A model generated the notes under the pieces. That model made no database searches. It was not told the origin of the DNA and was given only the letters and a program-made list of their open reading frames with translations. A stretch of DNA of 64,000 nt. It comes from Cellulomonas sp. URHE0023 (GTDB taxonomy: Bacteria; Actinomycetota; Actinomycetes; Actinomycetales; Cellulomonadaceae). The position numbers and the translations under genes were made by a program. Of this stretch, positions 1-64,000 are shown one piece after another (the stretch's first letter is position 1; each line of letters starts with the position of its first letter). The stretch is taken from NCBI RefSeq assembly GCF_000688475.1, contig NZ_JIAN01000006.1:310001-374000 (forward strand), given 5' to 3'.

Positions 1-83
1 TCGTCCTGGGAGTCGGGGTGCTGCTCTGGCGCATGCCGAACCGACGGGATCCTGAGGACGACGACACGGGCGCCATCGTCTGA
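1..83 (+). CDS. 3' end of a membrane protein gene (5' truncated by the window)
   Basis: An open frame runs in from the left edge and stops at TGA 81-83. The last 26 residues are a hydrophobic stretch (VLGVGVLLW) followed by a charged tail rich in Arg and Asp, as expected for the end of a transmembrane helix with a short cytoplasmic tail. The start lies outside the window, so the family cannot be named. It converges on the glucokinase gene with 13 bases between the stop codons and no visible terminator. Confidence 0.5.
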   Translation, partial: VLGVGVLLWRMPNRRDPEDDDTGAIV

Positions 84-96
84 CGTCGCCCGTACC

Positions 97-1041
97 TCAG
101 ACGCGCGCAAGATCCGCAGCGCCGACCAAGCCTGCGTCGTTGCCCATCGAAGCCACGACGAGCGCGGCCTCCGGCCGGTGGCCGCGAGCGGAGAGCTGCT
201 CGGCGAACCCTCGACGGGCCGGAACCAGCAGGAGGTCCCCCGCGGCGGCCACGCCGCCACCGACGACGATCAGCGCCGGGTCGAGCAGCGCGGTCGCCGA
301 CGCCGCGCCCTCGCCGACCCATCTGCCGAGCTCGGCGAGCAGCTCGACCGCCAGCGGGTCGCCTTCCTGGGCAGCCTGGGTGACGTGCGGACCGATGAGT
401 CGGTCCACGTCGCCGCCCGCGAGCTCGAGCAACCGGGTCGCCCGGTCGGGATCGATGATGACGGTCGCCTGGGCGTCACGCACGAGCGCACTCCCGGAGG
501 CGTACTGCTCCCAGCAGCCCTCGTGCCCGCAGCCGCAGTAGTGCCCGCCGGGCACGACGCGCATGTGGCCGATCTCGGCAGCAACGCCCCAGGCGCCGCG
601 CACGAGCTTGCCGTCGGTGACGATGGCACCCCCGAGGCCGGTACCGACGGTGAGCATCAGCATGTCGTCGACGTCGCGACCGGCGCCGAACCGGAACTCC
701 GCCCACCCGGCGGCGTTCGCGTCGTTCTCCACGACGATCCGGACGTCATCACGCACGAGGGCGGCGACCCGGTCTCGCAGCGGGTAGTCACGCCACGCGA
801 TGTTGGGAGCGAAGAGCACGGAGGAACGGTCGGCCGAGACGAATCCGGCTGCCGCCAGACCCATCGCGTCGACCTCGAACGACTGGCTGAGCTCGGCATA
901 CACGTCCGCGATGGCCTTGTCGATGCCCGCAGCGTCGTCAGGTGACGTGTCGCGTCGGGTCTGCGCGAGGATCACGCCGTCGTCGTCGACCACGCCGGCG
1001 GCGATCTTCGTCCCACCGATGTCCACACCAATGGCGTGCAT
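97..1041 (-). CDS. glk: ROK-family glucokinase
   Basis: Predicted cytoplasmic ATP-dependent glucokinase, 314 aa, the usual length for actinobacterial ROK glucokinases; it would phosphorylate glucose to glucose-6-phosphate. The phosphate-binding motif DIGGTK lies at residues 7-12, the catalytic Asp in ENDAN at about 107, and GTGLGG at 133-138. The ROK zinc site is complete: the EIGH His at about 159 and the cysteines of CGCGHEGC at 169, 171 and 176. The ATG at 1041 gives the complete N-terminal motif. In Streptomyces the related GlkA also mediates carbon repression; whether that holds here is inference. A second, different ROK kinase (ppgK) closes the window. Confidence 0.93.
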   Translation of the reverse strand: MHAIGVDIGGTKIAAGVVDDDGVILAQTRRDTSPDDAAGIDKAIADVYAELSQSFEVDAMGLAAAGFVSADRSSVLFAPNIAWRDYPLRDRVAALVRDDVRIVVENDANAAGWAEFRFGAGRDVDDMLMLTVGTGLGGAIVTDGKLVRGAWGVAAEIGHMRVVPGGHYCGCGHEGCWEQYASGSALVRDAQATVIIDPDRATRLLELAGGDVDRLIGPHVTQAAQEGDPLAVELLAELGRWVGEGAASATALLDPALIVVGGGVAAAGDLLLVPARRGFAEQLSARGHRPEAALVVASMGNDAGLVGAADLARV

Positions 1042-1201
1042 GTTTCCGTATGCTCCTACGCGCTCGTACTGTGCTCGCTACCGTCCGGTGCGGTGCCCCA
1101 CGCTAGCCGCCCGCACGCGGTCGGCGCGCACACGTCCGACCGATGTCCGCTACGGCGACGCGAGCGTACCCAACCTGCCCGGACGACTCCCGAGCGTCCC
1201 G

Positions 1202-1207
1202 TATCCT
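1202..1207 (+). promoter_or_regulatory. putative -10 box of the acyl-CoA ligase gene
   Basis: TATCCT lies 34 bases before the ATG at 1242. No clear -35 is visible. It predicts a leader of about 28 bases that contains the GGAG ribosome site. Confidence 0.35.
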
Positions 1208-1241
1208 CATCGCACACTTCGCCACTGTCACTGGAGCCAGC

Positions 1242-3056
1242 ATGGACGAGTTCCACACTCCCCTGCGTATCGAGGTCGAACCCTCGAACAACCTGAACGA
1301 CCTTCTCGCCGAGCGCGTCGCGGCAACGCCCGACCGTGTGGTCGTCGAGCACAAGGCGCAGCGGGGCGGTCCCTGGATCCCGCTCACGGCGCAGGAGTTC
1401 GACGCCGAGATCGTCGCAGTCGCCAAGGGCCTGGTCGCCCGTGGGATCGAGCCCGGCGACCGCGTCGGGATCATGTCGCACACCCGCTACGAGTGGTCGC
1501 TGCTCGACTGGGCGGTGTGGGCCGTCGGCGCCGTGCCCGTGCCGCTGTACGAGACGTCGTCGTCCGAGCAGGTCCTGTGGATCCTGACCGACGCCGACGT
1601 CTCCGTCCTGATCGTCGAGACCGCTGCACACGCGGCCACGGTCGAGGAGGTCCGGGCGGACGCCCCGACGCTGCGCGAGGTCCTGCAGCTCGACGACGGG
1701 GCGATCGAGACCATCCTTGCCGGCGGCGAGTCCGTCTCCGACGAGGAGGTCGCCAGACGCCGCGGCCTCGCCGTGCTGTCCGACATCGCCACGGTGATCT
1801 ACACCTCGGGCACGACAGGTCGGCCCAAGGGCGTGGAGCTGACGCACGGCAACTTCTACGAGCTCACGGTCAACGCCGTCGCCGAGCTGAACGAGGTCGT
1901 CGGCTACCCCGGCGCCCGGACGCTGCTCTTCATGCCGCTGGCCCACGTGTTCGCCCGGTTCATCGAGGTCCTCTGCATCCCCGCCGGTGCGGTTCTCGGC
2001 CACACACCGGACACGACCACGCTCATCGAGGACCTCGCGTCCTTCAAGCCGACGTTCATCCTTGCCGTGCCCCGGGTGTTCGAGAAGGTGTACAACTCGG
2101 CCGAGCAGAAGGCCGCGCAGGGCGGGAAGAGCGCGATCTTCCAGCGCGCCGCGAAGACCTCGATCGTCTACTCCCGTGCGCTGGACACCCCGCAGGGGCC
2201 GAGCCTGTGGCTGAAGCTCCAGCACAAGGTCGCCGACGTCTTGGTGCTCAAGCGCTTGCGCGCGGCCCTGGGCGGCAACGCGCGCTTCGCGATCTCGGGC
2301 GGAGCCCCGCTCGGCGAGCGCCTCGGCCACTTCTACCGCGGCCTCGGGCTGAACGTCCTGGAGGGCTACGGCCTGACAGAGACGACGGCACCGGCCACGG
2401 TGAACCGTCCGGGCAAGGGCACCAAGATCGGCACGGTCGGCATCCCGTTGCCGGGCACGACTGTGCGCATCGCTGCCGACGGCGAGATCGAGGTCAAGGG
2501 CATCCCCGTGTTCCGCGGGTACCACGCCAACGACATCGCGACGCAGGAGTCGCTCGAGAACGGCTGGTTCCGTACGGGCGACCTGGGCTCGCTCGACGAC
2601 GAGGGATACCTGCGGATCACCGGCCGGAAGAAGGAGATCATCGTGACGGCGGGCGGCAAGAACGTCGCTCCCGCCGTGCTCGAGGACCGCCTCAGGGCGC
2701 ACCCCCTCATCAGCCAGGTCGTCGTGGTCGGCGACCAGCGACCGTTCATCGGCGCGCTGATCACCCTCGACCCCGAGGGCGTTCCCGGTTGGCTGGCGGC
2801 ACACGGCAAGCCCGAGATGAGCGTCGCCGACGCGGCCACCGACCCGGACGTGCTGGAGTCGCTCGACCACGCCGTCGAGAAGGCCAACAAGGCCGTCTCC
2901 CGCGCCGAGTCGGTGCGCAAGTACCGGATCCTCAGCCAGGACCTCACGATCGCGAACGGCTACCTGACGCCCAAGCTGAGCATCCGTCGCGCTCAGGTGC
3001 TCAAGGACTTCGCCGGAGAGGTAGACGCTCTGTACGCGTCGCCCGCGGGCGACTGA
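1242..3056 (+). CDS. fadD: long-chain fatty acid-CoA ligase (AMP-forming)
   Basis: Predicted acyl-CoA synthetase, 604 aa, which activates long-chain fatty acids with ATP and CoA through an acyl-adenylate. The AMP-binding signature TSGTTGRPKG is near residue 188, the GYGLTETT motif near 380, the WFRTGDLG motif near 442, TGRKKE near 460 and the C-terminal catalytic-lysine region LTPKLS near 577, so both the N and C lobes are complete. The ATG at 1242 is chosen because GGAG sits five bases before it; the frame stays open upstream to 1143 but that part has no family similarity. The position matches M. tuberculosis fadD15 (Rv2187) in the conserved gene order. Confidence 0.92.
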   Translation: MDEFHTPLRIEVEPSNNLNDLLAERVAATPDRVVVEHKAQRGGPWIPLTAQEFDAEIVAVAKGLVARGIEPGDRVGIMSHTRYEWSLLDWAVWAVGAVPVPLYETSSSEQVLWILTDADVSVLIVETAAHAATVEEVRADAPTLREVLQLDDGAIETILAGGESVSDEEVARRRGLAVLSDIATVIYTSGTTGRPKGVELTHGNFYELTVNAVAELNEVVGYPGARTLLFMPLAHVFARFIEVLCIPAGAVLGHTPDTTTLIEDLASFKPTFILAVPRVFEKVYNSAEQKAAQGGKSAIFQRAAKTSIVYSRALDTPQGPSLWLKLQHKVADVLVLKRLRAALGGNARFAISGGAPLGERLGHFYRGLGLNVLEGYGLTETTAPATVNRPGKGTKIGTVGIPLPGTTVRIAADGEIEVKGIPVFRGYHANDIATQESLENGWFRTGDLGSLDDEGYLRITGRKKEIIVTAGGKNVAPAVLEDRLRAHPLISQVVVVGDQRPFIGALITLDPEGVPGWLAAHGKPEMSVADAATDPDVLESLDHAVEKANKAVSRAESVRKYRILSQDLTIANGYLTPKLSIRRAQVLKDFAGEVDALYASPAGD

Positions 3057-3059
3057 GCG

Positions 3060-3245
3060 TCAGATCGCCTGCACCATCCTCAGGGGTGGCACCAGACCGC
3101 AGGCTGCGAGCACCTCGATCGCCTTCTGCTCGCCGGCGTCGAGCGGCGATGGCGAGCGCGAGCGCACGGGGATGGTCAGGAACGTCACCACGCAGTCGGC
3201 GCACCCGGCGCCGCGCTCGGTACAGGTGTCGCAGTCGATGATCAT
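3060..3245 (-). CDS. small four-cysteine protein (C-x2-C-x6-C-x2-C)
   Basis: A 61-residue protein that begins MIIDCDTC. Four cysteines at positions 5, 8, 15 and 18 form two CxxC knuckles six residues apart, which would suit a zinc ribbon or a small Fe-S site. The rest is a short amphipathic tail with no other motif. The ATG at 3245 is chosen over the more upstream frame opening at 3269 because a TAGCGT box lies exactly seven bases before it, the leaderless arrangement seen at many genes here. It converges on fadD with three bases between stops. I recall short actinobacterial proteins of this kind; the function is unknown. Confidence 0.65.
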   Translation of the reverse strand: MIIDCDTCTERGAGCADCVVTFLTIPVRSRSPSPLDAGEQKAIEVLAACGLVPPLRMVQAI

Positions 3246-3252
3246 GGTTCGG

Positions 3253-3258
3253 ACGCTA
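3253..3258 (-). promoter_or_regulatory. -10 box (TAGCGT), leaderless start of the four-cysteine protein
   Basis: Read on the minus strand, TAGCGT is seven bases before the ATG at 3245, leaving no room for a ribosome site. Confidence 0.5.
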
Positions 3259-3281
3259 GCGATCACCACCGACAGCCGGTC

Positions 3282-4583
3282 TCAGAGGCGCTGCAGGCGC
3301 GCGACCAGCGTGCTCGACGGGACGACCCAGGCACCGGCCGCCTCGACGTCCCGCACGACCTCCTGGTCGCTCGTGACGACGACGAGGACCCGGCCCGGCG
3401 GCTCGGCGTGCACGAGCCTGCGGATCAGGTCGTCAGCGATCTCTCCGACCGCGAACAGGACCCGGACCCCTCGGGCCTGCACGCCGGTCGCGCCCTGGCC
3501 TTCCTGCCCGTCGAAGCACACGGTCACCTCGGCGCCCGTGCGGGCCGCGACGCCGCCCAGCCCTTCGACGAGGCGGCGTCGCTGCTCAGCGAGCGTGAGG
3601 TCCCCGAAACCGCTCTTCGAGACGTTGTAGCCGTCGACGAGCAGGTGCGCCCACGGCTGGCGGAGCAGCTCGTCGAGCAGGGCGGGATCGTCGACCGTGC
3701 GTCCGCGTGAGCCGGGTCGCGCAGGCACGGGGCTCCCGGCGGCGGGCCCGACGAGATCGGCGGGCCGCTCCCCCGCGGGTGGCAGCGCGAGCTCCGAGCG
3801 CAAGCCGCTCGCGGCGTCGACGATGGTGTCGAGGAGCAGCCGCACTCGCGCGTCGGCGAGCTTGCGGGCGGCACGGAGCTCGGCGCGCGCGGCAGTGCGT
3901 TCCGCTGCTGACGCACGCCGTTCGTCGAGCGCCGACTGCATGGCTTCGGCGGCACGGGACTGCGCGAGCTCGGCGGCGTCGAGGAGCCCTCGAGCCTCCT
4001 CCGCCGCCTTGCGTCCCTCGCTGCGGGCGCGGTCAGCGTCGGATCGCAGCCGGCGCAGCTCACGCTGCAGAGCAGTCAGCTGCTCCTGCGCAGCCCGGGC
4101 CTCCTGAGTCGCTACCGCCAGCTCGGCGCGCAGATGCTCCATGTCGGCCTGCGACCGGACCACGCTCGCGCGCAGCCGTCCGACCTCACCGTCATCCGGT
4201 GACGCCGTCGCGAGCGGCACGAGCGTCCGCCAGGCGGTCACACCCAGGAGCCAGGCACCCGCTGCGGCCTGCACCGAGGGCTCCGGTTCGGCGTCGACGA
4301 CGTCGGCGGCGAGCTCCGGGTTCGTCTGCGCCCACACCCGGGCGACACTGCTCCGGAAACCGTCCTCCTGCACGAGAGCGTTCCACAGGGGGCCAGCGCC
4401 GGCGGATGCCCGGCGGCGCGGCGCGAACCGGTGCACCGACCGCAGCGACGACGGGACCTCGACGGTCTCGAACGTGCCGAGCGCGTCCGAGGCCGCCTGC
4501 ACGAGCACCGAGCGTACGGCGGGCGGCACGTCGGCCCGGTCGTCGGGGACGATCGCGGCGTCCTCGCGGTCGGTGCCCGTCAT
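3282..4583 (-). CDS. NYN-domain (PIN-like) putative ribonuclease with central coiled coil
   Basis: 433 aa. The C-terminal third is a NYN domain: LLVDGYN at about residue 313 carries the first acidic residue, followed by the TVCFDG strand and the VVTSDQEV strand with further acidic positions of a PIN-like metal site. The N-terminal region is globular and unassigned. Residues about 130-250 are a long Ala/Glu/Arg-rich heptad-like segment that predicts a coiled coil. NYN domains usually cut RNA, so an RNA-processing role is inferred and no substrate is evident. A TAGGGT box six bases before the ATG at 4583 supports this start. It is divergent from the exonuclease-UvrC gene. Confidence 0.8.
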   Translation of the reverse strand: MTGTDREDAAIVPDDRADVPPAVRSVLVQAASDALGTFETVEVPSSLRSVHRFAPRRRASAGAGPLWNALVQEDGFRSSVARVWAQTNPELAADVVDAEPEPSVQAAAGAWLLGVTAWRTLVPLATASPDDGEVGRLRASVVRSQADMEHLRAELAVATQEARAAQEQLTALQRELRRLRSDADRARSEGRKAAEEARGLLDAAELAQSRAAEAMQSALDERRASAAERTAARAELRAARKLADARVRLLLDTIVDAASGLRSELALPPAGERPADLVGPAAGSPVPARPGSRGRTVDDPALLDELLRQPWAHLLVDGYNVSKSGFGDLTLAEQRRRLVEGLGGVAARTGAEVTVCFDGQEGQGATGVQARGVRVLFAVGEIADDLIRRLVHAEPPGRVLVVVTSDQEVVRDVEAAGAWVVPSSTLVARLQRL

Positions 4584-4589
4584 CCCAGC

Positions 4590-4595
4590 ACCCTA
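4590..4595 (-). promoter_or_regulatory. -10 box (TAGGGT), leaderless start of the NYN gene
   Basis: Minus-strand TAGGGT, six bases before the ATG at 4583. Confidence 0.5.
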
Positions 4596-4647
4596 GGCGG
4601 CCTGCCACTCACCGGTGCGGCGCACGAGCCGTGTCGGTGACCGTCTG

Positions 4648-4653
4648 TAGCGT
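4648..4653 (+). promoter_or_regulatory. -10 box (TAGCGT), leaderless start of the exonuclease-UvrC gene
   Basis: TAGCGT is seven bases before the ATG at 4661. It stands opposite the NYN promoter in a 77-base divergent spacer. Confidence 0.5.
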
Positions 4654-4660
4654 CCGCACC

Positions 4661-6547
4661 ATGTCGTCCGCCCGCCGCCTGCGCCCCGTGTGGGCGGATG
4701 CGACCCCGGAACCCGGAGCGACACCCCACCAGCCCACCCTGGACGACCTCGGCACACCGTTGTCGGACGTCACGTTCGTCGTGGTCGACCTGGAGACGAC
4801 CGGCGGTACGCCTGCGGACTGCGCGATCACCGAGATCGGTGCCGTCAAGGTGCGCGGCGGCGAGGTGCTCGGCGAGTTCCAGACCCTCGTCGACCCCGGC
4901 GGACCGGTTCCTCCGTTCATCCAGGTGCTCACGGGCATCACGACGACGATGCTCATCGGTGCGCCGCCGATCGAGGAGGTTCTCCCGAGCTTTCTGGAGT
5001 TCTCCCGCGGCACCGTGCTGGTCGCACACAACGCACCGTTCGACATCGGTTTCCTCAAGGCCGCGGCCGCACGCACGGGACACGCCTGGCCCGGCAACAA
5101 GGTGCTCGACACCGTTCGGCTCGCACGCCGGGTCGTCACGCGCGACGAGGTCCCGAACCACAAGCTGTCGTCGCTCGCCGCGCTGTTCCACGCGACCGTG
5201 ACGCCCAACCACCGGGCTCTCGCCGACGCCCAGGCGACGGTCGACGTCCTGCATGCCCTCCTGGGCAGGCTCGCCCCGCTGGGGATCACACACCTTGAGG
5301 ACCTCGCCACAGCGACGGACCCTGTGCCCGAGGACGTGCGTCGCAAACGCACCCTCGCCGACGGCTTGCCGGACGGCCCGGGCGTCTACCTGTTCCGCGG
5401 ACCGGGCGACGAGGTGCTGTACGTCGGAACGTCGACGACCTCGTTGCGCAAGCGGGTGCGCAGCTACTTCACCTCGGCGGAGAAGCGCGGCCGGATGATC
5501 GAGATGGTGCGCATCGCGCACCGGGTCGACCCCATCTCGTGTGCCACACCGCTGGAGGCTCGCGTGCGCGAGCTGCGCCTCATCGCCGCACACTCCCCGA
5601 GGTACAACAGGCGATCTCGGTTTCCCGAGCGCATGCCCTGGGTGCGCCTGACCGCTGAGCCCTACCCGCGCCTGTCGGTGGTGCGTGAGGTCAAGGCCGG
5701 CGACGGCGCGACGTACATCGGCCCGTTCGCGTCCGCCACCACCGCACAGCTCGCCCTCGAGGCGCTGCACGAGACCTTCCCGATCCGACAGTGCACCCGG
5801 CGCCTCCCGGTCGTGGCCCCCGCCGGCGCGTCCGCGTGCGTGCTGGCGGAGATGGGTCGGTGCAGCGCGCCCTGCGTCGGTGACGCCCCGGAGTACGCGG
5901 GGGTGGTCGAGGCGGTACGGCACGCGATGCTCGACAACGCCGACCCTGTCGTCGGCGCGCACGCCCACCGCATCGACGCCCTGGTCGACCAGGAGCGCTT
6001 CGAGGAGGCTGCCACGGTGCGGGACAGGTTGGGCGCCTTCCTGCGGGGAGCGGCTCGTGCACAGCGTTTCGCACCGCTCGCGGCCTGCTCCGAGCTGGTC
6101 GCGGCTCGCAGGACGGACGACGGTGGGTGGGAGCTCGTCCTCGTGCGGTTCGGCCGGCTCGCCGGTACGGCCCGCGTCGACAGGCGCACCGACCCCCGAC
6201 CAGCGATCGCCACCCTGCAGGCGTCTGGCGAGCACGTGGACGCGGCTGTCGCCCCGGCGCCGGCGGCCCACCCCGAGGAGACCGACCTGGTCATCACCTG
6301 GCTCGACCAGCCCGGCGTGCGCCTCGTGGAGGTTTCCAGCACCTGGGCCCACCCTGTGCGCTCGGCGCAGCGCCTGCGCGACCCGGCGGCCGCGGTCGCG
6401 ACGGCGCTTCGACCGGTCGAGCCCTTCGAGGTCCACCCGGTCGAAGCTCGCGGCGAGCGGCCGCCGGTCGTCCTGACCGGCGCGCTCGACGACGCCGACG
6501 CGCGGGTGCTGCCCACCACCAGCGTCCGGCAGCCCCGCACGGCATGA
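4661..6547 (+). CDS. DEDDh exonuclease fused to a UvrC-type GIY-YIG endonuclease
   Basis: 628 aa with two nuclease modules. The N-terminal module is a DnaQ-like 3'-5' exonuclease: ExoI VVVDLETTG at about residue 38, ExoII HNAPFDIGFL at about 123 and ExoIII HRALADAQ at about 184, so all DEDDh acids are present. The C-terminal module starts near 237 with GVYLFRG and LYVGTS, the GIY-YIG domain of UvrC/Cho, followed by UvrC-like sequence including a Cys-rich CSAPC patch. It lacks the UvrC HhH tail, so it cannot replace UvrC fully; a Cho-like repair role is inferred. The M. tuberculosis counterpart by position is Rv2191. The ATG at 4661 is chosen because it has a TAGCGT box. Confidence 0.88.
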   Translation: MSSARRLRPVWADATPEPGATPHQPTLDDLGTPLSDVTFVVVDLETTGGTPADCAITEIGAVKVRGGEVLGEFQTLVDPGGPVPPFIQVLTGITTTMLIGAPPIEEVLPSFLEFSRGTVLVAHNAPFDIGFLKAAAARTGHAWPGNKVLDTVRLARRVVTRDEVPNHKLSSLAALFHATVTPNHRALADAQATVDVLHALLGRLAPLGITHLEDLATATDPVPEDVRRKRTLADGLPDGPGVYLFRGPGDEVLYVGTSTTSLRKRVRSYFTSAEKRGRMIEMVRIAHRVDPISCATPLEARVRELRLIAAHSPRYNRRSRFPERMPWVRLTAEPYPRLSVVREVKAGDGATYIGPFASATTAQLALEALHETFPIRQCTRRLPVVAPAGASACVLAEMGRCSAPCVGDAPEYAGVVEAVRHAMLDNADPVVGAHAHRIDALVDQERFEEAATVRDRLGAFLRGAARAQRFAPLAACSELVAARRTDDGGWELVLVRFGRLAGTARVDRRTDPRPAIATLQASGEHVDAAVAPAPAAHPEETDLVITWLDQPGVRLVEVSSTWAHPVRSAQRLRDPAAAVATALRPVEPFEVHPVEARGERPPVVLTGALDDADARVLPTTSVRQPRTA

Positions 6548-6555
6548 TGGCGGGC

Positions 6556-6834
6556 ATGCTCACCGCCATCGTGCTCATCGACTCGGACGCCGCACGGATC
6601 CCGGAGGTCGCCGCCGCGATCGCCGACATCACGGGCGTCAGCGAGGTGTACTCCGTCACCGGCGAGGTGGACCTCGTCGCCATGGTCCGCGTTCGCGAGC
6701 ACGACGATCTCGCCGACGTGATCGCCGACAAGATCAGCAAGGTCGATGGAGTCCTGCGCACCCAGACGTACATCGCGTTCCGGACGTACAGCCAGCACGA
6801 CCTGGAGCAGGCGTTCTCCCTCGGGCTCGAGTGA
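6556..6834 (+). CDS. Lrp/AsnC ligand-binding (RAM) domain protein without HTH
   Basis: A 92-residue stand-alone RAM domain: an alpha-beta ligand-binding fold with the signature VSEVYSVTGEVDLVA at about 30-44 and a C-terminal YSQHDLE. The DNA-binding helix-turn-helix of full Lrp proteins is absent, so it probably senses an amino acid or forms hetero-oligomers; the partner is unknown. Three in-frame ATGs (6544, 6547, 6556) are possible. 6556 gives the family-typical start MLTAIV; 6544 would overlap the exonuclease stop as ATGA. It is read in the same direction as the nuclease gene, likely on one transcript, and converges on trpD. Confidence 0.82.
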   Translation: MLTAIVLIDSDAARIPEVAAAIADITGVSEVYSVTGEVDLVAMVRVREHDDLADVIADKISKVDGVLRTQTYIAFRTYSQHDLEQAFSLGLE

Positions 6835-6864
6835 CTCAGGCCTGAGCCGTGGGGGCCGGCTCGC

Positions 6865-7911
6865 TCAGCCCGCGCTGGCCGCGCGCCACCGCTCGAGCAC
6901 CTGGGCCGCCCGGCCACTGTCGAGCGACTCGCGTGCGTGGCCGGTGGCGGCAAGAAGCCGCTGGACGAGCGTTCCGTCGCCCGTCCCCGGCAGCGTGCCG
7001 TCCGCGACCAGCGCAGCAGCGGTGTTGAGCACGACTGTCTCCCGCACAGGACCGAGCGCACCGTCGAGCAGCCGGCGCGCGACCTCGGCGTTGTAGTCGG
7101 CTTTGGCTCCGCGCAGGGACTCGAGCTCGATGCGGTCGAACCCGAGATCGGCCCAGTCGACGACGACCTCGTCGACCAGCCCGTCGCGGACCTCCCAGAT
7201 CTTGGTGGGTCCGGTGGGGGCGATCTCGTCGAGGCCGTCCTCGCCCCGGAAGACGAGCGCGCTCGCACCTCGACCCGCCAGGACCCCCGCCATGAGCGGT
7301 GCCATCCGGGCGTCTGCGACGCCGATCGCGGCCGACCGGGGCTGCGCAGGGTTGGTCAGCGGTCCGAGGAAGTTGAAAGCAGTTCCGATCCCCAGCTCGC
7401 TGCGGGCAGGCGCGGTGTGCCTGAAGGACGGGTGGAACACCTGAGCGAAGCAGAAGGTGATCCCGACCTCGGTCGCCAGCTCGGCGACGCGTGCCGGCGG
7501 ATGGTCAAGGCGGATTCCGAGCGCCTCCAGCACGTCGGCGGACCCGGAGGACGACGACGCCGCCCGGTTCCCGTGCTTGACGACGGTGAGTCCCGCACCG
7601 GCGACGACGAGCGCGGACATGGTCGAGATGTTGACGGTGTGGGAGCGGTCACCGCCCGTCCCGACGATGTCGATGGTGCGTCCCGGGACGGTGATCCGGA
7701 CGGCGTGCTGCAGCATCGTGTCCGCGAGGCTGGTGAGCTCGGTGACCGTCTCGCCCTTGGTCTTCAGCGCGATCAGGAAGGCCGCGACGCGTGGCGTCGA
7801 CGCCTCGCCGCTCATGATCTCGCTCATCGCCCAGCCGGTCTGCTCGCCGGTGAGGTCCTGCCGGTTGACGAGCGCGGCGAACAGGTCCGACCACGTCGGA
7901 ACGTCGGTCAT
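6865..7911 (-). CDS. trpD: anthranilate phosphoribosyltransferase
   Basis: 348 aa, full length for TrpD, which joins anthranilate and PRPP in tryptophan synthesis. The PRPP loop GTGGD is near residue 82, followed by the conserved NISTMSALV and [12 protein letters not shown] motifs near 88-115 that bind PRPP and anthranilate. The ATG at 7911 overlaps the stop codon of the response-regulator gene (ATGA on the minus strand), so the two are translationally coupled. No other trp gene is near. This isolated trpD next to ctaE is the same arrangement as Rv2192c-Rv2193 in M. tuberculosis. Confidence 0.94.
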
Positions 7912-8336
7912 CGGGCGACTGCCCGGGCCTCGACCAGTGCAGCGACGGCCGCGTGGAGCTCGACCGGGTCGAGGGGACGGCTGACGACCGCCTCGGCGTT
8001 GGACCATGACGCGAGCCAGGCGTCCTGCGGTCGACCGGTGAGCACGAGGATCGGCGGGCAGCGGTAGATCTCGTCCTTGAGCTGCCGCGCGAGACCCATC
8101 CCACCGACCTTGTCGGCCTCTCCGTCGAGGATCAGAAGATCCAGGCCGCCGGCCTCCGTCTGCGCGATGACGGCCGGCCCGGTGGCGACCTCGACCCACT
8201 CGATGACCGGGGCACCCCGGCGCAGCCGTCGACCGACGGCCAGCCGGACCTGCTCGCGCGCGTCCACGTCGTCGCTGTACAGCAGGATCCGCGGCGCCGG
8301 GACGGCTGCTGCGTTCTCGGGCTGGCCCGTGCTCAT
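7908..8336 (-). CDS. response-regulator receiver-like protein coupled to trpD
   Basis: 142 aa, a single receiver domain with no output domain. The acidic pair is Asp22-Asp23, the phospho-acceptor position is Asp71 (LILDGE) and the conserved Thr is Thr100 (VLTG). The switch lysine is replaced by Arg120 (VSRPLDP), which departs from the usual K-P motif. The ATG at 8336 is used because GAGG lies shortly upstream; an earlier ATG at 8348 has no ribosome site. No histidine kinase is nearby. It shares four bases with trpD, so it may tune trpD expression or act as a stand-alone receiver; that is inference. Confidence 0.75.
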
Positions 8337-8642
8337 GGGGGTCCTCACTCATCGTCGACGTGCGTCCGAGGGAATCTTGGCACGCCGCGCAGCGGCTCGG
8401 CGCGGAGCAACACGATCTCGGCGTCGGGACCCATAGCACGGCGCCGCGACGCGCCGGTCTGCGCGGTTGCGACGACGGGTCCTCAACGGCCGCTCGGAGG
8501 TCCCGATGGGGCGCCGGTTGCCGCATGATTCTGCGGGCGACCCAGCAGCTCCTCGCGCCCGTGGGGCCACGGATCCTGACGGTGTGACATTTAACCGTCG
8601 ACGCCCCGCCGTTCCAATGACCCACGAGGGGGCCTGTTCGGC
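8337..8642. other. divergent intergenic region between the receiver gene and ctaE
   Basis: About 300 bases without a credible gene. The left part should hold the promoter of the receiver-trpD pair. There is a short inverted repeat CCGCA-n6-TGCGG at 8521-8536. The right end is relatively AT-rich (TGTGACATTTAAC at 8583-8595) and leads into the ctaE promoter. I found no perfect Rex or other known operator. Confidence 0.4.
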
Positions 8643-8648
8643 CATAAT
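8643..8648 (+). promoter_or_regulatory. -10 box (CATAAT), leaderless start of ctaE
   Basis: CATAAT is seven bases before the GTG at 8656. It contains the alternative ATG at 8647, so if this promoter is used that ATG would not be transcribed. Confidence 0.45.
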
Positions 8649-8655
8649 GGCGAAC

Positions 8656-9294
8656 GTGTCGACCGCAACGGCTGCCCCCCGCACCAGCCCCCACGTGAGC
8701 GTCAACCGACCGAACCCCGTTTCGGTAGGCACGATCGTGTGGCTGGCCAGCGAGCTCATGTTCTTCGCAGGCCTCTTCGCGATGTACTTCACGCTGCGCT
8801 CAGCGGCGCCCGAGGAATGGGCGTTCTGGACCGCGAAGCTGAATGTGCCCTTCGCGACCGCCAACACGATCGTCCTCGTTCTGTCGTCGGTGACGTGCCA
8901 GGCGGGCGTGTTCGCGGCGGAGCGGTTCCAGCCGGTGCGGAGCGGCACGCTGCTCAACGTGCGCCGCTGGGGGATGAACGAGTGGATGACCCTGACCTAC
9001 CTGATGGGTTCGGTCTTCGTCGCTGGTCAGATCTACGAGTACGCGAGCCTCGTGCGGGAGGGCCTGACACTGGCGTCGAGCCCGTACGGCTCTGTGTTCT
9101 ACCTGACGACCGGGTTCCACGGCCTCCACGTCCTCGGCGGCCTCATCGCCTTCATCTTCCTGCTCGGTCGTTCATTCAGCGCGAAGCGGTTCGGCCACCA
9201 CGAGGCGACCACCGGGATCGTCGTGTCCTACTACTGGCACTTCGTCGACGTCGTGTGGATCGCGCTCTTCGCGATGATCTACCTGCTCAAGTAG
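8656..9294 (+). CDS. ctaE: cytochrome c oxidase subunit III
   Basis: 212 aa, the size of the five-helix actinobacterial subunit III of the aa3 oxidase in the plasma membrane. Signatures include [20 protein letters not shown] near the N-terminus, the GFHGLHV motif near 155 and the [11 protein letters not shown] motif near the C-terminus. GTG 8656 is preferred because of the CATAAT box seven bases upstream; ATG 8647 adds three residues and has only a distant G-rich stretch upstream. It heads the likely ctaE-qcrC-qcrA-qcrB operon, whose products form a bc1-aa3 supercomplex with CtaC, CtaD and CtaF encoded further right. Confidence 0.94.
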
Positions 9295-9356
9295 CAGGCC
9301 GCGGGCCCGTTGCCCGCACCTGAACCCATCCCAACGTGCGAGACGAGGAACGATCC

Positions 9357-10142
9357 GTGAAGGCACTCGCAGCCCGCAGGCAGGATCGGCGCGCGCCGAT
9401 CGTGCTGCTCCTGCTGGCGCTGCTGCTCACCGGTGGCTTGTACGCGGTGCTTGCACCGACGTCAGCCGGCGCGGCGACCGTGAAGGCGGACGCCAGCGAC
9501 ATCGCCAACGGCGAGAAGCTGTTCCAGGCCAACTGCGCCACGTGCCACGGACCCTCCGCGGCCGGCACCGAGAGTGGTCCGTCGCTGATCGGCGTAGGCG
9601 CCGCAGCCGTGGACTTCCAGGTCGGCACCGGTCGGATGCCCGCCCAGATGAACGGGCCGCAGATCCAGGAAAAGCCCGTCCAGTTCGAGCAGGAGCAGAT
9701 CAACGAGCTCGCGGCGTACGTGGCGTCGCTCGGTGAAGGCCCCGCCATCCCGACCGCAGAGATGGTCGACCCAACCCTCGGCGACGCGGCCAACGGGATG
9801 TCGATCTTCCGCACCAACTGCGCGATGTGCCACAACGCCGTAGGCGCTGGCGGTGCTCTCTCGCAGGGCAAGTTCGCGCCGAAGCTGTGGGACACGACGC
9901 CGACGCACATCTACGAGGCGATGCTCACCGGTCCGCAGTCGATGCCCGTGTTCAACGACGCCAACATCACGCCGGAGGAGAAGCGCGACGTGATCGCCTT
10001 CATCGACCAGCAGGGTGGCGCGTCCCCGGGAGGCCTGACGCTCGGCGCTCTCGGCCCTGTCAGTGAAGGCCTCTGGGCGTGGGTGGTCGGCCTCGGCCTG
10101 CTCATCGGCGCAGCGGTCTGGATCGGAGCAAAGTCCTCGTGA
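9357..10142 (+). CDS. qcrC: cytochrome bc1 complex diheme cytochrome c subunit
   Basis: 261 aa. An N-terminal membrane segment (about 14-33) is followed by two cytochrome c domains with haem motifs CATCH (Cys60, Cys63, His64) and CAMCH (Cys155, Cys158, His159), and a C-terminal membrane anchor (about 237-257). The two haems replace the mobile cytochrome c of other bacteria and pass electrons directly to the oxidase CuA. The GTG at 9357 has GAGGAA eight bases upstream; the earlier ATG at 9336 has none. The stop overlaps the qcrA start. Confidence 0.95.
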   Translation: MKALAARRQDRRAPIVLLLLALLLTGGLYAVLAPTSAGAATVKADASDIANGEKLFQANCATCHGPSAAGTESGPSLIGVGAAAVDFQVGTGRMPAQMNGPQIQEKPVQFEQEQINELAAYVASLGEGPAIPTAEMVDPTLGDAANGMSIFRTNCAMCHNAVGAGGALSQGKFAPKLWDTTPTHIYEAMLTGPQSMPVFNDANITPEEKRDVIAFIDQQGGASPGGLTLGALGPVSEGLWAWVVGLGLLIGAAVWIGAKSS

Positions 10143-11185
10143 GCATCCACGAACCGGCCCCCGAGGCCGCGACCGACAACTCGCTCGTCCTGCGCGAGGA
10201 CGGCACCTACCCCGAGCGGTTCGAGGACCCGGGCCACCCGGAGCACCACCAGCGCATGGGCGATGTCGACCCGAAGGCGAACAAGAAGGCCGAGCGTCAG
10301 GTCGTCTTCCTCTTCGTCATCTCGATCGTCGCCACGATCGGTTTCCTCGTGGCGTACTTCGCGGTTCCGCCGGGCGACACGCCCGAGTCGATGCGCCTGT
10401 CCAACCTTGTGCTCGGCCTTGGGCTGGCCCTCTCGCTCCTCGGCATCGGCCTGGCTGGCGTGCACTGGGCCAAAGCCCTGATGAACGACCACGAGAAGGC
10501 TGAGGACCGCCACGAGCAGCGCAGCTCCGACCAGACGCGCGTCGAAGCCATCGAGGTGCTCAAGGACGGCGCAGCAGACTCGGCCATCGGTCGGCGCAGC
10601 CTATTGCAGGGCACGATGATCGGCGCCCTCGCCCTCTTCCCGCTCGCGATCGTCGTCCCGATCGTCGGCAACGTCGGTGGCGACTGGAACGTGAGCAAGT
10701 TCGGCCACACCATGTGGCGCAAGGGGACCCGCCTCACGACGGACCCGGCAGGGCGTCCCATCAAGGCGTCCGACGTGACCATCGGCTCGGTCTTCCACGT
10801 GATCCCGGACAAGCTCGACGAGGAAGAGCACCCCCTCGACGAGAAGGCCAAGGCGGTCGTCCTGATGGTCCGGCTCGACCCTGAGGATCTCAAAGAATCC
10901 GAGGAGCGGAAGAGTTGGTCCTACAACGGGATCGTCGCATACTCGAAGATCTGTACCCACGTGGGTTGTCCGGTCGCGCTGTACGAGCAGCAGACTCACC
11001 ACCTCCTGTGCCCGTGCCACCAGTCCACGTTCGACGTGGCGGACGGGGCAAAGGTCGTGTTCGGACCGGCGAAGCGGCCGCTGCCGCAGCTGCCGATCAC
11101 CGTCGATGACGAGGGCTACCTGATCGCTCAGAGCGACTTCGACGAGCCCGTCGGCCCGACCTTCTGGGAGCGACTGACACTGTGA
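10139..11185 (+). CDS. qcrA: cytochrome bc1 complex Rieske iron-sulfur subunit
   Basis: 348 aa, longer than proteobacterial Rieske proteins, as in other actinobacteria. It has a hydrophilic N-terminus, three predicted membrane helices (about 63-83, 95-120 and 165-187) and the C-terminal Rieske fold. The 2Fe-2S ligands are Cys272 and His274 (CTHVGC) and Cys291 and His294 (CPCH); Cys277 and Cys293 would form the stabilising disulfide. The GTG at 10139 overlaps the qcrC stop (GTGA). The protein transfers electrons from quinol to the cytochrome c haems. Confidence 0.95.
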   Translation: MSIHEPAPEAATDNSLVLREDGTYPERFEDPGHPEHHQRMGDVDPKANKKAERQVVFLFVISIVATIGFLVAYFAVPPGDTPESMRLSNLVLGLGLALSLLGIGLAGVHWAKALMNDHEKAEDRHEQRSSDQTRVEAIEVLKDGAADSAIGRRSLLQGTMIGALALFPLAIVVPIVGNVGGDWNVSKFGHTMWRKGTRLTTDPAGRPIKASDVTIGSVFHVIPDKLDEEEHPLDEKAKAVVLMVRLDPEDLKESEERKSWSYNGIVAYSKICTHVGCPVALYEQQTHHLLCPCHQSTFDVADGAKVVFGPAKRPLPQLPITVDDEGYLIAQSDFDEPVGPTFWERLTL

Positions 11186-12933
11186 CCACGACATCCAGCC
11201 CCTCGCCCGTCGAGAAGATCGCCGCGGGTACGGCGGACTATCTCGACCAGCGGACCGGTATCGGCACCGCAGTCAAGGTCTTCGCGCGCAAGATCTTCCC
11301 CGACCACTGGTCGTTCCTGCTCGGAGAGATCGCGCTCTACAGCTTCATCAGCATCCTGATCTCCGGCGTCTTCCTCACGCTCTTCTTCGTGCCCAGCATG
11401 AACGAGGTCGTGTACGACGGGCCGTGGGAGTCACTTCAGGGCGCCCACATGTCCGAGGCGTTCGCCTCGACGCTCAGGCTCTCCTTCGAGGTCCGCGGCG
11501 GTCTGCTCATGCGGCAGATCCACCACTGGTCCGCGCTCATCTTCATGGCCGCGATCGTCACGCACATGATGCGCGTGTTCTTCACCGGCGCCTTCCGCAA
11601 GCCTCGCGAGGTCAACTGGGTCGTCGGCTTCACGCTGCTCATCCTCGGCCTGGCTGCCGGCTTCTCGGGCTACTCGCTCCCCGACGACGTCCTGTCCGGC
11701 AACGGTCTGCGCATCACCGACGGCGTGGTCCGGGCCATCCCGATCATCGGCAGCTACACGTCGTACTTCCTCTTCGGCGGCGAGTTCCCCGGCGAGGTGC
11801 TGATCCCTCGGCTGTTCACCGTCCACATCCTCCTGGTGCCTGCGCTGATCCTTGCGCTCATCGGTCTGCACCTGTTCTTCGTCGTGCTGCACAAGCACAC
11901 CCAGTACCCGGGGTCCGGGCGCACGAACAAGAACGTCGTCGGCTACCCGCTCTTCCCCATCTACGTGGCGAAGGCCGGCGGCTACTTCTTCATCGTGTTC
12001 GGCGTGATCGCACTCATGGCGGCGACCATGACGATCAACCCGGTCTGGAACTACGGGCCGTACGACCCCTCCCCCGTGTCTGCCGGTGCACAACCCGACT
12101 GGTACATGCTGTTCCTCGAGGGATCGCTGCGTCTGATGCCGGGCTTCGCCGAGGTCGTCATAGGCCAGTACACGATCCCGCTCAACGTGATCATCCCTGC
12201 GATGGTCGTGCCGGGGATCTTGTTCACGGGCCTCGCGCTGTACCCGTTCATCGAGGCGTTCGCCACGGACGACCACAAGGAGCACCACGTGCTCGACCGG
12301 CCGCGCAACCGGCCGTTCCGCACCGCCTTCGGTGTCTCGCTCCTGACCGCGTTCTTCATCCTCGTGCTGGCCGGGTCGAACGACCTGATCGCGACCCACT
12401 TCCACCTGTCGATCAACGACATCACGTGGACCTTCCGCGCGCTGATCTTCCTCGGTCCGTGGTTCGCGTTCTGGATCACCAAGCGCATCTGCCTCGGCCT
12501 GCAGCGCAAGGATCGAGAGCTCGTCCTGCACGGTCACGAGACCGGGCGGATCGTCCGGTTCGCCAACGGTGAGTACATCGAGGTGCACAAGCCGCTCAAC
12601 CAGCACGAGCGGTGGCTGCGGGTTCAGCACGACAACCTCCGCCCGGTGGAGATCGAGCCGGCAGAGGACTCCCGCGGCGTTCGTCGCAAGGGCTACCGGC
12701 TGGACCGCATGCGTCAGCGGCTCTCTCAGACGTTCTATGAAGACCGCATCGAGCCCGTCACGCCGGCAGAGCTCGTGGCCGCGCACTCGCACGGGGCGCA
12801 CGACTCGATCAGCGGAGCCGACCACGGCCCGGCGGAGCTTGCAGGTGCCGGTTCCTCGACGGCTGCCGTCGGCGGCGGCCAGCACCTCATCGATCCGCAG
12901 GATGAGACCGCCCCTGACGGGCGGAATCACTGA
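11182..12933 (+). CDS. qcrB: cytochrome bc1 complex cytochrome b subunit
   Basis: 583 aa with the eight-helix cytochrome b core and a long actinobacterial C-terminal extension of roughly 150 hydrophilic residues. Haem-ligand histidines are in RQIHHWSALIFMAAIVTHMM (helix B) and in the TVHILLVP / GLHLFFV stretch (helix D). The quinol-site motif is PDWY (in AQPDWYMLF) instead of the PEWY of many other groups. GTG 11182 overlaps the qcrA stop as GTGA. It is the last gene of the operon; the next gene, sodA, has its own ribosome site after a 120-base gap. Confidence 0.95.
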   Translation: MTTTSSPSPVEKIAAGTADYLDQRTGIGTAVKVFARKIFPDHWSFLLGEIALYSFISILISGVFLTLFFVPSMNEVVYDGPWESLQGAHMSEAFASTLRLSFEVRGGLLMRQIHHWSALIFMAAIVTHMMRVFFTGAFRKPREVNWVVGFTLLILGLAAGFSGYSLPDDVLSGNGLRITDGVVRAIPIIGSYTSYFLFGGEFPGEVLIPRLFTVHILLVPALILALIGLHLFFVVLHKHTQYPGSGRTNKNVVGYPLFPIYVAKAGGYFFIVFGVIALMAATMTINPVWNYGPYDPSPVSAGAQPDWYMLFLEGSLRLMPGFAEVVIGQYTIPLNVIIPAMVVPGILFTGLALYPFIEAFATDDHKEHHVLDRPRNRPFRTAFGVSLLTAFFILVLAGSNDLIATHFHLSINDITWTFRALIFLGPWFAFWITKRICLGLQRKDRELVLHGHETGRIVRFANGEYIEVHKPLNQHERWLRVQHDNLRPVEIEPAEDSRGVRRKGYRLDRMRQRLSQTFYEDRIEPVTPAELVAAHSHGAHDSISGADHGPAELAGAGSSTAAVGGGQHLIDPQDETAPDGRNH

Positions 12934-13053
12934 TCCTCAGCAAGAGTTGTCCGAGGAGTCGGGCGGCTCGCCGTGACGGCGAGCCGCCCGTTTCTCTGTC
13001 TTCCAGAGGTCGTAGCAGACGGCCTCGAACCGACGCAGGAGAGGTACTCACGC

Positions 13054-13680
13054 ATGGCTGACTACTCGCTTCCGGATCTGCCCTACGACTACGCGGCGCT
13101 CGAGCCGCACATCTCGGGGCGCATCATGGAGCTGCACCATGACAAGCACCACGCGGCCTACGTCACCGGCGCGAACACGGCGCTCGAGAAGCTCGCCGCG
13201 GCCCGGGCCGCCGACGACTTTGCTGCGGTGAACCTCCACGAGAAGAACCTGGCGTTCAACCTGGGCGGCCACGTCAACCACTCGGTCTTCTGGCAGAACC
13301 TCTCCCCCGAGGGCGGCGACAAGCCGGCTGGTGAGCTGGGCGCAGCAATCGACGAGTTCTTCGGCTCGTTCGAGGCGTTCCAGAAGCACTTCGCCGCCAA
13401 CGCGCTCGGCATCCAGGGGTCTGGTTGGTCGATCCTCGCGTGGGACTCGATCGGTCAGAAGCTCGTGATCGTCCAGCTGTACGACCAGCAGAGCAACATC
13501 GCGCTGGGCCTCGTCCCCGTCGTGGTTCTGGACATGTGGGAGCACGCCTTCTACCTCGACTACGTCAACGTGAAGGCGGACTACGTCAAGGCGTGGTGGA
13601 ACATCGTCAACTGGGCCGACGCGGCAACGCGCTTCGACCGCGCACGGACCCAGACCGCCGGCCTGATCGTGGCCGTCTGA
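13054..13680 (+). CDS. sodA: superoxide dismutase (Fe/Mn family)
   Basis: 208 aa, full length. It converts superoxide to oxygen and hydrogen peroxide in the cytoplasm. The N-terminal helical hairpin has [13 protein letters not shown] with the first metal His near 28; GHVNHSVFW supplies the second His, and [11 protein letters not shown] the C-terminal Asp and His ligands. ATG 13054 is chosen because AGGAGAGG lies 8-15 bases upstream; the frame opens earlier at 12973 without similarity. Mn or Fe use cannot be decided by eye. Placing it after qcrB fits protection against respiratory superoxide. A strong hairpin follows the stop. Confidence 0.95.
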
Positions 13681-13699
13681 GGCCTTCGTAGGCCAGCAG

Positions 13700-13747
13700 A
13701 ACGCCCGGAGGCCCGTACTCGTCGTCGAGTGCGGGCCTCCGGGCGTT
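13700..13747. terminator. strong bidirectional hairpin between sodA and the META lipoprotein gene
   Basis: A perfect 16-bp stem (13700-13715 with 13732-13747) continues through a T-G pair and five more pairs (13717-13721 with 13726-13730), leaving a 4-base loop. No U-tract follows, which is common in high-GC actinobacteria. Convergent genes flank it, so it can serve both strands. Confidence 0.75.
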
Positions 13748-13774
13748 CTGTCGTCTGCGGGCCTCTCGAGCCCG

Positions 13775-14176
13775 TCAGGACTGCTTGTCGAGAGTTCCGA
13801 TCTCCTTGCCGGAGTCGCCGAGGACGGTCATCGCGTCGCCGTCTACGGTCGCCGTGGACGCCCCGGACAGCCAGGTGTCGACGTCGGCGCACGCCATCAT
13901 CGTCGCGGCGAACGCTCCGAACTTGATGTCGGATCCGTCGATCGTCCAGGTGCCGTTGAGCTGGTTGCATCCGTCGGAGCCGCTCACCGAGCCGTCGTCC
14001 TTCAGCTCGAGCTTGACCACCGGATCTGAGTCCGACTCGACCCACTGGCCCGTGACGTCACCGGACGAGAGCGTGGAGCCGGATGAGGAATCATCGCTCG
14101 AGCACGCGGTCAACGCCGCCCCGACGAAGGCGACGAGCAGGATCGATCGGGCCACGACCGCGTGGGGCTGCATCAT
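13775..14176 (-). CDS. META-domain lipoprotein
   Basis: 133 aa. Residues 1-25 form a lipoprotein signal peptide with a lipobox ending LTAC, followed by a Ser/Asp-rich linker. A compact META domain of about 85 residues follows (GQWVES, GSVSGSDGCNQLNGTW, and MMACAD with a second Cys), similar to HslJ-type domains in heat-shock and envelope proteins. Export and anchoring to the outer face of the membrane are predicted; the function is unknown. The ATG at 14176 is supported by TAGCGT seven bases upstream. It lies downstream of the ctaC-ctaD-ctaF genes on the same strand. Confidence 0.8.
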   Translation of the reverse strand: MMQPHAVVARSILLVAFVGAALTACSSDDSSSGSTLSSGDVTGQWVESDSDPVVKLELKDDGSVSGSDGCNQLNGTWTIDGSDIKFGAFAATMMACADVDTWLSGASTATVDGDAMTVLGDSGKEIGTLDKQS

Positions 14177-14183
14177 GCGGACG

Positions 14184-14189
14184 ACGCTA
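14184..14189 (-). promoter_or_regulatory. -10 box (TAGCGT), leaderless start of the META lipoprotein gene
   Basis: Minus-strand TAGCGT, seven bases before the ATG at 14176. Confidence 0.5.
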
Positions 14190-14231
14190 GCAGGCGCACC
14201 GGGTCGCAGGCGCAGGACCTGCGGTGAGACG

Positions 14232-14630
14232 TCAGTGGGCGTGCTGTCCTCGCGAGAACTCGAAGACCCACCCGACGAGGCCGATGATCCCGAGCGCGAG
14301 CCCGATGAAGGACAGCCAGAACCCGATCGCGAAGCCGGCGAAGACGATGGCCGCGGCCACACCGAGCACCAGCGGCCACCAGCTCCAGGGGCTGAACACT
14401 CCCTGGTCGCCTGCGCCCTGCTCGATCTCACCGTTCGGGTCGTCCTCGGGGCGCTCGTCGATGCGGCGACCCAGCAGCGCGAAGTACGCGCCGATCATGC
14501 CGACCAGACCGCCGACGAGCGGGATCCCGACGGTGCCCACGGGCTCCCCGTCACTCCACCAGGCGTAGATCAGGCCGACGGGAACGAAGAACAGGACCCC
14601 GTAGAGGAAGAGCTTCGTCTCGAGCTTCAC
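14232..14630 (-). CDS. ctaF: actinobacterial cytochrome c oxidase subunit IV
   Basis: 132 aa, the small subunit found only with actinobacterial aa3 oxidases. It has four predicted membrane helices in two pairs: residues about 7-24, 34-52, 84-104 and 106-124, separated by an acidic loop ([13 protein letters not shown]). The ATG at 14630 overlaps the ctaD stop (ATGA on the minus strand), so translation is coupled and the stoichiometry with subunit I is probably fixed in this way. Confidence 0.92.
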
Positions 14631-16447
14631 TTCTCGTCCTCGCCGTCCGCGTCAGTACCGGTGCTGGGCCGCTCCTCGACGATCGTCGCGGTGGACTGCT
14701 CGGGCTCGCCCTTGTCGTTCACGATCCGGTCGCGAGCGACGTCCTGCTGCCCGCGACGATCCGACTCCCAGTCCAGCAGACCCGGATCGGGCTCCACGAA
14801 GTCCATCGCGGCGACCTCGGGGTGGTGCAGGTCGAACGCGGGGCGCTCCGAACGGATCCGCGGGAGCGACGTGAAGTTGTGCCGCGGCGGGGGGCAGCTG
14901 GTGGCCCACTCGAGCGAGGCACCGTAGCCCCACGGGTCGTCGACGGTCACGAGGGGGGCGTTGCGCCACGTCGTGTAGACGTTCCAGAGGAACGGCAGCG
15001 TCGACGCCGCAAGGATGACCGCGCCGATGGTCGAGACCTGGTTCATGACCGTGAAGTTGTCGTCGGGCGAGTAGTCCGCGTACCGACGCGGCATGCCCTT
15101 CACGCCGAGCCAGTGCTGGATCAGGAACGTGGTGTGGAAGCCGATGAAGAGCAGCCAGAAGTGAAGCTTGCCGAGGCGCTCGTCGAGCATCCGGCCGGTC
15201 ATCTTGGGCCACCAGAAGTAGAACCCGGCGAACATCGCGAACACGACCGTGCCGAACACCACGTAGTGGAAGTGCGCCACGACGAAGTAGGAGTCCGACA
15301 GGGGGAAGTCGAGCGCAGGGCTGGACAGGATGATGCCCGTGAGGCCACCGAAGAGGAACGTGACCAGGAAGCCGATCGTCCAGAGCATGGGTGTCTCGAA
15401 CGTGAGCTTGCCCCGCCACATGGTGCCGATCCAGTTGAAGAACTTCACACCGGTCGGCACTGCGATGAGCATCGTCATGAACGAGAAGAACGGCAGGAGA
15501 ACCGAGCCGGTGACGTACATGTGGTGCGCCCAGACGGTCACCGACAGCGCAGCGATCGCGATCGTCGCGTAGACAAGTCCCTTGTAGCCGAAGATCGGCT
15601 TGCGGCTGAAGACCGGCAGGATCTCGGTGACGATGCCGAAGAACGGCAGCGCGATGATGTAGACCTCGGGGTGCCCGAAGAACCAGAAGAGGTGCTGCCA
15701 CAGGATGGCGCCACCGTTCTCGGGGTTGAAGACCTGTGCGCCGAAGCGGCGGTCGGCGCCGAGCGCGAACAGCGCGGCGGCCAGGGGCGGGAACGCCATG
15801 AGCACGAGCAGCGACGTCACCAGGGTGTTCCAGGTGAAGATCGGCATGCGGAACATGGTCATGCCGGGTGCGCGCATGGTCACGATGGTGGTGATGAAGT
15901 TGACCGCGCCGAGGATCGTGCCGAATCCCGCCAGAGCGAGCCCGAACACCCAGAGGTCTCCACCGAGCCCCGGCGAGTAGACCGTGTTGGACAGGGGCGC
16001 GTAGGCGAACCACCCGAACGACGCAGCGCCCTGGGGCGTGAAGAAGCCGAAGCCGGCGATCGTGCCACCGAAGAAGAAGAACCAGTACGCGAGCATGTTC
16101 AGCCGCGGGAACGCCACGTCGGGCGCGCCGATCTGCAGCGGCATGATCACGTTGGCGAAACCGGCGAACAAGGGCGTGGCGAACAGCAGCAGCATGATCG
16201 TGCCGTGCATCGTGAACGCCTGGTTGTACTGCTCCTTCGACTGGAACACCTGCATGCCCGGGTCGAAGAGCTCCGCGCGGATGAGCAGCGCGAGCGTGCC
16301 ACCCACGGCGAACCAGACGAACGACGTGATCAGGTACAGGTACCCGATCGTCTTGTGGTCGGTAGAGGTGACCCACTTGATCACCGTGCGGCCGAGCGTC
16401 TGACGCGACGGCGCCAGACCGGGGATGTGCTCCGCGACGGCGGCCAT
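14627..16447 (-). CDS. ctaD: cytochrome c oxidase subunit I
   Basis: 606 aa with twelve predicted membrane helices and the haem-copper core. The WFFGHPEVY motif carries the CuB histidine and the His-Tyr cross-link residues. The HMYVTG and [11 protein letters not shown] motifs supply the other CuB and haem histidines. It holds the low-spin haem a and the a3-CuB centre that reduces oxygen and pumps protons. The C-terminal tail of about 60 residues is charged. The start overlaps the ctaC stop by one base (TGATG). In M. tuberculosis ctaD is elsewhere; here it sits with ctaC, as in Streptomyces. Confidence 0.96.
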
Positions 16448-17331
16448 CAGTTCTCGCCTTCCTTCGCCGCGTCGGGCGCGGTGTCCTGCAGGCGGCTGTA
16501 CTCGAGTCCGAGCGAGCCCTCCTGACCCTTCGCCTTGAGGTCGGCGATGTGCGCCTCGTAGTCCTCACGCGAGACCACGTTGACGTTGAACAGCATCGAG
16601 GAGTGGTACTCACCGCAGAGCTCGGCGCACTTGCCCTCGTAGAAGCCGATCTCCTGCGGCGTGAGCTGGAACGCGTTCGTCTTTCCCGGGATCACGTCCA
16701 TCTTCATGAGGAACGCCGGCACCCAGAACGAGTGGATCACGTCGCGCGAGTCGAGCGTGAACTCCACCGACTCGTCCACCGGGAGCCAGAGCGTGACCTG
16801 GTCACGGAGCACGCCGGTGCCGGCGCTGCCGACGTCCTGCGCGTGCTGGCCGGTCTCGTACGCGTCGTCGTCGAGGTAGTTGAAGTCCCAGCTCCACTGC
16901 TTGCCGATGACCTGAACGTGGTTCTCGGTCTCGCCCGAGGTGTCGACGAGCGCGCTCGTGTCGCGGTTCGTGTAGTAGAAGAGCACACCGACCATGACGA
17001 TCGGCAGGATCACGTACATGAGCTCGAGGGGCACGTGGTACCGGAGCTGCACGGGCAGCGTGTCGTCTGCCTTGCGCTTCCGGTAGACCGTGACGCACCA
17101 CAGGATCAGGCCCCAGGTGATGACACCGACGATGAGCGCGGCGATCCACGAACCGACCCAGAGGCTGGTGACCCGACCCGTCTGGTTCGTGATCTCGTGC
17201 TCGGAGGAGCCGGGGAGCCAGCCGCGCTGGACCTCGGCGGAACATCCGCTCAAGGCGACAGCGACGACAGCAAGCAGGCCAGCAGCGACCAGCGCTGGCC
17301 GCCGCTTGCGACGGGGGGTGTCCGGGTGCAA
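16447..17331 (-). CDS. ctaC: cytochrome c oxidase subunit II (lipoprotein)
   Basis: 294 aa. The signal peptide ends in the lipobox LSGC at about residues 27-30, so the mature protein is probably lipid-anchored. Two membrane helices follow (about 57-80 and 103-122), then the cupredoxin domain. The CuA ligands are in [12 protein letters not shown] near residue 235, with the upstream His in DVIHSFWVP. It accepts electrons from QcrC. The start is TTG at 17331 with GAGAGG about eight bases upstream; no ATG or GTG in a better position gives a complete signal peptide. The genes run ctaC, ctaD, ctaF. Confidence 0.93.
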
Positions 17332-17576
17332 CGGGGGGACCTCTCACTCGCGTCCCGACGGCGCTCCGGCGGTGCAGGATGCGTCGTTCGGGACCTTCGT
17401 CCTCGACTGGTGCAGCGTAGCGCCCCGAACCGCTCGTTTCGTGCTGAGGACGCCTGTTGACGACGCCGTGTCAGCACGACGTTGGTCACCTCCCGCCCGC
17501 GTCCGAAGGTCACGGACCTGTTCCAGCACCCCGTCGGGAGCGTTCGTCTCCCGCCTGGTCAGCGGGCGCTCAGGGT

Positions 17577-17582
17577 TACCGT
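17577..17582 (+). promoter_or_regulatory. -10 box (TACCGT), leaderless start of the desulfurase homologue
   Basis: TACCGT is six bases before the GTG at 17589 and fits the window's leaderless pattern. The rest of the 257-base ctaC-desulfurase spacer shows no clear operator. Confidence 0.45.
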
Positions 17583-17588
17583 GCCTGC

Positions 17589-18776
17589 GTGAGCACGAAT
17601 CGCGAGAACGAGAACGGCCGGCCTCCGGACCCTGCCGTTGTGACGGACACCACTGCCGGGCGAGTCGTCCTCGATGCCGGTGGACGCGCGCCGATGCTCG
17701 CGGAGGCACGTGCGGCGTTCGTGGAGGCCCTCGACCAGGGGTGGGCGGACCCTCGACGGGTCCATGCCGAGGGGCGGCGCGCCCGCATGCTGCTCGACGG
17801 GGCACGTGAGGCGATCGCCACGATCGTCGGCGCTCGGACCGAGGACGTCGACCTCGCGCCGTCGCACACCGCTGCGCTGCACGGTGCCGTCCGGTCCGTC
17901 CTGCGCGGCCGCCGGCGCACCGGGGCGGACGTCGTCGTGGGCGCCGTCGAACGGGCGGCCGTCCTCAACGCCGCAGACTTCTCGGGGAACAGGATCACGG
18001 TGCCGGTCGACCCCACCGGCCGGGTCGAGGTGGCCGAGTTCGTGGAGGCTGTCCGCCGCCCCGGCGTGGCCCTCGCCGCGCTCCAGCACGCGAACGGCGA
18101 GGTCGGCACGTTGCAGCCCGTCGACGTCGTGCACGACGCGGCGCGGGCGGCGGGCGTGCCCCTCGTGATGGACGCGGGGGCGAGCCTGGGCCACGTCCCC
18201 GTCGGCGACGCCTGGGACGTGCTGGCCGGCGACGCAGGCGACTGGGGCGGTCCGAGCGGGATCGGATTGCTCGTCACCCGCTCCGGCGTCCGGCGCTCCC
18301 CGGACTGGCCGGACGACGAGGACCGCTGGTTCCCTGGTGGCGTCAGCGTCCCAGCCGCACTCGCGGCCGCCGTGGCGCTCCAGGTGGCGGTAGGTGCACG
18401 CGACGACCGGACGCGCCGCGAGCTCGTCGACCACATGCGCGCGCGCATCGCGGCGCAGGTGCCCGACGTCGACGTCGTCGGAGATCCCGTCGACCGTCTG
18501 CCGCACGTCCTGACCTTCTCGTGCCTCTACGTCGAGGGCGAGGCACTGCTGGGCGCACTGGATGCGCGAGGGTTCGCGGTCGGCTCCGGGTCGGCGTGCA
18601 CGTCGAGCGCTCTCGAGCCCAGCCACGTGCTCGCGGCGATGGGCGCGCTGACGCACGGAAACATCCGGGTCGCGCTGCCGCGAGGTACGCGCCCGGCGGA
18701 CGTCGACCGGTTCCTGGACGAGCTCCCCAGCGTCGTGGCTACGGTCCGTGAGGCATGGGGGGTCGGCGCACTGTGA
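17589..18776 (+). CDS. cysteine desulfurase (NifS/IscS-fold) homologue with no lysine
   Basis: 395 aa, aminotransferase class V fold. The persulfide loop is intact: SGSACTSSALEPSHVL with Cys337, matching the IscS loop around Cys328. The PLP site is not. The segment equivalent to SGHKxxGPKG reads DAGDWGGPSG (215-224), so the Schiff-base Lys is Asp218 and the preceding His is Gly. The ring-stacking His (EHKAVL in IscS) is Arg (ERAAVL, 121-126). The PLP Gln after MDA is Ala. There is not one lysine in the whole chain. GTG 17589 is chosen for its TACCGT box. The stop overlaps the tusA-like start. It may be a pseudoenzyme or persulfide relay, and is unlikely to be a normal desulfurase. Confidence 0.85.
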   Translation: MSTNRENENGRPPDPAVVTDTTAGRVVLDAGGRAPMLAEARAAFVEALDQGWADPRRVHAEGRRARMLLDGAREAIATIVGARTEDVDLAPSHTAALHGAVRSVLRGRRRTGADVVVGAVERAAVLNAADFSGNRITVPVDPTGRVEVAEFVEAVRRPGVALAALQHANGEVGTLQPVDVVHDAARAAGVPLVMDAGASLGHVPVGDAWDVLAGDAGDWGGPSGIGLLVTRSGVRRSPDWPDDEDRWFPGGVSVPAALAAAVALQVAVGARDDRTRRELVDHMRARIAAQVPDVDVVGDPVDRLPHVLTFSCLYVEGEALLGALDARGFAVGSGSACTSSALEPSHVLAAMGALTHGNIRVALPRGTRPADVDRFLDELPSVVATVREAWGVGAL

Positions 18777-18994
18777 TCGTCGTCGACGCCCGCGGGCTCC
18801 GTTGCCCGGCGCCGGTGATCCGGCTGGCGCGGGCTGCGAAGGATGCGCCGGTCGGCAGCACGCTGACCGTCCTGGCGACGGATCCGGCGGCCGTTCACGA
18901 CGTACCGGCATGGGCCAGGATGCGCGGGCACGTGATGCTGGAGTCGACCGAGAGCGACGGCGTCCACGCGCTCACCGTCCGCACCCAGGCATGA
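18773..18994 (+). CDS. TusA-family sulfur carrier protein
   Basis: 73 aa, the full TusA fold. It begins VIVVDARGLRCPAPVIRL with the sulfur-carrying Cys11 in the CPxP motif, followed by the family-typical LATDPAAVHDVPAW segment. TusA proteins take a persulfide from a cysteine desulfurase and pass it on in tRNA thiolation or cofactor synthesis. GTG 18773 overlaps the stop of the desulfurase homologue (GTGA), so the two are made together; an ATG at 18755 in the same frame would overlap more. The partner's loss of the PLP lysine makes the sulfur source uncertain. A hairpin terminator follows directly. Confidence 0.88.
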   Translation: MIVVDARGLRCPAPVIRLARAAKDAPVGSTLTVLATDPAAVHDVPAWARMRGHVMLESTESDGVHALTVRTQA

Positions 18995-18996
18995 GA

Positions 18997-19026
18997 AGAG
19001 GGGCCCGGCAACGGCCGGACCCCTCT
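18997..19026. terminator. hairpin between the tusA-like and A-type carrier genes
   Basis: AGAGGGG pairs with CCCCTCT, then one C-A mismatch, then CCGGC with GCCGG around an AACG loop. Convergent genes flank it, so it probably acts on both strands. Confidence 0.65.
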
Positions 19027-19036
19027 CTCGATCGGG

Positions 19037-19387
19037 TCAGCTGAACGAACCGCCGCACGCGCAGGCGCTGCCAGCGTTCGGGTTGTCGATCGTGAAGCCC
19101 TGCTTCTCGATCGTGTCGGCGAAGTCGATCGTCGCGCCCTCGAGGTACGGGACGCTCATGCGGTCCACGACGACCTCGACGCCGTCGTAGTCCTTCACGG
19201 CGTCGCCGTCGAGGACGCGCTCGTCGAAGTACAGCTGGTAGATCAGGCCAGAGCAGCCACCGGGCTGGACGGCGACACGAAGACGCAGGTCGTCGCGGCC
19301 CTCCTGCTCCAGGAGGCTGCGGACCTTTCCGGCGGCGACGTCGGTGAGGAGGACGCCGTGCGTCGTGGTCTGCGTGGTCTCGCTCAT
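19037..19387 (-). CDS. A-type iron-sulfur carrier (HesB/IscA/ErpA family)
   Basis: 116 aa. The three cluster-binding cysteines are present: Cys45 in GGCSG and Cys109 and Cys111 in the C-terminal CAC motif. Proteins of this kind deliver Fe-S clusters to apo-enzymes; nearby clients could include NadA, LipA and the Rieske protein, but that is inference. ATG 19387 has GGAGAG upstream and gives the usual N-terminus before LTDVAAGKV. It matches Rv2204c of M. tuberculosis by position. It converges on the desulfurase-TusA pair. Confidence 0.9.
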   Translation of the reverse strand: MSETTQTTTHGVLLTDVAAGKVRSLLEQEGRDDLRLRVAVQPGGCSGLIYQLYFDERVLDGDAVKDYDGVEVVVDRMSVPYLEGATIDFADTIEKQGFTIDNPNAGSACACGGSFS

Positions 19388-19535
19388 AGTCTCTCCAGTG
19401 GGCTCACGGGATGGTGCGTCGGCACAGTCGGCCTGAAACCTCCTGCGTAACAGCACCAGGCGCCGGGTTGTTCCCTCCAGGGTACGTCTCCCCCGCACGA
19501 TCACCGGTGTGCGATGCGTCGCACCGTGTCGCGTG

Positions 19536-20726
19536 CTATCGGGACCACGTCCGGGCAACCCTCGCGGCGCGCGCGGCCAAGGTCTGCGCGGGTGCTGCGA
19601 GTGCTTCGCGTACCCCCTCAGCAGTGCTCGCCACCGCGTACGCGGCCGTGATCCCCGCCGCTGAGAGCTCCCTGCGACCGACCAGGACCTCGCCCGCAAG
19701 CACGACCGTGGGGACGCCGTGCGCGAGCGCCCGCGACGCGACCTCGGTCGCGGCCTTGCCGTGCAACGACTGCCAGTCGAACCTGCCCTCCCCGGTCACG
19801 ACCAGGTCGACCTCGGCGATCCGCGCGCCGAGCCCGACCGCGTCGGCCACGAAGCCTGACCCTGGGACGAGCCGACCCCCGACGAGCGACAGCCCGAAAC
19901 CCAGCCCTCCCGCGGCACCGGCCCCCGCTGCGGTGGTCAGGCGCGTCGTCCCGGACGCGGCTCGTGCACCGGCCATGAGATCGGGACGGACCGCGTCACC
20001 CAGCGCTCCGGCTGCCACATGGGCGAAGTCGGCGAGGGCGCGCTCGAGCGCCTGCGCCTGCTCGGGCGTCGCGCCCTTCTGCGGGGCGAAACCCGCACTC
20101 GCACCCTGCAGACCGAGCAGCGGAACGTCCACGTCGGTCGCGACGACGAGGTCGACGCCTCGGAGCCGGTCGCGCAGGGCCGGCAGACCCGCGACGTCGT
20201 CGGCCGTGACCGCTCCAAGGGTTGCGCCACCTCGCGCGAGGTCGTCGGACAGCCCCGGCACGCGGAGCGCGTCGGCGAGCGCGACCAGGGCACCAGCGCC
20301 TGCGTCGTTCGTCGCGGAGCCGCCGAGTCCGACCACCACCCGGGTGGCTCCCTCGGCGAGCGCGGCCGCGAGCACGTCACCCACCCCGCGCGACGTCGTC
20401 CGGCCGGGATCACGCCGCTCGGGCGGGACGAGAGGCAGGCCGATCGCCTGCGCCGACTCGACGTAGGCCGTTGCCCCGACGCGCAGGAACACGACCGGAA
20501 CGGGCTCTCCGACGGGAGAGAGCACCGTGACAGGGACGAGGTCACCGCCCAAGGCGCGGTGAAGCGTCGCGACGAACCCGGGTCCTCCGTCGGAGAGCGG
20601 GCACGTGAGCACGTCGTCATCCGGCGCGACCGTGCGCCAGGCGCCGGCGATGACGTCCGCCGCCTCGTCGGCCGTCAGGCTCGAGCCGAAGCTGTCGGGG
20701 GCGATGAGGACGCGCACGCCGTGCAT
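19536..20726 (-). CDS. glxK: glycerate kinase (GarK/GlxK family)
   Basis: 396 aa, full length for the GarK-type glycerate kinase, which phosphorylates D-glycerate with ATP. The family start VLIAPDSFGSSLTADEAA is near residues 5-22, PLSDGGPGF near 45, GLGGSATNDAGAG near 130 and the VVTGEGRFDWQS motif near 310. ATG 20726 or GTG 20717 could start it; neither has a clear ribosome site. Rv2205c is the positional counterpart. It is divergent from nadA with 47 bases between. Confidence 0.9.
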   Translation of the reverse strand: MHGVRVLIAPDSFGSSLTADEAADVIAGAWRTVAPDDDVLTCPLSDGGPGFVATLHRALGGDLVPVTVLSPVGEPVPVVFLRVGATAYVESAQAIGLPLVPPERRDPGRTTSRGVGDVLAAALAEGATRVVVGLGGSATNDAGAGALVALADALRVPGLSDDLARGGATLGAVTADDVAGLPALRDRLRGVDLVVATDVDVPLLGLQGASAGFAPQKGATPEQAQALERALADFAHVAAGALGDAVRPDLMAGARAASGTTRLTTAAGAGAAGGLGFGLSLVGGRLVPGSGFVADAVGLGARIAEVDLVVTGEGRFDWQSLHGKAATEVASRALAHGVPTVVLAGEVLVGRRELSAAGITAAYAVASTAEGVREALAAPAQTLAARAARVARTWSR

Positions 20727-20773
20727 CGTGGCACGCCTGACGGGCGTCGCGGACCGTGTGGGAGGATCGGCGC

Positions 20774-21976
20774 GTGAGCGTGACCACGGATCGACGCACC
20801 TTCCCCGAGCCGGCTCCGTCGGCCCTCCTGCTGCTGGGGCGCGGCATCGACCTCGCCTCCGAGCGTGGGGTCGAGTGCGTCGGGGACCTCCCGGCAGCCA
20901 GCGACCCGGACCTCGTCGAACGGGCACGCGCGGCCCGTGCGGCGCTCGGCACCCGCGCGTTCGTGCTCGGCCACCACTACCAGCGCGACGAGGTGATCGA
21001 CTTCGCCGACGTCACGGGCGACTCGTTCAAGCTCGCCCGCGAGGCCGCGGCGCGACCCGACGCCGAGTTCATCATCTTCTGCGGCGTGCACTTCATGGCC
21101 GAGTCCGCGGACATCCTGACGTCGGAACACCAGAAGGTGATCCTCCCCGATCTGGCAGCCGGTTGCTCCATGGCGGACATGGCGGCCATCGACCAGGTCG
21201 AGGACGCGTGGGACGTGCTCGCCGACGCCGGGATCGCCGACGACACCATTCCGGTGACGTACATGAACTCCACGGCCGCGATCAAGGCGTTCACCGGACG
21301 CCACGGCGGCACGATCTGTACCTCGTCGAACGCGCACGTCGCGCTCCGGTGGGCGTTCGACCAGGTCGGCGGCATCGAGGGCACCGGCAAGGTGCTGTTC
21401 ATGCCGGACCAGCACCTCGGCCGCAACACCGCGGTGCTCCAGCTGGGTCTGTCCCTGGACGACTGCGTGGTGTTCGACCCACGCAAGCCGGGTGGCGGTC
21501 TGACCACCGAGCAGCTGCGGGACGCGCGCATGATCCTGTGGCGCGGCCACTGCTCGGTGCACGGCCGCTTCTCGGAGCGCAACGTCACCGACATCCGCGC
21601 CGCCGTCCCGGACGTGACCGTGCTCGTGCACCCCGAGTGCAAGCACGAGGTGGTCACGGCGGCAGACATGGTGGGGTCGACCGAGTACATCATCAAGGCC
21701 CTCGATGCCGCCGAGCCGGGCAGCTCCTGGGCCATCGGCACCGAGCTCAACCTGGTGCGGCGGATCGCAGCGGCGCACCCGGACAAGAACGTCCACTACC
21801 TCGACTCCACGGTCTGCTTCTGCTCGACCATGAACCGCATCGACCTGCCACACCTGGTCTGGGCGATGGAGTCCTTGCTCGCCGGCCGAACCGTCAACCA
21901 GATCGTCGTGGACGCGGACGTCGCACACTGGGCGCGGGTTGCTCTCGACCAGATGCTCGCGTTGCCCGGGTACTGA
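20774..21976 (+). CDS. nadA: quinolinate synthase A
   Basis: 400 aa. It condenses iminoaspartate with dihydroxyacetone phosphate to quinolinate in NAD synthesis, and carries an oxygen-sensitive 4Fe-4S cluster. Likely cluster ligands are Cys103 (FCGVHFMAES), Cys289 (HPECKHEVV) and Cys348 or Cys350 (VCFCSTMN). The substrate motif GHHYQRDEV is at 66-74. GTG 20774 is chosen because GGGAGGA lies about eight bases upstream. nadB and nadC are not in the window, but nadE is 37 kb to the right and an Fe-S carrier is next but one. Confidence 0.94.
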   Translation: MSVTTDRRTFPEPAPSALLLLGRGIDLASERGVECVGDLPAASDPDLVERARAARAALGTRAFVLGHHYQRDEVIDFADVTGDSFKLAREAAARPDAEFIIFCGVHFMAESADILTSEHQKVILPDLAAGCSMADMAAIDQVEDAWDVLADAGIADDTIPVTYMNSTAAIKAFTGRHGGTICTSSNAHVALRWAFDQVGGIEGTGKVLFMPDQHLGRNTAVLQLGLSLDDCVVFDPRKPGGGLTTEQLRDARMILWRGHCSVHGRFSERNVTDIRAAVPDVTVLVHPECKHEVVTAADMVGSTEYIIKALDAAEPGSSWAIGTELNLVRRIAAAHPDKNVHYLDSTVCFCSTMNRIDLPHLVWAMESLLAGRTVNQIVVDADVAHWARVALDQMLALPGY

Positions 21977-21977
21977 C

Positions 21978-22577
21978 ATGTCCACGGGGAACGGCCTGCG
22001 CATCGGGATCTTCGTGTTCGACGGCGCCGAGGAGCTCGACGTCGTCGGTCCGTACGAGGTGCTGAAGTTCTGGGCCGACCACTCCGAGCTGCACCCCGAG
22101 GTGCTGACGTTCTCGTCGGACGGCGGTGGGGTCGTGTGCGCCAAGGGACTACGGCTGGTACCCGACACCTCCGCGGGCGGCCTGGGCCCACTGCACGTCC
22201 TGGTCTACCCCGGCGGTCACGGCACGCGGCTCCTGATGCGACAGCCCGAGCACCTGGCGTGGGTCCATGAGATGCGCGCGTCGACGCCCCTCCTCGCCAG
22301 CGTCTGCACGGGTGCCCTGGTGTACGCGGCCGCGGGGCTGCTCAGCGGTCGGCCGGCGACGACGCACTGGGCCGCATTCGACGAGCTGCTCGAGCTCGAG
22401 CCGGACGTGCTCGCCGACACGGAGTCGCGCTTCGTCGACGACGGCGACCTGGTCACGTCGGCAGGCGTCTCGGCGGGGATCGACATGGCACTCCATCTCG
22501 TCGCCCGGCTCGAGTCGGTCGACGTGGCCCGCGACGTGCGCCGGGGCATCCAGTACGACCCGCAGCCACCGGTGTAA
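21978..22577 (+). CDS. DJ-1/PfpI family protein
   Basis: 199 aa with the class I glutamine amidotransferase-like fold. FDGAEELDVVGPYEVL (14-29) and the nucleophile elbow ASVCTGAL with Cys110 are the family marks; GVSAGIDMALHLV near the end is typical of the isonitrile-hydratase-like branch, and there is no AraC DNA-binding domain. The ATG at 21978 comes one base after the nadA stop, so it is probably co-transcribed with nadA. The function is not known; stress protection or small-molecule hydrolysis is possible. Confidence 0.85.
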   Translation: MSTGNGLRIGIFVFDGAEELDVVGPYEVLKFWADHSELHPEVLTFSSDGGGVVCAKGLRLVPDTSAGGLGPLHVLVYPGGHGTRLLMRQPEHLAWVHEMRASTPLLASVCTGALVYAAAGLLSGRPATTHWAAFDELLELEPDVLADTESRFVDDGDLVTSAGVSAGIDMALHLVARLESVDVARDVRRGIQYDPQPPV

Positions 22578-22597
22578 CCCGATGCTTGGATGGATGA

Positions 22598-23224
22598 ATG
22601 GCTCGGACCGTTCCGCTCCTGCCCTGCGGTGACCTTGACGAAGCAGTCAGGTTCTACGGCAGCCTCGGATTCGAGGTGACCTCGCAGCAGTACCGACCGA
22701 GCCCGCACGCCGCGTTTCGCAGGGGCGACCTCGGCCTGCACGTGTATGGGATGCCCGACTGGGACCCCGAACAGTCGCACTCGTCGTGCCTCGTTCTCGT
22801 CGATGACACCGAGGCACTCTGGCGCGAGTGGGCCGACGGCCTGCGAGGCCTCTACGGCCGCATCCCGGTCGCCGGGCTCCCCCGGATCACCCGGCCGCGG
22901 CACCGCGCCAACGCAGCTGGCCGCAGCGGGTTCTCCCTCGTCGACCCGAGCGGAAACTGGATCCGCGTGTACGGCGAGGTCTCGGACACTCCTGCTGCCA
23001 CGACACCGCTTGCGCGCGCCGTCGAGAACGCGGTGGTGCTCGCCGACTCCCGCGGCGACGAGGCCCAGGCACTCAAGGTGCTTGCCGGTGCCGAGCGCAG
23101 AGCGGACGAGTCGACACCCCGAAAGGACCGCGTCGCAGCGCTGGCCCTCGTCGCCGAGCTGCAGCAACGGCTCGGAGACGACGCCGCGGCGGCCGTCACG
23201 CGGGGCCGCCTCGCTCAGCTCTGA
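22598..23224 (+). CDS. VOC (glyoxalase/bleomycin-resistance fold) protein with helical tail
   Basis: 208 aa. Residues 1-130 form one VOC module (PLLPCGDLDEAVRFYGSLGF near the N-terminus and FSLVDPSGNWIRV near 115-127), as in the bleomycin-binding and glyoxalase families. Residues about 140-208 are Ala-rich and predicted helical, resembling two TPR-like helical hairpins. A metal site is not evident, which is more like a binding protein than an enzyme. The stop overlaps the end of the convergent peptidase gene by ten bases, so the two 3' ends are interlocked. Confidence 0.78.
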   Translation: MARTVPLLPCGDLDEAVRFYGSLGFEVTSQQYRPSPHAAFRRGDLGLHVYGMPDWDPEQSHSSCLVLVDDTEALWREWADGLRGLYGRIPVAGLPRITRPRHRANAAGRSGFSLVDPSGNWIRVYGEVSDTPAATTPLARAVENAVVLADSRGDEAQALKVLAGAERRADESTPRKDRVAALALVAELQQRLGDDAAAAVTRGRLAQL

Positions 23225-24582
23225 GCGAGCCTCTCGAGCAGAAGCGCCTCTGCCAGCACGACCTTCTCCAGCTCTGCGAGGTGCACGGACTCATTGGCAC
23301 CGTGCGCGCGGCTGTCGGGGTCCTCCACGCCGGTGACGAGGATCGACGCGTCCGGGAACACGTCGAGCAGGTCGGCGATGAACGGGATGGAGCCCCCGAC
23401 GCCGATGTCGACGGGCGCGGTGCCCCAGGCCTGCGCGAACGCCCAGCGAGCGGATCGCATGGCAGGCGAGTCCGTGGGCGCCTGGAACGGCTTGCCGGCC
23501 TCACCCTCGGTGACGGTGACGCGAGCGCCGAAGGGTGCGTGGCCGAGCAGGTGCGTCCGCAGCGCGTCCATCGCCGCGACCGGATCCTGCCCCGCGGGGA
23601 TCCGCATGGACAGCTTGGCCGACGCCCGGGGCGTGATCGTGTTCGACGCGCTGGCCACCCGCGGCGCGTCCAGGCCGATGACGCCGATGGCCGGCCTCGT
23701 CCAGAGCCGGGCCGTGATCGGACCCGTCCCGGCGAGACGGACCCCGTCGAGAACTCCTGCGTCCGCGCGGAAGGCGGCCTCGTCGTAGTCCACCGTGGGG
23801 TCCGGCGCGCGCACGAGCCCGGCGACCGCCACGTCCCCGGCGTCGTCGTGGAGCGTGGCAAGCAGTCGGGCGAGCAAGGTCGGGGCGTCCAGGACGGCGC
23901 CGCCGAACATGCCCGAGTGGACCGCGTGGTCGAGCACAGCCACCTCCACCACGCAGTCGACGAGCCCACGCAGCGAGGTCGTCAGGCCCGGCACACCGAC
24001 AGCCCAGTTGGACGAGTCCGCCACGACGATGACGTCAGCCGCGAGCAGGTCCCGGTGCGCGGTGAGGAACGGCAGGAAGGTGGGCGAGCCGATCTCCTCC
24101 TCCCCTTCCACGAACACGGTCACACCCACCGCGAGATCGTCGGCAAGCACGCGCAGTGCCCCGACGTGGGCCATGATCCCCGCCTTGTCGTCTGCCGCGC
24201 CGCGCCCGTACAGGCGTCCGTCTCGCTCGGTCGGGACGAACGGCGGCGTGTCCCAGTCGGCGTCGTCTCCGGGCGGTTGGACGTCGTGGTGCGCATAGAG
24301 CAGGACGGTCGGCGCCCCCGGCGGGCCGGGACGCCGCGCGACGACCGCGGGTGCCCCACCGCCCACGCGCAACACCTGGACGTCGTCGAAGCCGACCCCC
24401 CGGAGCAGACCGACGACGGCGTCCGCGCTCGCGGCGACGTGCGACTGGTCGAACTCCGCGTTGGAGACGCTGGGGATCCGCACCAGCGCCTCGAGATCTG
24501 CCCGCAGGACGCTGAAGAGGCCCGCCGTCCGCAGACGCAGCACCTCGGTCCGGTCATCGGTCGTGGTTGTCTGTTCGGTCAC
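23215..24582 (-). CDS. M20 family metallopeptidase (dipeptidase-like)
   Basis: 455 aa. Zinc ligands are visible in order: LYAHHDVQPP near 95 (His and the catalytic Asp), GAADDKAGIMAHVGA near 125 (bridging Asp), EGEEEIGSP near 155 (catalytic Glu pair), an Asp in VVADSSNW near 185, and a C-terminal ESVHLAE His. The dimerisation domain lies between. It probably removes residues from short peptides; carnosinase-like or succinyl-diaminopimelate-like substrates cannot be separated by eye. The GTG at 24582 has a TAGCGT box eight bases upstream. It shares a very short divergent promoter with the DUF3043 gene. Confidence 0.88.
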   Translation of the reverse strand: MTEQTTTTDDRTEVLRLRTAGLFSVLRADLEALVRIPSVSNAEFDQSHVAASADAVVGLLRGVGFDDVQVLRVGGGAPAVVARRPGPPGAPTVLLYAHHDVQPPGDDADWDTPPFVPTERDGRLYGRGAADDKAGIMAHVGALRVLADDLAVGVTVFVEGEEEIGSPTFLPFLTAHRDLLAADVIVVADSSNWAVGVPGLTTSLRGLVDCVVEVAVLDHAVHSGMFGGAVLDAPTLLARLLATLHDDAGDVAVAGLVRAPDPTVDYDEAAFRADAGVLDGVRLAGTGPITARLWTRPAIGVIGLDAPRVASASNTITPRASAKLSMRIPAGQDPVAAMDALRTHLLGHAPFGARVTVTEGEAGKPFQAPTDSPAMRSARWAFAQAWGTAPVDIGVGGSIPFIADLLDVFPDASILVTGVEDPDSRAHGANESVHLAELEKVVLAEALLLERLAQS

Positions 24583-24590
24583 GCCTCTGC

Positions 24591-24596
24591 ACGCTA
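24591..24596 (-). promoter_or_regulatory. -10 box (TAGCGT) of the M20 peptidase gene
   Basis: Minus-strand TAGCGT, eight bases before the GTG at 24582. Only six bases separate it from the oppositely directed box at 24603. Confidence 0.5.
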
Positions 24597-24602
24597 CTCG
24601 AC

Positions 24603-24608
24603 TACCCT
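24603..24608 (+). promoter_or_regulatory. -10 box (TACCCT), leaderless start of the DUF3043 gene
   Basis: TACCCT, seven bases before the GTG at 24616. Confidence 0.5.
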
Positions 24609-24615
24609 TGGCTCC

Positions 24616-25194
24616 GTGCCCGGACGCAGCAACGACCAGCAGCCCGCCCTGTCGGAGGGCCCCAGCGAGCCCGTAGGCAAGGGCAGGCCGACGCCGAAGC
24701 GCAAGGAGGCAGAGGCGGCGAACAAGCGCCCTCTGGTCAGCTCCGACCGCAAGGGCGCGAAGAGCGCGCAGGCGGACAGCCGCAAGAAGCAGCGCAACCT
24801 CGAGTACCAGGCGATGCAGACCGGCGACGAGAAGCACATGCCGCTCAAGGACCGCGGGCCGCAGCGCCGGTTCATGCGGGACGTCGTCGACGCCCGGTGG
24901 AACCTGGGCGAGTTCGTCCTTCCTGTCGCGGTCCTGCTGATCGTGGTGCAGCTGATGTTCGCCAAGAACACGGCCATCGCCGGCGGCGCGATCCTTGCGC
25001 TCTATGCGTACATGGTCCTCTTCTCGGTCGACGCGTTCTTCCTCTGGCGCACCACGAAGAAGCGCCTCAAGGCCAAGTTCGGTGACGACGTGCCCCTCAA
25101 GGGGGCGCCGTTCTACACGGTCGTCCGAGCGCTCCAGATCCGCCGTTCACGGCTGCCGAAGCCCCAGGTGAAGCGGGGCCAGTACCCCAGCTAG
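24616..25194 (+). CDS. DUF3043 membrane protein
   Basis: 192 aa. The N-terminal half is basic and hydrophilic with the DUF3043 hallmark KGRPTPKRKEAEAANKRP at about 22-39. Two membrane helices follow (about 103-121 and 122-142), then a basic tail with PFYTVVRALQIRR. The family is confined to actinobacteria and has no assigned function. GTG 24616 is chosen because it has a TACCCT box and gives the usual short N-terminus; the frame is open far upstream by chance. The next gene starts nine bases after the stop. Confidence 0.85.
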   Translation: MPGRSNDQQPALSEGPSEPVGKGRPTPKRKEAEAANKRPLVSSDRKGAKSAQADSRKKQRNLEYQAMQTGDEKHMPLKDRGPQRRFMRDVVDARWNLGEFVLPVAVLLIVVQLMFAKNTAIAGGAILALYAYMVLFSVDAFFLWRTTKKRLKAKFGDDVPLKGAPFYTVVRALQIRRSRLPKPQVKRGQYPS

Positions 25195-25197
25195 GGT
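25192..25197 (+). promoter_or_regulatory. possible -10 box (TAGGGT) of the aldo/keto reductase gene
   Basis: TAGGGT begins with the stop codon of the DUF3043 gene and is six bases before the ATG at 25204. A GAGGA stretch next to the ATG could instead serve as a ribosome site in a read-through transcript. Confidence 0.35.
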
Positions 25198-25203
25198 CGA
25201 GGA

Positions 25204-26214
25204 ATGGTTTCCTACCGCTACCTCGGCCGCTCCGGCCTCAAGATCACCGAGATCACCTACGGCAACTGGCTCACGCACGGGTCGCAGGTGGAGAACGACA
25301 CCGCGAAGGCCTGTGTCCGAGCTGCACTGGATGCGGGCATCACCAGCTTCGACACCGCGGACGTCTACGCGAACACCAAGGCCGAGTCCGTCCTGGGTGA
25401 GGCACTCAAGGGCGAACGGCGCGCATCGCTCGAGATCTTCACCAAGGTCTACTGGCCGACAGGCCCCGGCGGCGCCAACGACTCGGGTCTTTCCCGCAAG
25501 CACATCCTCGAGTCGATCGACGGGTCGCTGAAGCGCCTGAAGACCGACTACGTCGACCTGTACCAGGCGCACCGGTACGACGAGTCGACCCCGCTCGAGG
25601 AGACGATGCAGGCGTTCGCGGACGTGGTTCGGTCCGGCAAGGCGCTCTACATCGGAGTCAGCGAGTGGACCGCGGACCAGATCCGTGCCGGTCACGCACT
25701 CGCGCAGGACCTGGGTGTCCACCTCATCTCAAACCAGCCGCAGTACTCGGCGCTGTGGCGCGTCATCGAGGGTGAGGTCGTCCCGACGTCGGCCGAGCTC
25801 GGCATCTCGCAGATCGTCTGGTCTCCCGTCGCGCAGGGCGTTCTCACCGGCAAGTACCTGCCCGACAAGCCCGTTCCAGCCGGGTCCCGTGCCACCGACG
25901 AGAAGGGCGGCGCAGGATTCATCGGGCGGATCCTCGCCCGTCGCGAGGTCCTTCCTCGTGTCCAGAAGCTGCGGCCGGTCGCCGACGAGCTCGGCATCTC
26001 GATGGCCCAGCTGGCGGTCGCCTGGGTGCTGCAGAACGAGAACGTCGCCTCCGCGATCATCGGTGCCTCCCGTCCCGAGCAGGTGACGGAGAACGTGAAG
26101 GCGTCCGGCGTGGTCATCCCGCCTGAGCTCCTGAAGCGGATCGACACCGTCCTCGGCGACTCGGTGGTCGACGACCCCGCAGAGACAGCCCTGGGCGCCC
26201 CGGGGCCTCGCTGA
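25204..26214 (+). CDS. aldo/keto reductase
   Basis: 336 aa, a TIM-barrel NADPH oxidoreductase of the class related to the potassium-channel beta subunit and YghZ. The catalytic tetrad is visible: Asp and Tyr in FDTADVYANTKAESVLG (about 51-67), Lys in IFTKVYW (about 82) and His in LYQAHRYD (about 122). The NADP site includes SEWTADQIRAG and, near the C-terminus, IIGASRPEQVTEN (about 284-296). The physiological carbonyl substrate is not predictable. It converges with the YczE gene. Confidence 0.92.
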   Translation: MVSYRYLGRSGLKITEITYGNWLTHGSQVENDTAKACVRAALDAGITSFDTADVYANTKAESVLGEALKGERRASLEIFTKVYWPTGPGGANDSGLSRKHILESIDGSLKRLKTDYVDLYQAHRYDESTPLEETMQAFADVVRSGKALYIGVSEWTADQIRAGHALAQDLGVHLISNQPQYSALWRVIEGEVVPTSAELGISQIVWSPVAQGVLTGKYLPDKPVPAGSRATDEKGGAGFIGRILARREVLPRVQKLRPVADELGISMAQLAVAWVLQNENVASAIIGASRPEQVTENVKASGVVIPPELLKRIDTVLGDSVVDDPAETALGAPGPR

Positions 26215-26238
26215 CACCGGGCGGTTCGCTGCGCTGAC

Positions 26239-26982
26239 TCAGACCGGCATGACGGCCGGCTCCGCGACCGCGGGGTCGGCCGTCGGCACGGTGAGCCGCG
26301 GTAGGAAGACGTGCACGAGCGGGCCGATCGCCAGCGCATAGACGACGGTGGCCGGCCCGAACGTACCGCCGAGGATCCAGCCGGCGGTCACGACCGTGGC
26401 CTCGATCCCCGTGCGGACCAGCCGGATCGACCAGCCGGTCCGCGCGACGAGCCCTGTCATGAGACCGTCGCGCGGACCCGGCCCGAGCCGCGCGCCGACG
26501 TACAGGCCGGTCGCCAGGCCGTTGAGCACGATCCCGCCGAGCGCTGTCGCTCCGCGCACACCGAGCGGCAGGGGTTCCGGCAGCTGGCCGAGCAGGCGGA
26601 GGAACGGGTCGACGAGCACACTGATCACGGCGACGTTGGCGACGGTGCCGACACCCGGGCGCTGCCGCAGGGGGATCCAGCACAGGAGCACCACGACGCC
26701 CGTCAGCAGCGTCACCATCCCGAACGACAGGCCTGTGTGCTTGACGATCCCCTGAGTCAGCACGTCCCACGGCATCGATCCCAGGTCCGCGTCCACCACG
26801 ATCGCGATCGATGCCGCGTACAGGACCAGCCCGACGAGGAGCTGCGCACACCTGCGGGTCATCGGAAGTTCCACTCGGTCCACCCGTATCGCGGCTCGCG
26901 CGGGGGTCGGCTGCGGCGCCGCGCGAGCCGCGCCACCGTCCAGACTAACGCCGCTGCCAGAAGGAGAATCAGAAGGATCCAT
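26239..26982 (-). CDS. YczE-type integral membrane protein
   Basis: 247 aa. After a hydrophilic N-terminus of about 40 residues come five to six predicted membrane helices, with SMPWDVLTQGI near 67 and the LGPGPRDGLMTGL motif near 145, which are typical of the YczE/YitT-like family of unknown function. It is divergent from a MocR-type regulator with a 77-base spacer. This pairing is described in the literature as YczR-YczE, in which the regulator is thought to control the membrane protein. The start is uncertain: ATG 26982 covers a hydrophilic leader, while a later GTG or ATG just before RRCAQLL would remove most of it. Confidence 0.8.
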   Translation of the reverse strand: MDPSDSPSGSGVSLDGGAARAAPQPTPARAAIRVDRVELPMTRRCAQLLVGLVLYAASIAIVVDADLGSMPWDVLTQGIVKHTGLSFGMVTLLTGVVVLLCWIPLRQRPGVGTVANVAVISVLVDPFLRLLGQLPEPLPLGVRGATALGGIVLNGLATGLYVGARLGPGPRDGLMTGLVARTGWSIRLVRTGIEATVVTAGWILGGTFGPATVVYALAIGPLVHVFLPRLTVPTADPAVAEPAVMPV

Positions 26983-27013
26983 AGCCACATGGTCATGGTT
27001 CCCAAGTGTTGTG

Positions 27014-27024
27014 GGCCATTGGCC
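27014..27024. promoter_or_regulatory. candidate MocR operator (GGCCA-T-TGGCC)
   Basis: A perfect 5+1+5 palindrome in the YczE/MocR divergent spacer. A further TGGCC half-site lies at 27053-27057, and CATAGCCAC occurs as a direct repeat at 26980-26988 and 27033-27041. MocR proteins often bind mixed direct and inverted repeats. The assignment rests on position and symmetry only. Confidence 0.4.
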
Positions 27025-27059
27025 TTTCTTCACATAGCCACCTGTGGAACAGTGGCCCC

Positions 27060-28520
27060 ATGACACCTGGTGACCTCCCCGCGGACCGCCGGATCAGTGG
27101 TCGGCGGCTCCAGTCCGTGCTCGGCACCTGGCAGCGCCCCGGGCCTGCCTACGTCGCACTCGCCGATGCACTGCGCGCGGCCATCCTGTCGGGAACCGTG
27201 CCCTTGAGCACCCGGCTGCCGAGCGAGCGCGAGCTCGCCGACGCCGCGGGCGTGTCGCGGACGACCACCACGGCGACCTACGGACTGCTCCGCGACGAGG
27301 GGTACCTGGCCAGCCGACGCGGCTCCGGCACCGTGACCACCCTGCCGGCAGGACGGGGAGCCCGCTCCGCCTTCGAACGGTCCCACGACGGGGAGCCGGG
27401 AGTCGTGGACCTGTCCATGGCAGCGCCGTCGGCCCCGTCGGTCCTGCACGGCGCGTACCTGGCCGCACTGGACGCCCTCCCCCGGCACCTGACCGGAACC
27501 GGCTACGCGCCCCTCGGCCTGCCCGTCCTGCGCGAGGCGATCGCCGGGTGGTACTCCCGCCGGGGCACTCCTACGACACCGGACCAGATCCTGGTGACGG
27601 CTGGTGCTCAGCAGGCCATCCACCTGCTCGCGCACGCCCACGCGGGCCCAGGCGACCGCGTTGTCGTCGAGCACCCCACGTACCCGCACGCCATCGAGGC
27701 CGTCCGCGGCTCGGGCGCACGGCCGGTGCCCGTGCCGTCCGGCGAGCGGGGGCTCGACATCGACCTTCTCGAGTCGACGATCCGCCAGGTCGCCCCGCGG
27801 CTCGTCTACCTCATCCCCGACCACCGGAACCCGACGGGCACGTCGCTCGACGACGACGAGCGTGCAGCGGTGCGGGCCATGGCGCGTCGGTACCGCACGA
27901 CCGTGGTCGGCGACGAGGTCATGACCGAGCTGACGGTCGACGGACCCGCACCGTCCTCGTTCACCGGCGACGGGACCGGATCGGCGTTCGTGGTCTCGAT
28001 CGGGTCGGCGTCGAAGTCGTTCTGGGGCGGTCTCCGCGTCGGCTGGGTGCGCGGGCACCCCGACCTGGTGACCAGGCTCGCGTCCGCACGCTCGAGCGTC
28101 GACATCGGGACGCCGCTCCTCGAGCAGCTGGTCGTCACCGAGCTGCTCGCCAGACCGGTCGAGCTGCTCGACCGCCGGCGCGCCGTCCTGCGTGAGCAGC
28201 GCGACCTCCTCGCCGGCCTCCTGCTCGACCGACTGCCGTCGTGGCGCTTCGAGCTCCCCCGCGGTGGTCTGTCGCTGTGGGCCGACCTCGGTGCCCCCGT
28301 GTCGAGCGCACTGGCAGCGATCTCGGTCCGGCACGGCGTGCGGATCGTCCCCGGGACGGCGTTCGGGGTGGACGGCAGCTTCGAGCAGAACCTGCGCATC
28401 CCGTACACGACCACACCCGACGAGCTGCACCGCGGAGTCGCGGCACTCGCGGACGCATGGGCGGGCCTCGGGATCACCGAGCCGTCGGCCGGACCGGCGC
28501 GCGTGCACGCGATGGTGTGA
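27060..28520 (+). CDS. MocR-family transcriptional regulator (GntR HTH plus aminotransferase domain)
   Basis: 486 aa. The GntR winged helix lies at about 30-100 with LPSERELADAAGVSRTT. The large PLP-binding aminotransferase domain covers the rest and keeps the Schiff-base lysine in SIGSASKSFWGG, the Asp/Tyr pocket in YLIPDHRNPTG and the phosphate-binding RVGW. Such proteins are regulators that sense PLP or an amino-compound adduct. The divergent YczE gene marks it as YczR-like, not PdxR or GabR. ATG 27060 directly follows the candidate operator region. Its stop codon abuts the stop of the next, convergent gene. Confidence 0.88.
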   Translation: MTPGDLPADRRISGRRLQSVLGTWQRPGPAYVALADALRAAILSGTVPLSTRLPSERELADAAGVSRTTTTATYGLLRDEGYLASRRGSGTVTTLPAGRGARSAFERSHDGEPGVVDLSMAAPSAPSVLHGAYLAALDALPRHLTGTGYAPLGLPVLREAIAGWYSRRGTPTTPDQILVTAGAQQAIHLLAHAHAGPGDRVVVEHPTYPHAIEAVRGSGARPVPVPSGERGLDIDLLESTIRQVAPRLVYLIPDHRNPTGTSLDDDERAAVRAMARRYRTTVVGDEVMTELTVDGPAPSSFTGDGTGSAFVVSIGSASKSFWGGLRVGWVRGHPDLVTRLASARSSVDIGTPLLEQLVVTELLARPVELLDRRRAVLREQRDLLAGLLLDRLPSWRFELPRGGLSLWADLGAPVSSALAAISVRHGVRIVPGTAFGVDGSFEQNLRIPYTTTPDELHRGVAALADAWAGLGITEPSAGPARVHAMV

Positions 28521-28736
28521 TCAGGTGTAGGGCAGGTTCAGCGTCGGCGTCGACTGGATGCCCTCGTGCAGCAGGCGCACCGCGTGCACACCCTGAGCCG
28601 CGAGGGTCCGCCAGTGCTCGCCCAGCCACTGCTCGGCGTCGTACTGCGTGGTGAACACCGGGCTGACCGGGCTGCTCAGCGGCTCGGTGTCCGGGCCGTC
28701 GAACCGCCACTCCCACTGCGGTCGCAGCACCATCAC
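28521..28736 (-). CDS. small conserved-type protein coupled to pyrD
   Basis: 71 aa, begins [16 protein letters not shown] and is rich in Trp and aromatic residues (EWRF, EQWLGEHWRTL). It has no signal peptide or membrane segment and no known motif that I recognise. GTG 28736 overlaps the pyrD stop as GTGA, and ATG 28733 would give TGATG, so either start is translationally coupled to pyrD. Its stop abuts that of the MocR gene with no space. A role linked to pyrimidine synthesis is a guess from position only. Confidence 0.6.
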   Translation of the reverse strand: MMVLRPQWEWRFDGPDTEPLSSPVSPVFTTQYDAEQWLGEHWRTLAAQGVHAVRLLHEGIQSTPTLNLPYT

Positions 28737-29797
28737 GCCACCGCCTTGCGCTGGACGGGTGCGTGCAGAGCCTGGTCGGCACCGAGCGCCCGGGTGATCC
28801 GCGAGGGCCAGAACGGCCCCTCGTAGATGAGGCCCGTGTACCCCTGGACCAGGGTCGCGCCGACGGCGACGTACTCGCGGGCGTCGGCCGGGCTCGTGAT
28901 GCCTCCCACGCCGATGATCACCGCGTCCGTGCCGAGCCGGCTGCGAAGCCGCGCGACGACGTCGAGCCCGCGGGCGAGGACCGGCGGACCGGAGAGCCCT
29001 CCGGGTCCGAGATCGTGAGCGATCGTGGTGTTGACGGCGACGATGCCCTCCAGCCCGAGCTCCGCGGCAAGCTCCGCGACCGCATCGACGTCCTCGTCCG
29101 ACAGGTCCGGGGCGATCTTCACCAGGAGCGGGACCGCGGCCTTGCCGGCCTTGGCCGTCGCCTCGTCCGCGGCCACCCGAGTGGCCTCGAGGATGGGCCG
29201 CAACGCCTCGACCGACTGCAGGTCACGCAGGCCGGGGGTGTTCGGGGACGAGACGTTGACCACCAGGTAGTCCGCGTACGGCGCGAGCCGCCCGGCGCTC
29301 GTGGCGTAGTCGGTCGGGGCGTGCTCAGCCGGGGTCGCCTTGGTCTTGCCGATGTTCACCCCGACCACCAGCCGACGGCCCGCCGGGGTCGCGCGCAGAC
29401 GACGCAGGCGAGCGGCGACCTCCGCCGAGCCCTCGTTGTTGAAGCCCATGCGGTTGCGCAGAGCCCGCTGGTCGAGGACTCGCCACAGCCGTGGCGCCTC
29501 GTTGCCGGGCTGGGCGTGCGCGGTCACGGTGCCCACCTCGACGAACCCGAACCCGAGCATCGTCAAACCCGCGACGCCCCGGGCGTTCTTGTCGAAACCG
29601 GCGGCGAGGCCGAACCGGGACGGGAACCGACGGCCGAAGACCTGGACCTGGCCTTCGACGGGCGCCGCGAAGACCCGGGCCACGACGCCACGCAGCGCAG
29701 GGACGCGCGCGACGCCACGGATCAGCCCGAACGAGAGCTCGTGCGCACGTTCGGGGTCCATGCGGCGGAAGACGATGTCGAAGAGCAGGCGGTACAC
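28733..29797 (-). CDS. pyrD: dihydroorotate dehydrogenase (quinone), class 2
   Basis: 354 aa. It oxidises dihydroorotate to orotate using membrane quinone, the fourth step of pyrimidine synthesis. The N-terminal extension ([18 protein letters not shown]) is the class 2 membrane-docking helix. FMN-barrel motifs include [10 protein letters not shown] near 65 and the catalytic serine in [11 protein letters not shown] near 178. Near the C-terminus are GLSGPP and the phosphate-binding GVGGITS stretch. GTG 29797 lies seven bases after a TAGGGT box, so the message is probably leaderless. Confidence 0.95.
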
Positions 29798-29804
29798 GTA
29801 CTCA

Positions 29805-29810
29805 ACCCTA
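29805..29810 (-). promoter_or_regulatory. -10 box (TAGGGT), leaderless start of pyrD
   Basis: Minus-strand TAGGGT, seven bases before the pyrD GTG. Its first three bases are the stop codon of the upstream membrane-protein gene. Confidence 0.5.
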
Positions 29811-30236
29811 GGCGGTGGTGGCCGGACGGCCCGTCCGGGTGGCCGGACGGCCCGTCCGCCACAGCCACAGCAGACCGAGGAACGGCAGGATCACCGGGAC
29901 ATAGCCGTAGCCCTGCCCGAAGGCCGACCACACCGTCTCGTCCGGGAAGTCGTCGACGACCGTGAGCGACAGGACGCCGACCGTGAGCACGCCCGCCATC
30001 TCGATGCCCACCGCCCACCACGCGAGGGCACGCCAGTCCTTGGCCAACGCGATCGTCGCCACGACGTACACGATCCCCGAGGCGAGGGAGAGCAGGTAGG
30101 CGACCGGCGCCTCGTCGAGCTTCAGAGCCACCTGGTAGGCGCCCCGTGCCGTCGCGGCGAGCGCCAGGATGCCGTACACCGCCACGAGCAGTCGCCCCGG
30201 ACCGCTCGCCGTAGAACGCGTTGCCACCTGCGTCAC
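29808..30236 (-). CDS. small integral membrane protein
   Basis: 142 aa with four predicted membrane helices at about 15-36, 44-66, 70-92 and 108-126, ending in a basic tail that contains the heptad TGRPATR twice because of a 21-base DNA repeat. No family motif is recognised. GTG 30236 overlaps the stop of the preceding membrane-protein gene (GTGA), so the two are co-translated and may form a complex. They sit between pyrD and pepA. Confidence 0.7.
   Translation of the reverse strand: MTQVATRSTASGPGRLLVAVYGILALAATARGAYQVALKLDEAPVAYLLSLASGIVYVVATIALAKDWRALAWWAVGIEMAGVLTVGVLSLTVVDDFPDETVWSAFGQGYGYVPVILPFLGLLWLWRTGRPATRTGRPATTA
29818..29858. repeat. tandem 21-base repeat at the 3' end of a membrane-protein gene
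   Basis: A 20-base unit occurs at 29818-29837 and again, identically, at 29839-29858. Each copy contains the palindromic core GGACG-GCC-CGTCC. In the protein it encodes two TGRPATR heptads at the C-terminus. Confidence 0.8.
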
Positions 30237-30592
30237 ACGGTCCCCCAGATCTGCAGAAGTCGGTACTCCAGGAATGCGACGGTCAGCGCGGCCAGCACGA
30301 GAACCACGGAGCTCCACCGCGTGCGCTCCGCGAAGGCCCACGCCGCGGCGATCGGCAGGATGAGCAGCTGCGTGAGGACGTACCCCCACACGAGCACGGC
30401 GTCGATGTCGGGCGCCGTGGTCACGGCGACCACGCCAGCCACCAAGGCCTGCACGAGGAGGACTGCCTCGACCACCGCGCCGCCCCACAGCTGACGCAGG
30501 ACCACCGCACGGTCGCGGACGACGAACCACGACGCCCAGCCCGCCAGCGCGACGCAGAGCGCGACGACCAGCAGGGCGAGGGCGACGATCAC
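30233..30592 (-). CDS. small integral membrane protein
   Basis: 119 aa, almost wholly hydrophobic, with four predicted membrane helices (about 2-24, 34-59, 66-88 and 93-112) and charged turns containing Arg. No similarity is recognised. GTG 30592 has a TACGGT box eight bases upstream and no ribosome site. It is the first gene of a two-gene unit and is divergent from pepA across 40 bases. Confidence 0.68.
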   Translation of the reverse strand: MIVALALLVVALCVALAGWASWFVVRDRAVVLRQLWGGAVVEAVLLVQALVAGVVAVTTAPDIDAVLVWGYVLTQLLILPIAAAWAFAERTRWSSVVLVLAALTVAFLEYRLLQIWGTV

Positions 30593-30600
30593 GGTGCCCC

Positions 30601-30606
30601 ACCGTA
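30601..30606 (-). promoter_or_regulatory. -10 box (TACGGT) of the membrane-protein pair
   Basis: Minus-strand TACGGT, eight bases before the GTG at 30592. Confidence 0.45.
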
Positions 30607-30620
30607 CCGGCGCGTCGACC

Positions 30621-30626
30621 TATAGT
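30621..30626 (+). promoter_or_regulatory. -10 box (TATAGT), leaderless start of pepA
   Basis: TATAGT, six bases before the GTG at 30633. It is the box closest to the bacterial consensus in the window. Confidence 0.55.
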
Positions 30627-30632
30627 CGGACC

Positions 30633-32102
30633 GTGACCGTGACGCTGACCTCACACGACCCTGCCCGTCTCGCCGTCGACGCCCTGGTGGTCGCGGTCAG
30701 GCAGCAGGACGACGCTCCCGTCGTCCTGGGCGCCGAGCACCTCCCCAAGGAGCTCCGCTCGCTGCTCGCGTCCTCCGCGACGGCCCTGGGCATCACGGGC
30801 GCGGCAGACGAGGTCCGGCGTCTGCCCGGTACGGGTCTGGCCGCCCCGGTCCTCGTGCTGACCGGCGTCGGCTCAGGACCCCTGACACCCGAGTCCCTCC
30901 GGCGGGCCGCGGGTGCCGCGACGCGTGAGCTCGCGGGGACGGCGAGCGTGGGCCTCGCACTCCCGGCCGATGACGCGGAGTCCGTCTCCGCCATCGCAGA
31001 GGGCGCGCTCCTCGGTGCGTACTCGTACGCGCGCTACAACGTCTCGGCCAAGGCTCCCGTCGCGACGATCCAGATCGTGACCAAGCACCCACGTGACCGT
31101 GCCGCCAAGGAAGGTGTGGCCCGTGCCGCGGTGGTCGCCGCCGCGGTGCACCGGACGCGGGACCTCGTCAACACGGCGCCGAACGACCTCTACCCGGCGG
31201 CATTCGCGGACCTGGCCAAGGCTGCCGTGAAGGACTCCGGCGCCAAGGGGCTGCGCGTGACGGTGACGGACGACAAGGCGCTGCTCGCGGGCGGCTACGG
31301 CGGGCTCACCGGCGTCGGGCAGGGCTCGTCACGCGGCCCGCGCCTGGTCAAGGTCGCGTACTCGCCCTCGCGCCCCAAGGGGAAGGTGGCACTGGTCGGC
31401 AAGGGCATCACGTTCGACTCCGGTGGCATCTCGATCAAGCCGGCCGCGGGCATGGAGGCGATGAAGTCCGACATGGCCGGTGCGGCCGCGGTGCTGAGCA
31501 CGGTCGTGGCGGCGGCACAGCTCGAGCTGCCCGTCGCGGTCACCGGCTGGCTGTGCCTGGCCGAGAACATGCCGTCGGGCACCGCGCAACGCCCGTCGGA
31601 CGTCATCACGATCCGCGGTGGCAAGACCGTCGAGGTGCTCAACACCGATGCCGAGGGCCGTCTCGTCCTGGCGGACGGTCTGGTCGAGGCGGTCGCCGAG
31701 AAGCCCGACGTGGTGGTCGACATCGCCACGCTGACCGGTGCCCAGGTGGTTGCGCTCGGTCACCGGGTGTCCGCGGTCATGGGAACGGACGACGTCCGCG
31801 CCGAGGTCGTCACCGCCGCCGGCACCTCGGGTGAGCAGTTCTGGCCGATGCCGTTGCCCGCAGACCTGCGACCGGGCCTGAAGTCCAAGGTCGCGGACAT
31901 CGCGAACATCAGCGACCGCTTCGGCGGCATGCTCACCGCCGGCATCTTCCTGCAGGAGTTCGTCGGCCAGACGCCGTGGGCTCACCTCGACATCGCCGGC
32001 CCCGCGTTCAACGAGCGTTCGGCACACGGATACACGCCCGTGGGTGGGACAGGTGTCGGCGTCCGCACGCTCCTGGCACTGATCGAAGGCCGATCGGTCT
32101 AG
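30633..32102 (+). CDS. pepA: leucyl aminopeptidase (M17)
   Basis: 489 aa. It removes N-terminal residues from peptides with two active-site metal ions. The variable N-terminal domain covers about 1-170. The catalytic domain has GKGITFDSGGISIKP near 258 (Lys and Asp ligands), MKSDMAGAAAV near 281 and the M17 signature NTDAEGRLVLAD near 340. GTG 30633 is chosen for the TATAGT box six bases upstream. The M. tuberculosis counterpart in the conserved order is Rv2213 (pepB). A weak hairpin follows the stop. Confidence 0.94.
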   Translation: MTVTLTSHDPARLAVDALVVAVRQQDDAPVVLGAEHLPKELRSLLASSATALGITGAADEVRRLPGTGLAAPVLVLTGVGSGPLTPESLRRAAGAATRELAGTASVGLALPADDAESVSAIAEGALLGAYSYARYNVSAKAPVATIQIVTKHPRDRAAKEGVARAAVVAAAVHRTRDLVNTAPNDLYPAAFADLAKAAVKDSGAKGLRVTVTDDKALLAGGYGGLTGVGQGSSRGPRLVKVAYSPSRPKGKVALVGKGITFDSGGISIKPAAGMEAMKSDMAGAAAVLSTVVAAAQLELPVAVTGWLCLAENMPSGTAQRPSDVITIRGGKTVEVLNTDAEGRLVLADGLVEAVAEKPDVVVDIATLTGAQVVALGHRVSAVMGTDDVRAEVVTAAGTSGEQFWPMPLPADLRPGLKSKVADIANISDRFGGMLTAGIFLQEFVGQTPWAHLDIAGPAFNERSAHGYTPVGGTGVGVRTLLALIEGRSV

Positions 32103-32112
32103 ACCCGAAACA

Positions 32113-32132
32113 GCTCCGGGCGCGGCCCGAGC
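32113..32132. terminator. weak hairpin between pepA and the convergent small gene
   Basis: GCTC and GGGC pair with GCCC and GAGC, with one bulged C and a three-base loop. No U-tract is present. Confidence 0.35.
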
Positions 32133-32142
32133 CGGCGCGTAG

Positions 32143-32484
32143 TCAGCTGATCGAGCGCTTGCGTGCGATCCGCTGACGCGCGTTGTAGTCCCGGACGCGC
32201 TGCGGGTACCCGGTGCGCTGCACGTCGTAGATCGGGATGCTCATCTCGCGCGCGATCTGCGCCGCCGCCTCGCCGTCGGGCACCCGGCGGCGGGTCCACT
32301 CCCCGTCGGTCGCGACGAGCATCACGGTCGTGGGCGTCGAGTTGGTCCTGGGCTCGACGTACGCCTCGACACCCACCCGCGTCTGGATGAAGTCCTTCAG
32401 GTGCGCGACCGTCGCGTCACGGGCCGAGCGGTCCGTCGGTGCGTCGTTGGCCGCCGGATGCTTCCGACGAGAGAACAGGCCCAT
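32143..32484 (-). CDS. conserved-type hypothetical protein, about 113 aa
   Basis: 113 aa, starts MGLFSRRK and ends in a basic tail (RDYNARQRIARKRS). The middle reads as an alpha-beta domain: FIQTRVGVEAYVEPRT, a TTVMLVATDGEW strand-turn, then IAREMSIPIYDVQRTGYP. I recall similar actinobacterial proteins near pepA or lpd but no function. The ATG at 32484 has a TACTCT box eight bases upstream. No signal peptide or membrane segment is seen. Confidence 0.7.
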   Translation of the reverse strand: MGLFSRRKHPAANDAPTDRSARDATVAHLKDFIQTRVGVEAYVEPRTNSTPTTVMLVATDGEWTRRRVPDGEAAAQIAREMSIPIYDVQRTGYPQRVRDYNARQRIARKRSIS

Positions 32485-32492
32485 GCTGCCCG

Positions 32493-32498
32493 AGAGTA
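32493..32498 (-). promoter_or_regulatory. -10 box (TACTCT) of the 113-aa protein gene
   Basis: Minus-strand TACTCT, eight bases before the ATG at 32484. Confidence 0.4.
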
Positions 32499-32668
32499 CA
32501 TTCCCGTCCTGCGTGGGCCCGTGAAACAGGACGCCGAAAGACGGTCATGGGACGACTGTTCTGAGGGTCACACGACCGCATCGAGCGTCCGGGTCGTTCC
32601 GGACCTGCGGGGATGACAAGATGGTCGGCGAGCTCGAGACCACCCGTCTGCGTATGAGGAGTCTGCAC

Positions 32669-34054
32669 GTGGCCGACACCACCGGCACCGCTTTCGACAT
32701 CGTCGTCCTGGGCGGAGGAAGCGGCGGCTACGCGGCTGCCCTCCGTGCCGCCCAGCTCGGGAAGTCCGTCGCACTTGTCGAGGCCGACAAGGTCGGCGGC
32801 ACCTGCCTGCACGTGGGCTGCATCCCCACCAAGGCGCTGCTGCATGCCGCCGAGCTGGCCGACCACGCCCGCGAGGGCGCGCACTACGGCGTGCACACCA
32901 CGCTCGAGAAGATCGACATGGCGGGCGTCAACGAGTACAAGGCGACCGTGATCAGCCGCCTGTACAAGGGGCTCCAGGGGCTCGTGAAGTCCCGCAACAT
33001 CGCCGTGTTCGAGGGCTACGGCACGCTCGTCGCCAAGGACACCGTCGAGGTCAACGGCCAGCGCATCACCGGCGAGCACATCGTCCTCGGCACCGGCTCC
33101 TACGCCCGCACGCTGCCCGGCCTCGAGATCGGCGGCCGTGTCATCACGTCCGACCAGGCCCTCCAGCTGGACTGGGTGCCCAAGTCGGTGATCGTGCTCG
33201 GCGGCGGCGTCATCGGCTCGGAGTTCGCCTCGGTCTGGAAGTCGTTCGGGGCCGACGTCACGATCATCGAGGCTCTCCCCCACCTCGTCGCCAACGAGGA
33301 CGAGGCGCTGTCCAAGGCCTTCGAGCGCCAGTTCCGCAAGCGCGGGATCAAGTTCAACCTCGGCGTCCGGTTCGCCGGCGTCACCCAGGACGACAACGGA
33401 GTGAAGGTCTCGCTCGAGGACGGAAAGACGTTCGAGGCGGACCTCCTGCTGGTCGCCGTCGGGCGTGGGCCGCGCACCTCGGGTCTGGGCTACGAGGACC
33501 AGGGCATCACGCTCGACCGCGGCTTCGTCATCACGAACGACCGTCTGCACACCGGCGTCGGCAACATCTACGCCGTCGGCGACATCGTTCCCGGCCTGCA
33601 GCTCGCCCACCGTGGGTTCGCGCAGGGCATCTTCGTGGCTGAGGAGATCGCGGGCCTGAACCCCGCGACGATCGTCGAGTCGGGTATCCCGCGCGTGACG
33701 TACTCCGACCCCGAGGTCGCCTCTGTGGGTCTGACGGAGGCACGCGCCAAGGAGGTGCACGGCGCCGAGAACATCGAGTCGCTCGAGTACAACCTGGGCG
33801 GCAACGGGAAGAGCCAGATCCTCGGCACGCAGGGGTTCGTCAAGCTCGTGCGCCAGAAGGACGGCCCGGTCGTGGGCATCCACATGATCGGTGCGCGCGT
33901 GGGCGAGCTCATCGGGGAGGGCCAGCTCATCGTGAACTGGGAGGCCTACCCGGAGGACGTCGCGTCGCTCGTGCACGCGCACCCGACGCAGAACGAGGCC
34001 CTCGGGGAAGCGCACCTCGCGCTCGCCGGCAAGCCGCTGCACGCCCACAACTGA
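32669..34054 (+). CDS. lpdA: dihydrolipoyl dehydrogenase (E3)
   Basis: 461 aa. It re-oxidises dihydrolipoyl groups of the 2-oxoacid dehydrogenases with NAD. The FAD motif GGGSGG is at 15-20, the redox disulfide Cys46-Cys51 in GGTCLHVGCIPTK, the NAD motif LGGGVIGSEF near 178, and the C-terminal His-Glu pair in HAHPTQNEALGEAH, which completes the partner subunit's active site. GTG 32669 is preferred because GAGGAG is centred about ten bases upstream. The E2 gene follows after 30 bases, so E3 and E2 are probably one operon. Confidence 0.95.
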   Translation: MADTTGTAFDIVVLGGGSGGYAAALRAAQLGKSVALVEADKVGGTCLHVGCIPTKALLHAAELADHAREGAHYGVHTTLEKIDMAGVNEYKATVISRLYKGLQGLVKSRNIAVFEGYGTLVAKDTVEVNGQRITGEHIVLGTGSYARTLPGLEIGGRVITSDQALQLDWVPKSVIVLGGGVIGSEFASVWKSFGADVTIIEALPHLVANEDEALSKAFERQFRKRGIKFNLGVRFAGVTQDDNGVKVSLEDGKTFEADLLLVAVGRGPRTSGLGYEDQGITLDRGFVITNDRLHTGVGNIYAVGDIVPGLQLAHRGFAQGIFVAEEIAGLNPATIVESGIPRVTYSDPEVASVGLTEARAKEVHGAENIESLEYNLGGNGKSQILGTQGFVKLVRQKDGPVVGIHMIGARVGELIGEGQLIVNWEAYPEDVASLVHAHPTQNEALGEAHLALAGKPLHAHN

Positions 34055-34084
34055 CCACACGATTCGAAGGAGACACGAGCGGTC

Positions 34085-35920
34085 ATGTCCGACAACGTGC
34101 AGCTGCCCGCCCTTGGTGAGTCCGTCACCGAAGGCACCGTCACTCGCTGGCTGAAGAACGTGGGCGACACGGTGGAGGTCGACGAGCCGCTGCTCGAGAT
34201 CTCCACCGACAAGGTCGACACCGAGATCCCGTCGCCGTTCGCCGGCGTCCTCGAGCAGATCCTGGTCCAGGAGGACGAGACCGTCGAGGTCGGCGCCACG
34301 CTCGCCGTCATCGGCTCGGGCTCCGGCTCGAGCTCGGAGTCGGGCTCGGGTTCCGACGAGGGCTCGTCGGAACCCGAGCAGGAGTCCCCCGCGCAGGAGG
34401 CACCCGCGGAGCAGGCACCCCCCGAGGAGTCGGCCGCCGAGGCCGCGCCCGCCGTGGAGTCCGTCGAGGCGCACGAGGAGCCCGCGTCTGCACCGGCGGG
34501 TTCGTCCGACGGTGGCGGCGCCGGTGAGAACGTGACGCTGCCCGCTCTGGGTGAGTCCGTGACCGAGGGCACCGTGACGCGCTGGCTCAAGAGCGTCGGG
34601 GACACGGTCGAGGTCGACGAGCCGCTGCTCGAGATCTCGACCGACAAGGTCGACACCGAGATCCCGTCGCCGTTCGCCGGCACGCTGCAGCAGATCCTGG
34701 TCCAGGAGGACGAGACCGTCGAGGTCGGCGCCGTGCTGGCCGTTATCGGCTCCGGCTCGTCGGCGCCCGCCGCCGCCCCCGAGCCGGCACCCGCTGCCGC
34801 CGAACCGGCCGCCGCGTCGGAGCCGTCCGAGCCGTCACAGGCACAGGAGTCCCCTGCAGAGCAGGAATCGCCGGCACAGCAGGAGCCCACCGCGCCGACT
34901 GTCGCGACACCGGCTCCGGTTCCGGCCACGCCTGCCCCGGTCCCGGCCACGCCGGCTCCCGCGCCGCAGGCGTCCGGAAGCTACCTGACGCCGCTCGTCC
35001 GCAAGCTCGCCGCGGAGAAGGGCGTCGATGTCGGGAGCCTGACAGGCACCGGCGTGGGCGGACGCATCCGCAAGGAGGACGTGCTCGACGCCGCCGCGAA
35101 GGCTGAAGAGGCTGCCCAGGCAGCGGCAGCGGCAGCCGCGAAGCCGGCTCCTGCGGCCGCGCCGGCCGCAGCCCCCAAGTCGGCCGGTGCGACGGTGTCG
35201 CCGTTGCGCGGAACCACCGAGAAGGCCAGCCGCCTGCGCCAGATCATCGCCGAGCGCATGGTCGACGCCCTGCACTCGCAGGCGCAGCTGACCACGGTCG
35301 TCGAGGTGGACGTCACCAAGATCGCCCGCCTCCGGGCCAAGGCGAAGGCCGACTTCTCGGCGCGCGAGGGTGTCAACCTGACGTTCCTGCCGTTCTTCGT
35401 TCTCGCAGCGATCGAGGGCCTCAAGGCCTACCCGAAGATCAACGGTGTGCTCGAGGGCAACACGATCACCTACCACGGCGAGGAGAACGTCGGCATCGCC
35501 GTCGACACCGAGCGTGGTCTGCTCGTCCCGGTCATCCGCGACGCCGGCGACCTGAACCTCGCCGGTATCTCCCGCAAGATCGTCGACCTTGCCGGCCGTA
35601 CGCGCCAGAACAAGGTCACTCCTGACGAGCTCAGCGGTGCCACGTTCACGGTCACCAACACCGGCTCGGGCGGCGCGATCATCGACACGCCGATCGTTCC
35701 CGGCGGCACGTCGGCGATCCTGGGCACCGGGGCGATCGTCAAGCGCCCCGTCGTGATCCAGGACGCGGACGGCGCCGAGGTCATCGCGATCCGCTCGATG
35801 TGCTACCTGTCGCTCTCGTACGACCACCGTCTGGTCGACGGAGCCGACGCGTCGCGCTACCTCAGCGCGCTCAAGGCACGCCTCGAGGAAGGCGCGTTCG
35901 AGTCCGAGGTCGGCCTCTGA
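34085..35920 (+). CDS. sucB: dihydrolipoamide acyltransferase (E2) with two lipoyl domains
   Basis: 611 aa. Lipoyl domain 1 (about 3-78) and lipoyl domain 2 (about 148-223) each carry the lipoylated lysine in [11 protein letters not shown]. They are joined by Ala/Pro/Glu-rich linkers, followed by the E3-binding domain ([17 protein letters not shown], near 299) and the acyltransferase core with the catalytic motif SYDHRLVDG near 579. ATG 34085 follows AAGGAG. Automatic naming usually gives sucB, but actinobacteria commonly use a fused E1-E2 (Kgd/OdhA) for oxoglutarate. The positional homologue Rv2215 (DlaT) serves pyruvate dehydrogenase, so a pyruvate role is at least as likely. Confidence 0.93.
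34091..34757 (+). repeat. tandem lipoyl-domain coding repeat in the E2 gene
   Basis: Bases 34091-34322 recur at 34526-34757 with an exact 435-base offset. Within the repeat are identical runs of 42 and 44 bases around the lipoylated lysine and the following strand, more than amino-acid conservation alone requires. Confidence 0.85.
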
Positions 35921-35935
35921 CGTCCAGCGTCACCT

Positions 35936-35976
35936 CGGCCGCGGCCCGGTCCCCTCGTGGGACCGGGCCGCGGCCG
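35936..35976. terminator. strong hairpin after the E2 gene
   Basis: A perfect 18-bp GC-rich stem (35936-35953 with 35959-35976) around a five-base CTCGT loop, 16 bases after the stop. It marks the end of the lpdA-E2 operon. Confidence 0.75.
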
Positions 35977-36067
35977 TTCGCGCTCCGTCAGACCCGCGGT
36001 CCGTCGATGAACCGTGCTCGGCGTCCGCTGCGTCGACGCTCGTCGCGCCGCGGACGTAGCCCGAACG

Positions 36068-36073
36068 TAGGGT
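36068..36073 (+). promoter_or_regulatory. -10 box (TAGGGT), leaderless start of the TIGR01777 gene
   Basis: TAGGGT, seven bases before the ATG at 36081. It also overlaps the alternative GTG at 36072, which argues against that start. Confidence 0.5.
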
Positions 36074-36080
36074 GAGCGCC

Positions 36081-36971
36081 ATGCAGGTGGTCGTGGCGGG
36101 CTCGCACGGGTTCATCGGTGGCACGCTCGTCCCTCAGCTGCGGCGTGACGGCCACGACGTCAGGGTGCTCGTGCGCGGCGAGACGCGCAGCCCCGACGAG
36201 GTCAGCTGGGACCCTGACGCCGGAGAGCTGGCTCCGTCCGCGCTCGACTGGGCCGATGCGGTCATCAACCTCGCCGGCGTGAACCCCGGGACGCGCCCGC
36301 TGACGCAGGCCCGCAAGCGGCTCGTGGTCTCCTCCCGGGTCAACACCACGAAGCTTCTCTCGCGCACGCTCGCGTCCCTCGACGCGCGTCCGCGCGTACT
36401 GCTTCAGGCGTCCGGGATCGGGGCGTACGGATCCCGCGGCGACGATCTGCTCGACGAGGACGAGCCGATCGGCACCACGTTCTTCGCCACCGTCGTGCGA
36501 CAGTGGGAGGCAGCGACGGCGTCGGCCCAGGAGGCGGGCGTCCGGGTCGTCCACCTGCGTACGGGCGTCGTGCTCAGCTCGCACGGCGGGGCGCTCGGAC
36601 GGTTGCTTCCCCTGATCAGGCTGGGCGTCGGCGGTCGCTTCGGCAACGGTCGACAGTTCTGGCCGTGGATCACGCTCACCGACGAGGTCCGGGCGATCGA
36701 GCACCTGCTGACGTCACAGATGCACGGGCCGGTCAACCTGGTCACGGCGTCCGACCGCAACGCCGATGTCGTGAAGGCACTGGCTCAGGCGCTGCACCGC
36801 CCGGCTGTCGTACCCGTTCCCGCGTTCGCGCTTCGTACGGTCCTGGGCGACTTCTCCTCGGAGGTGCTCGGATCCAACCGAGCGTTCCCCCGGGCGCTGG
36901 CCGCCGACGGCTTCGTCCCGACGCACCCCGACCTCGGGACAGCTGCCCGCTGGGTCGCCGCAGGCGGCTGA
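36081..36971 (+). CDS. TIGR01777-family NAD(P)-binding epimerase-like protein
   Basis: 296 aa, extended short-chain dehydrogenase fold. It starts MQVVVAGSHGFIGGTL with the GxxGFIG dinucleotide motif at 7-13. AVINLAGVN near 57, VLLQASGIGAYGS near 105 and VVHLRTGVVLS near 155 match the SulA/YfcH-type TIGR01777 family. The substrate is unknown. It corresponds to Rv2216, between E2 (Rv2215) and lipB (Rv2217) in M. tuberculosis; here lipB is separated by four inserted genes. Its stop is five bases from the convergent pseudokinase gene. Confidence 0.87.
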   Translation: MQVVVAGSHGFIGGTLVPQLRRDGHDVRVLVRGETRSPDEVSWDPDAGELAPSALDWADAVINLAGVNPGTRPLTQARKRLVVSSRVNTTKLLSRTLASLDARPRVLLQASGIGAYGSRGDDLLDEDEPIGTTFFATVVRQWEAATASAQEAGVRVVHLRTGVVLSSHGGALGRLLPLIRLGVGGRFGNGRQFWPWITLTDEVRAIEHLLTSQMHGPVNLVTASDRNADVVKALAQALHRPAVVPVPAFALRTVLGDFSSEVLGSNRAFPRALAADGFVPTHPDLGTAARWVAAGG

Positions 36972-36975
36972 CAGG

Positions 36976-38205
36976 TCATCCTGCCGGCTCTGTGACGTCC
37001 CAGACGCGCCAGCCCGCGTCGGTCCATCGGAGCCCCAGCACCACCGTCCGGGGTGCTCCGACGAGCACCGCCGTCGTCATCACCGTCGTGACGGAGACGT
37101 CTGTCGTCGACCCGCGCGTGCCGTCGTCCTGGACCAGCCGCGCGTCTCGCACGTCCACGGCCAGCCCGTCGCTGCTAGCCGGGTCGACCGCCTCCAGGAG
37201 CGCGGAGTCGGCGAGGTGTGCCGGTCCGCCGACAACCTCGACATCCGCGAGCCGCGCCGCGCTCGCGTCACCGACAGCGGCGGCCCGGAGCCTGCTCAGC
37301 TCGACCGCGGCCGCGACCGGGTCGTCCGCGTCGGTCAGCGCGCTCGTCGCGGGCTCAGGAGCCGCGAGGAGCCGCCACCCCACCACCCCGGACACGAGTA
37401 GCGCGACGCACGCCAGCGCGACGAGGCCAGAAGGGAATCGACGCCTTGTGGAGCGCCGCGACGCCGCCGGTGGGGTGTGACGCGCACTCGAGAGGAGGGC
37501 CGACGAGGCGAGCGACCCCGCGTCAGGAAGCTGGACCGGCTCGGGATGCGCCGCCCGGAAGCACACGTCGGCGAGCACTGCTGCGTCCATCGCCGGCTGC
37601 CGGAGGGCGTCGACGAGCAGGTCGCGCAGCACGAGGCCACCAGCCAGGAGATGCACGTCGTCTCCTGGCAGCTGGGCGAGCACCGCGGTCACGAGGGCTT
37701 CCAGGTCCTCGCGCGGTGAGCTCGCACCGGCGACGGCGCCGCGCAGGTCGCACAGGACGGGCCGGCCGTCCGGGCGCACCAGGATCGTCGAGGGGTCGAC
37801 GACGCCGTGCGCGAGGAGCGCGTCGTGCAGCGTGCCGAGCGCGCTCGCGACCGGGATCGCCACGGTTGCGGCCTCACCGTCGGACAAGGGTGCCCGCGCG
37901 GCGCGGATCTGAGCCAACGAGAGTCCTTCGACGTGCTCCACCAGCAGCCCGATCCGACCGGGCGTGAGCTCGGTGGCGTCGAGGAGCCGGGTCAGGTGCT
38001 CGTGTCGCACACCGCGCAAGCGGGCGACCCGCGCGACGAGGGTGTCGTCGTGCACATCCGCGTCCATCACCTGCAGCTCGACCCGGTGGTCGGTCCCGTC
38101 GAGCGCGACGGCGAGCCAACGACCGGGACCGAGCAGCGACGTCGGACGGAATCCGAGCCGGGCCAGCGAGCTCTCGATCTCTGCGGGCACCACCGTCGCG
38201 TCCAT
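36976..38205 (-). CDS. membrane-anchored pseudokinase-like protein
   Basis: 409 aa. Residues about 20-200 resemble a Ser/Thr kinase but every catalytic motif is altered: the VAIK lysine is Gln45 (VELQV), HRDLKPxN reads HGVVDPST (133-140) so the catalytic Asp and Lys are lost, and DFG reads DLR (153-155). A basic stretch (RRSTRRR) precedes one membrane helix at about 259-280, leaving a C-terminal domain of about 125 residues predicted outside, of unknown fold. ATG 38205 is chosen as the last start before conserved-looking sequence. It probably binds or scaffolds instead of phosphorylating. No partner gene is evident. Confidence 0.7.
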   Translation of the reverse strand: MDATVVPAEIESSLARLGFRPTSLLGPGRWLAVALDGTDHRVELQVMDADVHDDTLVARVARLRGVRHEHLTRLLDATELTPGRIGLLVEHVEGLSLAQIRAARAPLSDGEAATVAIPVASALGTLHDALLAHGVVDPSTILVRPDGRPVLCDLRGAVAGASSPREDLEALVTAVLAQLPGDDVHLLAGGLVLRDLLVDALRQPAMDAAVLADVCFRAAHPEPVQLPDAGSLASSALLSSARHTPPAASRRSTRRRFPSGLVALACVALLVSGVVGWRLLAAPEPATSALTDADDPVAAAVELSRLRAAAVGDASAARLADVEVVGGPAHLADSALLEAVDPASSDGLAVDVRDARLVQDDGTRGSTTDVSVTTVMTTAVLVGAPRTVVLGLRWTDAGWRVWDVTEPAG

Positions 38206-38255
38206 CCCGCCATCAAAGCGGGGTGGCAACGGACGCGTCGGCAGTCGTCCACAGG

Positions 38256-39278
38256 TCAGGGCATGCGAACGACGCGCCCCTCGTCAGCAGACACCTTCGC
38301 CGCGTCGAGCACCCGCGCAGTCCGAGCCGCGTCGAACGGGTCGACGGGTGGTGGTCCACCGTCGACGACCCAGGCCGCGACGGCGCGGTAGACGTCGCTG
38401 TGCCCACGGCCGACCCGGGGCACCGGAGCGCGGTCTGAGCCGCGCACCAGCCAGCCCTCGTGCGTCGGCTCGCCGGGTCGACGCGTCTCCTCGTAGGCGT
38501 CGTCGAGGGCGGAGAACGGGGTCGGCTCACCCTCGAAGCTCGTCACGAGGTACGCACCGGCGTCGCCGAGGACCCGGGTCCGCGGTCCCGGCGCTCCGAC
38601 GACCGCGCCTGCCTCGAGGTGGCTGACGACTCCCGACGTATGGGTCAGGGAGAGGAACACGTCATCGACCGCGGGGGTCGTGCGCGCGTGCAGCTCGGCA
38701 TAGACCGTGGCGACGGGACCGAACAGCTGGGTCGCCGAGTCGACGAGGTGTGCACCGAGATCGAGAAGGAGGCCGCCGGCGAGCGGGTCGTTCTCCTTCC
38801 AACGGTCCTGCGGGACGGGGCGGAACCTCTCCCAGCGACGCTCGAACCGGTGCACGGTCCCGAGCGTTCCTGCCTCGAGCAGCGCCAGGAGCGTCGCCTG
38901 CTCGGTGTCCCAGCGGCGGTTGTGGAAGACGGTCAGCCGACCGTCGCCACGTGAGGCCAGCATCTCCGCGTCGTCGGCCGTGGTGGCCAAGGGCTTGTCG
39001 ACGATGACGTGCAGACCCGCGTCCAGCGCGGCAAGGGTGTGCGCGACGTGCTCGCCCGTCGGGCTGGCGATGACGACGAGGTCCAGGTCCGCGGCATGGG
39101 TCAAGAGACCTTCGATGTCCGGCTCCACGGCCGCACCGGGCCAGTCGTCCGCCACCTGCGCGGCACGGCTGCGTGTGACGGCGACGGTCACCTGCTGCCC
39201 TGCCTCACGCAGCAGCCTGGCGTGAATGCCCCGACCTGCACCGCCGTACCCGACCAGTCCTACCCGCAGAGCGCTCAT
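38256..39278 (-). CDS. Gfo/Idh/MocA family oxidoreductase
   Basis: 340 aa. The N-terminal Rossmann domain begins RVGLVGYGGAGRGIHARLL (GxGxxG) at about 5-23, and the sugar-dehydrogenase EKP-like motif appears as VDKPLATTADDA near 95. The C-terminal alpha-beta domain carries LGAHLVDSATQLFG near 180. It probably oxidises or reduces a sugar or inositol derivative with NAD(P); the substrate is unknown. ATG 39278 is supported by TAGAGT seven bases upstream, a box that overlaps the end of the MMPL gene. It lies downstream of that gene on the same strand. Confidence 0.87.
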   Translation of the reverse strand: MSALRVGLVGYGGAGRGIHARLLREAGQQVTVAVTRSRAAQVADDWPGAAVEPDIEGLLTHAADLDLVVIASPTGEHVAHTLAALDAGLHVIVDKPLATTADDAEMLASRGDGRLTVFHNRRWDTEQATLLALLEAGTLGTVHRFERRWERFRPVPQDRWKENDPLAGGLLLDLGAHLVDSATQLFGPVATVYAELHARTTPAVDDVFLSLTHTSGVVSHLEAGAVVGAPGPRTRVLGDAGAYLVTSFEGEPTPFSALDDAYEETRRPGEPTHEGWLVRGSDRAPVPRVGRGHSDVYRAVAAWVVDGGPPPVDPFDAARTARVLDAAKVSADEGRVVRMP

Positions 39279-39283
39279 GGTGC

Positions 39284-41545
39284 TCACTCTAGGTCGGCGA
39301 CCGACACCTCCCGAGGGGCGGACTGCGGGCGCGAGAGCGCACTGGGCCACCAGGTCCGCCGGTCCAGGTCGTGCACCAGAGCGGGGACGAGAAGGCTGCG
39401 CACGACGAGCGTGTCGAGAAGAACGCCGAAGGCGACGATGAACGCGATCTGGGCGAGGAAGAGCAGCGGGATGATGCCGAGGGCCGCGAACGTCGTCGCC
39501 AGGACCACGCCCGCCGACGTGATCACACCTCCGGTCACGGTCAGCGCTCGGATCACGCCGGCACGGGTCCCGACCGCGGCCGACTCCTCGCGCACACGTG
39601 TCATCAGGAAGATCGAGTAGTCGACCCCGAGCGCCACCAGGAACACGAACGCGTACAGCGGGACCACCGGGTCGGCGCCCGGGAAGTCGAGGATGTGGTT
39701 GAACACCAGGGCCGCGACGCCGAGGGCGGCAGCGAACGACAGGACGTTGGCGGCGAGGAGGAGCGCGGCCGCGACGACCGACCGCAGCAGCATCATGAGG
39801 ATCAGGCCGATGACCAGCAGGACGACGGGGACGATCGTCCGGAGGTCCTGCTCGCTGGCAACCTGCGTGTCCAGGGTCTCTGCCGCTGCGCCGCCGACCA
39901 CTGCGGTCGGGCTCTCGGCATGCACGACCGTGCGGAGGTCCTCGACCACGGCAACGGCCGCCTGCGAGTCCGACGACGCCTCGGTGACCACGTCGAGACG
40001 GACGCGACCGTCCACGACGATCGCGGGGGCGTCAGGATCCGGGGCCCCGCCCGGAGCACCCGTGTAGGGCGCCACCGACGACACTCCGTCGACACCCTCG
40101 GCCGCCTCGGTGACCGCCGCGGCGTCGGCCTCGTCGACGATCACGATGACCGGCTGCACCGCTCCGGCCGGGAAGTGCTCGACGAGCACCTCCTCACCGG
40201 CAACGGCATCGACGTCCGTGAGGAACAGGTCGACCTGGTTGGTGCCGGATGCCTTGAACGTCGGAAGGAACGCCGCTCCGAGGCACAGTGCGAGCGCGGT
40301 GACGATCCACACCAGTCGTGCCCTGCGCCCGACGAACCGCGCGAGCTGCGCCCACAGGCCGTGACCGGCGGCCGGGTCGAGGGCGGCGTCGTGCTCGGTC
40401 GTCGGCGTGTGCGGGCGGGGCGCACGAGGCCAGAACAGGAAGCGCGACCGACGGCCACCGATGAGCAGGATGGCCGGGAGCAGCGTCAGGGCGCCCAGCA
40501 GCGCCGACGCGATACCGATCGCCGCGACCGGCCCCAGCGACCGGACCGAGCCGAGGTCCGACAGGAGCAGGCACAGCACGCCGGCGATCACGGTGCCGGC
40601 GCTGGCGGTGATCGGCTCGACGCACGCCCGCAGGGCTCGCCGCATCGCGGTCGCGGGGTGCTCGACCCGGCCGAGCTCCTCGCGGTACCGCGCCACGAGC
40701 AGCAGCGCGTAGTCCACGGACGCGCCGACGACGAGGATCGACAGGATGCCCTGCGACTGCCCGTTCAGCACGAGCGTCCCGTTCTTGGCCAGGTGGTAGA
40801 TGACAAGACCAGCCAGGCAGAGCGCGAAGACCGCCGTGAAGATGACGACGAAGGGCAGGAAGGGCGAGCGGTAGACGAGAACCAGGATGAGCAGCACGGC
40901 ACCGAGCGCGACGAGGAGCAGGACCCCGTCGATGCCACCGAACGCGGTGACCAGGTCAGCGACGAACCCCGCCGGACCGGTCACCCAGGCGTGGAGGCCG
41001 AGCTCGCCCGCGGACGTCGCCGTGGCGCCGAGGGATTCCTCCAACGACGCCCGCAGCGCGAGCACGAAGGAGTCGGTGACACCCGCCTCGTCGGCCAGGA
41101 GCTCTTCGGCCTTCTCGGCATCGAGTGAGAAGGCGACCAGCAGCGCTTCACCGTCCTCGGACGGGACGACCGCGGGCTCGCCGACCAGGTAGTCCGACCA
41201 GGTGCCCTCGTTGCCGGCCGGCAGAGCCTCGTCGGGAACACCTGCCGCCCAGCTCTGCACGGCTTCCAGCTGCTCGGGCGAGACATCGCTGCCGTCCGCG
41301 GGTTCGAGGACCACCAGCGCAGGTAGGGTCGGCGTGTCGACGAAGGCCTTGCTCTCCTCCGCGGTCCGGGTGGACTCGGCCGACGAGGGCAGAAATGCGG
41401 CCGCGTCGTTCGTCTGGACCTGCGAGAGCTTGCCCTGGGCCATGCCCCCGAGCGACCCGATGGCGAGCCAGGCAACCAGCGCGACACCGACCAGCAGGGC
41501 ACGGACGACGGTGGATCGGCGATTACTCAGCATGCTGAGTATCAT
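39284..41545 (-). CDS. MMPL/RND-family membrane transporter
   Basis: 753 aa with the two-fold RND layout: helix 1 at about 14-33, a large outside loop of about 160 residues, five helices (about 195-365), the second helix 1 near 405, another outside loop, and five more helices near 565-720. GASVDYALLLVARYREEL and GVDYSIFLMTRVREE are the repeated MMPL motifs in the membrane, with Asp residues that could carry protons. It may export lipids or drugs. ATG 41545 has GGAGG upstream; ATG 41533 is an alternative. Its first codons overlap an 18-bp palindrome, and a MarR gene is divergent, so repression by MarR is likely. Confidence 0.88.
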   Translation of the reverse strand: MILSMLSNRRSTVVRALLVGVALVAWLAIGSLGGMAQGKLSQVQTNDAAAFLPSSAESTRTAEESKAFVDTPTLPALVVLEPADGSDVSPEQLEAVQSWAAGVPDEALPAGNEGTWSDYLVGEPAVVPSEDGEALLVAFSLDAEKAEELLADEAGVTDSFVLALRASLEESLGATATSAGELGLHAWVTGPAGFVADLVTAFGGIDGVLLLVALGAVLLILVLVYRSPFLPFVVIFTAVFALCLAGLVIYHLAKNGTLVLNGQSQGILSILVVGASVDYALLLVARYREELGRVEHPATAMRRALRACVEPITASAGTVIAGVLCLLLSDLGSVRSLGPVAAIGIASALLGALTLLPAILLIGGRRSRFLFWPRAPRPHTPTTEHDAALDPAAGHGLWAQLARFVGRRARLVWIVTALALCLGAAFLPTFKASGTNQVDLFLTDVDAVAGEEVLVEHFPAGAVQPVIVIVDEADAAAVTEAAEGVDGVSSVAPYTGAPGGAPDPDAPAIVVDGRVRLDVVTEASSDSQAAVAVVEDLRTVVHAESPTAVVGGAAAETLDTQVASEQDLRTIVPVVLLVIGLILMMLLRSVVAAALLLAANVLSFAAALGVAALVFNHILDFPGADPVVPLYAFVFLVALGVDYSIFLMTRVREESAAVGTRAGVIRALTVTGGVITSAGVVLATTFAALGIIPLLFLAQIAFIVAFGVLLDTLVVRSLLVPALVHDLDRRTWWPSALSRPQSAPREVSVADLE
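39286..39291 (-). promoter_or_regulatory. -10 box (TAGAGT), leaderless start of the Gfo/Idh gene
   Basis: Minus-strand TAGAGT, seven bases before the ATG at 39278, inside the last codons of the MMPL gene. Confidence 0.45.
41524..41541. promoter_or_regulatory. MarR-type operator, 18-bp perfect palindrome
   Basis: TACTCAGCATGCTGAGTA is its own reverse complement. It lies over codons 2-8 of the MMPL gene, or across its start if ATG 41533 is used, and 42 bases before the divergent MarR start. Size and symmetry suit a MarR dimer. Confidence 0.7.
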
Positions 41546-41583
41546 GGGGTCGATTCCTCCGAACGGCAAATGGAGGCACACGG

Positions 41584-42045
41584 ATGGAGCAGGAGCCGGA
41601 CCCTGCCTCGCTCGACCCCGCGCAGTGGCCGTCCGGACGGCTGCTCTCAGCAGCGGCTCGCCGGGTGGAGCGTGACTTCAACGCGCACCTGGCCGCCTGG
41701 GACCTGAACCACGCGAGCCTGCCCGTTCTCGTGCACCTGTCCGGCGGCCCGCTGTCGCAGCGCGAGCTCGCCGCGGCGTGCGGCGTGACCGAGCAGACCA
41801 CCAGCCGGGTCGTCGCCCGCATGGAGCGCTCGGGCTACGTCACGCGGACCCCGCACGAGCAGGACCGCCGCCGCCTCGTCCTGACGATCACGGACGCGGG
41901 GCGCGCCGCTCTCGCCGTCGCGTCCGAGCGGGAACCCGCCGAGGCGCTCGTCACCCGCGGCATGTCGGAGAGGGACGTCTCCGAGCTTCGTCGGCTCCTG
42001 GCACTGGTCGCGCGACCGGGACCGGATGTCGCAGGACCGGGTTAG
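41584..42045 (+). CDS. MarR-family transcriptional regulator
   Basis: 153 aa, winged-helix regulator. The recognition region LSQRELAAACGVTEQTTSRVVARMERSGYV is at about 57-86 and the wing RTPHEQDRRRLVLTITDAGR follows. Such proteins bind palindromes as dimers and are released by small aromatic or lipophilic ligands. The gene is divergent from the MMPL transporter with only 38 bases between starts and a perfect palindrome next to it, so autoregulation and transporter control are inferred. It ends nine bases before lipB. Confidence 0.9.
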   Translation: MEQEPDPASLDPAQWPSGRLLSAAARRVERDFNAHLAAWDLNHASLPVLVHLSGGPLSQRELAAACGVTEQTTSRVVARMERSGYVTRTPHEQDRRRLVLTITDAGRAALAVASEREPAEALVTRGMSERDVSELRRLLALVARPGPDVAGPG

Positions 42046-42048
42046 CCT
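42043..42048 (+). promoter_or_regulatory. -10 box (TAGCCT), leaderless start of lipB
   Basis: TAGCCT starts with the MarR stop codon and is six bases before the ATG at 42055. Confidence 0.5.
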
Positions 42049-42054
42049 GACCGC

Positions 42055-42711
42055 ATGCGGTTCGACGAGCTCGACCTCGGCACGCGCCTGCTCCCCTACG
42101 AGCCGACGTGGCAGCTGCAGCGCGACGTCCACGCGGCCGTCGCGGACGGATCGCGCGAGGACGTCGTCCTGCTGTGCGAGCACGAGGACGTCTACACGGC
42201 GGGCAAGCGCACCGCCAAGGCGGACCGACCGGTCGACGGGACCCCGGTAGTGGACGTCGACCGAGGGGGCCGCATCACGTGGCACGGCCCGGGACAGCTG
42301 GTCGGGTACCCGATCGTCCGGCTGGCCGCTCCCATCGACGTGGTCCGCTACGTCCGCGCCCTGGAAGAGGCGCTCATCCGCACGTGCGCCGACCTCGGCC
42401 TGACGACGATCCGCGTCGACGGGCGCAGCGGCGTCTGGTTCGCCGCGACGGCGACCCAGCGGGAGCGCAAGGTCGCCGCCATCGGCGTCCGCGTCTCCCG
42501 CAGCGTGACCATGCACGGCTTCGCGCTGAACTGCGAGCCGAACCTGTCGGTCTACGACCGGATCGTGCCGTGCGGCATCCCGGACGCCGACGTGACGTCC
42601 CTGTCCGCGGAGGCCCGACGGCGCGTCACCATCGCAGAGGTGACGCCGATCGTCCGCGGGCACCTGGCGCAGACGCTGGAACCTCTCCTGGACGCCGTGC
42701 CGGCGCTGTGA
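42055..42711 (+). CDS. lipB: octanoyl-[acyl-carrier-protein] transferase
   Basis: 218 aa. It moves octanoate from acyl carrier protein to lipoyl domains, the first step of lipoate assembly. Family motifs are [17 protein letters not shown] near 76-92, a catalytic lysine in [13 protein letters not shown] near 140, and the thioester cysteine in [13 protein letters not shown] near 177. ATG 42055 is supported by a TAGCCT box. LipA follows after 52 bases and the E2 with two lipoyl domains is 6 kb upstream, so substrate and modifying enzymes are clustered. Confidence 0.95.
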
Positions 42712-42750
42712 CGTCGCACTCCCCCGGCCGCCGACGCGCCGGCCGCGGGT

Positions 42751-42756
42751 TAGTCT
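42751..42756 (+). promoter_or_regulatory. -10 box (TAGTCT), leaderless start of lipA
   Basis: TAGTCT, seven bases before the GTG at 42764. Confidence 0.5.
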
Positions 42757-42763
42757 GACCGGC

Positions 42764-43765
42764 GTGACGATCGCAGCCGATGGCCGACGCATGCTCCGCA
42801 TCGAGGCGCGCAACTCCGCGACCCCCATCGAGCGCAAGCCGGAGTGGATCCGGACACGCGCCACGATGGGGCCCGAGTACACCGAGCTCAAGGGCCTCGT
42901 GAAGCGCGAAGGCCTGAACACGGTCTGCGAGGAGGCGGGCTGCCCCAACATCTTCGAGTGCTGGGAGGACCGGGAGGCAACGTTCCTCATCGGCGGCGAC
43001 CAGTGCACCCGGCGGTGCGACTTCTGCCAGATCGACACGGGCAAGCCGGCTGCCTTCGACGCCGACGAGCCGCGCCGCGTCGCCGCATCCGTGCAGGCGA
43101 TGGGCCTGAAGTACTCGACCGTGACCGGTGTCGCCCGCGACGACCTGCCCGACGGCGCTGCCTGGCTCTACGCCGAGACGGTCCGGCAGATCCACGCCGT
43201 GAACCCGGGGACGGGCGTCGAGCTGCTGATCCCCGACTTCAACGCGACGCCCGAGCTGCTCGACGAGGTGTTCTCCTCGCAGCCCGAGGTCCTTGCGCAC
43301 AACCTCGAGACCGTCCCACGCATCTTCAAGACGATCAGGCCCGGGTTCCGCTACGACCGGTCCCTCTCGGTCATCACGCGGGCGCACGAGGCCGGTCTGG
43401 TCACCAAGTCGAACCTGATCCTCGGCATGGGTGAGACCACCGACGAGGTCGTCGAAGCACTCGCCCAGCTCCGCGAGGCCGGTTGCGACCTGATCACGAT
43501 CACCCAGTACCTGCGCCCCTCCGTGCGGCACCACCCGGTCGACCGCTGGGTGCGTCCCGAAGAGTTCGTGGAGCTGTCCGCGAAGGCCGAGGAGCTCGGG
43601 TTCCTCGGCGTCATGTCTGGCCCCCTGGTCCGCTCGTCCTACCGCGCCGGACGGTTGTGGGGCCAGGCGATGCGTCGCTACGGCCGACCGATCCCCGAGG
43701 CCCTCGCCCACCTCAGCGAGCCGACGACGTCCCGCCAGGAAGCCGCGAGCCTGCTCGCACGCTGA
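42764..43765 (+). CDS. lipA: lipoyl synthase
   Basis: 333 aa radical-SAM enzyme that inserts two sulfur atoms into octanoyl groups on E2. The auxiliary cluster ligands are Cys55, Cys60 and Cys66 ([12 protein letters not shown]); the radical-SAM cluster is Cys81, Cys85 and Cys88 (CTRRCDFC). The C-terminal RSSYRAG supplies the unusual serine ligand of the auxiliary cluster. All are present, so it should be active. GTG 42764 has a TAGTCT box seven bases upstream, separate from the lipB promoter. Confidence 0.97.
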
Positions 43766-43790
43766 CGTCAGGACCATGGTTTCGCGTCGG

Positions 43791-43796
43791 TAGACT
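43791..43796 (+). promoter_or_regulatory. -10 box (TAGACT) of the DUF4191 gene
   Basis: TAGACT, eight bases before the ATG at 43805. Confidence 0.45.
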
Positions 43797-43804
43797 TTCG
43801 ACCC

Positions 43805-44512
43805 ATGGCCCGCGACAACTCCACCGCAGCAGCGCCCGTCAAGAAGCAGCGCTGGTACCACCAGCTGTGGCAGGTCTTCCAGATGACCCGGAAGTCGGAT
43901 CCGGCGATCACCTGGATCCTCCTGGGCATCATCGTCGTGATCATCGCTCTCGGGGTGGGCGCTGGCCTGCTGTTCGGGTCGGTCGTCTTCTGGGTGCTGC
44001 TGAGCATCCCCTTCGCCGCGCTCGTTGCGATGTTCGTCCTGTCGCGTCGCGTCGAGAAGGCCGCGTTCGCGCAGATCGAGGGCCAGACGGGCGCCACGCT
44101 GTCCGCCCTGCGCAGCATCCGGCGCGGATGGACGTTCCCTGAGGAGCCCGCGGCATTCGACCCGAAGACCCGTGACCTCGTGTTCCGTGGTGTCGGACGC
44201 CCCGGCGTCGTCCTCGTCGGCGAGGGGCCCGCACCCCGAATCAACAAGCTGCTCGAGGCCGAGCGCAAGCGCACCGCGCGCATCGTCGGCGGAGCGCCCA
44301 TCATCCTGCTGCAGATGGGTGACGGCGAGGGCCAGATCCCCCTGCGCAAGATCCCGCGGTCCGTCCAGAAGCTGCGCAACAAGCTGACCAAGGCGGAGGT
44401 CGCCGAGGTCAACAAGCGGCTCACCGCCCTCGGCGGCGTGAAGCTCCCGATGCCGAAGGGCGTCGACCCGAATCGCGCACGCCCGGACCGTAAGGGCACA
44501 CGCGGCCGCTGA
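43805..44512 (+). CDS. DUF4191 membrane protein
   Basis: 235 aa. A short basic N-terminus (KKQRWYHQLWQVFQMTRK) is followed by two membrane helices (about 38-57 and 60-80) and a cytoplasmic domain with RSIRRGWTFPEEPAAFDPKT near 103-122 and a Lys-rich C-terminus. This matches DUF4191, found next to lipA across actinobacteria (Rv2219). Its function is unknown; conserved linkage with lipoate genes is the only hint. A hairpin follows the stop. Confidence 0.87.
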   Translation: MARDNSTAAAPVKKQRWYHQLWQVFQMTRKSDPAITWILLGIIVVIIALGVGAGLLFGSVVFWVLLSIPFAALVAMFVLSRRVEKAAFAQIEGQTGATLSALRSIRRGWTFPEEPAAFDPKTRDLVFRGVGRPGVVLVGEGPAPRINKLLEAERKRTARIVGGAPIILLQMGDGEGQIPLRKIPRSVQKLRNKLTKAEVAEVNKRLTALGGVKLPMPKGVDPNRARPDRKGTRGR

Positions 44513-44523
44513 CCGGCCGCGAC

Positions 44524-44557
44524 GGCGTGGTTCACGACGCGTTCCGGGAACCACGCC
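44524..44557. terminator. hairpin between the DUF4191 and RDD genes
   Basis: A perfect 10-bp stem, GGCGTGGTTC with GAACCACGCC, around a 14-base loop, between convergent genes. Confidence 0.6.
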
Positions 44558-44586
44558 ACGCAGGACCATCTGTAAGCCCTGCAGGC

Positions 44587-45096
44587 TCAGCGTCGGACGA
44601 TCGCCGTCCCCGCCACGCGGTCGTGCAGCCCCCGCCCGTCGGCGTCCCAGATCACGGCCGGCACGACCAGGCAGAGCAGCAACGTTCGGGTCAGAGCGCT
44701 CAGGAAGCCCGGCGCCGCCGTCTCCCACACGGGATCCTTCGCGGCGTCGGACTGCGCAGCGAAGACTCGGCGCACCCGCAGACCCATGAGCCGGTGCCCC
44801 AGCGTGTTGCCGATCGACCCGACGAGGAGCACGTTCTCGAGCGCGAAGACGCCGAGCGTCGCCAACGAGCTGCCCCGGGTCAGGTAGAACCCCTGGGAAG
44901 TCACCGGGAAGAACGCGGCCGAGATGGCCAGGCAGGCGAACCAGTCGATCAGGAGCGCCCCCACCCGCCGACCCAGCCGCCCGAGCGAACCGGGGCCCTC
45001 CGGGCTCAGCCCCAGCCTGTGCCCGCGACCACCGGCCGGGTCACGCCCGGCCGGTTCGCCTTCGAGCCATGAGCTGAGGTCTCGCCGATCTGCCAC
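44587..45096 (-). CDS. RDD-family membrane protein
   Basis: 169 aa. An acidic hydrophilic N-terminus of about 50 residues precedes the RDD domain: RRVGALLIDWFACLAISA begins helix 1 with the Arg-Asp pair; further helices lie at about 85-105 and 130-152, with GNTLGHRLMGLRVRRV between. The family is small membrane proteins of unsettled function, some linked to ion exchange. GTG 45096 is chosen because a TACCCT box is six bases upstream. It is divergent from glnA. Confidence 0.83.
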   Translation of the reverse strand: MADRRDLSSWLEGEPAGRDPAGGRGHRLGLSPEGPGSLGRLGRRVGALLIDWFACLAISAAFFPVTSQGFYLTRGSSLATLGVFALENVLLVGSIGNTLGHRLMGLRVRRVFAAQSDAAKDPVWETAAPGFLSALTRTLLLCLVVPAVIWDADGRGLHDRVAGTAIVRR

Positions 45097-45102
45097 CCGT
45101 GC

Positions 45103-45108
45103 AGGGTA
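45103..45108 (-). promoter_or_regulatory. -10 box (TACCCT), leaderless start of the RDD gene
   Basis: Minus-strand TACCCT, six bases before the GTG at 45096. Confidence 0.45.
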
Positions 45109-45203
45109 CGGGCCGGTACCGCTCCCCGGCACACAGGTGCGCCGCGCCCCGGACCCCTCAGCACCGGATTAGTGTCAGCCCTGGTAACACGAGGCGGTCC
45201 GCC

Positions 45204-45241
45204 GTAACGCTGTCGAAACATTCACTACACGACGGAGAAAC
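45204..45241 (+). promoter_or_regulatory. GlnR-type nitrogen regulatory box upstream of glnA
   Basis: The sequence reads GTAAC-n6-GAAAC-n6-TACAC-n6-GAAAC, which matches the four-part actinobacterial GlnR pattern (gTnAC-n6-GaAAC repeated) with exact six-base spacers; only the third element is weak. It ends 10 bases before the glnA -10 box, a suitable distance for control of that promoter. Confidence 0.72.
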
Positions 45242-45251
45242 GGCACCCTCG

Positions 45252-45257
45252 TAGCCT
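45252..45257 (+). promoter_or_regulatory. -10 box (TAGCCT) of glnA
   Basis: TAGCCT predicts transcription from about 45264 and a leader of about 37 bases that holds the GAGGAG ribosome site at 45289-45294. Confidence 0.5.
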
Positions 45258-45300
45258 GCGTGTGCCCGACCTGATGGGACCCCCGACCGAGGAGCAGCGG

Positions 45301-46725
45301 ATGTTCAGCAAGCCAGAGGAAGTCCTGGCCTTCATCAAGAGCGAGGACGTGAAGTTCGTCGACGTCCGGTTCTGTGACCTGCCCGGCACGATGCAGCACT
45401 TCAACGTCCCCGCCGCCTCGCTGGACGCCTCGTTCTTCGCCGAGGGCCAGATGTTCGACGGGTCCTCGATCCGCGGCTTCCAGGCGATCCACGAGTCGGA
45501 CATGAAGCTCCTCCCCGACGTCACCTCGGCCTACATCGACCCCTTCCGGGTCGAGAAGACGCTGAACATCAACATGCACATCGTGGACCCGTACACCGAC
45601 GAGCCGTACAGCCGCGACCCGCGTCAGGTCGCAGCGAAGGCCGAGGCGTACCTGGCGTCGACCGGCATCGCCGACACCGCCTTCTTCGCGCCCGAGGCCG
45701 AGTTCTACATCTTCGACGACGTCCGTTTCCGCACGGCGCAGAACGAGTCGTTCTACAAGATCGACTCGTTCGAGGCGGCCTGGAACACCGGACGCGAGGA
45801 GGAGGGTGGCAACCTCGGCCACAAGATCCCCTACAAGGGCGGCTACTTCCCCGTCCCGCCGGTGGACGGCTTCGCCGACATCCGCGACGAGATCAGCCTC
45901 CAGCTCGACGCCCTCGGGCTCGGCGTGGAGCGCGCGCACCACGAGGTCGGCACGGCCGGCCAGCAGGAGATCAATTACCGCTTCGACAAGCTGGCGATCT
46001 CCGGCGACAAGGTCATGCTGTTCAAGTACGTGGTGAAGAACGTCGCGCACAACAACGGCAAGTCGGCGACCTTCATGCCGAAGCCGCTGTTCGGCGACAA
46101 CGGCTCTGGCATGCACGTCCACCAGTCCCTGTGGAAGAACGGCGAGCCCCTGTTCTTCGACGAGAAGGGCTACGGCGGCCTCTCCGACGTCGCGCGCTGG
46201 TACATCGGCGGCCTGCTCAAGCACGCGCCCTCGCTCCTGGCGTTCACCAACCCGACGGTGAACTCCTACCACCGCCTGGTCCCCGGCTTCGAGGCACCCG
46301 TCAACCTGGTCTACTCGGCCCGCAACCGCTCCGCGTGCATCCGCATCCCGGTCACCGGTTCCAACCCGAAGGCCAAGCGCATCGAGTTCCGCGTGCCGGA
46401 CCCGTCGGCCAACCCGTACCTCGCGTTCGCGGCCATGCTCATGGCCGGCATCGACGGCATCCAGAACCGCATCGAGCCGCCCGAGCCGGTCGACAAGGAC
46501 CTGTACGAGCTGCCCCCCGAGGAGCACGCCCTCATCCAGCAGGTTCCGGGCTCCCTCGGTGAGGTCCTCGACTCGCTCGAGGCCGACCACGACTTCCTCA
46601 CGGCGGGCAACGTCTTCACGCCCGACCTGATCTCGACGTGGATCGACTACAAGCGCAACGCCGAGGTGGACCCGATCCGTCTGCGGCCGCACCCGCACGA
46701 GTTCGAGCTCTACTACGACGTGTGA
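45301..46725 (+). CDS. glnA: glutamine synthetase, type I
   Basis: 474 aa, exact length of the adenylylated bacterial GSI-beta. It makes glutamine from glutamate, ammonium and ATP as a dodecamer. [11 protein letters not shown] is at about 50-60, the metal site [11 protein letters not shown] near 128 and the ATP-site motif [18 protein letters not shown] near 327. The adenylylation tyrosine is Tyr402 in [12 protein letters not shown] 45301 follows GAGGAG by six bases; the frame opens earlier at 45262 without similarity. It is controlled by a GlnR-type box and, through Tyr402, probably by GlnE encoded 9 kb downstream. Confidence 0.97.
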
Positions 46726-46730
46726 TCGGC

Positions 46731-46758
46731 CCGCCTCGCGGCTGCTCCCGCGAGGCGG
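46731..46758. terminator. first hairpin after glnA
   Basis: A perfect 11-bp stem, CCGCCTCGCGG with CCGCGAGGCGG, around a six-base loop, starting five bases after the stop. Confidence 0.7.
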
Positions 46759-46775
46759 TGACCTGAAGAAACGGT

Positions 46776-46804
46776 ACCCCCGTCGCCCTCGTGGCGGCGG
46801 GGGT
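46776..46804. terminator. second hairpin between glnA and the YqgE gene
   Basis: ACCCCCGTCGCC pairs with GGCGGCGGGGGT (one T-G pair) around a CTCGT loop. As a tandem with the first hairpin it may stop transcription from both sides. Confidence 0.65.
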
Positions 46805-46825
46805 GCTGCACGTCTGCGACCAGCT

Positions 46826-47389
46826 TCAGTTGAGCCGGGCGTCCTCGGCGAACGTCGACACGATCGCCAGCTCACCGCCCTGCCGGCGCAGAACGCGCCG
46901 CCAGAGCACCGCCGGGTCGGGCGTGACGGCGTCCGACGGCAGCGCGGGCACGACGAACCACGCACCCTCTTCGAGCTCGTCCTCCAGCTGACCGGCACCC
47001 CAGCCCGAGTGCCCTGCGAAGACACGCACGCCCGTGACTGCACCGCGCAGGTCGGCTGGATCTGAGTCGAGGTCGACGAGGCCGAACGGGCCCACGAGCA
47101 GGTCGACGTTCGGGGGCAGTGGGACGCCCGCCGGGAACGTCACCACGCCGATCGCTCCGTCGAGCCCCACGGGTCCGCCCTGGAAGACGACGGCCGGCGG
47201 GTTGACCGCCTGCTGCCACGCGGGCAGGACCGCGTCGACCTCGACGTCGACCGGTCGGTTGAGCACCACGCCGAACGCGCCCTCGTGGCTGTGGTCGAGC
47301 AGCAGGATCACGGTGCGGTGGAAGTTCGGGTCGCCGAGGCGCGGCTTCGCCACGAGGAGGTGCCCGACGAGCGTGGTGAATTCCTTCAC
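46826..47389 (-). CDS. YqgE/AlgH family protein
   Basis: 187 aa. The family core is clear: HLLVAKPRLGDPNFHRTVILLLDHS near the N-terminus, GAFGVVLNRP near 40, FQGGPV near 70 and VFAGHSGWGAGQLEDELEEGAW near 125-146. The biochemical role of YqgE proteins is not settled. The start is uncertain: GTG 47389 gives the usual short N-terminus but its GGGAG stretch is very close; ATG 47431 adds 14 residues with no better ribosome site. It converges on glnA across two hairpins. Confidence 0.87.
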   Translation of the reverse strand: MKEFTTLVGHLLVAKPRLGDPNFHRTVILLLDHSHEGAFGVVLNRPVDVEVDAVLPAWQQAVNPPAVVFQGGPVGLDGAIGVVTFPAGVPLPPNVDLLVGPFGLVDLDSDPADLRGAVTGVRVFAGHSGWGAGQLEDELEEGAWFVVPALPSDAVTPDPAVLWRRVLRRQGGELAIVSTFAEDARLN

Positions 47390-47638
47390 ACTCCCATCAT
47401 GGGTGAGCGCGCCGAAAGGCGCCCTCGACATCCGTTCTGCCAGCGTGAACCGCGACGTGACGCTCCGCGCCGTTCAACGTCTACGACTCCATCTCTGGTG
47501 CGCATGTCGAACGGGTACCGGTGGTCGGCCACTCCCCGATGGTCGAGGATCCTGCTCGCACCGGACACAGGCGCACCATGGATTGCCGACGTGCCACGTC
47601 CGGCGCACGCTGGAGGCCAACGACGAACGAGGTCGCAC

Positions 47639-48112
47639 ATGTCGATCGAGAAGCTGCCAGCCGGCACGCGAGGCGCACGAAGCGTCCCGCGCCTGATCCA
47701 GCGCCTCACGTTGCCGATCAGGTTGCGCATGCACCACAGGGCCGGCGACAAGATGGGCGGGATGGACCTGCTCTACATCTCGACCGTGGGGGCCAAGTCG
47801 GGCGAGCGCCGGATCGCACCGGTGGCTCGGTTCGACGACGGCGACGGCGCCTGGCTCGTCGTCGCGTCGGCTGGCGGCCAGGCGAAGCACCCTGCGTGGT
47901 ACGTCAACCTTGTGGCGCACCCCGATGCTGTCGAGGTGGAGGTATCAGGCGTACGTCACCGCGTCGTGCCGGAGCAGCTCGTCGGCGCAGGGCGGGCCGA
48001 GGCGTGGAACCGGATCACGAGCCTGGTACCCGGCTTCGCCGGCTACGAGTCGAAGACCGACCGTCCCATCCCGGTGCTGCGGCTGCGGTCCGCGGGCCTG
48101 GCCGAGGGGTGA
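47639..48112 (+). CDS. deazaflavin (F420)-dependent nitroreductase-family protein
   Basis: 157 aa, split-barrel fold of the Ddn/DUF385 family. LLYISTVGAKSGERRIAPVARF at about 42-63 and WLVVASAGGQAKHPAWYVNLVAHP at about 72-95 are the F420-binding family motifs. Members reduce quinones or nitro compounds with F420H2. No F420 synthesis genes are in the window, so use of the cofactor is inferred from the family. ATG 47639 has GAGG six bases upstream. About 250 bases of apparently featureless DNA separate it from the YqgE start. Confidence 0.85.
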   Translation: MSIEKLPAGTRGARSVPRLIQRLTLPIRLRMHHRAGDKMGGMDLLYISTVGAKSGERRIAPVARFDDGDGAWLVVASAGGQAKHPAWYVNLVAHPDAVEVEVSGVRHRVVPEQLVGAGRAEAWNRITSLVPGFAGYESKTDRPIPVLRLRSAGLAEG

Positions 48113-48158
48113 CCGGAGCCGAAAGGTAGCGCAGCCGGTCGACGTGAGCGGGTCGCCG

Positions 48159-51100
48159 TCAGTACACGTCCCGCACGTACCGCTTGTCCTTGGTCAGCTG
48201 CTTGAGGTACGCGGTCGCGTCGTCGTCCGAGAGGTGGCCATGGGCCTTCGCGATCTCGTGCAGCGTACGGTCGACGTCCTTCGCCATACGGCTCGCGTCC
48301 CCGCACACGTAGAAGTGACCACCGTCCTGCAACCAGCCCCAGACCCGCGACCCGTTCTCGCGCAGCCGGTCCTGGACGTAGATCTTCTGCCGCTGGTCAC
48401 GGGAGAACGCCAGGGTCAGGTGGTCGAGGAAGCCGTCGTCATGCCAGGCCTGCATCTCGTCCTGGTAGTAGAAGTCCTTGTCGGAGTTGCGCTCACCGAA
48501 GAACAGCCAGTTCTTGCCGTGGTGCCCGAGCGCCTGGCGCTCCTGCAGGAAGCCGCGGAACGGTGCGATGCCGGTTCCCGGTCCGACCATGATCATCGGT
48601 GCTGCCGCGTCGGTCGGTGGGCGGAAGTGGTTGTTGGGCTGGACGAACACGGGCACGTCGGCCGTGTCGCTGTGGTCCGCGAGGAACGTCGAGCAGACGC
48701 CGTGGCGGGCCTGACCCTGGTGCTCGTAGCGCACGGCCGACACGGTCAGGTGCACCTGCGTGGGCTCGACCAGGGGGCTCGACGAGATGGAGTAGAGACG
48801 GGGCTGGAGGCGCGTCAGCACGCCGAGCCACTCGGACACGTCAGCGCCGACCGGGAACTGTGCCAGGACGTCGACCGCCTGTCTCCCCCACAGCCATTGC
48901 TGCAGGCTGGTCCTGTTCCCCGAGCGCAGGAGCGTCGAGAGCTGCCGCCCCGGGTGGTGCTCGTTGACGAACTTCAGCAGGTTCGGCGTGACGTTGACGA
49001 TCTCGAGATGATGGGTGCACGCATCGCGAAGGGACAGCGCGCCGACCCCGGCCAGGTCCACCACGGTCTCACCGTCGAGCCCCGTCGCGGACAGCCACGC
49101 GTCGACGGCGGCCGGGCTGTTGGTCGGGCGCACGCTCAGCGCGTCGCCCGCCCGGTAGGAGAGCTCGTCGTCCACCTCGATCCCGAACTGGCGCACGTCC
49201 TTCGTGGAACCCGGGCCGCTGAGCCTGACGTTGCGCGTCACTCGCGTCACGAGCGGCACGTGCCGTGAGTACCGGGTCGCGGTCGGCCGGTCCGCCACGA
49301 CCGCCGGGGCGGCCTGGACCGCCGGCGTGAGCAGCGCCGCGACCCGCGCGAACCACGCCTGCGCAGGGGCGGCGTCGCCTGGTTCACAGTCCGCACGATC
49401 GACCAGCCGCTCAGCACCGAGCTCGGCGAACCGGACGTCCAGTCGACGACCGTGGCCGCAGAAGTCGTCATAGCTGGGGTCCCCGAACGCGAGAACGGCG
49501 TACCGGAGACCGTCGAGACGGGGTGCGCCGTCGGCTGAGAGGGCAGCCCAGAAAGCCTCACCGTTGTCTGGGGAGTCGCCGTCCCCGAACGTGCTGCTGA
49601 CCAGGAGCACCGGGCCGTCGGTCGGGAGGCGGTCGACGTCGTAGTCGTCCATGGCGACGAGGACGGCGTCGAGCCCGATGCCGCGCAAGCGATCAGCGAG
49701 CTCGACGGCGTGCTCCTCGGCGTTCCCCGTCTGCGACGCCCAGAGCACCGACACCGTGGGCTTCGTCGCGACAGAGGCGGACCACGGCTGCGGACGCGGG
49801 GTCCGGTGGAAGCCGGCGAGCATCCCGTTGATCCACGCGCGAGCGTTGCGGTCGAACGGCGCCGACTCAGGCAGCACCGCGGGCTCACCCGTGAGCAGCC
49901 GGTCGCGCGCCCACAGCAGGCCCTGCAGGTAGCGCTCCTGGTCGGGGGTGAGGTCCGGTGGCCCGCTGGGAGTCATGCCGAGCCCGGTCAGGATGACGCC
50001 GGTCGATGATTCAGTGTCCTCACCCGCCGCTCTACGCTCGCCGACCGACGGTGCAGGCTGCTCGGCCGGCTCGACGGACGCGCGTGCCGCGAGCCGCGTG
50101 AGTGCGACAGCGGAGACCTTGAACTCCGGCTGGAGGGAGAGCGGGTCGACGGCGTCGTTCGTGACCGCGTTGACGGCCAGGTACTCGCCGTACGTGTCGT
50201 TCCAGTGGAAGGGCGCGAACAGGTTGCCCGGTCGGACCCGGTCGGACACGGACGCGGGGAGCACGGCACGGCCTCGCCGCGACGCGATCTCCAGGGAGTC
50301 ACCGTCGGCGATCGCGAGGCGTGCGGCGTCGTCGGGGTGGATCTCCACGAACGGCCCTGGGTTCAGCCTGTTCAGCTTGTCGACCTTGCCGGTCTTCGTG
50401 AGGGTGTGCCACTGGTGCTGCAGCCGGCCGGTGTTCAGCACGAACGGATAGTCGTCGTCGGGCATCTCCCGGGCATCCATGTGCGGTCGCGGGAAGAAGA
50501 CCGCCCGGCCGCTCGCCGTCGCGAACGCGAGACGTGGCCGCGTTCCGTCCGGACGCTCGAGCAGCCGCTGGCTCCTGCCGTCGTTGAGGTAGCGGATCGG
50601 GCTGCGGCCCTCGTCGGCGGGCCGCGTCATGTCCTGCGGCGGGCTGGGCCACTGGACGGATGCGCGCGCCAGCCGCTCGTAGCTCACGCCCCGCAGGTCG
50701 TAGCCGGTCCGAGGGTTCCAGAACTGCGTGATCTCCTCGAAGACCTCCTCGGCGGACGCGTAGGTGAACGCCTCCACAAAGCCCATGGCACGGGCGACCT
50801 CCGCGATGATCTGCCAGTCCGGCATCGCGTCACCGACGGGGTCGGCGGCCTGCTGCAGGAGCGTCAGGTTCCGTTCCGAGCTGATCGTGACGTACGTCGA
50901 CTCCGCCCACAGGGCGCCAGGCAGCACGATGTCGGCGTACGCGTTGGTCTCGGTGTCGAGGAACGCGTCCTGCGCGATCACCAGGTCACAGCTCTCCAGG
51001 CCCTGGATCACGGTGCTCCGGTTGCTCACCGACGCGACGGGGTTGGTGCAGATGATCCAGCACGCCTTGATCGAGCCGTCGACCATGCGCTGGTACATGT

Positions 51101-52280
51101 CGATGGTCCCGGTGCCGACCTCGGCGCGAAGGGTGCCCTCGGGCAGCCCCCAGGCGGTCTCGACGAACGCGCGGTCGTCCGGCTCGACGACGCTGCGCTG
51201 ACCCGGCAGACCGGGACCCATGTAGCCCATCTCGCGGCCGCCCATCGCGTTCGGCTGCCCGGTCAGGGAGAACGGTCCGCTGCCTGGCCGGCAGATCGCG
51301 CCGGTTGCGAGGTGGAGGTTGACCAGCGCGTTGGTGTTCCAGGTGCCGTGCGTGCTCTGGTTGAGGCCCATGGTCCAGCAGGACATCCAGTTGTCGGACT
51401 CGCCGATCCACCGAGCGGCCGTGCGCAGGTCAGCCTCCGTGAGCCCCGTCAGCTCGGCAACGAGCGACGGCGGGTAGTCGGCGACGAACTCCGGCATCGC
51501 CTCCCACCCCTCGGTGGCCTCCGCGATGAAGTCCTCGTCGATCTGGCCCTCGGCCACGAGGAGGTGGAGGAGCCCGTTGAGCAGGGCCAGGTCCGTTCCG
51601 GGCTTCACCTGCAGGAACAGGTCGGCCTTGTCGGCTGTTGCCGTGCGGCGCGGGTCCACGACGATGAGCTTCGCGCCCGCCTTGACCCGGTCCATCATCC
51701 GGAGGAAGAGGATCGGGTGGCAGTCGGCCATGTTGGATCCGATGACGAAGAAGACGTCAGCGTGGTCGAAGTCGTCGTAGGACCCAGGGGGCCCGTCGGA
51801 ACCCAGTGAGAGCTTGTAGCCGGTCGCCGCGCTCGCCATGCACAGGCGCGAGTTGGACTCGATCTGGTTGGTCCGCACGAAGCCCTTGGCCAGCTTGTTC
51901 GACAGGTACTGGGCCTCGAGCGACATCTGCCCGGAGACGTAGAACGCCACCGCGTCAGGCCCGTGCTCGTCGATCACGCTGCGGAGCCGGCGTGCCGCCT
52001 CCTGGATCGCGTCCGTCATCGGGTGCGCCTCGAGGGGCGCCCCGCGTTCGGGCCGGACCATCGCCCTTTCCAGCCGCCCGCTGGCTTGCAGCATGTCAGC
52101 GCTCGTCGCGCCCTTGGTGCAGAGCCGCCCACGGTTCGTCGGGTGCTCCTTGTCGCCCGAGGCCTTGGTCACCCGTCGCCTGCCGGTCGTCGGGTCGACG
52201 GCGATCTCGAGCACCATTCCGCAGCCGACCCCGCAGTACGAGCAGGACGACGTGACGGTCGTGGTGGCTGGGCTGGTCAC
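48159..52280 (-). CDS. assimilatory nitrate reductase fused to a sulfite-reductase-type flavoprotein
   Basis: 1373 aa. Residues 1 to about 760 form a molybdopterin nitrate reductase: 4Fe-4S ligands Cys13, Cys16, Cys20 and Cys54 (CSYCGVGC, then LCTKG) and the likely Mo ligand Cys147 (SRLCMAS). After a linker, a flavodoxin domain begins near 870 (VLWASQTGNAEEHA, SSTFGDGDSPDN), followed by a CysJ-like FAD/NADPH module with RLYSISSSP near 1195 and GPGTGIAPFRGF near 1265. It can thus take electrons from NADPH without a separate reductase. GTG 52280 precedes the first Cys motif. No nitrite reductase, transporter or cofactor gene is adjacent. Confidence 0.93.
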   Translation of the reverse strand: MTSPATTTVTSSCSYCGVGCGMVLEIAVDPTTGRRRVTKASGDKEHPTNRGRLCTKGATSADMLQASGRLERAMVRPERGAPLEAHPMTDAIQEAARRLRSVIDEHGPDAVAFYVSGQMSLEAQYLSNKLAKGFVRTNQIESNSRLCMASAATGYKLSLGSDGPPGSYDDFDHADVFFVIGSNMADCHPILFLRMMDRVKAGAKLIVVDPRRTATADKADLFLQVKPGTDLALLNGLLHLLVAEGQIDEDFIAEATEGWEAMPEFVADYPPSLVAELTGLTEADLRTAARWIGESDNWMSCWTMGLNQSTHGTWNTNALVNLHLATGAICRPGSGPFSLTGQPNAMGGREMGYMGPGLPGQRSVVEPDDRAFVETAWGLPEGTLRAEVGTGTIDMYQRMVDGSIKACWIICTNPVASVSNRSTVIQGLESCDLVIAQDAFLDTETNAYADIVLPGALWAESTYVTISSERNLTLLQQAADPVGDAMPDWQIIAEVARAMGFVEAFTYASAEEVFEEITQFWNPRTGYDLRGVSYERLARASVQWPSPPQDMTRPADEGRSPIRYLNDGRSQRLLERPDGTRPRLAFATASGRAVFFPRPHMDAREMPDDDYPFVLNTGRLQHQWHTLTKTGKVDKLNRLNPGPFVEIHPDDAARLAIADGDSLEIASRRGRAVLPASVSDRVRPGNLFAPFHWNDTYGEYLAVNAVTNDAVDPLSLQPEFKVSAVALTRLAARASVEPAEQPAPSVGERRAAGEDTESSTGVILTGLGMTPSGPPDLTPDQERYLQGLLWARDRLLTGEPAVLPESAPFDRNARAWINGMLAGFHRTPRPQPWSASVATKPTVSVLWASQTGNAEEHAVELADRLRGIGLDAVLVAMDDYDVDRLPTDGPVLLVSSTFGDGDSPDNGEAFWAALSADGAPRLDGLRYAVLAFGDPSYDDFCGHGRRLDVRFAELGAERLVDRADCEPGDAAPAQAWFARVAALLTPAVQAAPAVVADRPTATRYSRHVPLVTRVTRNVRLSGPGSTKDVRQFGIEVDDELSYRAGDALSVRPTNSPAAVDAWLSATGLDGETVVDLAGVGALSLRDACTHHLEIVNVTPNLLKFVNEHHPGRQLSTLLRSGNRTSLQQWLWGRQAVDVLAQFPVGADVSEWLGVLTRLQPRLYSISSSPLVEPTQVHLTVSAVRYEHQGQARHGVCSTFLADHSDTADVPVFVQPNNHFRPPTDAAAPMIMVGPGTGIAPFRGFLQERQALGHHGKNWLFFGERNSDKDFYYQDEMQAWHDDGFLDHLTLAFSRDQRQKIYVQDRLRENGSRVWGWLQDGGHFYVCGDASRMAKDVDRTLHEIAKAHGHLSDDDATAYLKQLTKDKRYVRDVY

Positions 52281-52325
52281 GAGCCAGCCGCTCCGGGTAC
52301 GAGTCTCACCCCACCGACGATGCCC

Positions 52326-52359
52326 GCTACGGATTGCCGCGAGAGCGCCATCCCGTAGC
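52326..52359 (-). promoter_or_regulatory. inverted repeat upstream of the nitrate reductase gene
   Basis: GCTACGG (52326-52332) and CCGTAGC (52353-52359) could form a seven-bp stem 46-79 bases upstream of the GTG. No known nitrate or GlnR motif is present. It could be an operator or a leader hairpin. Confidence 0.25.
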
Positions 52360-52422
52360 GCCGAGGTCAACGTCTACGCACAGGTGCGCAGGCGCGCTTG
52401 TGAGAGATCCGGTCAGGCCACG

Positions 52423-54024
52423 TCAGGACGAAGCGACCGGCTCCGCGGCGAGCTCGTCGTGACCCGGGCGCGCGAGCAGCGTGATCACGCCCAGGACGAG
52501 GAGCGCGACGACGGCGACCGTGAAGACGGCCTTCCCCGTGAGGCCGTCGGCGAGCACCAGCACGAGGACCGCGAGGCCGATGACCACCACGCGGATCAGG
52601 GTCCGCTGCTCGTAGAGCCACACGCCGAACGCGCCGGTCCCGACGCCGTGCCGGTCACCGAGGCCCCGCACCCACGCGGCTCCGTGGCTGGACGTCTCGC
52701 GGACCGACCTCGCGGCAGCGGTGCCACCGGCGAGGAACGCGATGATCGCGACGATCAGGCCGAGCACGAGCCCTACGCGCAGCTCGACCCGCAGCAGCGA
52801 GACGACCTGGTCGTAGATCGTGACGGCGACGTCCGGGCGCTGGACGGTCGGTGGGAGCGAGTTCGTGTAGAACCATCGACCGATCGCCAGACCGACCGCC
52901 AGCAACGCCATGGCGCCGGCGAGCGACAGTCCCGCGACGACGAGGGCACGCGACCGCCGCTGTGCGACCAGGACGCCGGCAGCGAGCAGCAGGAGCGAGA
53001 TCCACGGCAGCATGCGGCCGCCGATGTCGACGAGGTTGTACGCGTTCTGAAGGCGGACGAAGTCGGCGCTGGACGCCACCGGGAACGTCACCTTGACGGT
53101 CGGGATCCTGCCCGCCAGCTCGAAGCCGGCGTCGACGAGTGCCGCCTTGACCTGCTCGATGATCGGCGTGATGTCGATCACGAGCTGACCGCTGTCGCTG
53201 ATCTGCCCGAGCGCGTCCGCGTCACCGCGCAGCGTGGCGACGATCTGCTCGTGCGCGGTGCGGTTGGCCTCGGTCCAGGTCGTCGCGAAGGCGTCGGAGC
53301 TGACGATCTTGTCGACCTGCTTGTGGACGAACCCTGTCACCGCATCCTGCAGCGGTCCCTTGAGCGACTGGATGCCGGTCGAGACGAGCGGCGGCAGGTC
53401 CAGGGTCGTCAGCGCATCACCCACCTGGGTCGTGAGCTCGTCGACGTTGAGCGCGTCGACCACGGCGGTGGTGACGCGGTTGGTGACGGCCGCCTGAACC
53501 CCCGGGTCGTCAGCTATCGGCCCCACGGTGGCCACATAGGCATCGGTGTCGACGACCAGGTTGCGGGCCCACGTGCCGACCACGGCGACGGGTGCCAGCA
53601 GGGCGCCGAGCAGGATGAGGACGACCGCCGCGGTTGTCCGCCCCGGCTTGCGGCGCCGGGCCGCCGGAGGCACAGCGGACGCGACCGTGGCCGCTCGCAG
53701 GGCGGCGTTCTCGGCCTCGAGGGCCGCCAGGCGGGCCCTCAGGTCGGCGGGTTCCGCAGCGACCCCGACGACGATGGGTTCCGTGTCGTTCTCGTCCGGC
53801 CCGTCCGGTCCTTCTTCCAGGACGACCGCAGGCTCCGCCCTCTCATCGGCCGCGATGTCGCTCGCGACGCTCTCAGCCGGTTCCCCCAGGACGACCTCGT
53901 CGGGCGGCATCTGTCCGGGTTCCGGCGTCGGCTCGGCCTCGGCAGGCTTCGGCGTCGCGCCTGGCGCTCGGCTGGCGGCAGTTGTGGTCCTCGGCTTGCG
54001 GGGTGTCGGCTTGTTCTCGACCAC
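52423..54024 (-). CDS. large membrane protein with acidic N-terminus
   Basis: 533 aa. Residues 1-100 are Pro/Glu-rich, low complexity and probably cytoplasmic, ending in a short coiled-coil-like stretch (LRARLAALEAENAALRAA). A membrane helix at about 119-142 is followed by an outside domain of about 190 residues (VVDTDAYVATVGPIADDPGVQAAV) and four or five more helices to the C-terminus. I recall similar multi-helix actinobacterial proteins of unknown function. GTG 54024 has GGGAGG seven bases upstream. It is on the same strand as glnE but about 100 bases away. Confidence 0.72.
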   Translation of the reverse strand: MVENKPTPRKPRTTTAASRAPGATPKPAEAEPTPEPGQMPPDEVVLGEPAESVASDIAADERAEPAVVLEEGPDGPDENDTEPIVVGVAAEPADLRARLAALEAENAALRAATVASAVPPAARRRKPGRTTAAVVLILLGALLAPVAVVGTWARNLVVDTDAYVATVGPIADDPGVQAAVTNRVTTAVVDALNVDELTTQVGDALTTLDLPPLVSTGIQSLKGPLQDAVTGFVHKQVDKIVSSDAFATTWTEANRTAHEQIVATLRGDADALGQISDSGQLVIDITPIIEQVKAALVDAGFELAGRIPTVKVTFPVASSADFVRLQNAYNLVDIGGRMLPWISLLLLAAGVLVAQRRSRALVVAGLSLAGAMALLAVGLAIGRWFYTNSLPPTVQRPDVAVTIYDQVVSLLRVELRVGLVLGLIVAIIAFLAGGTAAARSVRETSSHGAAWVRGLGDRHGVGTGAFGVWLYEQRTLIRVVVIGLAVLVLVLADGLTGKAVFTVAVVALLVLGVITLLARPGHDELAAEPVASS

Positions 54025-54125
54025 GGGGCCCTCCCGGCACGGGTGAACTGCAGGATGTCGCATATGCACGATGTCTGGTCGAGCATGGCAGTTCCGCAGG
54101 TCACCGCGCGAGGCGCCGCGGCAGG

Positions 54126-57100
54126 TCAGCCGTAGAAGACTCGTTCGACGACGGTCCGGGCCCGTCGTGCGGTCCGCAGATAGTCCTGCTCGAGCTCGCC
54201 GCCTGAACCGGCGGGATAGCCGACAACGCGTGCCAGACCTGCCAGTGCCTGCCGGTCGTGCGGCAGGACGTCGGCGTGGGCCCCGCCGCGACCGGTCCAG
54301 AGCACGTTGCCATCGCGCAGCCGCGACGCCAGCACCCACGCCTCGGTCAGAACACGCGCATCGTCGACGTCGAGAAGCCCCGCGGTCGCTGCGGCGTCGA
54401 GCGCCTCGAGCGTCTCGGTCGTGCGCAGGCCCGGAACGTCGTGCGCGTGCTGGAGCTGGAGGAGCTGCGCGGTCCACTCGACGTCGGAGATCCCACCGCG
54501 GCCGAGCTTGAGGTGGCGCGCGGGCTCGACACCCCGGGGCAGCCGCTCGGACTCGACCCGCGCCTTGATCCGGCGGATCTCGCGCTCGACAGAAGGGTCG
54601 ACACCGCCCTGCGGGTACCTCAGGGGGGCGACGAGGTCGACGAACCGCTCCCCCAGCTCGAGGTCACCGGCGACCGGACGGGCCCTGAGCAGCGCCTGGC
54701 TCTCCCACGGGGACGACCAGCGGTCGTAGTACTCGGCGTAGGAGTCGAATGACCGGACCATCGGACCGTTGCGGCCCTCGGGACGCAGGTCGGCGTCGAC
54801 CTCGAGGGTGGGCTCCGGACCGACCGTGCCGAGCAGAGTCCGCAGGGTCGTGGTGACCGACAGGGCGAACTCCTGCGCAAGCACACCGTCCGCACCCGGA
54901 CGCGGATCGTGCACGAACAGGACGTCGGCGTCGGAGGAGTAGCCCATCTCCCGGCCACCCCAGCGCCCCATCGCGACCACGAGCATCCGCGTCGGGCTCT
55001 CGTCCAGACCGCGCTGCGAGCGGGCCTCCCACTCGGCCACCCGCAGGGCACCGACCAGCACGACGTCGGCTGCGACACTCAGGCTCCGGGAGGCGCGGGT
55101 CCCCGTGACCGTTCCGGTGACGTCGGCTGCGGCGGTGCGCGCGAGCTCCCTACGACGCAGACCCCGCAGGGACGTGACCGCCTTCACCGGTTCGTCCGAC
55201 CGCGTCAGGATGGCGTCCGCCTCGGCCGTCAACCGCTCGTAGGTGCGCGGCTCCAGGTCGGCGTCGTCGGCGAGCCACGTCACCGACTCGGGCGACCGGG
55301 TCAGGGCGTCGGCGACGTACCGGCTCGTCGACAGCACGCGGGCCAGCCGCCCCGCCGCCGTGCCGGAGTCGCGGAGCAGCTTGAGGTACCAGTGCGTGGA
55401 ACCGAGCTCGTCCGAGAGCCGGCGGAACGCCAGCAGGCCACCATCGGGGTCCGCGCCGTCCGCGAACCACCCGAGCATCACCGGCAGGAGCTGACGTTGG
55501 ATCGCGGCGCGCCGGGAGAGACCTTCCGTGAGCGCTGCGATGTGCCGCATGGCGCCCGACGGGTCGAGGTAGCCGATCGCCGCGAGGCGGGCGCGCGCCT
55601 CGTCGGGAGACAGGCTCGCCTCCTCCGCCGACAGCTGCGCGGTGGCCGGCAGGAGCGGGCGGTAGAAGAGCTCCTCGTGCAGGCCGCGGACGTCGCGCTT
55701 GGCAGCCTTCCATCGTTCCAGAAGGCCTTCGGCGCCCTCGGCGCGCATCCCGACCGACCGGGCGAGGCGACGCAGGTCGGGCTCAGCGGTGGGCATGAGA
55801 TGCGTGCGACGCAGGCGGTGCAGCTGGATGCGGTGCTCGAGCGCGCGCATCAGCCGGTAGCAGACGGCCAGCTGGGCCGCGTGCGACCGCCCGACGTAAC
55901 CGCCCGCAGCCAGGGCGGCCAGCGCCGTCAAGGTGCTGGGGCTGCGGATCGACTCGTCGGCCCTGCCGTGCACGAGCTGCAGGAGCTGCACGGTGAACTC
56001 GACGTCGCGCAGGCCGCCGACGCCGAGCTTGATCTGCCGGTCCGCCTCAGCCGCTGGCACGTAGCTCTCGACCCGGCGCCGCATGGCCTGCGAGTCCTCG
56101 ACGAAGTGCTCGCGCGTGACCGCTCCCCACACGAACGGCTGCGTCATCGCGACGTACTCCTCGCCGAGCGCACGGTCACCGGCGAGCGGACGGGCCTTGA
56201 GCAGCGCCTGGAACTCCCACGTCTTGGCCCACCGCTCGTAGTACGCCTTGTGGCTCGCGATCGTGCGGACCAGCGGGCCGTTCTTGCCCTCGGGCCGCAG
56301 CGCGGCGTCCACCGGCCAGAGCGCAGGCTCGGTCGACGGCGTCGAGCACGCCCGAGCGAGGCCGGCCGCGAGCCGCGCGCCGACCGAGAGCGCCTCGGCC
56401 TCGTCGACACCGTCGACGGGCTCCGCCACATAGATGACGTCGACGTCGCTGACGTAGTTGAGCTCGCGCCCGCCGCACTTGCCCATGCCGATCACGGACA
56501 GCCGGACGCCCAAGCCGTGGTCGTCGAGCTCGGCGCGTGCGAGCGCGAGCGCCGCCTCCAGCGCCGCCGCGGCGAGGTCGGCGAGCGCCGCCGCGACGCC
56601 CGGAAGCCGGCTGAGCGGGTCGTTGCTCGTCAGGTCGGTCGCGGCGATCCGCAGCAGCCGGAACCGGTACGCCCTGCGCATCGCGTCGATACCGGCCGAC
56701 CCGGCCAGGGCTGCGACCGGGACGTCCGCCGCCGGGTCTGCACCGACCGCGGTGAGCAGCTCGGCGCGCACAGCCTCGACCGGGACGCCGGTTCCGGGTG
56801 CCTCGTCGAGCAGGATGCTCAGCGCCTCGGGGTGGGCGACCAGCGTGTCGCCGAGCGCGACCGATGCGCCCACCACCGCGAGGAGCCGTGCGCGCGGGCC
56901 ACCGTCCTGCGACAGGATCCCCCGCAGGACTCCAGGGTCCTCGGCTGCCGATGCCGCCAGCTTCGCGAGCGCGAGCAGCGCCTGGTCAGGGTCGGCGACC
57001 TCCGTCAGCGCACCGACCAGGAGGTCGGCCGGTGAGTCGACGACCCGGAGCAGCGCCGGATCGTCCAGGAGCGTCTGCGCGCGCGCGGCGTCCAGGACGC

Positions 57101-57155
57101 CCGCGCGGGTCAGCCGCCCGGCGAGCGAGCCACGGCCCGAGGACGCGACCGTCAC
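54126..57155 (-). CDS. glnE: bifunctional glutamine synthetase adenylyltransferase/deadenylylase
   Basis: 1009 aa with two nucleotidyltransferase domains. The N-terminal one, for AMP removal, has GKCGGRELNYVSDVD near 228; the C-terminal one, for AMP addition, has GRWGGREMGYSSDAD near 740. Both keep the GGxE and SDxD metal residues. It adjusts GlnA by modifying its tyrosine according to nitrogen status. GTG 57155 overlaps the glnA2 stop as GTGA, so it is translated with glnA2, although only GlnA has the target tyrosine. The order glnA, glnE, glnA2 equals Rv2220-Rv2222c. Confidence 0.95.
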   Translation of the reverse strand: MTVASSGRGSLAGRLTRAGVLDAARAQTLLDDPALLRVVDSPADLLVGALTEVADPDQALLALAKLAASAAEDPGVLRGILSQDGGPRARLLAVVGASVALGDTLVAHPEALSILLDEAPGTGVPVEAVRAELLTAVGADPAADVPVAALAGSAGIDAMRRAYRFRLLRIAATDLTSNDPLSRLPGVAAALADLAAAALEAALALARAELDDHGLGVRLSVIGMGKCGGRELNYVSDVDVIYVAEPVDGVDEAEALSVGARLAAGLARACSTPSTEPALWPVDAALRPEGKNGPLVRTIASHKAYYERWAKTWEFQALLKARPLAGDRALGEEYVAMTQPFVWGAVTREHFVEDSQAMRRRVESYVPAAEADRQIKLGVGGLRDVEFTVQLLQLVHGRADESIRSPSTLTALAALAAGGYVGRSHAAQLAVCYRLMRALEHRIQLHRLRRTHLMPTAEPDLRRLARSVGMRAEGAEGLLERWKAAKRDVRGLHEELFYRPLLPATAQLSAEEASLSPDEARARLAAIGYLDPSGAMRHIAALTEGLSRRAAIQRQLLPVMLGWFADGADPDGGLLAFRRLSDELGSTHWYLKLLRDSGTAAGRLARVLSTSRYVADALTRSPESVTWLADDADLEPRTYERLTAEADAILTRSDEPVKAVTSLRGLRRRELARTAAADVTGTVTGTRASRSLSVAADVVLVGALRVAEWEARSQRGLDESPTRMLVVAMGRWGGREMGYSSDADVLFVHDPRPGADGVLAQEFALSVTTTLRTLLGTVGPEPTLEVDADLRPEGRNGPMVRSFDSYAEYYDRWSSPWESQALLRARPVAGDLELGERFVDLVAPLRYPQGGVDPSVEREIRRIKARVESERLPRGVEPARHLKLGRGGISDVEWTAQLLQLQHAHDVPGLRTTETLEALDAAATAGLLDVDDARVLTEAWVLASRLRDGNVLWTGRGGAHADVLPHDRQALAGLARVVGYPAGSGGELEQDYLRTARRARTVVERVFYG

Positions 57156-58489
57156 AGGACCGGCAGGAACCGCCGCAGCTCGTACGGCGTGACCTGAGCG
57201 GCGTAGGCGTCCCACTCCTGGCGCTTGTTGCGCAGGAAGTAGTCGAACACGTGCTCGCCGAGCGTCTCGGCGACCAGCTCGGACTTCTCCATGATGGAGA
57301 TGGCCGCGTCGAGCGAGGTGGGCAGCGGCTCGATGCCCAGAGCCCGCCGCTCGGAGTCGGTCAGCTCCCAGACGTCGTCCTCGGCGCCCTCGGGGAACTC
57401 GTAGCCCTCCTCGATGCCCTTGAGGCCGGCGTTGAGGATGACCGCGAACGCGAGGTACGGGTTGGTCGCTGAGTCCACAGCGCGGTACTCGATGCGGCTC
57501 GAGTTGCCCTTGCCGGGCTTGTACATCGGCACGCGGACCAGGGCCGAGCGGTTGTTGTGACCCCAGCAGATGTAGCTCGGCGCCTCAGCGCCTCCCCAGA
57601 GCCGCTTGTAGGAGTTCACGAACTGGTTGGTGACCGCCGTGATCTCGGCGGCGTGCTTGAGCAGGCCGGCGATGAACGACTTGGCAGTCTTCGACAGCTC
57701 GAGGTGCCCACCCGACTCGTGGAACGCGTTGGCGTCACCCTGGAACAGCGACAGGTGGGTGTGCATCCCGGAGCCCGGCTGGTCGGCCAGCGGCTTCGGC
57801 ATGAACGACGCGAACACGCCCTGCTCGAGCGCGACCTCCTTGACCACCGTGCGGAACGTCATGATGTTGTCCGCGGTCGTGAGGGCGTCGGCGTACCGCA
57901 GGTCGATCTCGTTCTGACCAGGGCCCGCCTCGTGGTGGGAGAACTCCACCGAGATGCCCATCGACTCGAGCATCGTGATCGCGGCACGCCGGAAGTCGTG
58001 GGCGGTCCCGCGCGGCACGTGGTCGAAGTAGCCGCCCTGGTCGACCGGCACGAGCGGCTGGGTCGGGTCCGCGGGTGCGTCGAACAGATAGAACTCGACC
58101 TCGGGGTGCGTGTAGAACGTGAACCCCTGCTCGGCCGCGCGGGACAGCGCGCGCTTGAGCACGTTGCGCGAGTCGGCCAGCGACGGCTCACCGTTGGGCG
58201 TCAGCAGGTCGCAGAACATGCGCGCGGTTCCGTGCCGCTCACCGCGCCAGGGCAGCACCTGGAACGTCGACGGGTCGGGGCGGGCGATCATGTCCGCCTC
58301 GTACACCCGCGTCAGGCCCTCGATCGCGCTCCCGTCGAACCCGATGCCCTCCGAGAACGCGGCCTCGAGCTCAGCCGGGGCGACCGCCACCGACTTGAGG
58401 ATCCCGAGCACGTCGGTGAACCAGAGGCGGATGAAGCGGATGTCCCGCTCCTCGACTGTGCGGAGCACGAACTCCTGCTGCCTGTCCAT
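57152..58489 (-). CDS. glnA2: glutamine synthetase-like protein GlnA2
   Basis: 445 aa, GS fold of the GSI-alpha type without the 25-residue insertion of GSI-beta. Conserved parts are GIGFDGSAIEG near 51, THPEVEFYLFD near 128, GSGMHTHLSLF near 240 and NNRSALVRVP near 312. The adenylylation tyrosine region reads DDVWELTDSER, with Trp in place of Tyr, so GlnE should not modify it there. In Streptomyces coelicolor GlnA2 is reported to be a gamma-glutamylpolyamine synthetase, so true glutamine synthesis should not be assumed. ATG 58489 with AGGA upstream is chosen over ATG 58498. Confidence 0.92.
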   Translation of the reverse strand: MDRQQEFVLRTVEERDIRFIRLWFTDVLGILKSVAVAPAELEAAFSEGIGFDGSAIEGLTRVYEADMIARPDPSTFQVLPWRGERHGTARMFCDLLTPNGEPSLADSRNVLKRALSRAAEQGFTFYTHPEVEFYLFDAPADPTQPLVPVDQGGYFDHVPRGTAHDFRRAAITMLESMGISVEFSHHEAGPGQNEIDLRYADALTTADNIMTFRTVVKEVALEQGVFASFMPKPLADQPGSGMHTHLSLFQGDANAFHESGGHLELSKTAKSFIAGLLKHAAEITAVTNQFVNSYKRLWGGAEAPSYICWGHNNRSALVRVPMYKPGKGNSSRIEYRAVDSATNPYLAFAVILNAGLKGIEEGYEFPEGAEDDVWELTDSERRALGIEPLPTSLDAAISIMEKSELVAETLGEHVFDYFLRNKRQEWDAYAAQVTPYELRRFLPVL

Positions 58490-58594
58490 GCGGTACATCC
58501 TGCCTGATGAACCACTGTTCCGAGCGTCACTGTCCGGGGTGGGTTACTGGCGTGAGTCGCGCCACCCTGGAAGCCGTCCCGCCGACCTGATGGT

Positions 58595-58600
58595 TACGCT
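58595..58600 (+). promoter_or_regulatory. -10 box (TACGCT), leaderless start of nadE
   Basis: TACGCT, seven bases before the ATG at 58608, in the 118-base glnA2-nadE divergent spacer. Confidence 0.45.
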
Positions 58601-58607
58601 CGGACAC

Positions 58608-60284
58608 ATGCCTCACGCCCGCGTCGCACTGGCGCAGATCGACACGCGAGTGGGTGACGTCGCGGCCAACGCCGACGCGGTGCTCGCCTGGTCGCGCAGA
58701 GCCGCGGACGCGGGCGCCGACCTCGTCGTGTTCCCCGAGATGACGCTCACCGGCTACCCGATCGAGGATCTCGCCCTGCGCTCGTCGTTCCGGCGAGGAG
58801 CCGAGGGGGCGCTCCAGCGCGTCGCCGCCGAGCTCGCCGACGACGGGCTCGGGGACCTGGCGGTTCTCGTGGGAACGGTCGGCGAGCGGTCGGTCACACC
58901 CGTCAGCGCACCGCACGCGCCTGAGGGGCCTCGTCGGCCCACCAACCAGGCGGTCCTGCTGCAGCACGGCCGGGTGCAGGCGCGCTACAACAAGCACCAC
59001 CTGCCCAACTACGGCGTCTTCGACGAGTACCGGATCTTCGCGCCCGGCGACGACGTCATGGTCATCGACGTGCAGGGGCGACGCGTGGGCGTGGTGGTCT
59101 GCGAGGACATCTGGCAGGACGGTGGACCCGTCTCCCAGATGGACGAGCAGGAGGTGTCGCTCCTGGTGGTACTCAACGCGTCGCCGTACGAGGAGGGCAA
59201 GGGGCACCAGCGCGTCGAGCTGGCCGCCCGCCGCGCCCACGAGGTGCAGGCTCCCGTCGCCTACGTGAACCTGGTCGGCGCGCAGGACGACCTCGTGTTC
59301 GACGGTGGCTCGTTCGTGATCGCGACCGACGGCCGCGTCCTGACCAGCGCCCCGCAGTTCGAGGAGCAGCTGCTCGTGTGGGACCTGCTGGACGACGACG
59401 ACGCACCGTCCGAGGGCCCCAGGGCACGGGCGCTCGACCCCGACGAGGAGGTCTACCAGGCACTCGTCGCGGGGCTGCGGGGGTACGTGCGCAAGAACGG
59501 CTTCCGCACCGTCCTGCTCGGTCTGTCGGGGGGCATCGACTCGGCGCTCGTCGCCGCGATCGCCGCCGACGCCATCGGGGGCGAGAACGTGGTCGGCGTC
59601 TCGATGCCCTCGGTCTACTCCTCCGACCACAGCAAGGACGACGCCGAGGACCTCGCCAAGCGCATCGGTGCCGACTACCGGGTGCAGCCGATCAAGACGA
59701 TGGTCGACGCGTTCGAGAGCGAGATCCCGCTGGACGGCGTCGCCGCCGAGAACCTGCAGGCCCGCGTCCGCGGCGTGATCCTCATGGCGATCTCCAACCG
59801 CGAAGGTCACCTGGTCATCGCACCCGGAAACAAGTCCGAGCTCGCAACGGGCTACACCACGATCTACGACGCGGGCAGCATCGGAGGCTTCGCCCCGATC
59901 AAGGACATCGACAAGTCCCGCGTCTGGAAGCTCGCCCGCTGGCGGAACAACGCGGCGCTCGACGCCGGCGAGCTCCCGCCGATCCCGGAGTCGTCGATCA
60001 CGAAGCCGCCGTCCGCCGAGCTCCGTCCCGGACAGACCGACCAGGACTCGCTCCCGGCGTACGACCTTCTCGACGAGGTGCTCGACGCCTACGTCGAGAA
60101 TGCCGAAGGTCGGCCGGAGCTGCTCGCCCGCGGGTTCGACCCGGAGGTCGTCGACAAGGTCCTTGCCCTGGTCGACCGGGCCGAGTGGAAACGACGCCAG
60201 TACCCCCTGGGCACCAAGGTGACGGCGCTGGCATTCGGTCGCGACCGACGCCTTCCGATCACCGCAGCGTGGCGAGAAGCCTGA
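58608..60284 (+). CDS. nadE: glutamine-dependent NAD+ synthetase
   Basis: 558 aa. The N-terminal nitrilase-fold glutaminase has the triad Glu44 (VFPEMTLTGYP), a Lys near 128 (YNKHHLPNYG) and Cys165 (VVCEDIW). The C-terminal synthetase has the ATP loop GLSGGIDSALV near 305 and the APGNKSELATGYTT motif near 405. It amidates nicotinate adenine dinucleotide with ammonia channelled from glutamine. It is shorter than the roughly 680-residue mycobacterial enzyme. The ATG at 58608 is supported by a TACGCT box. It is divergent from glnA2. Confidence 0.95.
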   Translation: MPHARVALAQIDTRVGDVAANADAVLAWSRRAADAGADLVVFPEMTLTGYPIEDLALRSSFRRGAEGALQRVAAELADDGLGDLAVLVGTVGERSVTPVSAPHAPEGPRRPTNQAVLLQHGRVQARYNKHHLPNYGVFDEYRIFAPGDDVMVIDVQGRRVGVVVCEDIWQDGGPVSQMDEQEVSLLVVLNASPYEEGKGHQRVELAARRAHEVQAPVAYVNLVGAQDDLVFDGGSFVIATDGRVLTSAPQFEEQLLVWDLLDDDDAPSEGPRARALDPDEEVYQALVAGLRGYVRKNGFRTVLLGLSGGIDSALVAAIAADAIGGENVVGVSMPSVYSSDHSKDDAEDLAKRIGADYRVQPIKTMVDAFESEIPLDGVAAENLQARVRGVILMAISNREGHLVIAPGNKSELATGYTTIYDAGSIGGFAPIKDIDKSRVWKLARWRNNAALDAGELPPIPESSITKPPSAELRPGQTDQDSLPAYDLLDEVLDAYVENAEGRPELLARGFDPEVVDKVLALVDRAEWKRRQYPLGTKVTALAFGRDRRLPITAAWREA

Positions 60285-60307
60285 CCGACTACAGGAGCAC
60301 TGACGAG

Positions 60308-61120
60308 ATGAGCCAGACCCCCAAGCGGATGCGCGTGCACCACCTGCGCGAGGCCAAGGAGCGCGGTGAGCGGCTGACCATGCTCACCGCCTATGACGCC
60401 GTGACCGCGCACATCTTCGACGCCGCGGGCATCGACATGCTCCTGGTCGGTGACTCGATCGGGAACACGATGCACGGGCACACCACGACGCTTCCCGTGA
60501 CCGTCGACGACCTGATCCCGCCTGCGCGCGCCGTCGCCCGGGCGGCGCAGCGCGCTTTCGTCGTCGCCGACCTCCCGTTCGGTTCGTACGAGGCCGGCCC
60601 CGAGCAGGCGCTCGTGACGGCGGTGCGGATGATGAAGGAGACCGGCGTCGCCGCCGTGAAGTTCGAAGGTGGCAAGCGGGTGGTCCCGCAGATCAAGGCG
60701 CTCACGGATGCGGGCATCCCGGTGGTCGCGCACCTGGGCTACACGCCGCAGTCGGAGAACCTGCTCGGCGGACCGCGCGTCCAAGGCCGAGGCGACCACG
60801 CCGCCGAGGTGCTGTGCGAGGACGCCGTCGCGGTGGCCGCGGCCGGCGCCGTCGCCGTGGTGCTCGAGATGGTGCCTGCACCCGTCGCGGCGCGGATCAC
60901 GGAGATCGTCGCGATCCCGACCATCGGTATCGGCGCCGGCACCGGATGCGACGGCCAGGTGCTCGTCTGGGTCGACATGGCCGGCATGACCGACTGGTCA
61001 CCGCGCTTCGCCAAGCGGTTCGGCGAGGTGGGCGCCGCGTTGAGCGCCGCGGCGACCGCGTACGCGGAAGAGGTTCGCAACGGCACGTTCCCGGACGCTG
61101 GTCACCAGTTCGACGCATGA
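60308..61120 (+). CDS. panB: 3-methyl-2-oxobutanoate hydroxymethyltransferase
   Basis: 270 aa, a TIM barrel that adds a hydroxymethyl group from methylene-tetrahydrofolate to ketoisovalerate, the first step of pantothenate synthesis. Motifs: LTMLTAYDAVTAHIFDAAGID near 21-41 (metal Asp), LLVGDSIGNTMHGH near 43-56, the KFEGG stretch near 119, the catalytic Glu in VLEMVPAP near 181, and IGIGAG near 203. ATG 60308 follows nadE by 23 bases. Its stop overlaps the next start. The counterpart is Rv2225. Confidence 0.96.
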   Translation: MSQTPKRMRVHHLREAKERGERLTMLTAYDAVTAHIFDAAGIDMLLVGDSIGNTMHGHTTTLPVTVDDLIPPARAVARAAQRAFVVADLPFGSYEAGPEQALVTAVRMMKETGVAAVKFEGGKRVVPQIKALTDAGIPVVAHLGYTPQSENLLGGPRVQGRGDHAAEVLCEDAVAVAAAGAVAVVLEMVPAPVAARITEIVAIPTIGIGAGTGCDGQVLVWVDMAGMTDWSPRFAKRFGEVGAALSAAATAYAEEVRNGTFPDAGHQFDA

Positions 61121-62100
61121 CGGTACGCGGCACGGTCCTGGCGGCAGGGCTCGTCGTCTGCGCCGTCCTGGTCGGCCTGGCACTGCCGGTCGCCGCGGGC
61201 ATCTACCCGGTCGCTCAGCTCGTGTCGTTCCGTGCCGTCATCGGGCTCGGTGCGCTGGGAATCGCGGCTGTGCTCGTCGCACTGCCCCGCCGGAGGCGAG
61301 TGCTGTTCCCGCTCGTGGTGGCGTTCGCCGTCGGCGCTCTCGCTCAGGTCGGGGTCCTCGCCTATCGCAGCGTGCCGCTCGGGCCGGCCGCCGGGGCCGG
61401 TCCCGACGACGGGGCCGGTTCCGACGACAGGGTCGTCGTCCTGTCGTTCAACACCCTGGACGTCGTCACGCCGGCAGAGCTGTTCGCGCTCATCAGCGCG
61501 CACCACGCGGATGTGGTCGTGCTGCCTGAGACGTCGCACCGGACCGGCGTCGAGGTGGCAGCGCTCATGGCGCAGACGGGTCGCCCCATGCAGGTGCGCA
61601 CGGCGGGGGGCACCAGGGGGTTCGTCTCGGGCACCACGCTGCTCGTCGGTGAACGGCTCGGCAGCTATGGCGCGTCGACGTCGCTCCCCACACGCTTCGG
61701 CTCGTTGCGGGTGGAGCCAGAGGACCCCGCGTCCCCTGTGATCGTCGCGGCGCACCCCATCTCACCGGGGGCGCGCTCGAGCATGGAGGCGTGGCGCCAG
61801 GACACCGCGCTGATCGCTCACACGTGCGCGACGACGCCTGGCGCCATCGTCGCCGGGGACCTGAACGCCACCCTCGACCATCCCGGGCTCCGGAACCTCG
61901 GTCCGTGCGTCGACGCTGCCCGCGAGGTCGGCGAGGCGTCGCAGGGCACCTGGCCGTCGTCGGCACCGACCTTGCTCGCCGCACCGATCGACCACGTCCT
62001 CGTGGACGGGCGCGCGTGGCGCGTCGTGGACTTCTCGGTCCTGCCGGCCACCGGCGGCAGCGACCACCGGCCCATCGTCGCGATCCTCGAACGGCGCTGA
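61117..62100 (+). CDS. endonuclease/exonuclease/phosphatase-family membrane protein
   Basis: 327 aa. Three membrane helices occupy about 5-30, 36-56 and 62-84. The EEP domain follows: VVVLSFNTLDVV near 107 (Asn), VVVLPETS near 132 (metal Glu), VAGDLNATLDH near 247 (Asp, Asn) and GGSDHRPIVA near the end (Asp-His pair). All catalytic positions are present, so it is likely a membrane-anchored phosphodiesterase or phosphatase facing outside; the substrate is unknown. ATG 61117 overlaps the panB stop (ATGA). It converges on a small gene one base after its stop. Confidence 0.85.
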   Translation: MTVRGTVLAAGLVVCAVLVGLALPVAAGIYPVAQLVSFRAVIGLGALGIAAVLVALPRRRRVLFPLVVAFAVGALAQVGVLAYRSVPLGPAAGAGPDDGAGSDDRVVVLSFNTLDVVTPAELFALISAHHADVVVLPETSHRTGVEVAALMAQTGRPMQVRTAGGTRGFVSGTTLLVGERLGSYGASTSLPTRFGSLRVEPEDPASPVIVAAHPISPGARSSMEAWRQDTALIAHTCATTPGAIVAGDLNATLDHPGLRNLGPCVDAAREVGEASQGTWPSSAPTLLAAPIDHVLVDGRAWRVVDFSVLPATGGSDHRPIVAILERR

Positions 62101-62101
62101 C

Positions 62102-62272
62102 TCAGCGCTGCTGGTCCTGCTCGTCCCACGACTGGTTGCGCTTGCGCGCGGTCTCCAGGGCCTGCGACGCCGCCTCACGCGTCGGGTACGGGCCCATGAG
62201 CTTGGTGTAGTCGCTCTGCCTGCCCTCCTCCACCTGATGCGTCTCGATGTTGAAGTAGAACCCGTCGGCCAT
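62102..62272 (-). CDS. 56-aa SPOR-like small protein
   Basis: Starts [21 protein letters not shown] and continues [17 protein letters not shown]. The aromatic strand, the phrase GPYPTREAA and the helix after it resemble a half-size SPOR-like or hypothetical actinobacterial domain; no membrane segment is present. ATG 62272 has GAGGAGAGGG just upstream, a clear ribosome site, so the gene is real despite its size. It is divergent from map. Confidence 0.65.
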
Positions 62273-62323
62273 CGCCCTCTCCTCTCTGCGGGGCACCACG
62301 CGGCTCCGATGCCCTCCCTTCCG

Positions 62324-62329
62324 TAGACT
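62324..62329 (+). promoter_or_regulatory. -10 box (TAGACT), leaderless start of map
   Basis: TAGACT, seven bases before the ATG at 62337. Confidence 0.5.
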
Positions 62330-62336
62330 GCCAGGT

Positions 62337-63209
62337 ATGTCGTCCGTCCACGCGCCGCGCAGCGCCCTCGTCCCGGGCACCGTCAGCGCTCGCCGCTCCG
62401 TCCCGTCGTCGATCCCCCGCCCCGAGTACGTGGGGCGCCCTGGTCCGGCGCGCTACACGGGTCCGAACGTCTTCGACGAGGACATGGTCGACCGCATCCG
62501 GGTCGCTGCGCGCCTCGCGGCGCAAGCGCTGGCCCTGGTCGGTGAGCACGTCGAACCGGGTGTCACCACCGACCAGCTCGACGCCATCGGCCACGAGTTC
62601 CTGATCGACCACGGTGCCTATCCCTCGACGCTGGGCTACCGGGGGTTCTCGAAGTCGCTGTGCACGTCGGTCAACGAGGTCATCTGCCACGGGATCCCCG
62701 ACTCCACGGTCGTCGAGGACGGCGACATCGTGAACATCGACGTCACGGCGTACATCGGCGGGGTGCACGGGGACAACAACGCGACGTTCCTGGCCGGAGA
62801 CGTGGACGAGGAGTCCCGCCTGCTCGTCGCGCGGACCCAGGAGGCCCTGTCCCGGGCGATCAAGGCGGCCATACCCGGGCGCGAGATCAACATCATCGGG
62901 CGGGTGATCGAGAAGTACGCCGCCCGCTTCGGTTACGGCGTGGTGCGCGACTACACCGGGCACGGCGTCGGACCGGCCTTCCACACCGGGCTCGTCATCC
63001 CGCACTACGACGCGGCACCCGGCTACGACACGCTCATCGAGCCGGGGATGGTCTTCACGATCGAGCCGATGCTGAACCTCGGAACCCCGGACTGGGTCAT
63101 GTGGGACGACGACTGGACGGTGCTCACCGCCGACGGTCGCCGCAGTGCCCAGTTCGAGCACACCCTGCTCGTCACCGAGACCGGAGCGGAGATCCTGACA
63201 CTGCCATGA
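62337..63209 (+). CDS. map: type I methionine aminopeptidase with N-terminal extension
   Basis: 290 aa. The catalytic fold starts near 45; the first 40 residues are a Pro/Arg-rich extension ([16 protein letters not shown]), as in MetAP type 1c proteins such as M. tuberculosis MapB. Dinuclear metal ligands are Asp in VNIDVTAY near 138, Asp in [10 protein letters not shown] near 149, His in [10 protein letters not shown] near 212, and Glu in FTIEPM near 245 and QFEHTLL near 276. It removes the initiator Met from new proteins. A TAGACT box supports ATG 62337. The stop overlaps ppgK. Confidence 0.95.
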
Positions 63210-63985
63210 GCCACGACCCGAAGAGCACGAACAGGCCCGGTACGGCGTTCGGCGTCGACATCGGCGGCAGCGGCATCAAGGGCGCGCCGGTCTCGCTCGA
63301 CGACGGCGAGTTCTCCGCCGACCGGGTGCGGATCCCGACGCCGCAGCCGTCCACCCCGGACGCTGTGGCGAAGACCGTCGCCGAGGTGGTCGACTCCTTC
63401 GACCTGGACAAGGACGTCCCGATCGGCGTCACGTTCCCGGCGGTGATCCTGCACGGAGTCGCACAGTCGGCGGCCAACGTCGACAAGTCCTGGATCGGCA
63501 CGAACGTCGAGAAGGCCGTCCAGCAGGCCACCGGTCGCAAGGTGCTCGCGGTCAACGACGCGGACGCCGCCGGGTACGCGGAGGTGCTCTACGGTGCGGC
63601 GCGCGGGGTCGACGGGGTGGTCCTCGTGGTCACGCTCGGGACCGGCATCGGCTCCGCCCTGATCGTCGACGGGCACCTCGTGCCCAACACCGAGCTCGGC
63701 CACCTGGAGATCGACGGGCACGACGCGGAGTCCAGGGCGGCCGAGAGCGCGCGCGACCGTGACGACCTGTCCTGGGAGGCGTGGGCCGAGCGGCTCCAGC
63801 GGTACTTCACCGTGGTGGAGAACCTGTTCTGGCCAGACCTGATCGTCGTCGGCGGCGGGGTGAGCAAGCATCACGAGAAGTTCCTGCCGCTGCTGGACCT
63901 CCGCACGAAGATCGTCCCCGCTGAGCTCCGCAACGCCGCGGGGATTATCGGAGCCGCGGCGCTGGCCGCCGACTTCCGCGGCTGA
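63206..63985 (+). CDS. ppgK: polyphosphate glucokinase (ROK family)
   Basis: 259 aa. It phosphorylates glucose with polyphosphate or [15 protein letters not shown] at 15-26 is the phosphate loop and GSGIKG is typical of PpgK; VNDADAAG near 116 has the catalytic Asp, and [10 protein letters not shown] near 145 follows. The zinc-binding cysteine cluster of ordinary ROK glucokinases is absent, which separates it from the glk gene at the start of the window. ATG 63206 overlaps the map stop (ATGA), so the two are co-translated. The stop at 63983-63985 leaves 15 bases to the window end. Confidence 0.94.
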
Positions 63986-64000
63986 CGTTGCACGATCTGG

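Follow-up and report, generated by a model that had tools for sequence, protein, structure and literature searches.

In the usual view, pyridoxal phosphate (PLP)-dependent cysteine desulfurases are the source of the sulfur in Fe-S clusters, thiolated tRNA, and cofactors, and carriers then pass it on. In one of the closest described systems, IscS and TusA of Escherichia coli, functional roles have been described for His104, Asp180, Gln183, Lys206, Cys328, and Arg354 of IscS (PMC9978102). According to the same source, the K206A, H104Q, and Q183E variants are without desulfurase activity and R354K is fully active; K206A retains some PLP, and the authors speculate that a very slow partial reaction still takes place with it. 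On the carrier side, Cys19, Asp45, and Asp51 of E. coli TusA are linked to sulfur transfer (PMC2854127). SspA, a DNA phosphorothioation desulfurase, uses Ser198 and His200 as phosphate ligands, and its Arg340 and Asn150 hold the substrate carboxylate (PMC7188994); we infer that these correspond to Ser203, His205, Arg354, and Asn155 of IscS.

The locus considered here lies in a window of 64,000 nucleotides (GC content of 0.703) from the 4.2-Mb genome of Cellulomonas sp. URHE0023. It encodes P0001, a homologue of these desulfurases, followed by P0002, a TusA-family protein, with the following features.

14627..16447, minus strand: ctaD, cytochrome c oxidase subunit I, neighbor (PF00115)
16447..17331, minus strand: ctaC, cytochrome c oxidase subunit II, divergent, conserved neighbor (PF00116)
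17589..18776, plus strand: P0001, lysine-less NifS/IscS-type cysteine desulfurase homologue, 395 amino acids (Pfam Aminotran_5)
17952..17954, plus strand: Arg122 codon, aligned with the ring-stacking residue of IscS, His104 (alignment with E. coli IscS)
18231..18242, plus strand: codons 215 to 218 (DAGD), replacing the SAHK motif (family and IscS alignment)
18240..18242, plus strand: Asp218 codon, at the Schiff-base lysine position (family and IscS alignment)
18597..18599, plus strand: Cys337 codon, at the persulfide cysteine position, in SGSAC (orthologue alignment)
18666..18668, plus strand: Arg360 codon, equivalent to Arg354 of IscS, invariant in the sample (orthologue and IscS alignment)
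18773..18994, plus strand: P0002, TusA-family sulfur carrier (PF01206, 76.5 bits against a cutoff of 28.6)
18803..18805, plus strand: cysteine codon of the TusA CPAP motif
19037..19387, minus strand: convergent ErpA/IscA-type Fe-S carrier, conserved neighbor (PF01521, Fe-S_biosyn)
19536..20723, minus strand: glycerate kinase family gene, neighbor (PF02595)
20756..21976, plus strand: nadA, quinolinate synthase, neighbor (PF02445)

The P0001 gene runs from a GTG start at 17589 to a stop codon at 18774-18776. The TusA gene likely starts at the GTG at 18773, overlapping that stop by 4 bases; the alternative is an in-frame ATG at 18755, from which P0002 reads. The six close named loci are all from Cellulomonas (69 to 83% identity), and the two other named loci are distant paralogues. 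A gene resembling Fe/Mn superoxide dismutase was seen by eye elsewhere in the window (12973-13680, plus strand).

P0001 is a member of the class V aminotransferase family (Aminotran_5, 92.2 bits against a cutoff of 21.5), but all matching NCBIfam desulfurase models score it far below their cutoffs, the equivalog models for NifS (190.7 against 530.75 bits) and IscS (PRK14012; 119.7 against 548) included. P0002 carries a PF01206 domain with the CPxP cysteine and falls short of the NCBIfam TusA equivalog cutoff (46.4 against 78 bits). A preliminary description, made from the letters of the DNA, had placed an aspartate at the PLP lysine position of a protein that keeps its persulfide cysteine and had reported loss of the flanking His, the ring-stacking His, and the PLP Gln. 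Alignment of E. coli IscS (from the MG1655 record) into the P0001 family agrees on every residue: Lys206 is replaced by Asp218, His205 by Gly217, His104 by Arg122, and Gln183 by Ala198, and Cys328 is retained as Cys337 in the SGSAC loop. The description was also accurate in finding no lysine in the whole chain (zero in 395 residues), in identifying the next gene, with its 4-base overlap and intact CPxP cysteine (CPAP), as TusA, and in recognizing the convergent Fe-S carrier gene. The alignment adds the changes of the phosphate ligand Ser203 to Asp215 and of Asn155 to Gly170, and the retention of Arg354 as Arg360 and of Asp180 as Asp195. Invariant Asn169 had been considered as the substrate-binding asparagine of IscS; this was wrong, as Asn155 aligns with Gly170. 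Thr243 is replaced by Gly251, a change that is not specific to lysine loss because lysine-bearing orthologues mostly lack threonine there too (Phe in 43 of 60). Because the lysine and most other PLP ligands are lost, P0001 should no longer release cysteine sulfur by Schiff-base PLP chemistry, and the reported inactivity of the K206A, H104Q, and Q183E variants of IscS (PMC9978102) points to the same conclusion.

With a profile built from twelve orthologues, 214 of 296 genomes searched in the class gave a match at an E value of ≤1e-60 (the weakest of these matches are probably IscS paralogues), and 74 of 297 genomes of the order gave one at ≤1e-80. A part of these loci was fetched, chosen to cover families and lysine-less groups, and the proportions given here are therefore not frequencies. 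They yielded 167 distinct sequences, of which 4 partial ones (L051, L192, L193, and L194) were dropped, 10 of IscS type served as the outgroup, and 153 actinobacterial orthologues were counted. The lysine is kept in 60 and absent in 93; position 218 holds Lys (60), Asp (64), Ser (17), Ala (6), Gly (3), or, once each, Met, Glu, and Thr.

The expectation that lysine loss and cysteine retention go together is borne out across this sample. Cys337 is present in 60/60 lysine-bearing sequences and in all 92 lysine-less sequences that reach it (one row is cut short), as is Arg360 (60/60 and 92/92). The SGSAC loop of the 93 lysine-less members, again with one row cut short, retains Ser333 in 90, Gly334 in 92, Ser335 in 91, Ala336 in 88, and Cys337 in 92. 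The pyridine-nitrogen ligand Asp195 is found in every lysine-bearing member and in 91 of the 93 lysine-less ones. Conversely, His122 is kept in 60/60 with lysine and 23/93 without it, Gln198 in 39/60 and 3/93, and the lysine-less members retain Ser215 in 7 cases and His217 in 1; in 74 of the 93 the phosphate-binding serine has become aspartate. The earlier view, in which both reactive cysteines survive the dismantling of the PLP site, is supported by sequence. Of the 372 columns in the lysine-less alignment, 14, including Cys337 and Arg360, show no change anywhere on the tree, and the median column changes 16 times; columns that are near-invariant with lysine but broken down without it include 122 (His), 215 (Ser), 218 (Lys), and 93 (Gly). 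The Cys337 loop is under strict selection. Conservation of the cysteine means that the residue matters but does not by itself mean that it carries persulfide. The absence of all lysines is less striking than it may seem because the family is lysine poor (apart from the catalytic residue, the aligned domain is free of lysine in 23 of 60 lysine-bearing members) and is mostly a by-product of such a family in a GC-rich genome.

We favor, with moderate confidence, the interpretation of P0001 as a pseudo-desulfurase whose Schiff-base PLP chemistry is gone and whose retained role is to handle persulfide, most probably as a relay to TusA. P0001 would be an orthologue of an actinobacterial cysteine desulfurase that pairs with TusA, and its sequence shows the loss of the Schiff-base lysine and most other PLP ligands. 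Cys337 may now accept persulfide from another donor, perhaps one of the genome's own desulfurases of SufS or IscS type or a persulfide of low molecular weight, and would hand its sulfur to the TusA cysteine. A possible donor exists because the genome encodes lysine-bearing enzymes of both types, as a search for a second, canonical SufS or IscS established. Among 15 class V aminotransferase stretches in the window's genome (G000), two of which are P0001 itself, L001 passes the SufS cutoff (523.8 against 475.1 bits) and L002 falls below it (265.6 bits), both with the HK motif, and L004 is of NifS/IscS type (350.7 bits to NifS, under the cutoff) with GHKVGGP and STGSAC. Some observations count against this interpretation: the conserved Asp195 and Arg360 are residues that a pure carrier need not keep, some lysine-less lineages have no findable cognate TusA, K206A of IscS is suspected by its authors of residual partial turnover (PMC9978102), and the tree of the gene itself rejects neither a single lysine-less clade nor the union of L121 with the large lysine-less clade.

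Where there was enough sequence to tell, TusA lies directly downstream of 57 of 59 lysine-bearing orthologues (one of them, L102, being a weak match without CPxP) and of 60 of 92 lysine-less ones. In the latter, the adjacent TusA has its cysteine in 59/60 cases and the equivalents of Asp45 and Asp51 in 60/60. P0002 is the only PF01206 match found in the window's genome. Fused desulfurase-TusA proteins, which the preliminary description mentioned for actinobacteria, do exist: nine lysine-bearing rows are single-frame fusions, and all nine belong to family f37; a single lysine-less homologue is also fused (L185; Ala at the lysine position, 489-amino-acid open frame). Strict obligate coupling to an adjacent TusA is nevertheless rejected, as 32 of the 92 lysine-less genes have none.

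In Cellulomonas, 32 of 36 sampled genomes have the full gene, and all 32 have a cognate TusA, either an adjacent CPxP protein (17) or a TusA-like protein elsewhere (15; E value of at most 7e-31). The relocated form, checked in nine of the 36 genomes including G034, reads GGDLGCARL, with the cysteine kept and neither proline present. In 16 of the 36 genomes this C-A-R form (L207:3981-4148, L208:3531-3698, and similar) stands in for the adjacent TusA, and L235 to L239 and L274 to L279 are further loci of it or of the related C-V-R form of family f15. As for the other four genomes, G034 has a gene fragment at a contig end plus the relocated form, G012 has a fragment and no TusA was found in it, and G004 and the poorly assembled G011 lack both the gene and a cognate TusA. 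No Cellulomonas genome (0/36) carries both the adjacent and the relocated TusA. Elsewhere, G522 and four genomes of other genera (G413, G511, G482, and G588) have the C-A-R form and no adjacent TusA. Six f15 genomes have the C-V-R form, and the five whose loci were read (the sixth is G418) also have an adjacent CPLP TusA, so that the adjacent CPxP kind and the relocated kind do not strictly exclude each other. Weak TusA matches elsewhere also occur in G400 and G476, which have adjacent TusA genes (L181 and L182).

No PF01206 match was found in the lysine-less genomes G377, G586, and G119, nor was a cognate TusA found in the lysine-bearing genome G060. Four lysine-less genomes (G043, G363, G439, and G544) have their sole PF01206 match inside an open frame of 837 to 909 amino acids. 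TusA domains inside long open frames (837 to 911 amino acids) were also seen at L216 and L229 to L234, and we take such proteins probably to be CoA-disulfide-reductase-like fusions. In four f51 genomes a TusA with CPMP is encoded elsewhere and appears to belong to a different subfamily. Because several lysine-less lineages are without a findable cognate TusA, handing sulfur to TusA cannot fully explain the protein in every lineage. The small genome G464 has two copies of the desulfurase homologue (L169 and L170), both lysine-less. At L170 the loop reads CGCTC, with the aligned cysteine kept, and the adjacent TusA is without its cysteine; this is a single case of joint change.

Those TusA-less lineages would be easier to accommodate if P0001 moved no sulfur at all but bound either TusA or a canonical desulfurase (perhaps forming a heterodimer) and controlled the access or activity of that partner, with Cys337 serving as a redox or docking residue. 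Pseudoenzymes often become regulators, which speaks for such a scaffold or regulator. IscS and SufS of E. coli are themselves regulated by partner proteins (PMC11446229). It is harder to see the SGSAC loop being kept almost letter for letter throughout the lysine-less set under this alternative, or the TusA equivalents of Cys19, Asp45, and Asp51, given their described roles in sulfur transfer (PMC2854127); we consider it possible but unlikely.

The retained active-site residues raise another alternative. The pocket formed by Arg122, Asp195, Asp215, Asp218, and Arg360 could take another substrate, or hold PLP or PMP without a Schiff base, while Cys337 attacks a donor such as cysteine persulfide. 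Conservation of Asp195 and Arg360 is in keeping with continued catalysis of a changed kind, and Asp218 occurs with Arg122 in 59 of 64 sequences and with His122 in 0 of 64, as if the pocket had been rebuilt; however, only 4 independent pairs bear on this association, and across them its median p value is 0.5. The replacement of the phosphate serine by aspartate and the loss, in most members, of the flanking His and the Gln also argue against this alternative. The K206A variant of IscS is informative on both sides, since it still holds some PLP but is without desulfurase activity (PMC9978102). Taken as a whole, including the proposed sulfur step, a changed catalyst seems to us improbable.

The relay interpretation gains further from the history of the locus. 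Lysine-bearing and lysine-less orthologues occupy one shared locus (ctaFDC, TusA, erpA, and nadA). Among loci longer than 7 kb, the fetched flank contains ctaC in 39, ctaD in 38, erpA in 40, and nadA in 26 of 43 lysine-bearing cases and in 42, 42, 39, and 31, respectively, of 44 lysine-less cases, and ctaC was found in 0 of 10 IscS-type outgroup loci. The loci without ctaC are L105, L108, L195, L196, L169, and L170. Outside the class, a search of 149 genomes of the phylum was followed by inspection of 25 new loci, of which four have an adjacent TusA (L249, L250, L251, and L265). All four keep the lysine, and we infer that lysine is the ancestral state. Another locus outside the class, L267 (G611), encodes an IscS-like protein in which Leu aligns with the Schiff-base lysine; it retains SGSAC and differs at the Arg354 equivalent.

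A tree of the neighboring genes (CtaD, CtaC, ErpA, and NadA) was built from 74 rows, that is, the 87 in-group loci longer than 7 kb minus 10 near-duplicates and 3 with too few neighbor residues. On this tree the lysine state changes five times: the lysine-less rows form a 28-row clade of the window's family and families f5, f9, f15, f17, and f18 of its order, a seven-row f51 clade, and three lineages of one genome each (L111, L112, and L121). Approximately unbiased (AU) tests on the neighbor genes (37 rows) rejected a single lysine-less clade (p = 2.2e-6); the joining of the large clade, represented by eight rows, with f51 (p = 2.1e-6), L121 (0.0015), L111 (3.9e-5), or L112 (1.3e-5); and the joining of L111 with L112 (2.8e-4), although the tests are weakened by the groups having been named after the trees were seen. 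The gene's own tree is insufficient as proof of several losses: AU tests on it alone did not reject a single lysine-less clade (p = 0.091) or the union of L121 with the large clade (p = 0.39). With 158 rows (five outgroup rows left out) it changes state seven times, on doubtful long branches, and a careful, hand-selected set of 68 rows, which omits L103, L198, L120, and other long rows, gives five changes. In the 158-row tree the long lysine-bearing rows L103 and L198 fall among lysine-less rows and L120 falls beside the f51 clade; we read these placements as long-branch artifacts because the neighbor-gene tree groups all three with lysine-bearing rows. By parsimony on the neighbor-gene tree, then, the lysine appears to have been lost about five times at one conserved locus. 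Transfer of the gene in place could in principle mimic repeated loss, but the conserved neighbors argue against it.

Because it would have arisen about five times at a conserved locus, the lysine-free state looks like a recurrent, stable outcome rather than the decay of a single gene. In close lysine-less pairs (n = 18; dS of 0.05 to 0.5) the median dN/dS is 0.159 (range, 0.088 to 0.394), and in close lysine-bearing pairs (n = 19; same dS range) it is 0.177 (0.136 to 0.465); the close lysine-less pairs are under purifying selection. NG86 estimates for distant pairs (medians of 0.49 lysine-less and 0.45 lysine-bearing) were set aside as saturated, with dS values of up to 1.2. That lysine loss marks the beginning of gene loss is strongly disfavored and, in our view, very improbable: the gene is absent or unrecognized in much of the order, where 74 of 297 genomes matched at ≤1e-80, and is missing from the congeneric G004 and the poorly assembled G011, but a dN/dS of about 0.16, the invariant Cys and Arg, and the conserved neighborhood are not those of a relic. 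A sequencing or annotation error hiding a lysine at 18240, which the preliminary description had named as grounds for refutation, is itself refuted and deserves practically no credence, since Asp218 recurs in 64 and a non-lysine residue in 93 of 153 orthologues from dozens of other assemblies, with several neighboring positions changed too.

If P0001 is a persulfide relay, only the sulfur-transfer half of the desulfurase reaction is retained. A wider proposal, that at one locus actinobacteria have converted a PLP enzyme, on about five separate occasions, into a protein that carries persulfide without a cofactor, with TusA mostly kept, and that these proteins form a recurrent class of pseudo-desulfurases, is one we advance tentatively, as a serious possibility somewhat short of even. 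A search of the full-text literature, with most subscription papers outside its reach, found no published description of a lysine-less, TusA-paired desulfurase homologue, which is weak evidence of novelty. Should the proposal hold, a desulfurase fold would have given up the first step several times over while retaining the second. The two halves of the reaction would then be separated in nature, natural test proteins for persulfide transfer would be available, and cysteine desulfurase-like proteins in actinobacterial genomes could not safely be assumed to be desulfurases.

Among known proteins, P0001 is related to E. coli IscS (1p3w) over most of its length (phmmer E value of 2.5e-30) and shares with it the persulfide cysteine in a loop, the Arg354 and Asp180 equivalents, and a TusA partner, but unlike IscS it is without the Schiff-base Lys, the ring-stacking His, the PLP Gln, and the phosphate Ser and His. 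TusA contacts on IscS in the IscS-TusA crystal include Trp45, Asp52, and Arg55 (PMC2854127). By comparison with that complex (3lvj), P0001 keeps Asp52 (Asp70) and Arg55 (Arg73) and has changed Trp45 (to Arg63) and Glu49 (to Met67); in 59 of the 60 lysine-bearing orthologues the Trp45 position likewise holds Arg. P0002 matches E. coli TusA (3lvj_C; E value of 8.7e-10) and has CPxP and the Asp45 and Asp51 equivalents but, unlike E. coli TusA, is paired with a lysine-less partner; the C-A-R form of Cellulomonas relatives without an adjacent TusA differs from E. coli TusA in lacking both prolines. The DNA phosphorothioation desulfurases SspA and DndA (6m4j and 3vax) belong by sequence to the same fold family as P0001, but SspA keeps its PLP lysine, Lys201 (PMC7188994). 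The lysine-bearing orthologues at the ctaC-erpA-nadA locus, whose TusA is either a separate neighbor, as in Nonomuraea gerenzanensis (L243), or fused, as in f37, share the locus, the TusA partner, and the persulfide loop of P0001 and differ from it in having SAHKWGGP or a close variant, with the lysine and the stacking His in 60/60.
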